Source of the DNA: a virus
Length of the DNA: 31,229 nucleotides
Virus record (IMG/VR): IMGVR_UViG_3300025168_000383
Span: 1 to 31,229 of that record
Direction: 5' to 3' (one strand)
Made by a program: the position numbers and the translations under genes. Below the pieces are notes generated by a model. That model saw only the letters and a program-made list of their open reading frames with translations. It did not search any database and had not been told where the DNA came from. This document shows positions 1 to 31,229 of the stretch, in pieces (within the stretch, counting starts at the first letter, position 1; every line of letters starts with the position of its first letter).

Positions 1-141
1 AATTCAAGGTCTTTCCCTGCCGCTCCAGTAATAGCAGACAACTCACTAATAGAAGAACTAAATGCTCTCGTGTCTCTAGCAATTTTGCCAAGTACATTAC
101 CTGCACCTAAAGCAAGAGCTGCTGCACCAAGTAATTTGAAA
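1..141. repeat. Terminal direct repeat, left copy (circular closure)
   Basis: Bases 1-141 match 31089-31229 base for base except position 15 (C here, A at 31103). The tape measure reading frame is continuous across the joint, so this is the overlap of a circular or circularly permuted molecule and not two biological repeats. It does not show where packaging starts, and no cos-like or pac-like site is visible here. Confidence 0.95.
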
Positions 142-248
142 GCACCTGTAGCCGCTGCCGCACCTTTTGACATCGTTGCTAGGTCTTTAGTTGCTGACTT
201 TACTCCGCGCGTATCTGCTCTTATTTCTAAAGTTGCTACATCAACCAT
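1..248 (-). CDS. Tail tape measure protein, N-terminal part (continues at the right end)
   Basis: The ATG at 248 has a GAGG ribosome site about 9 bases upstream and opens MVDVATLEIRADTRG. The frame runs off base 1 and continues at 31088 in the same frame, ending at 28034: 1100 residues in all. The first ~80 residues contain a basic amphipathic stretch, then a hydrophobic Ala/Leu/Gly-rich stretch (about 35-52), as usual for the start of TP901-type tape measures. It begins 4 bases after the stop of the tail chaperone GT frame, the classic order chaperone then tape measure. The tape measure sets tail length inside the tube and is ejected with the DNA. Confidence 0.93.
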   Translation of the reverse strand, partial: MVDVATLEIRADTRGVKSATKDLATMSKGAAAATGAFKLLGAAALALGAGNVLGKIARDTRAFSSSISELSAITGAAGKDLE

Positions 249-252
249 CTTG

Positions 253-636
253 TTACCTCAAATTGCTATTTCTTATAGCAAGTTTTATTTTATCGTCATC
301 TGTCACGCTATGCTCTATTGATCTGTAGGGTGAACTTACTACAGCATTATTGTATCTTTGCGCACAGGAATCATAAATTGTTGATAGTTTTTTTATTGTC
401 GAAGACTCCCACATTGTTAGGGTGATACCTGTTAAACCGCACCAACTACTAATTTCTTGCCAAGTTAATCCTGATACACCCATCTCAACAAGCAAATCTA
501 TAATGTAAGAAAAAGGCGCAATTTCTGGCATCACTGGGTCAGGGTTCGACTCAATTCTTGCCTTCGTTGCGCCTTTTGCTGTGGTAGTGAGCCAAGCCCA
601 ATACCTTACATAATCTTCAAGTAGTTGGCTGATTAA
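253..636 (-). CDS. Tail assembly chaperone GT extension (T domain, made by -1 frameshift)
   Basis: This frame has no good start of its own. Its only early start candidates are GTG/ATG at 534/531, without a clear ribosome site. Read back from there it stays open with no stop to base 636, inside the T-run at the end of the upstream G gene. A -1 slip there joins 132 G residues to 127 residues starting LISQLLEDYVRYW, giving a 259-residue GT protein. The C-terminal part has the Trp-rich LTWQEISSWCGLTG and LTMWESSTIKKL segments seen in T domains. The GT protein binds the tape measure and recruits tail tube protein during assembly. Stop and tape measure ATG are 4 bases apart. Confidence 0.85.
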   Translation of the reverse strand, partial: LISQLLEDYVRYWAWLTTTAKGATKARIESNPDPVMPEIAPFSYIIDLLVEMGVSGLTWQEISSWCGLTGITLTMWESSTIKKLSTIYDSCAQRYNNAVVSSPYRSIEHSVTDDDKIKLAIRNSNLR

Positions 637-643
637 AAAACAT
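633..643 (-). other. Programmed -1 ribosomal frameshift site
   Basis: On the coding strand the G gene ends TAT GTT TTT TAA. A run of six T (bases 640-635) includes the first base of the stop. The Phe tRNA on TTT can slip back one base onto another TTT, and the next codon becomes TTA, which opens the GT frame. The +1 frame meets a TGA within a few codons, so only -1 is productive. It is not the lambda GGGAAAG heptamer, but a slip just before a stop is a known arrangement. Confidence 0.8.
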
Positions 644-1031
644 AATTAGCCCTATCTGCTGCCGCTTCTAACACTTGCTCGGCAATCCATGATCTTTTAT
701 CGTAAATCATCAAAGCGTTGTCTTTGTTACATTTCAACGTCTCTTCGTTATAAACAATGCCAGACCATGAAACTGTACATTCAGCAAGAATCTCTCTTAA
801 TGAGCGTTCTACTTCTGCTGTTGGTACTTTACCGTTCCTATACTTGTTAGCGTTTTTGGCTTCAAGTCTTTTTGCACACTGCGTCCATTTTGTCGAATCT
901 TTGCCAAGAACTTTAATCGTTAAAGTCTTGCCATCTTCAGTCTCTAAAATTTCCCCTGTTACTGGGTGGTGCAAATCAACAGCGATGCCAGAGTTTGCGG
1001 CTTCTTTCAGATCAAATTGCGCTAAATCCAT
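633..1031 (-). CDS. Tail assembly chaperone G-like protein
   Basis: A 132-residue protein placed between the major tail protein and the tape measure, the position of lambda G. It begins MDLAQFDLKEAANSG, with an HHPVTGEIL segment (residues 22-30) typical of these chaperones, and has a charged helical middle. The start ATG follows an AGGTG ribosome site. The short product ends at the TAA at 635-633. A fraction of ribosomes should shift to make the longer GT protein. Identification rests on position, length and the frameshift more than on strong motifs. Confidence 0.85.
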   Translation of the reverse strand: MDLAQFDLKEAANSGIAVDLHHPVTGEILETEDGKTLTIKVLGKDSTKWTQCAKRLEAKNANKYRNGKVPTAEVERSLREILAECTVSWSGIVYNEETLKCNKDNALMIYDKRSWIAEQVLEAAADRANYVF

Positions 1032-1042
1032 TTTTAGTCACC

Positions 1043-1498
1043 TTATGTGGTAGTGACTGTCGGCCTCGTACGCTCCAGTTGTATAGTCCTCTGAACTATA
1101 GCATCTGCGCCCCCAGCGACAGTATCAAATGAAACAACCTTGCCTGTAAAATAATCATCTGTACCATCTCGGTAAGTTACCCTGATGGCTTGATCATTAT
1201 CTGAAGACAGAGCTGCAAGAACGATAACTTGACCTGCATCATCATCATCTCGGTTGATAGTAATGCTATCAGCCTGATTGTTGAATGTGCCTTTGTATTT
1301 ATCGGTAGAGCGTTGTGCGATTGGGTTAGAAGTAACAACAACAAATGCCTGTCCACCTGCCGTCCAATCAGTTACCTGACCGATAGCGGTGTAAGTCAAT
1401 GATGGATAGCCATTAGTGGCATCAGCATCAAATTGTGTTGGAAGAGTTGCCGAAATACTTATCGTAGTCTCGGCTAGAGTTTGTACTGCGTTAGGCAT
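1043..1498 (-). CDS. Major tail (tube) protein
   Basis: A 151-residue protein rich in Thr, Ser, Ala and Val, predicted mostly beta. It has the segments YTAIGQVTDW, NPIAQRSTDKYKGTFNNQ and FTGKVVSFDTVAGGADAIVQ, which recur in siphovirus tube proteins. The family polymerises into the hollow tail tube around the tape measure. It sits between the tail terminator gene and the G/GT chaperone, the expected position. The Thr-rich C-terminus (TVTTT) is typical. A GAGGTGAT ribosome site precedes the ATG at 1498. Confidence 0.85.
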   Translation of the reverse strand: MPNAVQTLAETTISISATLPTQFDADATNGYPSLTYTAIGQVTDWTAGGQAFVVVTSNPIAQRSTDKYKGTFNNQADSITINRDDDDAGQVIVLAALSSDNDQAIRVTYRDGTDDYFTGKVVSFDTVAGGADAIVQRTIQLERTRPTVTTT

Positions 1499-1501
1499 AA
1501 A

Positions 1502-1900
1502 TCACCTCGTTATGAATGCTAAATATGTTATCGAAACTACGATGGTATACCAAGACTGTTCAACTATACCAGTTTGGCGGTTTACTGAGCGTATTGTCGC
1601 AGATTGCGAAGAATATGCAACGGTACTCCCAATTGGGTAATGTGCCATGATTGCTTCGGCTTTTGTTTTTGCCGCAATCGCTCCTGTTTCTACAGGATAG
1701 CGCAAAATAATTCTAAAGAGACCTGACGTTTCATTCATATCAGCAAGTGTCAGCGCATCTATTTGATTCGGTAAATTAATAAGTTCAGCGTACTCAGTAC
1801 CAGATACAGGAGTGTAAGGCATATTTTCATGACTAATAGACAGCCCAAAATTACCGTCTATGTAAGATTGAAGAAACGCTTGATCGATTTTAATACTCAT
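1502..1900 (-). CDS. Tail terminator-like protein (DUF4128/gpU position)
   Basis: A 132-residue protein that starts MSIKIDQAFLQSYIDGNFG and contains GLFRIILRYPVETGAIAAKTKAEAI, a pattern found in the tail terminator/DUF4128 group. Terminator proteins form a ring that stops tube growth and docks the tail to the head. The gene starts within the 3' end of the HK97-gp10-like gene (4-base ATGA overlap) and ends 3 bases before the major tail protein start, so translation is probably coupled. The class assignment uses position and general pattern. Confidence 0.7.
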   Translation of the reverse strand: MSIKIDQAFLQSYIDGNFGLSISHENMPYTPVSGTEYAELINLPNQIDALTLADMNETSGLFRIILRYPVETGAIAAKTKAEAIMAHYPIGSTVAYSSQSATIRSVNRQTGIVEQSWYTIVVSITYLAFITR

Positions 1901-2253
1901 CGCGTTTCTTGCCGCACTATTGTTTCAATTCTTGCCATGTTTTTTGCCACCATGCCATCCTTCTGTTCATAAACACCGACATAAGGCACGTTGTTGGTCA
2001 AATAAGTTATTGTTCCAACGCCTATGTTTTGTGACATTTCGGTCACTGTAATTTGCCCTGCTCTATCGTTTCTTGTTGTTACTGTCTTTATTGGAGAACC
2101 TTGACTACACTGCCAATTTCCTCTCATTCGACCAGTATCAACTCTTGTATCTAAAATAACCCCTTTAAACAGTGAGAATTGAATGGCTCTAGCAGCTTCA
2201 TCAATAGTTGACTGCGTTTTTTTTGCCCATGATGCGATATTAACTTTTGCCAT
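1897..2253 (-). CDS. HK97 gp10-like tail completion / neck protein
   Basis: A 118-residue protein with the family hallmarks: a long N-terminal helix, then VDTGRMRGNWQ (about residues 38-48) and, near the middle, TYLTNNVPYVGVYEQKDGM, followed by a C-terminal helix. In HK97-gp10/lambda-gpZ-type proteins these surround a small alpha/beta core acting at the head-tail junction. It shares one base with the upstream gene end and overlaps the next gene by 4 bases, in an operon of head-tail connectors. Confidence 0.75.
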   Translation of the reverse strand: MAKVNIASWAKKTQSTIDEAARAIQFSLFKGVILDTRVDTGRMRGNWQCSQGSPIKTVTTRNDRAGQITVTEMSQNIGVGTITYLTNNVPYVGVYEQKDGMVAKNMARIETIVRQETR

Positions 2254-2612
2254 TATCTTCTAGCCTGTACAAAATAAACCAAAGCAATACCTGCAGGTTT
2301 GGATTCTGTAACCGAAACAATCGACCAATCTTCGCTTTCTATACTTATTTTGTCTGTCGTTAATGGCTGTATGGTTTTATCTAAAATAATTAATCTATCA
2401 CTTGATAAAATACGAGCACCATCTACAAGCTCGTTAGCGTACCTCTGCACGATTGTTTTGGGACTATAGGTAACCGTAGTGCCTGTAACGATTGCGCCTG
2501 TCACAGGGTTTATAGAGCCTCCTGTGGTGCGTTTGATAGTAGCGACTGCCCCAAACTTGCTTAATAGCTTTGAAGCAGTTGCCGCCATGTTATTATAAAA
2601 CGTAGCACTCAT
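2253..2612 (-). CDS. Head closure / head-tail adaptor protein
   Basis: A 119-residue protein: N-terminal helix (FYNNMAATASKLLSKFG), then beta strands with TIKRTTGGSINPVTGAIVTGT and a C-terminal SWSIV/VYFVQARR-like strand set. This resembles the phage head closure (gpFII/gp16-type) group that seals the portal ring. It sits between the DnaT-like connector and the gp10-like gene, the usual order. The start shares one base with the preceding stop. No catalytic motif is expected. Confidence 0.7.
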   Translation of the reverse strand: MSATFYNNMAATASKLLSKFGAVATIKRTTGGSINPVTGAIVTGTTVTYSPKTIVQRYANELVDGARILSSDRLIILDKTIQPLTTDKISIESEDWSIVSVTESKPAGIALVYFVQARR

Positions 2613-3121
2613 TAGCCCATCACCAGAGGTATAGTCGCTCCGTTACTTATCATCAAAGCCGCCAATAATGTCTGACTCCTAGACCTTCTTGCAATTCTCT
2701 GACTATCACTGAGTGCATATTCAACCTCTACAGCACCAACAACAACTTCTTTTTTTACACCAACTGAACCAGATTGACTTAGATTGTATAAATCTTCACC
2801 TGCATTTATGTCTAACGCTAAAGACATCTGGCATTGTTTGACCAAAGTAGGTATTTCGTTACTTTGCCAAGAAAAATTTTGTATATCTGTTAATCCGTTT
2901 CGTGGATACGATAATGGTTGGTATCTTTTTACCATATCGCCCATTAATTGAGATTCTTTTGTGGCTATATACTGAGCGGCAGATATTAATTGCACCCTGA
3001 AAGTATCAGTATCGGTTACAGTAATACCAAGGTCACTGGCATAAGATATATATTCAGCCGCAGTGACGTAGGTATTGGCATCAGTGACTATTGCGCCAGT
3101 TTCAACAATGAGAGTTGCCAT
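2612..3121 (-). CDS. Head-tail connector, DnaT-like ssDNA-binding family (gp6-like adaptor)
   Basis: A 169-residue protein with the pattern of the phage 'putative DnaT-like' connector family: an opening VETGAIVTDANTYVTAAEYISYA, then helices around FRVQLISAAQYI, a central YPRNGLTD turn, and a final hydrophobic helix (RSQTLLAALMISN). Despite the family name, in phages this group works as the first adaptor ring below the portal. The position directly upstream of head closure and gp10-like genes supports that role. Its start shares one base with the preceding gene's stop. Confidence 0.7.
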   Translation of the reverse strand: MATLIVETGAIVTDANTYVTAAEYISYASDLGITVTDTDTFRVQLISAAQYIATKESQLMGDMVKRYQPLSYPRNGLTDIQNFSWQSNEIPTLVKQCQMSLALDINAGEDLYNLSQSGSVGVKKEVVVGAVEVEYALSDSQRIARRSRSQTLLAALMISNGATIPLVMG

Positions 3122-3525
3122 TATCTTTTCCTTGATGTTTTCTTAGCAATTTTTTTAGGCTGACTCGATACTTTTTTGCCTTTTGCTAAGTCTTCTCGTT
3201 TCTTTCTGTTTGTTGCGCCTAGCTCTTGTGGGCTTAACGCTTCCCTAGCTTTCTTTGGTAAATACCTTTCACCTGTTGCTTTCTTGCCTTGCGTTGAGTT
3301 CTTACCTGAACCTGTACCCCAATCTTGTTTTGTCCATTTTGTAAGACTTTTTGCAGCTTTTGTTTTAGCAGTTGTATAACCACCACCTGCTTTTTCGTAT
3401 TCTTTAGCTAATAATTGAGCTTTTCTAGCACTCCATTGCCCTGCTGATCCACCTTTTGAACTTCTCATTACTTTGTTCTTCAGTTTTTCCCGAAGACTAG
3501 GCTTATCATACGGACTTTTCGCCAT
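3121..3525 (-). CDS. Lys/Arg-rich DUF5872-like protein
   Basis: A very basic 134-residue protein whose core reads KPSLREKLKNKVMRSSKGG, then GQWSARKAQLLAKEYEKAGGGY, KSLTKWTKQDWGT and ATGERYLPKKAREAL, ending PKKIAKKTSRKR. I recognise this as the DUF5872 pattern found in phages and large viruses. Biochemical function is not established. The charge and the position between coat and connector genes suggest a DNA-associated internal capsid component, which is inference. It abuts its neighbours with one-base overlaps. Confidence 0.6.
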   Translation of the reverse strand: MAKSPYDKPSLREKLKNKVMRSSKGGSAGQWSARKAQLLAKEYEKAGGGYTTAKTKAAKSLTKWTKQDWGTGSGKNSTQGKKATGERYLPKKAREALSPQELGATNRKKREDLAKGKKVSSQPKKIAKKTSRKR

Positions 3526-3707
3526 TACTTACCCCAACTTTTTCGCGCAGTATTCTTTGCGCTATTAGATAGACCATTATAATGAAACAGTTTTTTTGAC
3601 GATTTAGTCATAGTCTTACCTGTCATGACAGTTCCATCTGAGTGTTTATGCGTACCGCCGTTATAAGGCTTCCCATCTTTGGAATAGTGCATTACGCCTT
3701 TAGCCAT
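3525..3707 (-). CDS. Small basic protein, function unknown
   Basis: 60 residues, Lys/Gly/Thr/His-rich: MAKGVMHYSKDGKPYNGGTHKHSDGTVMTG..., ending AKNTARKSWGK. I have seen similar short GKPYxGxTHKHSDGTVMTG proteins next to coat genes in aquatic phages but know no function. Its ATG overlaps the stop of the 14-codon frame upstream (TAATG), and its own stop shares one base with the next start. Possibly DNA-binding inside the head (inference). Confidence 0.5.
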   Translation of the reverse strand: MAKGVMHYSKDGKPYNGGTHKHSDGTVMTGKTMTKSSKKLFHYNGLSNSAKNTARKSWGK

Positions 3708-3751
3708 TACTTACCTCTGGGTTTACGTTTCTTTTTTCCTTTGTTATACAT
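3707..3751 (-). CDS. Candidate 14-residue basic micro-ORF
   Basis: ATG at 3751 to TAA at 3709-3707 encodes MYNKGKKKRKPRGK. It is linked at both ends by TAATG junctions: its ATG overlaps the stop of the upstream gene and its stop overlaps the next ATG. An AAGGAG ribosome site lies 7-8 bases before the ATG. No homology can be judged at this length. It could be a real micro-protein or a coupling device that passes ribosomes to the 60-residue gene. Confidence 0.45.
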   Translation of the reverse strand: MYNKGKKKRKPRGK

Positions 3752-4032
3752 TACCACTTCTCCTTGTTTGACCAATATGCTGCAGACATTTTGCCTTTCG
3801 CAATGTTTTTAGCATGACGCGCTTTGAAAGATGCTCGTCGTGCGGTGTTTGCTTTTGATTCGTTTTCTCTTCGTGGAGAACCAGATACACCTTGCTGACC
3901 AAATCTAATTGTCTTTATTTTATCGCCTTCTTTGGCAACAACAACATGACTTTTGGTTGGATGTTTTGGAGTGCGTTTAGCTTGGTTGTATTTATCCAAA
4001 CCTAAACGAGTTAATCGTGGGTCTTTTGCCAT
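3751..4032 (-). CDS. Basic protein of the DUF6321-like phage family
   Basis: 93 residues from the ATG at 4032, chosen because GAGG lies just upstream and the family begins about there. An in-frame start at 4074 would add 14 residues encoded across the hairpin and lacks a good site. Core motifs: LDKYNQAKRTPKHPTKSHVVVAKEGDKIKTIRFGQQG and KARHAKNIAKGKMSAAYWSNKEKW. This KTIRFGQQG/KARH pattern is common in aquatic phages next to coat genes, with no known function. It is rich in Lys/Arg, so nucleic-acid contact is plausible. Confidence 0.6.
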   Translation of the reverse strand: MAKDPRLTRLGLDKYNQAKRTPKHPTKSHVVVAKEGDKIKTIRFGQQGVSGSPRRENESKANTARRASFKARHAKNIAKGKMSAAYWSNKEKW

Positions 4033-4049
4033 AAAAACCTCGGTAGGAA

Positions 4050-4071
4050 AAGGGGGCGTTTCCACCCCCTT
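4050..4071 (-). terminator. Hairpin after the coat gene (intrinsic-terminator-like)
   Basis: On the minus strand AAGGGGG and CCCCCTT form a 7-bp stem with an 8-base loop, starting a few bases after the coat protein stop and followed by TTTTCC. It lies between coat and the DUF6321-like gene. The T-tract is short, so partial termination or protection of the coat message seems more likely than a full stop, since connector and tail genes downstream need the same transcript. Confidence 0.6.
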
Positions 4072-4076
4072 CAATC

Positions 4077-5243
4077 TTACTCACCTAATAGGACAGCGGC
4101 AAAGTCTGGCTTCCAAACTTTGTATCCGTACAAACAAGCAACATCAAACATCGCTTTGTTGTAGCCCTTATATGCGGCAACTTCGAAGACCATACCAGAC
4201 ACATCGTCTTGTACTGTGAGTCTATCAGTCGCAGCATCGCCACCGTTAGGCTGTGCCATCGCACGCATACCAACCTCAACTGCGGCCCGATGGAAGGCAA
4301 CATTTCGTGCTCCACCATCCAGTACAGTAATTGCAGTTGCTGATGCGGCTATCGCTACTCGAAGACCCGGTGCGCCTATTTCAACAGTGCCGCCACCAGA
4401 TACGTCAGCGTCCCCACTAGTAACAACGTACTTGTTAGTATCGCCAGCAATAGTAATGACATCACCGACAACAATAGTACCAGTACCTGCAGAGGCCAAT
4501 GTAAGAGTAGTTGCGCCAATCGCGTAACCTGCGTCATTAGTAGTTGCATTTGCACCAGTTCCCTTAGTGACGCTTGCGATACCTGCAGACTCTTTGATCA
4601 TCATGCCTTGCAGATCAAGCAAAGTACCTTGTCGTAGCAATTCATCACTACCTGCTTGATTCGCAGAAGTTAATGAAGCTAACTGACGCAATCGTGTACC
4701 TGCGTGGCTGTTCATTACGATAGTAGATTGACCATCGTTAACAGGACATCCATTATCGGCAAGGATTTGTCGCAAGTGTGCAACGTCATTGAAGTTACTA
4801 CCGAAAGGAGCTGTACCTGCTGTGCCATGTGCGCGTGATGCGTACTTAGCAACGTCAGCCGCTACTTCGCTTTCGATTTGATTTGAGATTGCTCTCATTG
4901 CTTGCTTGATTTGGTCACCATAAATGGTTTCAAAACCAGAGCCATTATTGACGTGCTTGATGTCTTCGCCTGTCCACGGAATCTTGACCGAAGCAGTTTG
5001 CGATAGTGTCATTACTTTACTATCCACTGTTTGGTCAACGCCTTCTGGGATAGTCATTGACGGTGTTACTGTTGTGACAGCTTGCGAACGAGTTGCGAAT
5101 GAGCGAATTGTATCGCCTTGTGCGGCTCTTTCTGTAGCGTCTGAGTTGATTGTTGCTGACGGAATAACGCCTACAAGTTCACGACCAACGATGTCTGCCG
5201 CTTTGTAGATGTCTGCCGCTAAGTCAGTTAGAACATTAGCCAT
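4077..5243 (-). CDS. Major capsid protein, P22 coat-like
   Basis: 388 residues. The N-terminal segment (MANVLTDLAADIYKAADIVGRELVG) and the following TVTPSMTIPEGVDQTVDSKVM / LSQTASVKIPWTGEDIKHVN are typical of P22-type coat proteins. Residues ~232-298 form a Gly/Thr-rich block with IGATTLTLASAGTGTIVVGDVITIAGD, matching the extra beta domain these coats carry. The C-terminal part (NVAFHRAAVEVGMRAM, GMVFEVAAYKGYNKAMFDVACLYGYKV) is also characteristic. It follows the scaffold gene by 13 bases and is followed by a hairpin. It builds the icosahedral shell. Confidence 0.9.
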   Translation of the reverse strand: MANVLTDLAADIYKAADIVGRELVGVIPSATINSDATERAAQGDTIRSFATRSQAVTTVTPSMTIPEGVDQTVDSKVMTLSQTASVKIPWTGEDIKHVNNGSGFETIYGDQIKQAMRAISNQIESEVAADVAKYASRAHGTAGTAPFGSNFNDVAHLRQILADNGCPVNDGQSTIVMNSHAGTRLRQLASLTSANQAGSDELLRQGTLLDLQGMMIKESAGIASVTKGTGANATTNDAGYAIGATTLTLASAGTGTIVVGDVITIAGDTNKYVVTSGDADVSGGGTVEIGAPGLRVAIAASATAITVLDGGARNVAFHRAAVEVGMRAMAQPNGGDAATDRLTVQDDVSGMVFEVAAYKGYNKAMFDVACLYGYKVWKPDFAAVLLGE

Positions 5244-5256
5244 GAGTAGTTACCTT

Positions 5257-5973
5257 CTAGTCATCTTTAATTTTACCGCCGCTTTGGACGAATTGTTTTC
5301 GTTGCGATTGGTTCATTTTATTAAAATCTCCACGAACCACCTCATTGATACTAGCCCCACTAGTCTCATTGCCACCTGTACGCCCTGCGCCGTTGGCTTT
5401 TGTCCCAACTATGAGCGGAGCAAATGCCACGCTATTTTGGAATTCTGCTTTTAGCTCATCAATCGTCATTGCTGATGGCTTTCCATCTTTGTCCAGTACA
5501 ACCGTTACAGGTTGACCATCTCTAAAATCTGCCTTCAATCGCATCTGTAAATGTGGCAACAATACATCCGATGACCCTTGTACAGCTATTTCTTGGGCTA
5601 TCTTCAGTGCAGTTTGACCGCTTGTAAGATTAACGATAGTGCTAGACATTTTAGCCAACTCTTCGTTTAACTCTTTTTCGCGCGTCGAATACTTTTCTTG
5701 CCAACTTTTATCTAATGCTTCTGTATCATTGCCTTTCTTTGCTGCTTCAAGTCGAGCAATCTCGGCTTCTTCTGCCGCTTCTTTTGCTTTTTTTGATGCC
5801 GCCTTTTTTTCGGCTAACAATTCTTCAACTTTATTTTTTAAACCTGTGAGGTCTTCATTCACTGGCTTTGGTATTCCATCTACTTTCAACTGATACCCTG
5901 TATCGGTTTGCTCGTATAAGCCTTGCAAAGTTTCGTCAATACCTTCTAAAGTTTCTACAGTAAAATTTATCAT
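5257..5973 (-). CDS. Capsid scaffolding protein
   Basis: 238 residues. An N-terminal region is followed by a long Ala/Glu/Lys-rich coiled-coil segment (roughly residues 42-112), a more folded middle (LLPHLQMRLKADFRDGQPVTVVLDKDGKP), and a charged tail ending SQRKQFVQSGGKIKDD, the small basic helical C-terminus that scaffolds use to bind coat. It lies directly upstream of the coat gene and downstream of a good promoter, with ribosome site AGGGTGAT. Scaffolds guide procapsid assembly and leave the head afterwards. Confidence 0.8.
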   Translation of the reverse strand: MINFTVETLEGIDETLQGLYEQTDTGYQLKVDGIPKPVNEDLTGLKNKVEELLAEKKAASKKAKEAAEEAEIARLEAAKKGNDTEALDKSWQEKYSTREKELNEELAKMSSTIVNLTSGQTALKIAQEIAVQGSSDVLLPHLQMRLKADFRDGQPVTVVLDKDGKPSAMTIDELKAEFQNSVAFAPLIVGTKANGAGRTGGNETSGASINEVVRGDFNKMNQSQRKQFVQSGGKIKDD

Positions 5974-6015
5974 TTGATCACCCTGTGATTATTAAGCCCT
6001 GCTTATGATTCGGTA

Positions 6016-6043
6016 ATTGTAACTTGCAAAAAATTAATGTCAA
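6016..6043 (-). promoter_or_regulatory. Sigma70-type promoter before scaffold and coat
   Basis: On the minus strand, TTGACA (6043-6038), 16 bases, TACAAT (6021-6016). It sits in the 72-base gap between the gp7-like head gene and scaffold, one of the few real gaps in the packaging/head operon. A dedicated promoter would raise scaffold and coat message over upstream packaging genes. Confidence 0.65.
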
Positions 6044-6045
6044 TG

Positions 6046-7128
6046 CTATGTAAGATTCGCTTTTTCGAAGGCTGTCGGCTCAATCTCTTTCATTTGCTGT
6101 AAAGTCATTGGCTTAAAATTCTTGCCGAGCTGTAATTCAGCAAACTTTTCTGACGATAATCCACCACGCCTTAGTAACGTGCCTTTTGTTTTGCCTATCG
6201 CATTGTTTTGAAAACTAGCAGGTTGCTTTTTTAGCCACCCATAATACGTTTGATCAGCAGCTACTGATGTGACTCCACCTTCGCCTCGTGCTGATCTGGT
6301 TGCTCCTTGCTCTAAAGATTTAAATCGCCGATCAAGCACTGGAGCCATTGTGCTTCGGCAATTCGGATGTATTGGCGGTCTTGGTCCTTTATCAACTGGA
6401 TATACCGTACCATCAAGACTTCTACACGTTGCCGATGTACGACTGTCTAATGTACTCACCCATTGAACGCCTTTAATAATATCAGAGTTATCTTGCCAAA
6501 CCTGTTCTCTAGCTTGTACGGCGGCGTGCTGTAACGCTGTACGTGTAATCGTTTTTGCTGTGCTGTTCACCTGATACAGAATGCCATTAGTGTACTTTTG
6601 CGCTCTTGTCCCTCGTATATTTTGTAAAATTTGATTTGTACTTTGCCCTTCGTAATAACCTGCTGAGATAGCACCTGCAACTCTATCTAAGGTTTTCTTT
6701 GACATATCTTTGATAAATGGCTTTAAAAGTTTTCCGTTGTCAGCACCAACCATTGTGAGTGGGTTATTAAATACAGCAAACTCAAGTGCGGCGGCAGTCG
6801 GAATATTGAAATCAGTTTGTATAATTTGACCTAACGATTTACGCTCAAAACCAGATTCGTAATCAGCAAGGTCTATAGCTTGCGATGAAACTTCCGAAGT
6901 GAAATCATTAGCTAAAATATTGAGGTCTGACCGCACTGAAAATAATAACTGATTAAGTCTATCTCTACTGAACGTAGTTAAATCACGCCCTGCCAATCGA
7001 CCAGTTATTGTGGTGTTTAAACTTTTTAAAAACTCATCTGCTTTGTTAGCTTCACCAGTTTTAAGCCTTTCGAGATACACTTGATGACGAGTTGCAATAT
7101 CAATCAACTCTTCTGGTGCTTGAGCCAT
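6046..7128 (-). CDS. Head morphogenesis protein, SPP1 gp7 family
   Basis: 360 residues. The diagnostic block is near residue 225-262: GVQWVSTLDSRTSATCRSLDGTVYPVDKG, followed by PPIHPNCRSTMAPV, the Cys/His-containing signature of SPP1-gp7/Mu-gpF-like minor head proteins. These enter the procapsid with the portal and help DNA ejection or stable packaging. The N-terminal two-thirds are helical. The gene shares one base with the portal gene end, as is usual for portal-gp7 pairs. Confidence 0.88.
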   Translation of the reverse strand: MAQAPEELIDIATRHQVYLERLKTGEANKADEFLKSLNTTITGRLAGRDLTTFSRDRLNQLLFSVRSDLNILANDFTSEVSSQAIDLADYESGFERKSLGQIIQTDFNIPTAAALEFAVFNNPLTMVGADNGKLLKPFIKDMSKKTLDRVAGAISAGYYEGQSTNQILQNIRGTRAQKYTNGILYQVNSTAKTITRTALQHAAVQAREQVWQDNSDIIKGVQWVSTLDSRTSATCRSLDGTVYPVDKGPRPPIHPNCRSTMAPVLDRRFKSLEQGATRSARGEGGVTSVAADQTYYGWLKKQPASFQNNAIGKTKGTLLRRGGLSSEKFAELQLGKNFKPMTLQQMKEIEPTAFEKANLT

Positions 7129-8531
7129 TAGTCTTCCTCAAGGTCAGGCATACTTTCTTGCATACCAATCTCGTCTTGATAATCTTCTAAGCTTTTTTCA
7201 TTATCAACAAGACCATGTTTCTTTTTCCAAGCATACAGATCACTGATAGGCAGAACGCCTTGTAAAAATGACGCGACCATCGCAGTCAACATTTGTGGCG
7301 TGGTTTCTGGCTCTATGAAGTCCTGACTGATGACATATTTGTATTCAGCCTCTCCGCTGACACCCATGAATTGCCCTGCCATGTCTAGGGCTACGGAATA
7401 CGCTTCGGAAACGTTGTGTGCTATTAGGGAGAGAACCGAATGCTGTGCCATCAACTCGCCGTCAACTTGTGAGGCAGTTTTCGCAACTGAACCTGTTTGC
7501 ATATACATCGCACCAAGCCCAATCATCATGTTAATTTTGTCATTCATTGCTTCACGCGCCAACATATTGGGGCTTGCTTGAGCAAAATCAAAAACTTCAC
7601 CGCTCGGCACACCGATTAACCTGCCAGAACCAATTCGCATATTGTTTTCTTTCATCAAGTCTATAGTTTCTTGGTTCAAGCCCGACATCCACGGTTGCAC
7701 TTGACCTACGGTAAAAACTGAATCTTCGTAAATTGCGGAATTGTTTAAATGTCCTACGTTTATTTTTGAAAGATCATACATCGGTGGGTGATCTACGTGC
7801 GAGGTATTACATTCAGAACCTACAAAAACAAAAGGAATGTAGTCAAGAGAACTGCCAGAGCCATCTTTTGGAGTTGTCTTTGAATATAGTGTCCATTCTT
7901 TTTTGTCATTTAATCGCCATTCTTTTTGCTCATACACTCCATCAGTCAAGCATAACTCAATAATTAGCTCTACAGATTGGTATTCGTAGCCGTCCATTGA
8001 CTCATTTACACTGCTTGTTAATGTAATCAGTACAGGCTGTAACTTAGACCCAACTCTTTTTAGTTGCCAGTTTATAATTTGCCGAGCATCGAATCGTGTA
8101 ATCGTGGCAAAAATGTTTTGATTATTTATATCTGCTCGTGAAACTTCACCTTGTGTGGTTGGAAAATCAACTAATAAGCCGCTTCTGCCGATTCTTAAAA
8201 CATCACGAACCACATCTTGTGATTGCTGATAAATAGAAGCGCCTGCACCATCAACATCATAGTTAACGTACGATAATTCATCGGGAACAGTAATTGCAGG
8301 TGTCTTTGCAAACGCTTTGCCAATTAATCCCCTGCTTGTATAGCCTGCTACTGCAGAGAACACTGCACGTTTTTTAAAGGTTTTATTTCTTTCGACGTTT
8401 TCTTGAGAAGTATCAAGTCTATCTAACTCTACTATATATTTATCAAGATTTTTAGAATCACAGATGTCGTTAATCAGATTCCACTTTTCAATATTTTCGG
8501 TGTACTTTTGATTTTTTGAATCAATGCTCAT
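7128..8531 (-). CDS. Portal protein (DUF4055-type)
   Basis: 467 residues, located between large terminase and the gp7-like gene. Segments such as TFKKRAVFSAVAGYTSRGLIGKAFAKTPAI (45-75), DVVRDVLRIGRSGLLVDFP (~106-124), TRFDARQIINW and MMIGLGAMYMQTGSVAKTASQVDGELMAQHSVL are typical of DUF4055 portals. Twelve copies form the ring at one vertex through which terminase pumps DNA. The acidic C-terminus (ESMPDLEED) is common. The start overlaps the terminase stop by 4 bases (ATGA). Confidence 0.88.
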   Translation of the reverse strand: MSIDSKNQKYTENIEKWNLINDICDSKNLDKYIVELDRLDTSQENVERNKTFKKRAVFSAVAGYTSRGLIGKAFAKTPAITVPDELSYVNYDVDGAGASIYQQSQDVVRDVLRIGRSGLLVDFPTTQGEVSRADINNQNIFATITRFDARQIINWQLKRVGSKLQPVLITLTSSVNESMDGYEYQSVELIIELCLTDGVYEQKEWRLNDKKEWTLYSKTTPKDGSGSSLDYIPFVFVGSECNTSHVDHPPMYDLSKINVGHLNNSAIYEDSVFTVGQVQPWMSGLNQETIDLMKENNMRIGSGRLIGVPSGEVFDFAQASPNMLAREAMNDKINMMIGLGAMYMQTGSVAKTASQVDGELMAQHSVLSLIAHNVSEAYSVALDMAGQFMGVSGEAEYKYVISQDFIEPETTPQMLTAMVASFLQGVLPISDLYAWKKKHGLVDNEKSLEDYQDEIGMQESMPDLEED

Positions 8532-9772
8532 CGCGCCATACCTATATCTGTTACCACGACAGGTCTACCCAGTGACCATTTGCGGTGTAAGAAGTAACCT
8601 ACAGCATCGACCCAGTCATCTATTGCAGGATGTTCGCTAAACTTTTCCGGTGCACCTTTCACGTAACCTTGCGACTCTATCGCATCAGTTAAGTTTGGGC
8701 ATTTGTCTGTATTTATCAATAGCCGATCGTGGCTCAATAAGCCATTTACCGCATTAACTCTATCTCGTATGAGCGGATTGGCATTTGGACAATCCACAGC
8801 ATAACCATTAGATCGTATTATATCAATATCTGAACCAGTTGCGTTAGTCGTTCCACTTTTGCCCGATGCGTCAGGGTAGCAAGTAATTTTTCGCCCTTTT
8901 TGCTCATACTTACTAAGTCGTAGGCAAAAATCCCTCGTATCTACGCAAACAAATTCATCAACGACGATCGGGTTATTGTTCTCAATCAAGCAAATAAGCA
9001 CACAACATCCACCAATGTTAAAGTCTATGCCAACGTGTACCATCTGATCTTGATCAGTTAACTCTCTGTTTGTGTGATGCTTTTCTCGTTTAAAAAAATG
9101 ATAAACCTTATTGGCCGACAGACTTACAAATTCACCTTTTAAGAATAAATCAGCAAGTACTGGATCATAGTTGTCTAATATTTGTTGTATGTAGCCTTCT
9201 GGTAAAAAAGGGTTCGAGGCAGTAGGTGATTTTATGACACTATAGCCATCTTGTAATGATTTTACCCATTTTTGATATACGAAACCGCTGTATCCCTGAT
9301 CTGGTGTAGTTACACATCCAATAGTATTACCTGCGGCGTAGGTTGTTTTTTGTCTGTTTCTTTCTGTTATTTTTCGCCAAACAAGAGCCGCTTTGTCTTT
9401 CGGTAAAGTATCAAGCTCATCAACGATACTATGCGCTACCTCATACGCAACGATTCTTTCTGGTCTATCATATGATCTAAGAATGACCATTCCGTAGCCA
9501 TGAATAGCAATCGTATACTCTGCGCGGTTGGTTTTATACCCTAGACCTAATTCTTCAAGTTCTTCTTCAAAGCCAGTTAATGCGCGTAGTCGCAACAGGT
9601 CATAAGTCGGCATATAGTAACCGCCATTCGTACTTGGGTCTGACAACATCAAACAAATTAGTCTCGATATACCTGCTTTGGTTTTACCACTACCCAATCC
9701 CCCGACGAGCGCAGGGTATTTTGATTCGCTACAAACGAATTCTTCTTGGGGTTCAGTCAGGGACAGTTGCAC
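8528..9772 (-). CDS. terL: Terminase large subunit
   Basis: 414 residues. ATPase: Walker A GGLGSGKT (24-31) and Walker B SIVDE (115-119). Nuclease half: an RNase H-like core with Asp250 in HVGIDFNIGG, Asp301 in CYPDASG, and acidic residues in AIDDWVDAVGYF near the C-terminus. It powers DNA packaging and cuts concatemers. The likely start is GTG at 9772, which overlaps the small subunit end by 20 bases. No ribosome site is obvious, so translation is probably coupled to the upstream gene. Confidence 0.95.
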   Translation of the reverse strand: MQLSLTEPQEEFVCSESKYPALVGGLGSGKTKAGISRLICLMLSDPSTNGGYYMPTYDLLRLRALTGFEEELEELGLGYKTNRAEYTIAIHGYGMVILRSYDRPERIVAYEVAHSIVDELDTLPKDKAALVWRKITERNRQKTTYAAGNTIGCVTTPDQGYSGFVYQKWVKSLQDGYSVIKSPTASNPFLPEGYIQQILDNYDPVLADLFLKGEFVSLSANKVYHFFKREKHHTNRELTDQDQMVHVGIDFNIGGCCVLICLIENNNPIVVDEFVCVDTRDFCLRLSKYEQKGRKITCYPDASGKSGTTNATGSDIDIIRSNGYAVDCPNANPLIRDRVNAVNGLLSHDRLLINTDKCPNLTDAIESQGYVKGAPEKFSEHPAIDDWVDAVGYFLHRKWSLGRPVVVTDIGMAR

Positions 9773-10127
9773 GTACGATCTGTATTACATTATCTGTGCT
9801 TGTAGATATAGTGGTGGAGTCTTGTTCTTTCCAACCTGCTTGTGTTTTTAGATAAAATATCGCCGCTGTGGTATTACCGTTTTGCGCTTGATTGACTAAA
9901 TTACCTGCCACACTCGCAATAGCTTTACCTTTGCCTTTTTTATAAGCATCAGAAACTTCGGGCTGACGCTCCTCGATGGCGCGAAAAGTTGTTTCAGAAA
10001 TGCCGTAATAATCAGCCAATTGTGCTTTTGTTAATACAGCAGCAAGTCGCTCGACCATTATAATTTGCTCTTGATCAAATGTTACTGGCGGTCTTCCTCC
10101 ACCTTCGCCTTGGTTTCCTTTTTTCAT
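9753..10127 (-). CDS. terS: Terminase small subunit-like DNA-binding protein
   Basis: 124 residues with a Gly/basic N-terminus, then a helix-turn-helix near residues 33-52 (LTKAQLADYYGISETTFRAIEE), a helical middle (KGKAIASVAGNLVNQAQNG) and the TAAIFYLKTQAGWKEQ segment typical of small terminase proteins. It recognises phage DNA and feeds it to TerL. It directly precedes terL with a 20-base overlap and begins 4 bases inside the Mom-like gene end. Confidence 0.82.
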   Translation of the reverse strand: MKKGNQGEGGGRPPVTFDQEQIIMVERLAAVLTKAQLADYYGISETTFRAIEERQPEVSDAYKKGKGKAIASVAGNLVNQAQNGNTTAAIFYLKTQAGWKEQDSTTISTSTDNVIQIVRATVPD

Positions 10128-10828
10128 TTGGAATCCTTCGAAGAAGAATGGAGCGTGATGGTAGGCGTTGCACCTCCGCTTTCTAACTGGTCGCTAGAAT
10201 TAGCCTGCTTATCACGCTTAGGGTAAGGTTTAGCTAGTTGCATTATAGTGCTTTTCATTTGCTTGTCTAATGGCATTAAATAGCAGTGTTTGCCTTTTGT
10301 TATAAAAACTTCTGCATTTGGATCTAAATGTTGTCTAACAGCATTGATATTTTGTTTTATGCCTTTCGAATGTACTGATTTTGGGTGTACTTTTTTCCCA
10401 TGAATTAAAAATGCTCCCATTGTTCCTGCATTTTTTAATCCTGAATATACCCAGTTAGTCGCTTGATATATTCCACCATGATGATTTTGATCTGCATCTG
10501 CATAGCTTACGATAAGCCGCAAACCTTCATTGCTTTGTTTTAAAAACTTAATTGCAAAAGCCATAATTTTGCTAACTGGCGTTTTATGATGAGTTAATGC
10601 AATCCGCACAAGTTCGCAACCTTCATCAGCATTCAAATTATATGGTCTAAGCATATTATTGTTAGCTCCTCGACCGAAAATGACTACACCTATAAACTTT
10701 CCATCTTCCCAAGCACCTACCTTAACAAGTTTGCCAACAGGAATTACCTTGCTGTAGTGCCAGTTTTCACATGCATACCTTGCAGCTTCATGACTTGCCC
10801 AATCTATTTTTAAACTAACCTTTGACAT
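10124..10828 (-). CDS. Mom-like DNA adenine modification acyltransferase
   Basis: 234 residues. The first ~170 match the phage Mu Mom family, GNAT-fold enzymes that convert DNA adenine to N6-carbamoylmethyladenine and block host restriction. Key segments: ENWHYSKVIPVGKLVKVGAW (21-40), IGVVIFGRGANNNM (46-59), CELVRIAL (71-78) and RLIVSYADADQNHHGGIYQA (104-123) followed by TNWVYSG. The C-terminal ~50 residues are polar and low-complexity. No DNA methyltransferase is nearby, and Mom does not need one for chemistry. It overlaps the upstream 72-codon gene by 14 bases and terS by 4, so modification and packaging genes share a transcript. Confidence 0.88.
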   Translation of the reverse strand: MSKVSLKIDWASHEAARYACENWHYSKVIPVGKLVKVGAWEDGKFIGVVIFGRGANNNMLRPYNLNADEGCELVRIALTHHKTPVSKIMAFAIKFLKQSNEGLRLIVSYADADQNHHGGIYQATNWVYSGLKNAGTMGAFLIHGKKVHPKSVHSKGIKQNINAVRQHLDPNAEVFITKGKHCYLMPLDKQMKSTIMQLAKPYPKRDKQANSSDQLESGGATPTITLHSSSKDSK

Positions 10829-11033
10829 ATTCTAATTTAGCGAATCTATCGCCCCAGAATGATTTCTCACTTTTTAACATTTCTTCCCAAGTTCTATTTT
10901 GCATATCAATCGACACCATTTTTCTTCCATCTTGGAGAACAGTGTTATACGCAGTGCAACCATTGCTCGTCGTTTTGCTTTCAAACCTATTTAGAATATT
11001 TTTATTTTTTTGCTCAAAATCTAAACTCATCAT
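10815..11033 (-). CDS. Small protein between the ParB-like and Mom-like genes, unknown
   Basis: About 72 residues from tandem ATGs at 11033/11030, preceded by AGAGGTG, and overlapping the ParB-like stop (ATGA). Sequence: SLDFEQKNKNILNRFES..., then NGCTAYNTVLQDGRKMVSIDMQNRTWEEML and a C-terminal FAKLEYVKG. I do not recognise a family. Its place inside a tightly overlapping ParB-small-Mom run suggests a role in DNA modification, perhaps as a partner of the Mom-like enzyme. That is inference. Confidence 0.7.
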   Translation of the reverse strand: MMSLDFEQKNKNILNRFESKTTSNGCTAYNTVLQDGRKMVSIDMQNRTWEEMLKSEKSFWGDRFAKLEYVKG

Positions 11034-11539
11034 ACACCTCTCATATCGAATTCTTTTCCGCAGTGTGGGCAATTAATATATTTAGGGTCTAATTGATCTA
11101 ATTTTCCTTGATCATCTTCGCTTGCAGGGTCAAAGTCTGCCGTCTGCGTCAAAGCATTTATTTCATTACTGTCGAAACCAATAACGTCTACATTGAAATT
11201 TATATCCAACAAATCTTGAAACTCTAGCTTCAACATATCAATGTTCCAATCTGCATTTAGCGCAAGTTTATTGTCTGCAATCACATAAGCTTTAACTTGT
11301 GCCTTTGTTAATCCTTTTAATTTTATTGTAGGTATTTGATCTAATGAAAGAAGTTCAGCCGCCATAACACGACCATGACCTGCGATAATGGTTTCATTTT
11401 CGTCAATTAATACAGGATTAGTGAAGCCAAATTCACTGATAGAAGCAGCAATTTGTTTTACTTGGAATTCAGAATGGGTACGAGAATTGTTGATGTAGGG
11501 TATTAATTTGTTGGTATTTATGTATTCAATTTTTAGCAC
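11030..11539 (-). CDS. ParB-like nuclease/DNA-binding domain protein with C-terminal CPHC
   Basis: About 169 residues. ParB/Srx N-domain motifs: an N-terminal KLIPYINNSRTH, VKQIAASISEFGFTNPVLID, then IIAGHGRVMAAELLSLDQIPTI (the GHGR box) and VKAYVIADNKLALNADWN. Many phage relatives carry a DNA methyltransferase after this domain. Here it is missing and the protein ends after a CPHCGKEF knuckle (Cys157/Cys160). Two GTG starts are possible (11545 and 11539). I prefer 11539 because GGGGGTGAT ends just before it. That site lies inside a strong hairpin. Confidence 0.85.
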   Translation of the reverse strand: MLKIEYINTNKLIPYINNSRTHSEFQVKQIAASISEFGFTNPVLIDENETIIAGHGRVMAAELLSLDQIPTIKLKGLTKAQVKAYVIADNKLALNADWNIDMLKLEFQDLLDINFNVDVIGFDSNEINALTQTADFDPASEDDQGKLDQLDPKYINCPHCGKEFDMRGV

Positions 11540-11540
11540 A

Positions 11541-11581
11541 ATCACCCCCAGTGATGCGTTTAGCCTCTAGCTGAGGGTGAT
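11541..11581 (-). promoter_or_regulatory. Hairpin hiding the ribosome site of the ParB-Mom cluster
   Basis: On the minus strand ATCACCCTCAG (11581-11571) pairs with CTGGGGGTGAT (11551-11541): ten Watson-Crick pairs and one G-U, with a 19-base loop. The 3' arm is the ribosome site (GGGGGTGAT), and one of the two candidate GTG starts lies in it, the other just after. No T-run follows, so it is not an ordinary terminator. It should block translation until opened by a protein, RNA or translation from upstream. Confidence 0.7.
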
Positions 11582-11599
11582 GTTACCAGTTTTTTTCTG

Positions 11600-11857
11600 T
11601 TATGCAACATTATCGATAATCGCAAGCCTTGCTCTAGATCGCCTACCGACTCTAACGGAATCAAACTCATATATAAGATTAGAATCAAGCAACTCTTTAA
11701 CTCGTGGTGTCACACTATTGATTTGCCAACCAAGTTCTTCTGCTATTTGATGCCGTGTTATTTTTTTCTTGCGCATTATGACACGCATTACAGTACGTCT
11801 AGACAAAGGCAATGTTTCTATAATTTCTTTATAAGCCATCAGTGAATTATTGTGCAT
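11600..11857 (-). CDS. Small winged-helix DNA-binding protein
   Basis: 85 residues from the ATG at 11857; AAGGAG lies 6 bases upstream, whereas the in-frame ATG at 11863 touches it. Helices LPLSRRTVMRVIMRKKKITRHQIAEELGWQINSVTPRVKELLDSNLIYEFD form a helix-turn-helix plus wing, with a basic VRVGRRSRARLAI end. This resembles MarR/IclR-like minimal winged-helix modules in phages. It may regulate phage transcription. It is the last gene before the hairpin-controlled ParB-Mom cluster. Confidence 0.75.
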   Translation of the reverse strand: MHNNSLMAYKEIIETLPLSRRTVMRVIMRKKKITRHQIAEELGWQINSVTPRVKELLDSNLIYEFDSVRVGRRSRARLAIIDNVA

Positions 11858-11867
11858 GGTCATCTCC

Positions 11868-12203
11868 TTATTCGTGGAAGTAAGCGTTTTTTATATCTTC
11901 TCCATATCCCAAAATCTCTGCTTTCGCAAAGGCCCTGAAAATCTTTAGGTAAGCTGTTCTTAATTGACAGACATAATGATCGTCTAGACAGTCAACAAAC
12001 TGCATCAATAAATTGTCAAGTTCGTCATAGGTATCAGACTCATAGTCTTGAGCGTACGTTATAGCGTTTTCTAAAAAATGCCTGTTAGTTGATTTCATGT
12101 GTCGCCAAGTTATATCAAGCACTTCTGGCTGTGGGTCTACCTCTTCGCCTTTAACCAATGCAGGTAAGTGCTGTCGCAGTATCTGTGTAATTTCGAGGCT
12201 CAT
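11868..12203 (-). CDS. Hypothetical acidic helical protein
   Basis: 111 residues, no recognised family. It begins MSLEITQILRQHLPALVKGEEVDPQPEVL and is rich in Tyr, Asp and Leu with a helical C-terminal half (LLMQFVDCLDD..., TAYLKIFRAFAKAEILGYGEDIK). No membrane segment or signal. Its ATG overlaps the stop of the upstream secreted-type gene by 4 bases, and it ends 11 bases before the winged-helix start, so it is part of the same small operon. Confidence 0.6.
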   Translation of the reverse strand: MSLEITQILRQHLPALVKGEEVDPQPEVLDITWRHMKSTNRHFLENAITYAQDYESDTYDELDNLLMQFVDCLDDHYVCQLRTAYLKIFRAFAKAEILGYGEDIKNAYFHE

Positions 12204-12403
12204 AATCTGTACTCAGGTTTGCAAACTGATTCGAAAATTTCTCGATAGTCAGGATGCCCATTTTTATTGTGATGCCACAATACTACGTTTTCGCAGTATC
12301 GCTTTTCGGCATCTTTGGCAATTTGTAATTCAGACGGCATACCGTTTAATTGCGCAATAAAGTAAATAGAAGATAAAATCGCAAATGTAAAAAATATTTT
12401 CAT
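12200..12403 (-). CDS. Small exported protein with signal-like N-terminus
   Basis: 67 residues. MKIFFTFAILSSIYFIAQLNG is one Lys plus a hydrophobic stretch, fitting a signal peptide or membrane anchor. The rest has two Cys (KRYCENVVLWHHNKNGHPDY... and ESVCKPEYRL) that could form a disulfide outside the cytoplasm. Similar 'YCxMVxLW...C' small phage proteins are familiar but without a known role. A superinfection or envelope function is possible. GGAG lies upstream, and the stop overlaps the next gene. Confidence 0.65.
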   Translation of the reverse strand: MKIFFTFAILSSIYFIAQLNGMPSELQIAKDAEKRYCENVVLWHHNKNGHPDYREIFESVCKPEYRL

Positions 12404-12405
12404 GC

Positions 12406-12771
12406 TTACTCTCCAGTTGTGTAATCGTTAATAAATTCATCAATTGGTTTTTTACACATTCTTTGCTCTAATCGCTGATAACCGCCTTCATTATCAAATT
12501 CATTGCGAACTCGCCAACATTGAACTTCTCTTTTGGCAGTGTCTATGTCGTAGTAATATTCAGTGTCACCATGTGCTTCATGCCCTGCTGTTATATGCGC
12601 TCCGTCATTGTTTCTTATAAAATTCTCAACACTTAACCGACCTCCCTTGCTCATTGATGCCTTAAATTTTTCGGACGCTCCACTTGGGTAATTATCGTGA
12701 TGCACATATATGCAAACATCTGAACCTGCTAAGTAATTATTTGTAAAATTATAAGTTGCTCGTGTTGCCAT
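12406..12771 (-). CDS. Conserved phage protein of unknown function (MATRATYxF type)
   Basis: 121 residues: MATRATYNFTNNY..., CIYVHHDNYPSGASEKFKASM, NNDGAHITAGHEAHGDTEYYYDI and VQCWRVR. I recognise a recurring phage family with the HHDGYP and HEAHGDTEYRY motifs but no function. The several His/Asp residues might bind metal (inference). It has its own promoter at 12806-12834 and an AGGAG ribosome site, and leads a short operon down to the winged-helix gene. Confidence 0.65.
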   Translation of the reverse strand: MATRATYNFTNNYLAGSDVCIYVHHDNYPSGASEKFKASMSKGGRLSVENFIRNNDGAHITAGHEAHGDTEYYYDIDTAKREVQCWRVRNEFDNEGGYQRLEQRMCKKPIDEFINDYTTGE

Positions 12772-12805
12772 GTTGTTTCTCCTAGTATTTTTTTATTAAG
12801 TGAAA

Positions 12806-12834
12806 ATTATATGATTTTATGCGTCAAATGTAAA
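12806..12834 (-). promoter_or_regulatory. Sigma70-type promoter (TTTACA-17-TATAAT)
   Basis: On the minus strand TTTACA (12834-12829), 17 bases, then a perfect TATAAT (12811-12806), about 35 bases before the ATG at 12771. The -35 lies in a TTTACATTTG context like the erf promoter, which suggests a shared regulator. Confidence 0.7.
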
Positions 12835-12842
12835 GTTTTTGT

Positions 12843-13076
12843 TTAATTATTTAAACGTGTTTTTAACTCCAATTTGAACTGAGTCAACAAACATTCAATT
12901 TCACTTTCAGTAACGTAATACTTCTCATGGATATACTGACTGTCCTCGAGTGTGTGAATGATCTGCTGTAATGAGGAGCGAACCATATCGTTGAGTAATC
13001 GTTCTGACTCATCGCTAGGTTTGCATTCGGTGTGATACGGCTCGGTTGAATATTGATTACAGGCTAGGCAGTTCAT
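12843..13076 (-). CDS. Small Cys-rich hypothetical protein
   Basis: 77 residues. The N-terminus MNCLACNQYSTEPYHTEC has CxxC plus a further His/Cys pair, which could form a zinc knuckle. The rest is an acidic two-helix region (LLNDMVRSSLQQIIHTLEDSQYI... and LLTQFKLELKTRL). No family recognised. Its ATG overlaps the stop of the 59-residue gene upstream (ATGA). The operon ends here: a 70-base gap with the promoter for the next gene follows. Confidence 0.6.
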   Translation of the reverse strand: MNCLACNQYSTEPYHTECKPSDESERLLNDMVRSSLQQIIHTLEDSQYIHEKYYVTESEIECLLTQFKLELKTRLNN

Positions 13077-13252
13077 AGCGTTTCTCCGTCATAAAGTAAC
13101 TTCTCAACCCGATGATATTTAGCAAGTGAAGGCAACAAAGGAACAACAAACTTTTCAGCATATTCTTCTTCAGTTAAAACCGTCAAACCGCTTTCAATAG
13201 ATAAATAGCAAGCCCCATTTGTATCTACGATGTCAAAATTAAATTTATTCAT
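13073..13252 (-). CDS. Small hypothetical protein (59 residues)
   Basis: ATG at 13252 with an AAGGAG ribosome site about 8 bases upstream, ending at a TGA that overlaps the next ATG. Sequence: MNKFNFDIVDTNGACYLSI..., GLTVLTEEEYAEKFVVPLLPSLAKYHRVEKLLYDGETL. No recognised family or motif. The strong ribosome site and coupled stop support a real gene. It follows one of the three UUCG hairpins. Confidence 0.7.
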   Translation of the reverse strand: MNKFNFDIVDTNGACYLSIESGLTVLTEEEYAEKFVVPLLPSLAKYHRVEKLLYDGETL

Positions 13253-13276
13253 TGATGTTTCTCCTTTTTGTTTAGA

Positions 13277-13292
13277 GCCTCCCGAAGGAGGC
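13277..13292 (-). other. Intercistronic UUCG hairpin, copy 1
   Basis: Minus strand GCCTCC-TTCG-GGAGGC: a 6-bp GC stem capped by the very stable UUCG tetraloop, placed between the stop of the 112-residue gene and the next ribosome site. No T-run follows, so it is more likely an mRNA stability or processing element than a terminator. Similar hairpins lie at 13666 and 14490. Confidence 0.75.
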
Positions 13293-13299
13293 GTTGTGC

Positions 13300-13638
13300 T
13301 TAGGATAGTTCAGCTTGGTGTATCACACGGAGCTTGTTGCATCGGGTCCAAAACATCTTGCCGCCTGCAGTTATTCTAGGATCGTCTTTCCAATGATCCT
13401 CGAGGTAATCAATGTGAGCGCGGTTGTCTAAATCGCCAATAAAAAGACCAAGGACATCCACATCAACCAGTGTTGATGGTTTTACTTTTTTGGATAAAAG
13501 AGCATCCAGAAAATCAATGTAACGCTGACGCAAGTTTTCTTCCTCTGATATATTATCCGCACACTCGATGAACTGATCAACTTCGCCATAAGCATAGTCG
13601 TTGAAAGAAAACCTAATTCCGAATTTAACTTGAGTCAT
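13300..13638 (-). CDS. Hypothetical early protein (112 residues)
   Basis: Start ATG at 13638 chosen because AGGAG lies 8 bases upstream. A longer reading to 13707 would run through the hairpin and gives a Pro-rich leader. Sequence: MTQVKFGIRFSFNDYAYGEVDQFIECADNISEEENLRQRYIDFLDALLSK..., then DVLGLFIGDLDNRAHIDYLEDHWKDDP and a C-terminal FWTRCNKLRVIHQAEL. It is acidic with no recognised domain. Flanked on both sides by UUCG hairpins. Confidence 0.65.
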   Translation of the reverse strand: MTQVKFGIRFSFNDYAYGEVDQFIECADNISEEENLRQRYIDFLDALLSKKVKPSTLVDVDVLGLFIGDLDNRAHIDYLEDHWKDDPRITAGGKMFWTRCNKLRVIHQAELS

Positions 13639-13665
13639 AATCTTTCTCCTGTATGGTGGTTGATG

Positions 13666-13680
13666 GCCCCCGAAGGGGGC
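13666..13680 (-). other. Intercistronic UUCG-type hairpin, copy 2
   Basis: Minus strand GCCCCCTTCGGGGGC between the stop at 13688 and the start at 13638. It forms 6 bp with a TTC loop or 4 bp with the UUCG loop. The flanks (CAACT before, CAACC after) resemble copy 3. No T-run follows. Confidence 0.7.
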
Positions 13681-13687
13681 AGTTGGT

Positions 13688-13876
13688 TTACTTGGCTTTT
13701 TTACCATTTATTGTTATGGCTGATGCAGTTTCTATTTCTTGCGCTTTGATGCCTTTAACGTGCCATTCGCTTCTGGCTATAGCCATGAATGTTTTTTCAC
13801 CGCCATGGGTGCAGAACCATTCCTCAGCATCAGCATTTCTGTTAAGTGTGATTATATCGCCTTGTCGTATGAACAT
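13688..13876 (-). CDS. Small hypothetical protein downstream of promoter cassette A
   Basis: 62 residues: MFIRQGDIITLNRNADAEEWFCTHGGEKTFMAIARSEWHVKGIKAQEIETASAITINGKKAK. Likely a small beta fold; no family recognised. It is the first gene after cassette A. The ribosome site AAAAGG lies in a leader (AAAAAGGTAAATAAAT then ATG) identical to that of the 57-residue gene at 14686, so the two messages share their 5' ends while the encoded proteins are unrelated. Confidence 0.65.
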   Translation of the reverse strand: MFIRQGDIITLNRNADAEEWFCTHGGEKTFMAIARSEWHVKGIKAQEIETASAITINGKKAK

Positions 13877-13956
13877 ATTTATTTACCTTTTTAGTTAATG
13901 TTGGGGACATGATATACCTTTCCCATGCATTGTCAAAGGTTTTTTTACAAATATAT
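13874..13956 (-). repeat. Promoter-leader cassette, copy A
   Basis: About 83 bases that align without gaps to 14684-14766, offset exactly 810. Most strongly conserved are the leader before the ATG, the GGGACATGATATACC block (-10 region) and the TTTTTTTACAAATAT block upstream of the -35. Divergence is concentrated in the spacer. Looks like a duplicated regulatory unit placed before two different genes. Confidence 0.8.
13909..13936 (-). promoter_or_regulatory. Promoter A (TTGACA-16-TATCAT)
   Basis: On the minus strand TTGACA (13936-13931), 16 bases, TATCAT (13914-13909), 33 bases before the ATG at 13876. Just upstream is TTTGTAAAAAAACC, shared with promoter B. It should drive the 62-residue gene and, past the hairpins, the next two. 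Confidence 0.7.
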
Positions 13957-14008
13957 AAGTTTTTTTGTCATTTTAATGTAAGTGTATGTTTTTATTATAG
14001 AAAAAATA

Positions 14009-14263
14009 TCAATTATTTTCGTAAATTGTCTTTAAAAGCTTGAATTTTTTGCTGTAAATCTCAATTTTAGGACTTCTTTGCTCTCCGCATTGTGTGTCAA
14101 AAGCGTAGATTTTGGCATCGTCTATCGCCCATTCTTTGCGATGATGTTCACTTAAATTCGTATGATTGCCATCGTGGTCATATTTGCACACCATCCAGCA
14201 ATTCCATTCTTCGCACCAATCAACAACAACTTTCGCCCAGATCATTTTTTTTTCTTTATTCAC
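14009..14263 (-). CDS. Hypothetical Trp/Cys-rich small protein
   Basis: About 84 residues from a GTG at 14263 that overlaps the preceding stop (GTGA) and has GGAGG five bases upstream; an ATG at 14245 is the alternative. Sequence: MNKEKKMIWAKVVVDWCEEWNCWMVCKYDHDGNHTNLSEHH... ending KLLKTIYENN. Unusually rich in Trp, Cys and His near the N-terminus. No family recognised. Last gene of the unit that starts at promoter B. Confidence 0.65.
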   Translation of the reverse strand: MNKEKKMIWAKVVVDWCEEWNCWMVCKYDHDGNHTNLSEHHRKEWAIDDAKIYAFDTQCGEQRSPKIEIYSKKFKLLKTIYENN

Positions 14264-14466
14264 CTGCACCTCCAACACTGAGTGGCGAATATTTCGTTAA
14301 AGACAACATCAAGCTGCTGTGCTGTCAAATGTGCATCAACAATAATCTTGATGTCAGGGAAGAAGTTAAACTGTACTGATGAAGAGTAAAGTCCAAACAC
14401 TTCTTTGGCAGAATCCCACAAATACGTTTTGGTATTCTGGGTTTTTGCTATGTTAATAGTTTTCAT
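14260..14466 (-). CDS. Small hypothetical protein
   Basis: 68 residues: MKTINIAKTQNTKTYLWDSAKEVFGLYSSSVQFNFFPDIKIIVDAHLTAQQLDVVFNEIFATQCWRCR. Mixed alpha/beta pattern, no known family, with a CWRC end. The ribosome site is weak (AAAGAG, 6 bases before the ATG). It follows UUCG hairpin copy 3 and is coupled to the next gene by GTGA. Confidence 0.6.
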   Translation of the reverse strand: MKTINIAKTQNTKTYLWDSAKEVFGLYSSSVQFNFFPDIKIIVDAHLTAQQLDVVFNEIFATQCWRCR

Positions 14467-14489
14467 GTTTTTCTCTTTTCTGGGTTGAA

Positions 14490-14505
14490 GCCCCCCGAAG
14501 GGGGC
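14490..14505 (-). other. Intercistronic UUCG hairpin, copy 3
   Basis: Minus strand GCCCCC-TTCG-GGGGGC, a perfect 6-bp stem with a UUCG loop, lying 7 bases after the stop of the 57-residue gene and 23 bases before the next ATG. The flanking CAACC sequences match copy 2. Confidence 0.75.
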
Positions 14506-14512
14506 GGTTGAT

Positions 14513-14686
14513 TTAGCCCTCTAGCTCTTTCATTTCTTTCAGTATCAATACAGCTTCTGCCCTACACTGTGCGCGATTTTCAAAAATATCGCTTTCAATT
14601 AAAACGCCTGCCCATTTATGTTCTGCAGACATATAGCCTGCACTATCGCTAGAAATTTTAATATCTGCAGTTTTCCAATAATTCAT
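14513..14686 (-). CDS. Small hypothetical protein downstream of promoter cassette B
   Basis: 57 residues from the ATG at 14686: MNYWKTADIKISSDSAGYMSAEHKWAGVLIESDIFENRAQ..., ending EAVLILKEMKELEG. No family recognised; it looks like a small two-helix protein. The ribosome site AAAAGG is in the leader shared with the gene at 13876. It starts the unit 14686 to 14009, and its stop is followed by a UUCG hairpin. Confidence 0.7.
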   Translation of the reverse strand: MNYWKTADIKISSDSAGYMSAEHKWAGVLIESDIFENRAQCRAEAVLILKEMKELEG

Positions 14687-14766
14687 ATTTATTTACCTTT
14701 TTAAATGAATGTAGGGACATGATATACCCTTTCCACTCAATGTAAAGGTTTTTTTTACAAATATCT
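14684..14766 (-). repeat. Promoter-leader cassette, copy B
   Basis: Gap-free match to 13874-13956 at an offset of 810. The -10 and -35 boxes, spacer length and leader all sit at identical offsets. The -35 differs (TTTACA here, TTGACA in copy A), which could give the two copies different strengths. Confidence 0.8.
14719..14746 (-). promoter_or_regulatory. Promoter B (TTTACA-16-TATCAT)
   Basis: On the minus strand TTTACA (14746-14741), 16 bases, TATCAT (14724-14719), 33 bases before the ATG at 14686. TTTGTAAAAAAAACC lies directly upstream. Confidence 0.68.
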
Positions 14767-14810
14767 TATTTATTTTACACTTTATTGCTAAGTCATTGTT
14801 TTATATAAAG

Positions 14811-15224
14811 TTAAATATTCAACTTTTTTCGCATTTCTGCGATTCTTTTGCGTATTTCTTCGGGTGACAAAGGGTCTACAGTCGGTTTCACATGGAACAA
14901 ATGATGGCTTTTATGGCTTACGGTCAGACGGCATATGTTCCTAAAATGAGGCAAAGTAAGGAAATCGAGATGGTCTTGGCAAGCTCTGATGCCATCAAGA
15001 TATTCTTGTTCAGTAAAGTCTTTAGTCAGTGACCGATGCCAAACTTTCATCTCTGTACTCCCGACAGGATCAGTGACTTTTTTCATCGCTTGTAAGATTC
15101 GCCAACCCTTCGCCATAGTTTCTAGTGAGATATTCTCTGAGTTTTTGGTCTGCTTGTTCTGATTTTGTGAGTCGTTCAACCTGTTGATAAGCTTCTTTGG
15201 AGACTTCATCGTCGAATCGTTCAT
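14811..15224 (-). CDS. Lambda P-like helicase loader (tentative)
   Basis: Up to 137 residues. The C-terminal part MKVWHRSLTKDFTEQEYLDGIRACQDHLDFLTLPHFRNICRL fits the pattern of P-type loaders (Trp...Leu, a helix, then 'lPt/s...F...C'). These proteins deliver host DnaB helicase to the origin. The ATG at 15224 has AGAGAGG upstream but would overlap the O-like gene by 155 bases. Starts at 15116 or 15083 would cut the overlap but lack a ribosome site. The first ~35 residues are polar and low-complexity. Position right after the O-like gene supports the call. Confidence 0.5.
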   Translation of the reverse strand: MNDSTMKSPKKLINRLNDSQNQNKQTKNSENISLETMAKGWRILQAMKKVTDPVGSTEMKVWHRSLTKDFTEQEYLDGIRACQDHLDFLTLPHFRNICRLTVSHKSHHLFHVKPTVDPLSPEEIRKRIAEMRKKLNI

Positions 15225-15462
15225 TTTTCAAGTACCTCTCTACTGCTTGAAAGTTAGGAGCGAATTGCCCTGCGGAGCGTAATTTCATTTTAGAATCTGC
15301 TTGTCGTTGATAGCTTTTAATAATGTAGTTAACATCATCTGCATCAATTTGCATTTTCTGGAATATCTTATAAGCTTTAATTTTTGAGCCTTTTTCGCCA
15401 AGACTCGAATCGAAAGAGTCCCATAACTTTTGAAATTCTTTAGTGTATTTAGTTCTATTCAT
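15070..15462 (-). CDS. Replication initiation protein, O/DnaT-type C-terminal domain
   Basis: 130 residues from the ATG at 15462 (AGGAGG 6 bases upstream). The layout FQKLWDSFDSSLGEKGSKIKAYKIFQKM ... LRSAGQFAPNFQAVERYLKNERFDDEV matches the common phage replication domain 'F..fW.ayp...gK..A...f.....p...tWLn..rWeDE'. Normally an N-terminal winged helix precedes it; here only this domain is present. It should act with the P-like product at an origin, perhaps in the adjacent non-coding region. Confidence 0.6.
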   Translation of the reverse strand: MNRTKYTKEFQKLWDSFDSSLGEKGSKIKAYKIFQKMQIDADDVNYIIKSYQRQADSKMKLRSAGQFAPNFQAVERYLKNERFDDEVSKEAYQQVERLTKSEQADQKLREYLTRNYGEGLANLTSDEKSH

Positions 15463-15497
15463 GTAACCTCCTGTTAAATTTTCTTTTTTGTTTGTAA

Positions 15498-15525
15498 AGA
15501 ATATCTTTAAACTGCGCACGATCAA
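15498..15525 (-). promoter_or_regulatory. Putative leftward promoter for the replication genes
   Basis: On the minus strand TTGATC (15525-15520), 16 bases, TATTCT (15503-15498), followed by TTTACAAAC, related to the motif at the other early promoters. About 36 bases before the ATG at 15462. Confidence 0.5.
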
Positions 15526-15540
15526 CCTTAAAGGCGTTAC

Positions 15541-15855
15541 ACGCTTTTTTTTCTATGACGCTGACTGATTACAGTGTATCGAATATAGTCTCTATGCAAC
15601 TGCGTTAAGCATTATCAGTTGCGGCTTGTTCGCTCACAAGTATCGCCGTCTCTTGGGTTTAATTTTTCCCAAGCCTAAGCCCACTGTATCAGTGTCGGTG
15701 ATTTGCTCAGATGTAAAGAAATGGTAGAATAGCCCTTGTCGGGTATTCGCTTACAACCTCCCTCACATCGGATTTTAGGCTTCCCCAAGCCACCGACCCT
15801 TAGATTACATCAGAATCCCATCTTAAAGTAAACCTTCCACGTATCAATGTTTTTG
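15541..15855. other. Divergent non-coding region rich in hairpins (possible origin or structured RNA)
   Basis: About 315 bases without a convincing gene, between the leftward replication genes and the rightward recombination operon. Inverted repeats: GCAACTG/CAGTTGC (15596-15622), CTTGT/ACAAG (15625-15640), CTTGGG/CCCAAG (15652-15673), CACTG/CAGTG (15682-15694) and GGCTT/AAGCC (15778-15791). In addition AAGCCTAA (15671), GTCGGTG (15694) and GATGTAA (15710) each have a perfect reverse complement ~95-104 bases downstream (15775, 15791, 15805), in the same order, so these pairings cross. A GTATC word recurs at least four times. Candidate replication origin, attenuator or non-coding RNA. Confidence 0.5.
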
Positions 15856-15884
15856 TTTACATTTGTAAAATATTTTTATATCAT
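15856..15884 (+). promoter_or_regulatory. Rightward early promoter with operator-like palindrome
   Basis: TTTACA (15856-15861), 17 bases, TATCAT (15879-15884), about 32 bases before the erf ATG. The -35 forms half of a palindrome, TTTACA-TT-TGTAAA (15856-15869), well placed for a repressor to block polymerase. Related TTTACA/TTTGTAAA words occur at the four leftward early promoters. Confidence 0.7.
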
Positions 15885-15916
15885 TGTGAAACAAATTAAA
15901 ACTATAGGAGAAAAGC

Positions 15917-16507
15917 ATGGAAACAAGTAATGAGGTAAATGAGTTAGCTGAAGCATTGTCAAAAATGCAAGGTGAGTTAGGCAAAGCAGAAAAGAGTGGT
16001 AAGGGTAATTATGGCAAACACGCAAAGATCGAAGATGTCATAACTGCCTGCAGAGTTCCTTTGGCAAACAATGATTTGAGCGTGGTTCAAGTCCCACGGA
16101 GTGCTGAGAACGGCATTAGTCTAGAAACCCGAATCATGCACAAAAGCGGACAGTGGCTACAAGATGAACTGACCATGGCTATAACGACAAAGGCAACGCC
16201 GCATGAATATGGGAAACTGATTACTTACATGAGGCGATATGCATTAGCCGCTATTTTGGCAGTTGCGCAAGAAGATGATGATGCACAGTCGATGCAAGTC
16301 ACTACAGAAAAACAAAATAGTGACAAGCCCATAGATAAGACCCGCGTTAAAGCGATTCAAGATTTGCTCGATAATGATTTAGAAAGGATAAGCAAATTTA
16401 TGCAGATTTGTGGTGTAAATAATTTGAGTGAAATTATGCAATCAGACTACAAGAAACGCATTGACCAAATTAATGCATCTAATAAAAAACGTACGGAGGA
16501 TAAGTAA
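15917..16507 (+). CDS. erf: ERF-family single-strand annealing recombinase
   Basis: 196 residues, ribosome site AGGAG. The ERF domain covers about residues 5-125: LSKMQGELGKAEKSGKGNYGKHAKIEDVITACRVPLANNDLSVVQ, then ETRIMHKSGQWLQDELTM and KATPHEYGKLITYMRRYALAAILAVAQEDDDAQ, the family's signature end. ERF proteins form rings, anneal complementary single strands and drive phage recombination and circularisation. The C-terminal ~65 residues are charged and variable. First gene of the rightward operon, followed by a partner exonuclease and SSB. Confidence 0.92.
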   Translation: METSNEVNELAEALSKMQGELGKAEKSGKGNYGKHAKIEDVITACRVPLANNDLSVVQVPRSAENGISLETRIMHKSGQWLQDELTMAITTKATPHEYGKLITYMRRYALAAILAVAQEDDDAQSMQVTTEKQNSDKPIDKTRVKAIQDLLDNDLERISKFMQICGVNNLSEIMQSDYKKRIDQINASNKKRTEDK

Positions 16508-16671
16508 TGGGAAAAGTAATAGATGCCAAAGAACGCTTTACAGATAGTCAAAAAAAGAATGATACTAGTAAAGAAAATGATTACGAAGTTAGTAGTGCAA
16601 CAATAGCCATGAAAATGATGCAAGAATTAAACAGCTATTTTATGCCAAAAGGAGAAGACTATGAAAGATGA
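16507..16671 (+). CDS. Small hypothetical protein in the recombination operon
   Basis: 54 residues: MGKVIDAKERFTDSQKKNDTSKENDYEVSSATIAMKMMQELNSYFMPKGEDYER. Its ATG overlaps the erf stop (TAATG) and its end overlaps the next gene by 11 bases. GGAGG lies 9 bases upstream. Highly charged, helical, no recognised family. Possibly an accessory of the annealing system (inference from position). Confidence 0.7.
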   Translation: MGKVIDAKERFTDSQKKNDTSKENDYEVSSATIAMKMMQELNSYFMPKGEDYER

Positions 16672-16933
16672 GTGCCCAGTAAGTATCGACGAATTGCGAC
16701 ATGATGCTAAAGAACATCAAGTAACAATAGAAGAAGACCCCGATGTAGATTTACGAGAACCTGCGTTGGGCATGAGTGAAAAAACACAAAAACAATTTGA
16801 TTGCATCCAAGCCCTTGTAGATGATTGGCGTGAAGAAGGCACCGACCCTTATTTATTAGGATGTGCGTTTTTTTTCTACATGAATCAAGAATTGAGTCTT
16901 CAACTTCGTGACATTAAGACTGAATTAACATGA
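16661..16933 (+). CDS. Hypothetical acidic protein
   Basis: 90 residues: MKDECPVSIDELRHDAKEHQVTIEEDPDVDLRE..., MSEKTQKQFDCIQALVDDWREEG, TDPYLLGCAFFFYMNQELSLQL. A strong AAAGGAG ribosome site precedes it. The 'DPYLLGCAFFFY' helix with acidic surroundings recalls small phage proteins that accompany recombination genes; function unknown. Stop overlaps the exonuclease ATG by 4 bases. Confidence 0.65.
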   Translation: MKDECPVSIDELRHDAKEHQVTIEEDPDVDLREPALGMSEKTQKQFDCIQALVDDWREEGTDPYLLGCAFFFYMNQELSLQLRDIKTELT

Positions 16934-17550
16934 TTATTTTGGATTGCGAACAAGGCTCGGAAGAATGGTTCAAAGCGCGGTTAGGTGTACCAAGCGCAAG
17001 TAATTTTCATCGAGTCATAACGCCAACAGGAAAGCTATCTTCTCAACTTGATAGTTATGTGAATACTCTGGCTAGTGAAATTATTACTGGTCAGCAGTAT
17101 TCGAGCTTTGCGAGCGATGCAATGTTACGTGGACAAGAGCTTGAACCTATAGCTAAGAATAACTTTTCTTTTCTAGAAAGTGTAAAGGTTGAAGAAGTAG
17201 GTTTTTGTATACGAGAAGATATTAAGGTTGGTTGTTCGCCAGATGGGATTATTGACGAATGTGAAGGCTTAGAAATCAAATGTCCTTTGGCACACAATCA
17301 TCTCGAATACTTGCGACAAGGCGAATTACCTGCCAAATATATTGCTCAGGTGCAAGGGTCAATGTATGTGTCAGACTTTGAAGTTTGGCACTTTTACAGC
17401 TATCACCCAGACTTTGCAGAAAATCTATCCGTCGAAGTATATCGTGATGAAATTTTTATAGCTCAATTAAAAGATCACCTCACAAGAGTTACTGACTTGA
17501 TTGGTGAATATGTAGAAAAATTCAAAAAAGGAGATGAAGATGTTAAATAA
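16930..17550 (+). CDS. YqaJ-type viral recombinase / lambda exonuclease-like nuclease
   Basis: 206 residues. PD-(D/E)XK nuclease motifs: QGSEEWFKARLGVPSASNF (8-26), MLRGQELEPIA with Glu70/Glu72, GCSPDGII with Asp105, EIKCP with Glu115 and Lys117, and a Gln in AQVQGSMYV. Lambda-Exo relatives resect dsDNA 5' to 3' and leave 3' tails for the annealing protein. With erf upstream and SSB downstream this forms a complete phage recombination set. Its end overlaps the SSB start by 11 bases. Confidence 0.93.
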   Translation: MIILDCEQGSEEWFKARLGVPSASNFHRVITPTGKLSSQLDSYVNTLASEIITGQQYSSFASDAMLRGQELEPIAKNNFSFLESVKVEEVGFCIREDIKVGCSPDGIIDECEGLEIKCPLAHNHLEYLRQGELPAKYIAQVQGSMYVSDFEVWHFYSYHPDFAENLSVEVYRDEIFIAQLKDHLTRVTDLIGEYVEKFKKGDEDVK

Positions 17551-17920
17551 AGTACAGTTAATCGGTAATTTAGGGCGTGACCCAGAAGTAAAAACTACTG
17601 CTAATGGCAAGGAAATGGTTACGTTTAATATTGCAACCACTGAAAGGTGGAACGATAAGAATGGCGATAAGCAAGAAAGAACGGAATGGCATAGAGTTGT
17701 TTTGTTTGCAAAACTTGCTACTTTGGCAAATGATTATTTACATAAAGGTAGTAAAATTCATTTAGAAGGAAAAATTCGTACAAATAGTTATGACAAAGAC
17801 GGTGAAAAAAGATACAGCACCGAAATTTATGGTGATAGTTTTATTTTTTTAGATTCTAAGAAGTCTGATGATGCACCAAAAGAAAAAACAAATAGTTTTG
17901 ATGATGATATTCCTTTCTAA
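17540..17920 (+). CDS. ssb: Single-stranded DNA-binding protein
   Basis: 126 residues. OB fold with LNKVQLIGNLGRDPEVKTTANGKEMVTFNIATTERW, EWHRVVLFAKLATLANDYLHKGSKIHLEGKIRTNSYDKDG and the acidic tip DDDIPF that docks repair and replication partners. I choose the second ATG (17540) because AAAGGAG touches the first (17534) and sits 6 bases before the second. It protects ssDNA during replication and annealing. The tail is shorter than in host SSBs. The stop lies in the A-run next to the hairpin. Confidence 0.95.
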   Translation: MLNKVQLIGNLGRDPEVKTTANGKEMVTFNIATTERWNDKNGDKQERTEWHRVVLFAKLATLANDYLHKGSKIHLEGKIRTNSYDKDGEKRYSTEIYGDSFIFLDSKKSDDAPKEKTNSFDDDIPF

Positions 17921-17956
17921 AAAAAAGCCCCTACAAGTGAGCGTTCCTGTAGGGGC
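17919..17956 (-). terminator. Strong intrinsic terminator on the minus strand, next to ssb
   Basis: GCCCCTACA and TGTAGGGGC (17927-17935 / 17948-17956) form a perfect 9-bp stem with a 12-base loop. On the minus strand it is followed by eight T (17926-17919): a textbook terminator for leftward transcription. On the plus strand it is followed by AAGTTCTTCT, much weaker. Confidence 0.75.
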
Positions 17957-18039
17957 AAGTTCTTCTAAGGAGAGAAACATAAGAGAAAAAGTCAGGACAA
18001 TTAATCTTACAAAACCAGATTACCAACAAGGAGATGAAA

Positions 18040-18255
18040 ATGCAACAAGCAAATATTGGCGCAAGTGTTATTGAAGCACAATACATAAAGAGAATTTCCA
18101 CTCTGCAGTTAGCAAATATTTTAGGTGAGACTAGACAATCTGTTTATCATTTGCGAAAACAAAAATCAGCAGGTATCCACAAGGTGCAAAGATTAGCACG
18201 TATTTTTGAAATGCCTCTTATAGATTTTATTAATTTGGGATTTAAAGATGAATGA
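18040..18255 (+). CDS. Small helix-turn-helix protein
   Basis: 71 residues from the ATG at 18040 (AAGGAG 6 bases upstream; the ATG at 18034 touches it). The helix-turn-helix is ISTLQLANILGETRQSVYHLRKQKSAGIHKVQRLARIFEMPLIDFINLGF, like XRE/Cro-type DNA-binding folds. It could be the regulator acting on the TTTACA/TGTAAA motifs of the early promoters, which is inference. The 83 bases before it, after the ssb hairpin, contain no convincing promoter. Confidence 0.75.
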   Translation: MQQANIGASVIEAQYIKRISTLQLANILGETRQSVYHLRKQKSAGIHKVQRLARIFEMPLIDFINLGFKDE

Positions 18256-18421
18256 TGACAAAGAAAAAAAAGCGGCTAGTGAAAAAATCGCTGAACAAAT
18301 AAAAGAATATTTGTCAAAAGGTGGCAAGATTACTAAATTACCTAGTCAATCTTTTTCTCAGTCGCATGATTCTGAATATATAAAATTGCAAATTCGGAAG
18401 CGTAAAAATGAATCATCATAG
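18248..18421 (+). CDS. Small basic protein, SutA-like pattern
   Basis: 57 residues: MNDDKEKKAASEKIAEQIKEYLSKGGKITKLPSQSFSQ..., ending IKLQIRKRKNESS. The 'i..yLskGGkIt.lp' segment occurs in short phage proteins and in the RNA-polymerase-binding region of SutA-type regulators. The resemblance is weak and over few residues. Its ATG overlaps the end of the HTH gene and its end overlaps ninB, so it belongs to this operon. Confidence 0.6.
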   Translation: MNDDKEKKAASEKIAEQIKEYLSKGGKITKLPSQSFSQSHDSEYIKLQIRKRKNESS

Positions 18422-18842
18422 CTGGCAGATTAATTCACAACATAGTTTAGATTGTTTCGTTGCGTTTATAACCAAAGAATACAACGAAAAGAATGTTCTC
18501 ACAGTCACTTGGCAAAATGGCAAAAAACGAACAAACAAGCAAAATAATGCTTTGATGCTTTATTGTCGATTACTAGCTGAAGCCTTGAATTCTGCAGGGC
18601 TTGATATGAAGCGCACTTTAAAACAAGAAGTTGATATAAGTTGGACTCAAGAATCAGTTCTTGAACATCTTTGGAGACCAATCCAAAAACTTACAATAAA
18701 CAAAAACTCAACCACTGAAGCGAAAACAGATGAATACAGCAAAGTATATGATGAACTAAATAGGCACTTGAGCCAAAAGTTTGGAATCAGTGTGCCATTC
18801 CCATCGAAGGAGTATAACTATGATTCTGGATACATACCGTAG
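18408..18842 (+). CDS. ninB: NinB-like recombination protein
   Basis: 144 residues with the NinB (Orf) layout: VTWQNGKKRTNKQNNALMLYCRLLAEALNSAGLDMKRTLKQEVDISWTQESVLEHLWRPIQKL, then TTEAKTDEYSKVYDELNRHLSQKFGISVPFPS. Lambda NinB binds ssDNA and SSB and substitutes for RecFOR, helping load recombination proteins. Here it lies in a ninB-ninG order as in lambda. It overlaps both neighbours (14 and 23 bases). Confidence 0.9.
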   Translation: MNHHSWQINSQHSLDCFVAFITKEYNEKNVLTVTWQNGKKRTNKQNNALMLYCRLLAEALNSAGLDMKRTLKQEVDISWTQESVLEHLWRPIQKLTINKNSTTEAKTDEYSKVYDELNRHLSQKFGISVPFPSKEYNYDSGYIP

Positions 18843-19008
18843 AACCGTTGAACAGGCTAACCAACAACTTCTAACAGGCTTAGAACATTACGATAAACGC
18901 GAGTTAAAGATTGTATTTAATAATCTAATGAAGATGCATCGGGATATGTATACTGAATATCTAAAATTTTACTCGGAGTATCTTGATGATAGTAAACATA
19001 CAGATTAA
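18820..19008 (+). CDS. Small helical hypothetical protein
   Basis: 62 residues from the ATG at 18820 (AAGGAG 8 bases upstream): MILDTYRRTVEQANQQLLTGLEHYDKRELKIVFNNLMKMHRDMYTEYLKFYSEYLDDSKHTD. Predicted as two amphipathic helices; no family recognised. It overlaps ninB by 23 bases and the next gene by 23 bases. Confidence 0.65.
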   Translation: MILDTYRRTVEQANQQLLTGLEHYDKRELKIVFNNLMKMHRDMYTEYLKFYSEYLDDSKHTD

Positions 19009-19129
19009 TGAAGAAGAAGTTGAAGAGTTGATGGCTGTTGCAGAAAACCTAACTGGTACTATTGAAGATTTAAAAGATTTAATACTAGAGCTTAAAGGCG
19101 TTATCAGTGAACAGAAAAAAATGTCTTGA
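18986..19129 (+). CDS. Small acidic hypothetical protein (47 residues)
   Basis: ATG at 18986 with CGGAG about 8 bases upstream: MIVNIQINEEEVEELMAVAENLTGTIEDLKDLILELKGVISEQKKMS. Strongly acidic, looks like a coiled coil. It overlaps the previous gene by 23 bases and ninG by 23 bases in other frames. Length and density of overlaps are typical of this operon. Confidence 0.6.
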   Translation: MIVNIQINEEEVEELMAVAENLTGTIEDLKDLILELKGVISEQKKMS

Positions 19130-19508
19130 AACTATACAGCTATTGGCAAGAATTGCCTCTGCTGACGATCATGGTTATGTGCAGTGTGTTTGCTGTGGCG
19201 TGATAAAGCACTACAAAGATGGGATGCATGGTGGCCACTACATTTCAAAAGGTCATAGTTCTTATTGGAGTCTTCAAATTGAGAATGTACATCCGCAATG
19301 TGCTTCATGCAATATCATGGGTATGAGGTACGGAACAGCGGCTATTGAGTACACTCGCTGGATGCAGGATTATTACGGCGATGACTTTGTAGCGGATATG
19401 CTTTCAAAGAAAAAACAGCCAGTAAAGCATTACAAAAAAGATTACGAAGATATGTACAAGGGATGGAAAGAACTCATAAAGTATCACGAATCGAGAGTTG
19501 GAGAATGA
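19107..19508 (+). CDS. ninG: NinG-like HNH/zinc nuclease
   Basis: 133 residues from a GTG at 19107. Zinc and HNH residues: VQCVCCG (Cys27, Cys29, Cys30), DGMHGGHYISKGHS (His41, His44, His50), and NVHPQCASCN (His62, Cys65, Cys68). Lambda NinG (Rap) is a structure-specific endonuclease that cuts recombination intermediates. The tail (KHYKKDYEDMYKGWKELIKYHES) is basic and helical. With erf, exonuclease, SSB and ninB this completes a lambda-type recombination set. Confidence 0.88.
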   Translation: MNRKKCLETIQLLARIASADDHGYVQCVCCGVIKHYKDGMHGGHYISKGHSSYWSLQIENVHPQCASCNIMGMRYGTAAIEYTRWMQDYYGDDFVADMLSKKKQPVKHYKKDYEDMYKGWKELIKYHESRVGE

Positions 19509-19744
19509 CTATTTTCAAGTATGCACAAATTGACAATAAATTTTACAAGTTAATGAGTCACGACGAATTGTCAGAATGGGGTGAAAATTTACCTAAATTT
19601 AAAAATAAAGATTTTTTGGGAATACTGACCCTTATGGTTAACCATAATATTTTCCTAGATTTCATGGAAGATAAAATTGACCTACAAGAAGAGTTCAACA
19701 AATTTTTAACTGAAAAATACAACGAAAAGGGGATTAAGCATTGA
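19505..19744 (+). CDS. Hypothetical protein
   Basis: 79 residues from the ATG at 19505, which overlaps the ninG stop (ATGA) and follows GGAG. Sequence: MTIFKYAQIDNKFYKLMSHDELSEWGENLPKFKNKDFLGILTLMVNHNIFLDFMEDKIDL... ending KYNEKGIKH. No recognised family. Acidic, mostly helical, no signal. Confidence 0.65.
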   Translation: MTIFKYAQIDNKFYKLMSHDELSEWGENLPKFKNKDFLGILTLMVNHNIFLDFMEDKIDLQEEFNKFLTEKYNEKGIKH

Positions 19745-19932
19745 AACCAATTATGCCGATGACAAATGACCAGTTACAAGAATGGATTATAACTCGTGCC
19801 GAAAAGTTAAAAGGTGACGATTTACGTGCAGTTGGCACATTCATACGCACGAATAATGATGTAGCGGCTTTCTTTGGCGAAAACCCAAACATCAAGAATT
19901 TGTTTGTTGAATATGCGGAATCTAAAAAATGA
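19741..19932 (+). CDS. Hypothetical small protein
   Basis: 63 residues if begun at TTG 19741 (overlapping the previous TGA, with AAGGGG 9 bases upstream), or fewer from ATG 19753 or 19759. Core: NDQLQEWIITRAEKLKGDDLRAVGTFIRTNNDVAAFFGENPNIKNLFVEYAESKK. Helical, acidic, no recognised family. Coupled to the next gene by ATGA. Confidence 0.6.
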   Translation: MKPIMPMTNDQLQEWIITRAEKLKGDDLRAVGTFIRTNNDVAAFFGENPNIKNLFVEYAESKK

Positions 19933-20129
19933 GTACATTAAAAAAACAAATTGGTGGTAATCATTACAAAGACATGAAAATACAACCGATTGAATTTATT
20001 GTGGCAAATGACATTCCGTACCGAGAAGCCAATATCATCAAGTACATCTGTAGACATAGATCAAAGAATGGTAAAGAAGATATTAAAAAAGTGATTCACT
20101 ACGCAGAAATGTTGCTTGAAGAATACTAA
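19929..20129 (+). CDS. DUF3310 protein (SaV-like nucleotide kinase-like family)
   Basis: 66 residues: KKQIGGNHYKDMKIQPIEFIVANDIPYREANIIKYICRHRSKNGKEDIKKVIHYAEMLLEEY. The GGxHYKdM.IQPieyi.an.ipy..gniiKYi.Rh..KnG.eDl.Ka.hyl motif is a confident DUF3310 match. Biochemical role unproven; some family members were described in relation to nucleotide metabolism. It is the last rightward gene, 44 bases from the end of the oppositely directed lysozyme gene, with no terminator between. Confidence 0.9.
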   Translation: MSTLKKQIGGNHYKDMKIQPIEFIVANDIPYREANIIKYICRHRSKNGKEDIKKVIHYAEMLLEEY

Positions 20130-20173
20130 GAGGGCGAATAAGGAAAGATAGAGGGAAATTTTAAAGGAACTAA

Positions 20174-20587
20174 TTATTGATATTCGTTAGTCCTAATCAT
20201 ATCGCACACCTCGATGGCTCTTGAGCCAACCTCATCTGCCCAACGACTGTCAAGATAGTGCAAATGCGCTTCTTCGTAGTCACACTCTTTCATACTTTTA
20301 TTCGCTTTCTTAAATAACCGCAAAGAAGTTATTCCGATGTTAAAACAGAGGTCAATAACTGCATCACGCCTAGCACCTGATAAGTCTTTGAACCATCGAA
20401 AGTTCGCTTCTAACTCTTCTATAACGCGCTGCACATCGTTTGTGAGCAAATAAAGAGCTTCATCTTCAGTAATACCCATAGAGTCGAGATTGCGACCACA
20501 GCCAATGGTTAAAGCTCCTTGAGAACAATTATATGGCTTTAATTTCAATCCTTCGTGGCGTTTTATCATGGCTAATAATTTAGACAT
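20174..20587 (-). CDS. Phage lysozyme (GH24 endolysin) with Cys in the catalytic triad
   Basis: 137 residues from the ATG at 20587 (GGGAG 5 bases upstream; a TTG at 20611 would add 8). The T4-lysozyme pattern Glu-8-Asp/Cys-5-Thr is Glu12, Cys21, Thr27 in KRHEGLKLKPYNCSQGALTI. Cys replaces T4 Asp20, a known functional variant. Downstream GARRDAVIDLCFNIGITSL and the C-terminal SRWADEVGSRAIEVCDMI fit GH24. It cleaves peptidoglycan. No signal peptide, so it depends on the holin. Last gene of the leftward late transcript. Confidence 0.93.
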   Translation of the reverse strand: MSKLLAMIKRHEGLKLKPYNCSQGALTIGCGRNLDSMGITEDEALYLLTNDVQRVIEELEANFRWFKDLSGARRDAVIDLCFNIGITSLRLFKKANKSMKECDYEEAHLHYLDSRWADEVGSRAIEVCDMIRTNEYQ

Positions 20588-20672
20588 GAAACTCCCACTG
20601 CGATACGGCAATAAGAATACCGACCAAAGTAATCATAGAAACAACGCCACAAAAGATTAAAAAATACATCAT
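20580..20672 (-). CDS. 30-residue single-membrane-span peptide before the lysozyme
   Basis: ATG ATG at 20672/20669 overlaps the stop of the upstream gene (ATGA), and the frame ends 8 bases inside the lysozyme gene. Sequence: MMYFLIFCGVVSMITL followed by VGILIAVSQWEFHV: nearly all one transmembrane helix. A GGAG lies 14 bases upstream, so coupling is probably needed. Position suggests a lysis accessory or pinholin-like peptide. Could be chance, but the coding overlap pattern is that of real genes here. Confidence 0.55.
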   Translation of the reverse strand: MMYFLIFCGVVSMITLVGILIAVSQWEFHV

Positions 20673-20929
20673 TTCTTTTTGAAAACTCCAGTTGCATTGA
20701 ATAAAGTAACTACTGCCCCAACAATGTCATGTGCTACTGGCTGTAGTTTGTCAAAAGACTCGTCAATATCTTCTGCTTTTTCAATCGCAAGCTTTAACAT
20801 AACGTCAAATGCTTCTAACTTCTGCTTACCTGCGCCATCGTCTGGAATTGTTTCTTCGATCAACTTAATAATATCAACGACCATTGACCAAAGTTTTTTT
20901 ACCCAACCTAGATATGTGAATAGATTCAT
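20669..20929 (-). CDS. Small lysis-region protein, unknown
   Basis: 86 residues: MNLFTYLGWVKKLWSMVVDIIKLIEETIPDDGAGKQKLEAFDVMLKLAIEKAEDIDESFDKLQ..., then AHDIVGAVVTLFNATGVFKKK. An amphipathic N-terminal helix and a hydrophobic C-terminal helix ending in Lys. The 'LFNATGVFKKK' ending recurs in small phage proteins near lysis genes. Membrane association is likely; a role in lysis is inference. Ribosome site AGGAGAAAAGT before the ATG. Confidence 0.65.
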   Translation of the reverse strand: MNLFTYLGWVKKLWSMVVDIIKLIEETIPDDGAGKQKLEAFDVMLKLAIEKAEDIDESFDKLQPVAHDIVGAVVTLFNATGVFKKK

Positions 20930-20944
20930 ACTTTTCTCCTGTAG

Positions 20945-21133
20945 TTAAATTTCTTCTTCAAATTCTTCTAACATAGTATTTGTGACAATTGCCTTGTAAA
21001 GATCCAAAATACCAATAATCGCTAGATCACCAATTTCGTTCTCATAACAATCTTCGATCCAAGCAGATAATTTATCACAAGCTTCTTCCATGATTTTTTC
21101 TTCTTTCAATCTTGGGAACTCAGAAACATTCAT
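20945..21133 (-). CDS. Small acidic hypothetical protein
   Basis: 62 residues from the ATG at 21133 (GGAG 5 bases upstream, and ATGA overlap with the preceding stop): MNVSEFPRLKEEKIMEEACDKLSAWIEDCYENEIGDLAIIGILDLYKAIVTNTMLEEFEEEI. Strongly acidic, helical, two Cys, no family recognised. It sits in the lysis region between two small membrane-type proteins. Confidence 0.65.
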   Translation of the reverse strand: MNVSEFPRLKEEKIMEEACDKLSAWIEDCYENEIGDLAIIGILDLYKAIVTNTMLEEFEEEI

Positions 21134-21375
21134 ACGCTCCTCGATATATATGTTACCGCACCAACCACAATAATCCAAAAAACACGTTCACCAAAGCGGC
21201 TTGCGGTTTTATTTGCTAGTTCTTGTATCTTTTCGTCCATCGCGTTGACTTTTGATTCGATAGACGATTGCCGATTAAAAACTGTAACAAGTCGCTCTTC
21301 TACCCTAGCGAGAGACACCACAGCCTCTTGTAAGGTGTCTATTTTGCTCTCTACGCGACTTAATCTGTCTTCCAC
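21130..21375 (-). CDS. Coiled-coil protein with C-terminal membrane anchor
   Basis: 81 residues from a GTG at 21375 overlapping the preceding stop (TAGTG), with AGAGGTAG upstream. MEDRLSRVESKIDTLQEAVVSLARVEERLVTVFNRQSSIESKVNAMDEKIQELANKTASRFG forms heptads, and VFWIIVVGAVTYISRSV is one membrane helix. This architecture resembles XhlA-type lysis proteins or a spanin-like part. I cannot decide which. Context is a lysis cassette. Confidence 0.7.
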   Translation of the reverse strand: MEDRLSRVESKIDTLQEAVVSLARVEERLVTVFNRQSSIESKVNAMDEKIQELANKTASRFGERVFWIIVVGAVTYISRSV

Positions 21376-22550
21376 TAGATAACTACCTCTGGCTCAATAT
21401 ATTGCTTAGGAATCTCGTATATGTAGCGTGAGTGCTTTCCACCCTTTTTCTTGAATACAATTAAATTCATTGTATGATCGCTTCCATATCCCTGTGCGGA
21501 GTGCCAACTATCTGGTGGTGCCAGTGTACCAAACTTTTCGACCGTTACACCTTCAAATTCTTGAACCGCTTGGTGATGAAAATGACCAACAAAGAATAGA
21601 CGATGTGTAGTTCTGCCCCAAGCCTTGCTCATATCTCTTGGCATAATCTGCGCCAATTTAGCCGCTTTCACTTTATCACCATGATGAACGCCAAAAAGCC
21701 ATTTACCCCACTCGATGTAGTGGAAGAAGCCTTTTGATCGCATTACGTTCACTCTTGGCTCTTTTGAGTAATAAAATTCAAGTATCATTTGAATCGCAAT
21801 GGCCGCATCACTATCGTGGTTGCCTCGTGCAACAACCAATTCTACTTTATCAAATTTTTCGAGCATACGATCAACTGAATACATCATAGTCTGCGCGGCA
21901 ATACGCATAACTTTTTCAAAGCGTGTATCCACATCAACCAATGTGCCTTTTGTGGTAAATGGTGATGAGCCATCTGAATGTGTGAAGTCACCAACTTGAA
22001 TCAACATACCTCTCTCGGAAGGTGGAGCAACGCTGACGAGTTTATCTATGGCAATTTTTATCTCTTCACTGGCTATTTTTGAGTCAAAGTTCCTGTCTCT
22101 AGTTTCTTGACTATCTGCTCTCATGCCAATATGCGCGTCACCAATAACTATGGTCGGTAATAAATCGGCTTTCTTTTTGATTTTATCTTTTGGTTTTTTC
22201 TTAATTGGTTGAACGCCACCGCATAATTCGTCAACAAATGCTTTGAAAGCTTTATCTTTTTGCTGTTGATCTGCTTTGGTCTTTATCCATACCGTATTGC
22301 CTTCGTCATCTTTTGTCAGCGTAGACTTGCCAACGATGCTGTGACCTTCGTCTACAAATCTTGAACCGTCAAAATACAACGTGTAACCCTTTGCAGCGGC
22401 TCTCACTCTGACGTTATGCAAGATAGTTCTGAAACTGCTACCACCGCAATCTAGTGCTTTAGCTCCTTCTGACGCACTCTGGTTATTGTCATACCAAGCT
22501 TGTATAACTTCTTTTTGACGATCTGTTGTACAATAATCGAGTAATGACAT
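21375..22550 (-). CDS. Metallophosphoesterase with N-terminal helix-turn-helix-like region
   Basis: 391 residues from the ATG at 22550 (AGGTG upstream). Calcineurin-like motifs in order: GDAHIG (Asp138, His140), GDFTH (Asp188), GNHDSD (Asn244, His245), HHGD (His290), GHFHH (His323, His325), so all metal ligands are present. Residues 1-60 (RQKEVIQAWYDNNQSASEGAKALDCGGSSFRTIL) look like a sequence-reading helix-turn-helix. A basic KKKPKDKIKKK linker joins the two. It may be a DNA phosphatase or nuclease of the SbcD/Mre11 kind; substrate unknown. Oddly placed inside the lysis cassette. Confidence 0.85.
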   Translation of the reverse strand: MSLLDYCTTDRQKEVIQAWYDNNQSASEGAKALDCGGSSFRTILHNVRVRAAAKGYTLYFDGSRFVDEGHSIVGKSTLTKDDEGNTVWIKTKADQQQKDKAFKAFVDELCGGVQPIKKKPKDKIKKKADLLPTIVIGDAHIGMRADSQETRDRNFDSKIASEEIKIAIDKLVSVAPPSERGMLIQVGDFTHSDGSSPFTTKGTLVDVDTRFEKVMRIAAQTMMYSVDRMLEKFDKVELVVARGNHDSDAAIAIQMILEFYYSKEPRVNVMRSKGFFHYIEWGKWLFGVHHGDKVKAAKLAQIMPRDMSKAWGRTTHRLFFVGHFHHQAVQEFEGVTVEKFGTLAPPDSWHSAQGYGSDHTMNLIVFKKKGGKHSRYIYEIPKQYIEPEVVI

Positions 22551-22557
22551 AACACAC

Positions 22558-22965
22558 CTACTTGTTTCTTTCGACTTTCTTAATCTTTTCAGCAGTACGC
22601 ATACCACCTAAACCGAGCATACCAAGCAAAACTGGCATCATGGTTTCCATTTCAATCAGATCAAGTTGTCGTTCAATAGAAGCGAGATCAAGTCCAAAGT
22701 TAACAAGAGGAATAATTATAAAGTTCATTAGCATTGCGAGAGCAAACACCCATCCCAACGCAGGTCTCCACCCTGCCACGAACATTGATTTGTGTGCAGC
22801 TTCAATTTTATTTACTTGTATTTGTGCAAGTGCTTGTTCATTGGCTTGCTTGTCTGCGAGAGTAGCAATCTCGTGAGCTAACGCCGCTTTTTGATCTTTA
22901 TCTTGTACAAATTTCCCAATGATAGATTCAACTGGGCCTGCTAATGAAGAAATAAGTGATAGCAT
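22558..22965 (-). CDS. Holin (3TM gene-transfer-release type)
   Basis: 135 residues. The family pattern is clear: PVESIIGKFVQDKDQKAALAHEIATLADKQANEQALAQIQVNKIEAAHKSMFVAGWRPALGW, then hydrophobic stretches VFALAMLMNFIIIPLVNFGL and MMPVLLGMLGLGGMRTAEKIKKV. This matches the 'holin of 3TMs' group. It should permeabilise the inner membrane so lysozyme reaches the wall. Ribosome site AGGACAG. Eight bases separate it from the phosphoesterase start. Confidence 0.88.
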   Translation of the reverse strand: MLSLISSLAGPVESIIGKFVQDKDQKAALAHEIATLADKQANEQALAQIQVNKIEAAHKSMFVAGWRPALGWVFALAMLMNFIIIPLVNFGLDLASIERQLDLIEMETMMPVLLGMLGLGGMRTAEKIKKVERNK

Positions 22966-22974
22966 GATTCTGTC

Positions 22975-23472
22975 CTATATATTTTTGAAAATAAAATCTA
23001 ATAAATATGCCAAAATTCCTAGACCTACGGTGATCGCTATCCCTGCGAAAATTAAATCTTTCATAAATTTTTGTTTTTTTGCCGCCTCTCTTGCGACCTG
23101 TAGCCTTCGCGTTCTTTCAACCTGTCTAATTCGAAGCATTTTTGAATATAAAGCTTGACCGCCTCTTTCTCGCCAAAATAATTCTTTGACTCTTTCGTCA
23201 AGTTCTTTAGCTTTTTTTTCTGCTCTGACAACTTCAAAAGCGTATGCCTCGATGGACCCTTGGTTAAAAAGTTTATTAGCGGCAGATGGGTTTTTTGCTT
23301 TAGCGGCGGCAACATCGAGATCATTTTTGGCACTGAAAAAAGAGGATATAGGTTTCGCCATATCTTCTATGTCAAAGCCTAGACCCTCTAATTCTTTTTT
23401 TCGCTCGATGCCAGTTTTGAGTAGTTTGTAAGCGCGATCAGCGGCGGCAACGGCTAAAGAAATCTCAATCAT
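22975..23472 (-). CDS. Helical protein with C-terminal membrane segment
   Basis: 165 residues. A long charged helical region (AVAAADRAYKLLKTGIERKKELEGLG..., SAKNDLDVAAAKAKNPSAANKLFNQGSIEAYAFEVVRAEKKAKELDERVKELFW...) is followed by RTRRLQVAREAAKKQKFMKDLIFAGIAITVGLGILAYLLDFIF, basic residues before one membrane helix. Similar proteins precede holins in aquatic phages. Role unknown, perhaps a membrane-associated virion or lysis protein. Confidence 0.65.
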   Translation of the reverse strand: MIEISLAVAAADRAYKLLKTGIERKKELEGLGFDIEDMAKPISSFFSAKNDLDVAAAKAKNPSAANKLFNQGSIEAYAFEVVRAEKKAKELDERVKELFWRERGGQALYSKMLRIRQVERTRRLQVAREAAKKQKFMKDLIFAGIAITVGLGILAYLLDFIFKNI

Positions 23473-23489
23473 AGCGTCGCCTTATTGCC

Positions 23490-23759
23490 TTACTCTTCTA
23501 CTTCGATTCGTGGATCAGTCCAGCCCTCAACAGCCGTAAAAGTACCGTCTTCTGCACAAGTGTATTTACAACCAAACCAATCATCAGGTTCTGTCACACC
23601 TTCGATCAGTGTTGCATTGTTACGGTTCAAATCGGCAATAATAAAATCTAAATTATTGGTATTGCCCATCTCAGTTTTGTCATCTAACATTCTGACTTCG
23701 TAATCATCTGCGATTAAGTATTTGGAAGTTTTGGTTTCGTTATCAATAATGGTTTTCAT
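23490..23759 (-). CDS. Small acidic protein after the tail fibre (possible fibre chaperone)
   Basis: 89 residues: MKTIIDNETKTSKYLIADDYEVRMLDDKTEMGNTNNLDFIIADLNRNNATLIEGVTEPDDWFGCKYTCAEDG... ending DPRIEVEE. It is acidic and predicted beta-rich. Similar small 'DNWxGCKYxxxxDGT' proteins follow fibre genes in many marine phages and are thought to be assembly helpers, though unproven. It starts directly after the fibre stop with an AAGG ribosome site. Confidence 0.6.
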   Translation of the reverse strand: MKTIIDNETKTSKYLIADDYEVRMLDDKTEMGNTNNLDFIIADLNRNNATLIEGVTEPDDWFGCKYTCAEDGTFTAVEGWTDPRIEVEE

Positions 23760-26700
23760 TTATATACCTTTTGTAAATACTGAAGTGGTTGAAAGAGCCG
23801 TTCCCATAGCGACAGTAAAGTCGTTGGCTGTTGTAGTTATAGTGCCATCAAAGTCAATTAAATAAGACGTTCCTGCGGATAGATTTCTTGAAAAAGATGT
23901 TGCAACACCGCCAGTTGTTGAACCAATAGTATAATTAAAAACAACTTTGTCATTTGTTGGATTATAAAAAGGTGCAAAATAATATGCAGAACCAGAAACA
24001 AATTGAACTTCAACGCCTACAAGTAAAGAAGTTCCACTAATTGTCGCAATTTTATAATTTCCATTTCCTCCTCTTTCGTAACAAATTAATACTTTGCTCC
24101 CTGATATTGCAACAATATTTTGATAAGAAGCAGCATTTGCTGTTGAATCAATAGATGCCTCTGTGCCATAAGTAACTGCGCTAGTGCTTGAATTAATGGT
24201 GGCAACACGCGCATTATTAGTAGCACTGGTATCTTCGTAAGAAATCACGCTTTTTGTTGAAGTTGAATCATAAGTAATTTGCGGAAACCTTGATGAGTTA
24301 ACGCTTGCGTCACTTGCAAAAATTGAAGCAGAACCAAAACTAACCGTATTAGCTGATGCGTTAATTGTGGCAACAATTGCACTTCCATTGGCTGTTGATT
24401 GCGGAATAAATGAAATAATAATTTTATTGATATTAGAATCGAAAGCACTTCTTGAATATCTTGCTCTGGCAGAAGAGTCGAAAGTTGCCTCCGCACCAAA
24501 ACTAAGAGTATTAGCACTCGAATTAATAGTAGCAACTTTTGCATTACCGCCAGCAGGGCTGTATCTGCCGTAACAAATTAAAAACTTATTAACATTGGAA
24601 TCAAAAGAAATTGCATGTTCTATTGATGTTTCTGTCGTAACACTTGCTTCAGTACCAAAGGTCACAGAATTATTTGATGGATTTATAATTGCAATTCTTG
24701 CAAGAGATTGTGGCGTATTATTCGCGTAAGCAATTACAAATTTATTTACATTTGAGTCGAAAGCAACGTCTAAATTTGGTTTAACAATAAAAGACGCAAA
24801 AGTTGTTGGAGTTCCAAATGTGAGATTGTTTGAAGAATCTACTTGTATAACGACACAAGTTCCATAATTATTTGCGCCATGACGGTAAACAGCTAAGTAT
24901 CTGTCGGAGTTTGAATCATAAGAAATTGCATTTGTTACTGATGCTGCTGTATCCGCTGTTGCTGCGGCTCCTAATATTGTGCCAATATCCTTAAAAGTGC
25001 TGTTAGTTATAATGCTTCCACGAGTTTTTATTTCTGCCGATACGCCATTTGAATAAGCAGCATTACTAACGCCTATCCAGTTTGTTTGGCTTAAATTAGT
25101 TATCGTTTGACCAAGAGTTAAAAAAACGACTCTAGAGGTATTAGCACTGCTCCTATATACAAGCATAAATTTGTTAGAAATAGTATGAAACGCTAGTCCA
25201 CCTGTTTCAAAATAAGAACTCGTTGCAATCGTGTTAGATACGGTATTTGTAAGTGATGTTCCGTTAAAGTTAATAACAAAAAATTGAACGGCGTTGTAAG
25301 TGTTTTGAAAAGCCATGACAACATTTTTTGTATAAGGGTCATACTCCATTGATTGTACATAGTTAGTTATAGGCTGAGGGTTTAGTTGCGTTAAATTACT
25401 AGCAACTGGAGTTGTATTAGTAAGATCAACCGTATACAAAAAATCAGACCCACTAGCAACCCCATAAACAATGTTTACTGCTTTGTCTGTGTAAGTAGCA
25501 CATTCTATATGTGCTGTGGTAAGTGAGTTCAAAGCAACTGAACCGCTAATTGTTATTCCACCGTTTGAAGCAACAGTCCATGATCGCGCAGTCAAATAAC
25601 CTGAATTAGTTCCGCTACTATAAACAGCTAAAAACTTTTGTTTAACTGAGTCATAGCACATACTTACGTACTGAGTAGATGAACTATTGTCAAGATTATA
25701 ATAACCTCCAGCAAAGCTCATCGCAGAATGATTTCCAGTAACCGAACAAAGCTGATGAGTACCACCATTATTTTGCCAGTACAACATTACTCTTAAGTTT
25801 AGTGGATCATAAATAGCAATCATATCTATAACATTACTTGCCCACGCAGAACCCATTATAGTAACCGATGGGTTAAAGACAGCGAGATCAACGATCATCC
25901 CATATCCTGGCCCTGAGTTTTCCCTAAAAAAAGCATAAATCCTATTCAAAGCACTGCTTTCAGTAGTTGCTGGCACATAGCAAGCAGCAAAATGAGTGTG
26001 TGCAATATTACCACTGCTATAAGTTACTTCGTTACCCCAAGTAATTGTTGTCCCACTAATTGTCCCTGCTCTGAGAGCACCGTAACCATTAGATAATTGA
26101 TAAAATACGCAAACTTTTTGGTTGTATGAATCCCAAACTATGTTTGGTGAAGATCCTGACCCTGCATCGTTATAAGCCGAAACAGATTCTAGAATTTCAC
26201 TTCCAGTAACAGAACTAATTGTTCCGTTTGTGTTTATAATTATTTTGTCACCACTAGCAATCGTGCCAGATGCCGTTGCAGTATAAGCCCCACCGCTTGC
26301 TGGTACGTCTTGCCAACTTTCAGTCGTTCCGTTCGTCTGTAAAAACTTATCGGCGTTCCCACTTTGACTCGGCAGTCCGTAACCCAACGCCGTCCAATCT
26401 GCTGAAGCACTTGGATCTGTTGTTCCACTCGTGCCAGTTATTGCTCGATAGCTCTTGTAATTAATCAAAGAGTAAACTGTTGCCCCTGCCGCATAAGTCT
26501 GACCGCTAACCCAAGCAGTAGCGTTTGAAGCTGACTGAGCCGCCGCCGCTGATGCCGCCGCTGCTGTTGCCGCATTGCTTGCTGTAACAGCGTTTGCGTT
26601 CACCCCTGCTATGTCAGTATTCATTGCGGTAATACTGGTGTTCATTTCACCTTGAAAAGTAACAATAGCCGCAAGAAAAGCATCTGCCCTAGTAACAAAA

Positions 26701-26762
26701 ACCGCAGGGGTATCAGTTCTGGCAGGTGCTACAGGTAAACTTGTAAGAGTAGGTATAGTCAT
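23760..26762 (-). CDS. Tail fibre / receptor-binding protein with repeat array
   Basis: 1000 residues. Residues 1-50 (PVAPARTDTPAVFVTRADAFLAAIVTFQGEMN) are the usual fibre N-terminus, then an Ala-rich stretch (~55-82), then a CBM5/12-like chitin-binding-type module WVSGQTYAAGATVYSLINYKSYRAITG (84-127). From ~190 to ~960 about a dozen ~48-residue units recur, each like 'I.YDSN.nKflI.Y......g.a.vatInsS.NtvtFG.eas', likely beta-propeller or beta-solenoid blades. The final region carries GTSYLIDFDGTITTTANDFT. It should bind the host surface. The middle repeats (residues ~600-900) are most alike and probably arose by tandem duplication. Confidence 0.82.
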   Translation of the reverse strand: MTIPTLTSLPVAPARTDTPAVFVTRADAFLAAIVTFQGEMNTSITAMNTDIAGVNANAVTASNAATAAAASAAAAQSASNATAWVSGQTYAAGATVYSLINYKSYRAITGTSGTTDPSASADWTALGYGLPSQSGNADKFLQTNGTTESWQDVPASGGAYTATASGTIASGDKIIINTNGTISSVTGSEILESVSAYNDAGSGSSPNIVWDSYNQKVCVFYQLSNGYGALRAGTISGTTITWGNEVTYSSGNIAHTHFAACYVPATTESSALNRIYAFFRENSGPGYGMIVDLAVFNPSVTIMGSAWASNVIDMIAIYDPLNLRVMLYWQNNGGTHQLCSVTGNHSAMSFAGGYYNLDNSSSTQYVSMCYDSVKQKFLAVYSSGTNSGYLTARSWTVASNGGITISGSVALNSLTTAHIECATYTDKAVNIVYGVASGSDFLYTVDLTNTTPVASNLTQLNPQPITNYVQSMEYDPYTKNVVMAFQNTYNAVQFFVINFNGTSLTNTVSNTIATSSYFETGGLAFHTISNKFMLVYRSSANTSRVVFLTLGQTITNLSQTNWIGVSNAAYSNGVSAEIKTRGSIITNSTFKDIGTILGAAATADTAASVTNAISYDSNSDRYLAVYRHGANNYGTCVVIQVDSSNNLTFGTPTTFASFIVKPNLDVAFDSNVNKFVIAYANNTPQSLARIAIINPSNNSVTFGTEASVTTETSIEHAISFDSNVNKFLICYGRYSPAGGNAKVATINSSANTLSFGAEATFDSSARARYSRSAFDSNINKIIISFIPQSTANGSAIVATINASANTVSFGSASIFASDASVNSSRFPQITYDSTSTKSVISYEDTSATNNARVATINSSTSAVTYGTEASIDSTANAASYQNIVAISGSKVLICYERGGNGNYKIATISGTSLLVGVEVQFVSGSAYYFAPFYNPTNDKVVFNYTIGSTTGGVATSFSRNLSAGTSYLIDFDGTITTTANDFTVAMGTALSTTSVFTKGI

Positions 26763-26763
26763 T

Positions 26764-28032
26764 TTAAGTCAATCCTTCTATTGATAATGTACACATAGAA
26801 ACTACTGGCCCAGTGTATAAAACATTAAATTCTCGATAGTAACCGTAGATGGCTGTTCCTTCAGCGTCTTCACTTGCTATCCAAACTGACGGCACATTTC
26901 TTAATGCTGTCAGCGTATTTTTAACTTCTGCAAATCTTGTGCTTTCAATTACAACATCAATCTCAGCTTCATCAGCATACGCACCATAGGTAATTGTCGT
27001 GCGTCCTTGTGAGTCAATTGTCTTTGTTGAGTAATCTATGATACCAAAACTAGCACCATACTGGGAATCACCAATAACAACCGCATTACCAAGCACCAAT
27101 CCACCCACTTTTGTAGTTCCAGTATTATTAAACGTAACACCTATAACCGCAGTGCCATAACTGGGTAGATTTGTAACGATAAGCTCATCTTTACGTGATA
27201 TAGCAGTAAAAAAGTAAGCATACCAATCAGTAATCCCACTATACGAGTTCATTTGGAAAGTTTGGTTGTAAATTAATCCGTCTGTTGGGTCAGTTGATGT
27301 GATCGTAATTGAATCACAATCAACATTAATACAAGCCACGGCAGTCGTTACTTGTGCAGGTGTGATTGTGACCGCCACGTTACCGACTTGAGTAGTTTGT
27401 TCTTGTATTACTTCGTTAAACATTTTATACCGATTCGTACTACTAACATCTTGCCAGTTTGTGCCAGCTGTATCTAAAGTTGGGTCGTTGCCTTGATTGT
27501 TTCCTGTTGCCACAGATTTATAAATTTTATGAGTAGCCGTTGCCGCACCACTGTCAGCCGTAGTGTTAGCTGTTCCACCCATGCCGCTGTGATTTGTGCA
27601 ATAGTAGTAGAGGGTAGGTGCACCTGCCGCCACGACTATTTGTGTATAAGCACCTGCGCTGCCTGCAGTTCCGACTACTGTGACACCAGTGGTATATGCA
27701 GAACCACCACCATGAGTGCCGTCAGCAGTTGTTGAAAAACGTAATGGATGACCTGCATTTGTTGAATTAGATTGATCAAAACGGTAGGTGCCACCCTCAG
27801 TCAGGTTTAATAAAAGTTGTGGCGTACCATCAATATTGTACTTGTTCCCAGAACCAGTATTAGCCACAGTGATTGCAAATGTTGTAGTCCCACTGCTAGC
27901 GGCAAACGTCACCATACAAGTTTCATTTGTTGCAAAGTTGCCTGCTAATGTCCACTCTATAGTGTCATTTTCTGGAACATTGCTGGTCGTAAGCAAATTG
28001 TCATTTATTACTAATCTTTGGATAACTTTCAT
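26764..28032 (-). CDS. Tail protein with inserted cupredoxin-like domain
   Basis: 422 residues, directly after the tape measure (AAGGAC ribosome site). An N-terminal segment (MKVIQRLVINDNLLTTSNVPENDTIEW) and HKIYKSVATGNNQGNDPTLDTAG...TNRYKMF (168-205) together form a pattern seen in phage distal tail proteins. Residues ~50-156 interrupt it: TYRFDQSNSTNAGHPLRFST ... YYYCTNHSGMGG, with His95, Cys145, His148 and Met151 arranged as type-1 copper ligands. The C-terminal half (~210-422) is beta-rich with ITYGAYADEAEIDVVIESTRFAEV. Copper binding is not shown. Confidence 0.8.
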   Translation of the reverse strand: MKVIQRLVINDNLLTTSNVPENDTIEWTLAGNFATNETCMVTFAASSGTTTFAITVANTGSGNKYNIDGTPQLLLNLTEGGTYRFDQSNSTNAGHPLRFSTTADGTHGGGSAYTTGVTVVGTAGSAGAYTQIVVAAGAPTLYYYCTNHSGMGGTANTTADSGAATATHKIYKSVATGNNQGNDPTLDTAGTNWQDVSSTNRYKMFNEVIQEQTTQVGNVAVTITPAQVTTAVACINVDCDSITITSTDPTDGLIYNQTFQMNSYSGITDWYAYFFTAISRKDELIVTNLPSYGTAVIGVTFNNTGTTKVGGLVLGNAVVIGDSQYGASFGIIDYSTKTIDSQGRTTITYGAYADEAEIDVVIESTRFAEVKNTLTALRNVPSVWIASEDAEGTAIYGYYREFNVLYTGPVVSMCTLSIEGLT

Positions 28033-28033
28033 T

Positions 28034-31000
28034 TTATGTCCTTGTTGCAGGCAATCCGTTCTTATCCCAACGGTCTTCTATTCGTGCTGTTTTTGCAACT
28101 GATTTGGCAACGACAAGCATTAACTCATTAAGATTTTGTCTCAGTCCAATCATTTCGTTAGACATTGCGTCTGCCATTTTTACCTGTGAAGCAGTTTGCA
28201 CTCTTTCGCCTTCATGTAATTCTGCAATGTACCCATCAAACGGAACTCTTTGTAGTCCTCGCTGATGTGAACCGTCTAGCTTGTTTGTTCCTCGTGAATT
28301 CATAAAATCAAACAGTTCTTGAGTTGCAGCGTTTGATCTATCAATTGACATTGTTTGCATAATCGGAGCATTTTTTTCTGCATTCTTAGCACTTAAAACA
28401 CCACCCATTTCTTGTAGAATTCCAACTGCACCTGCCCCAGATATAGCGTTGTTAATCGCAGAAGAAGATATTCCATTTCTAGAACCAACAGCGTGAATCC
28501 ATTCTCTGGCATAATTATCCATCTGCTTTTCCATTGTAAGACCTTTTTCTTTTCCGTCTTCAATGAATGCACCCAGTAATGTTCCTGATCCACTTCCTTC
28601 AACGCCAACGCCGCTAAATGTGTGGCCACCCAGATCAACATTAAACCCTGCATCTTTAGTTATTTGAGTCATAATTGCATCAAGATCACGTATTGGCGCA
28701 ATTGCTCTAGCCGCATCAGCATCAGTTGCGTTCTGCTTAAATCCTAATGGAGCAAATCCAGAGGCAAATTCTGGAATATCAAATGTATTTTGGCCGTTTT
28801 TATTCATTCCAGAAGTTTTTGCCATTGTTATACCTGCCGCTGAAGTTGGAGTTCCTCCTTCATCGACTAAATGACCCACAGCTAAAGCCGCTGCGATAGC
28901 CGCGGTAACGGGATTGAATAAAACCGCACCAAGGTTAGAACCCATCGCCGCCGCCGCAGTTGGTGGTCCTACAGTTCCTGCAGCAATACCTGTACCTGCT
29001 CCAAACATACCGCCAACAAATTGACCTGCACTTGCTAATGTCCCTGCTACCGTAAGACCTGTGCCTGCACCTGCCGCGCTCGCACCTGCTGTTGATGCCG
29101 CACTTGCACCTGCACCTACACCTGCTGAACCTGCGAGTGCTGAACCTGTCATCGTACCTGCGGTACTCCCACCAATTACACTCGCTACTGCGCTCTTTAT
29201 TCCTCCACCAATTGTGCTAATGACATTACTAAAAGCACTGGTTAGAGTACTCATAAAACCATTTAACCCACCGCTACCAAAAATAGCGTTCATGATTTTT
29301 TGTGCCGCAAGTTCAGCGACCATTCTCTTAAAGCCATCTATCACGGTGTTAAAAAATGATTTAAAATTTATCTTGCCGTCATCAAGTGTTTTATAAATAA
29401 GATCACCGAAAGAACGTTGAACGTTTTCTACCATGTTTTTTTGGATCTGTTGTTCTGCGGTTAGTTTTGCGGTCGATGTTGTCGTTTTGTCTAGTGCATC
29501 TTCTGCGTCAAACAAAGTGCTAGATAATTTTTCAACTTCTAATCGTTCTGCTAAAGTTGCATCTTTCCCAAGTTTTAGTTGTTGGTTATACAAAAACTGT
29601 TGCTTGTCAGTCATACCAACTTGTGTCATTTGTTGGCTTAATTCTTCTGTGAGGTCTTTGTAAGCATCAGTGTGCTTAATTACAAGCTCAGTTGATTCTG
29701 CGTGACCTGCAGATAGCTCTGCAAGCATATCAGCGGCTTCATCAGTTACATCTGCGAAATCACCTGTAGTGATAACGCTTGCTTGAACTAATATCTCACG
29801 CTTCCTTTCCGCTTCTAGTAATGCTAAAACCTGTTCTCTTTGCTTATTTTTTAAACGTATATCCTGATTGCTTCCTGTCGTAACAAATTGGTTTAAAACA
29901 TCATATTTGCCTGCTGTTTTTGTTAAGGCTCTTTGCGTTTCTTGCAGTGATGCACGTAGTGTATTTATATGTTTGTCAATTGCGCTTACACCTTGAGTTG
30001 CGGCAAGCGTCAAGTCTCTAGACATTTTATCTACGCGACTATTTGATAATTTTTGCAATACTTCAAACAATCCAAACGCCGCTATTGTGATGACACCTAT
30101 AGGTCCACCTAACAATGCAATGCCACGACCTAAGACACCTGCGGCTGTAGCCGTTCTTAAAAATGCCGCTGATGTTGCAACTAATGACGCAACCAATCGA
30201 ACGCCAAGCAAAATAGCCAAAGCCTCTGCAATGTTAAAAGTTGTTTTCAAATACTCTGCAAATCTATCTGAGTTCACAAAATTTATGGCTTGCTGTGCGA
30301 ACGCTGTCAAAGCTTGCGTTAATTCACGCATATTTGGCTCTGCTTTGGTGCCTAATGCAATTGCCAAACCTTCGAGACTAGAATTCAACGACAATAAATC
30401 GCCATCTAAATTATCAAAATTAGTAGCCGCTTGTTCTGTCGCTATGTTTGTTCCAGTTAATGCGGTGGTCAATTGCGCTGTAGCATCTGCGTTTTTCAAT
30501 AGGGTTGATGCAGTTATCACACCTTCCATGCCAAACTTTTTGGTAATTTCCGTTACATTTAAATTTTCTGCGGCTAAATTCTGTAACGCTACTCCCAATC
30601 CTACAACTGACGGTCGTAATTTTTGATTACTATCAGCTTCTAGTTTTAAAATAATGTTTCTTAAACCTGTACCTGCTTCACTAGCTTTTAATCCACCTGC
30701 TGCTAATACTTGAATTGCGGCGTTTGCTTCTTCAAAACCAATCCCTGCCGCTGATGCTGCCGCACCAGAGTTTTTTAATGCCAATGCTGTGTCTGATATA
30801 GCTGAAGCACCTAGCTTTGAACCTGCCGCCAATACATTGATAAAACGATTCGCTTCTTCTGCACCTGCTCCAAATTGATTTAATGATGTTCCTACGGTAT
30901 TAGCTGCACTCGCTAAATCTATACGCGCCGCTTCTGCCAAAGTTACAGCTTCTTTTGTTACTGATGCAAGAGCCTCGCTTGACTCCAATAGGTCTGGCTT

Positions 31001-31229
31001 CGCACTCGCAATTAATTTGAATGCAGTTGCCGCTTGTGATGCTGATAATGTAGTTGATTTTCCAATTTCTAATGATTGTTGTCTAAGAAATTCAAGGTCT
31101 TTACCTGCCGCTCCAGTAATAGCAGACAACTCACTAATAGAAGAACTAAATGCTCTCGTGTCTCTAGCAATTTTGCCAAGTACATTACCTGCACCTAAAG
31201 CAAGAGCTGCTGCACCAAGTAATTTGAAA
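28034..31229 (-). CDS. Tail tape measure protein, main part (start lies at bases 248-1)
   Basis: The frame is open to the window edge at 31229, and the true ATG is at base 248 after circular joining; total 1100 residues. From the joint: SISELSAITGAAGKDLEFLRQQSLEIGKSTTLSASQAATAFKLIAS, then FGAGAEEANRFINVLAAGSKLGASAISDTALALKNSGAAASAAGI, the TP901-type tape measure core. Later come a hydrophobic stretch (LLGVRLVASLVATSAAFLRTATAAGVLGRGIALLGGPIGV), a long helical region, and a lambda-type C-terminal domain (NVQRSFGDLIYKTLDDGKINFKSFFNTVIDGFKRM). The Gly/Ala-rich stretch after it is low-complexity. By the usual 0.15 nm per residue it would span about 165 nm. Confidence 0.94.
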   Translation of the reverse strand, partial: FKLLGAAALALGAGNVLGKIARDTRAFSSSISELSAITGAAGKDLEFLRQQSLEIGKSTTLSASQAATAFKLIASAKPDLLESSEALASVTKEAVTLAEAARIDLASAANTVGTSLNQFGAGAEEANRFINVLAAGSKLGASAISDTALALKNSGAAASAAGIGFEEANAAIQVLAAGGLKASEAGTGLRNIILKLEADSNQKLRPSVVGLGVALQNLAAENLNVTEITKKFGMEGVITASTLLKNADATAQLTTALTGTNIATEQAATNFDNLDGDLLSLNSSLEGLAIALGTKAEPNMRELTQALTAFAQQAINFVNSDRFAEYLKTTFNIAEALAILLGVRLVASLVATSAAFLRTATAAGVLGRGIALLGGPIGVITIAAFGLFEVLQKLSNSRVDKMSRDLTLAATQGVSAIDKHINTLRASLQETQRALTKTAGKYDVLNQFVTTGSNQDIRLKNKQREQVLALLEAERKREILVQASVITTGDFADVTDEAADMLAELSAGHAESTELVIKHTDAYKDLTEELSQQMTQVGMTDKQQFLYNQQLKLGKDATLAERLEVEKLSSTLFDAEDALDKTTTSTAKLTAEQQIQKNMVENVQRSFGDLIYKTLDDGKINFKSFFNTVIDGFKRMVAELAAQKIMNAIFGSGGLNGFMSTLTSAFSNVISTIGGGIKSAVASVIGGSTAGTMTGSALAGSAGVGAGASAASTAGASAAGAGTGLTVAGTLASAGQFVGGMFGAGTGIAAGTVGPPTAAAAMGSNLGAVLFNPVTAAIAAALAVGHLVDEGGTPTSAAGITMAKTSGMNKNGQNTFDIPEFASGFAPLGFKQNATDADAARAIAPIRDLDAIMTQITKDAGFNVDLGGHTFSGVGVEGSGSGTLLGAFIEDGKEKGLTMEKQMDNYAREWIHAVGSRNGISSSAINNAISGAGAVGILQEMGGVLSAKNAEKNAPIMQTMSIDRSNAATQELFDFMNSRGTNKLDGSHQRGLQRVPFDGYIAELHEGERVQTASQVKMADAMSNEMIGLRQNLNELMLVVAKSVAKTARIEDRWDKNGLPATRT
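31089..31229. repeat. Terminal direct repeat, right copy
   Basis: Same sequence as bases 1-141 except A at 31103 (C at 15). In the tape measure codon this is GGT versus GGG, both Gly, so it is silent. Marks circular closure. Confidence 0.95.

Follow-up and report, generated by a model that had tools for sequence, protein, structure and literature searches.

Phage DNA modification protects against restriction, and it must be timed. In phage Mu, the GUG start codon of mom lies within the stem of a translation inhibition structure (TIS), and the short hairpin next to it, which bears a CC(N)2-3GAG motif, is the binding site of Com, a zinc finger with four cysteines (PMC6483171). In phage T4, the inhibitory mRNA hairpins of genes e, soc, 49 and I-TevI hide the Shine-Dalgarno sequence and/or the start codon where early synthesis of the gene product has to be prevented; in the case of gene e, the read-through mRNA is silent and the late mRNA is active (PMC3014915). 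Control of a DNA-modification cluster by a ParB-like protein also has a precedent, because the dnd DNA-modification operon is repressed by DndB, which is itself ParB-like (PMC12704722). ParB-like proteins likewise stand beside phage base-modification genes in the CmoX contigs and others, for which no leader hairpin was reported (PMC12783734).

The locus described here shares something with each of these systems. The DNA analysed, referred to below as the window, is a stretch of 31,229 nucleotides from a virus (IMG/VR record IMGVR_UViG_3300025168_000383, positions 1 to 31,229). On its minus strand, immediately 5' of a ParB-like gene whose start GTG is at 11539, there is a stem that is predicted to bury the ribosome site of that gene. 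The relevant features are:

11600..11863, minus strand: winged-helix HTH gene upstream of the hairpin, with its stop 18 nt before the 5' arm (Pfam HTH_24, E 3.3e-5)
11532..11592, minus strand: the whole conserved hairpin element (R1, a 62-position covariance model, 76.3 bits, E 4.7e-16; the window itself is among the 13 sequences of R1)
11584..11588, minus strand: 5' side of the outer helix (UGGUA), which pairs with 11538-11534 in the predicted fold
11571..11581, minus strand: 5' arm ATCACCCTCAG of the main stem (folding; alignment A4)
11552..11570, minus strand: apical part with the inner hairpin, where GAGGCTAAA (11567-11559) is invariant in all carriers (alignment; 21 of 21 first-scan matches)
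11541..11551, minus strand: 3' arm CTGGGGGTGAT of the main stem, with the Shine-Dalgarno sequence GGGGGTGA (11549-11542) (folding; unpaired probability)
11534..11538, minus strand: 3' strand of the outer helix (UGCUA), in which UG of the start codon and codon 2 lie (predicted fold)
11030..11539, minus strand: ParB-like gene (ParB_N/Srx-type), 169 aa, with a CPHCGKEF C-terminal tail (Pfam ParB_N, E 3.4e-5, narrowly short of the curated cut-off; PHROG 620, E 9.1e-59)
10815..11033, minus strand: small ORF between the ParB-like gene and mom, its ATG overlapping the ParB stop (ATGA) (sequence; a homologue in L172)
10124..10828, minus strand: Mom-family DNA modification protein, the cargo here (Pfam Mom PF25680, E 3.9e-44; PHROG 1384, E 1.3e-57)
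9753..10127, minus strand: terminase small subunit, the downstream border of the cassette, its start overlapping the mom stop (PHROG 309, E 3.3e-19)

The first-pass annotation of this DNA had placed at 11,541-11,581 an 11-bp stem that buries the ribosome site of the ParB-like gene, and folding bears this out. The arms are ATCACCCTCAG (11581-11571) and CTGGGGGTGAT (11551-11541), and the main stem consists of 11 contiguous pairs, one of them U.G, closing an apical part of 19 nt that holds an inner hairpin around GAGGCTAAA. Read 5' to 3' on the minus strand, the leader from 11592 to 11532 is AAAC-TGGTA-AC-ATCACCCTCAG-CTAGAGGCTAAACGCATCA-CTGGGGGTGAT-TG-TGCTA-AA. The 47 nt from 11538 to 11584 fold at -20.5 kcal/mol (z -4.6), and none of 200 shuffles is equally stable; with the 3' part fixed and the 5' part shuffled, the observed energy is reached in 5 of 2000 cases. 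The complete 61-nt leader folds at -24.5 kcal/mol, with the addition of a weaker predicted outer helix of five pairs (UGGUA/UGCUA, 11588-11584 with 11538-11534) that covers UG of the ParB-like start codon. In the predicted fold, the mean unpaired probability of the Shine-Dalgarno GGGGGTGA is 0.000, and opening of the ribosome site would cost 19.1 kcal/mol, the highest value among 41 gene starts in the window (a comparison in which the position used for the small ORF start was 3 nt out); most of the others cost between 1 and 7 kcal/mol. The ribosome sites that come nearest to this value are at the starts of 22975-23472 and 1502-1900 (12.7 and 11.6 kcal/mol).

The same annotation put GTG starts in or next to the stem. 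A GTG does lie in the stem, but a correction is needed: the GTG at 11545 falls within the Shine-Dalgarno sequence, and the gene probably begins at the second GTG, 11539-11537 (169 aa), because four relatives (group D below) carry ATG at the same place. It is the outer helix that would pair part of this start codon.

The stem is real and not a chance fold, which is ruled out by the fold statistics, by the outlier status of the sequestration and by the conservation described below. A simple terminator is ruled out too, there being no U tract after the stem and no call at the hairpin in scans of the coding strand, and so is a CsrA site (judged by eye), since neither the loop nor the Shine-Dalgarno sequence has a GGA. 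Curated Rfam covariance models gave no match at gathering score in the window, L028, L029 or L003.

The element is carried by 27 other IMG/VR contigs, in every one at the start codon of a ParB-like gene, and it comes in four hairpin types: group A (the window, its near-identical sibling L178, and L182), group B (L161-L163, L165-L171, L173-L175, L177, L179-L181), group C (L164, L172, L176, L183) and group D (L204/L270, L205/L271, L272, L273). A first exact scan of IMG/VR with the 3' part only, ATCACTGGGGGTGAWTGTG, returned 21 contigs, all with the match at a ParB-like gene start, and GAGGCTAAA is in the apex of all 21 though the pattern did not require it. L182 and L183 came from a scan that combined the apex with the beginning of the 3' arm, and L272 and L273 from a looser DNA scan; L204 and L205 were first found by a protein-profile search, which made no use of the DNA. 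L184-L187 and L274 proved to be false matches of the DNA pattern and were discarded.

Thirteen distinct element sequences were aligned (A4), and the covariance model R1 is based on them. Each of the 15 records searched with R1 has a full-length match at the ParB-like start, in one copy; second matches away from the element are only weak (17.9 and 12.4 bits, in two records). This single copy per record rules out a repeated phage promoter or a second copy. An R1 search of about 195 other ParB-like/Mom loci from viral and cellular contigs found no element, nor did an exact scan of 84,980 species genomes. In a ParB-N tree the carriers form one clade (support 98/94), and L253, a long-branch row without the element, is the sole non-carrier within their branch. 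Unlike in the CmoX-type neighbourhoods, where no leader hairpin has been reported (PMC12783734), the ParB-like genes here have an element that defines one clade, and we regard it as a real, undescribed, clade-specific RNA element.

Covariation of the two arms in relatives had been proposed as a check of the stem. The arms are indeed kept together: standard pairs fill 89.4% of alignment cells, a share that drops to 36-49% once the partners are shifted by 1-3 columns. At three positions, more than one Watson-Crick type is seen (C-G/U-A, U-A/A-U and A-U/G-C). Column pair 21-47 is C-G, U.G or U-A and 13-55 is U-A or A-U, while 7-60, in the outer helix, is A-U, G-C or G.U in 7 of 13 sequences and unpaired in 6; columns 8-59 and 16-52 show Watson-Crick/wobble variation only. 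Of 500 shuffles, 6 attain the covariation score. The count of pairs changed on both sides (two, according to the tool) is matched by 287 of 500 shuffles, a control that was not passed. Overall, the covariation signal is real but modest, with a few compensatory changes. Individual folds also differ in quality: that of L172 is weak (-15.7, no better than shuffles), and L164 and L176 have a 2x2 mismatch opposite the Shine-Dalgarno sequence but an outer helix of 13 pairs. While the stem arms vary, the apical GAGGCUAAA is invariant across all four groups.

Between hairpin groups, identity is 70-83% for the element, against 20-53% at 4-fold degenerate sites of the ParB-like gene and 43-58% in the 57 nt upstream, this last being about the value for unrelated DNA in a gapped alignment. 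L204 and L272 have hairpins that are 98% identical with upstream DNA at 50%. L164, L172 and L183 have upstream DNA at about 90% and hairpins at 89-93%, with ParB coding DNA at 63-69% nucleotide identity. Identity breaks at the element edges in these two sets, so DNA is exchanged on both sides and the hairpin is retained.

What lies behind the hairpin is variable. The hairpin sits between left-going small genes and terS-terL-portal-MuF, and the packaging and head gene backbone is common to all large carriers; carriers reaching them also share single-strand-binding and YqaJ-like genes (names read from the sequence) and other early genes. Homologues of the terminase small subunit stand behind the cassette in those relatives whose contig extends that far. 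The slot between hairpin and terS (window 11539-10127; L161-L183, L270-L273) is a cassette site for varied DNA-modification modules. Its cargo is Mom in the window and in L172; in the DNA examined, mom occurs among carriers only in the window, the near-identical sibling and L172/L003. It is a Tet/JBP-type oxygenase in L163, L168 and L175, with a homologue in L181 (L163 also has a TAGT-type glycosyltransferase), a TAGT-type glycosyltransferase in L171, L182 and L183, and an ABC-ATPase/GNAT protein in L165, with homologues in L169, L173 and L180. L164 and L176 carry 7-deazaguanine genes, namely QueC and GTP cyclohydrolase (Pfam matches) together with QueD-like, phosphoribosyltransferase-like and QueE-like genes (names read from the sequence). 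Finally, L166 has a cargo without known family, with homologues in L162, L170, L174 and L179 and also in G009/G013.

Two of the cargo proteins deserve a remark of their own. The first gene of the QueC/GTP cyclohydrolase cassette in L164 (552-1401 bases after the hairpin, 282 aa) has no Pfam match, and its place suggests a DpdA-like transglycosylase. The L166 protein (568-1510 bases after the hairpin, 313 aa) belongs to a family with no Pfam match, and it is possible that it represents a new DNA-modification enzyme. As to the ParB-like protein itself, about 120 N-terminal residues are constant and the tail changes with the cargo, as if the tail were a cargo-specific adaptor on a constant N-domain.

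We have high confidence that the hairpin is conserved and that, in prediction, it sequesters the ribosome site. By the established initiation rules of de Smit and van Duin, so stable a structure over a Shine-Dalgarno sequence should lower initiation by orders of magnitude. In mRNA running in from upstream, the leader would fold with the Shine-Dalgarno sequence and part of the start codon paired, and initiation at the ParB-like gene would be nearly blocked. The first-pass annotation went further and let the stem gate the whole cluster. The buried ribosome site is indeed at the cluster head; coupled translation via gene overlaps, on which the remainder of that claim depends, is plausible. The ParB-like gene, small ORF, Mom, terS, terL and portal overlap consecutively (ATGA at 11033-11030 and 10127-10124; the mom and terL junctions overlap by 14-20 nt), and because the ParB-like, cargo and terS genes overlap by a few bases, coupled translation could spread the gating to the cassette. 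The hairpin would then set the expression of the whole cassette, and perhaps affect the packaging genes as well. Such a gate would belong to the phage lineage and persist as one cassette behind it gives way to another. In our opinion, a regulated gate for an exchangeable DNA-modification cassette is the most likely role of the hairpin, and we hold this with moderate confidence.

As to how the gate might work, we believe that the hairpin is probably, though by no means surely, a cis-acting RNA translation gate that is opened by a trans-acting factor recognising the apex. Recognition by a factor is argued from the fact that the apex is invariant while the stem arms vary; binding of the factor to GAGGCUAAA would open the gate at the right time. 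Translational coupling to the upstream gene is ruled out as a shared mechanism of opening by the variable distance from the upstream stop to the stem, which is about 18 nt in group A and about 28 nt in group B, the stop lying inside the outer helix in group C. The opener must occur in all carriers, which leaves as candidates the always co-present ParB-like N-terminal domain or a protein of the shared backbone, and our confidence in its identity is low. Should the hairpin prove to be a gate, a single regulatory leader would serve at least five modification chemistries: the lock would be the phage's own and the armour interchangeable. It is a defined RNA motif for asking how phages time base modification, and it suggests a role for the ParB-like proteins found beside many phage modification genes, which have been described as being of unknown function (PMC12783734).

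One candidate opener merits separate mention. The constant ParB-like N-domain may bind the apical GAGGCUAAA of its own leader and so act as an RNA-binding switch for the cassette slot, which would be a new class of post-transcriptional regulator on the ParB/Srx fold. This is speculative and rather unlikely. As with DndB, a ParB-like protein is tied to the control of a DNA-modification cluster, but unlike DndB, which is described as a transcriptional repressor, the protein here is a candidate RNA binder. If the idea is true, a phage can change its DNA armour without changing the timing control.

The comparison with Mu mom drawn in the first-pass annotation is sound as an analogy of mechanism, but not as a statement of kinship. 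As in com/mom, a stem is predicted to bury the ribosome site and GUG start in a DNA-modification operon, the window has Mom-family cargo, and a short GAG-bearing hairpin lies within the leader. Unlike in com/mom, however, the gated gene is the ParB-like one, not mom, in the window and the carriers read, and the same hairpin also precedes cassettes without mom. There is no Com: its family, PF10122, has no member in any of 12 records (the window and 11 relatives, of which several are fragments). The putative recognition loop, with its GAG, is in the stem apex and not in a separate neighbouring hairpin, and the CC of the Com target is not kept, being CU in groups A and B. The best reading, by analogy, is that the hairpin works like the Mu TIS and T4 gene e, without being a member of the com/mom system.

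The T4 precedent also furnishes the main rival to a factor-opened gate. As with T4 gene e, soc and I-TevI, there would be no translation from early read-through mRNA, and late mRNA starting from a promoter in or next to the 5' arm, and hence without this arm, would be translated; a trans-acting RNA-binding factor would be unnecessary. Such a mechanism is well documented (PMC3014915), and the hairpin predicted here hides a Shine-Dalgarno sequence and start codon as those of T4 do. The element lies between small left-going genes and packaging genes, with no intrinsic terminator seen there. Two cultured phages, Psychrobacter phage Y8A (L188 3890-3990, after a Q antiterminator) and Enterococcus phage phiEf11 (L189 1420-1490, with Mom cargo), instead carry in the same slot a terminator-like hairpin and T run before the ParB-like gene, whose ribosome site is open and unhidden. 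In other phages, then, gating of this slot appears to happen at transcription, which is why we take the T4 gene e logic so seriously. However, scans at the hairpin, which covered sigma-70-like and T4-like late promoters, found neither a sigma-70-like coding-strand promoter near it in groups A-D nor a T4-type TATAAATA at it. Conservation ends at the hairpin base, except for A/T-rich runs, with no promoter motif upstream. A phage-specific promoter within the apical part is conceivable. Unlike in the T4 hairpins, the apex is invariant and the gated unit is a DNA-modification cassette. We judge a transcript switch to be unlikely, if still a serious contender.

Selection could also act on the DNA, in which case the arms would be an inverted repeat for a regulator (for example a DndB-type autorepressor) or a recombination border of the cassette, and the RNA fold a by-product. 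In group D, folding is better for the antisense than for the sense strand, and the arms make up a perfect 10-bp palindrome in the DNA; the element is flanked on either side by exchange junctions; and the ParB-like DndB does repress a DNA-modification operon (PMC12704722). On the other hand, the arms always coincide with the Shine-Dalgarno sequence and start codon, those of L164 and L172 are poor DNA palindromes, at several changed sites pairing survives only in RNA (G.U at columns 8, 16, 20 and 21), and no second copy is found at the other cassette border. The comparison of strands is mixed overall, with the sense strand folding better in 9 of 13 sequences. Taken together, we consider a DNA-level element quite doubtful.

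It may further be asked whether any switch is needed. The hairpin could simply set a low basal translation of the ParB-like gene; sequestration alone would suffice for this, and no opener is known. But constitutive attenuation would not need an apical GAGGCUAAA that is invariant across groups with varying arms, and this makes it improbable in our view.

The first-pass annotation had also speculated that the CPHC knuckle of the ParB-like protein could feed back on the stem. A CPHCGKEFDMR-type tail (CxxC) is present in 67 proteins, of which 65 are mom-linked ParB-like proteins without the hairpin and 2 are hairpin proteins with mom, and none of 20 hairpin-bearing ParB-like proteins without mom in the DNA examined has a CxxC in the last 40 residues; the tail tracks the Mom cargo, not the hairpin. 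Thus, despite the CPHC motif and despite the Mu Com target being likewise a GAG-containing hairpin beside a stem with a GUG start (PMC6483171), Mu-type control by this knuckle is hardly credible. It is rejected by association, knuckle and hairpin being separable in both directions; the Com family is absent, and Com has a finger with four cysteines where this knuckle has a single CxxC.

Elsewhere in the window, at 13277-13292, 13666-13680 and 14490-14505, there are three intergenic hairpins with CUUCGG-type tetraloops on the minus coding strand. They have no T run and lie just upstream of gene starts; perhaps they are mRNA stabilisers.
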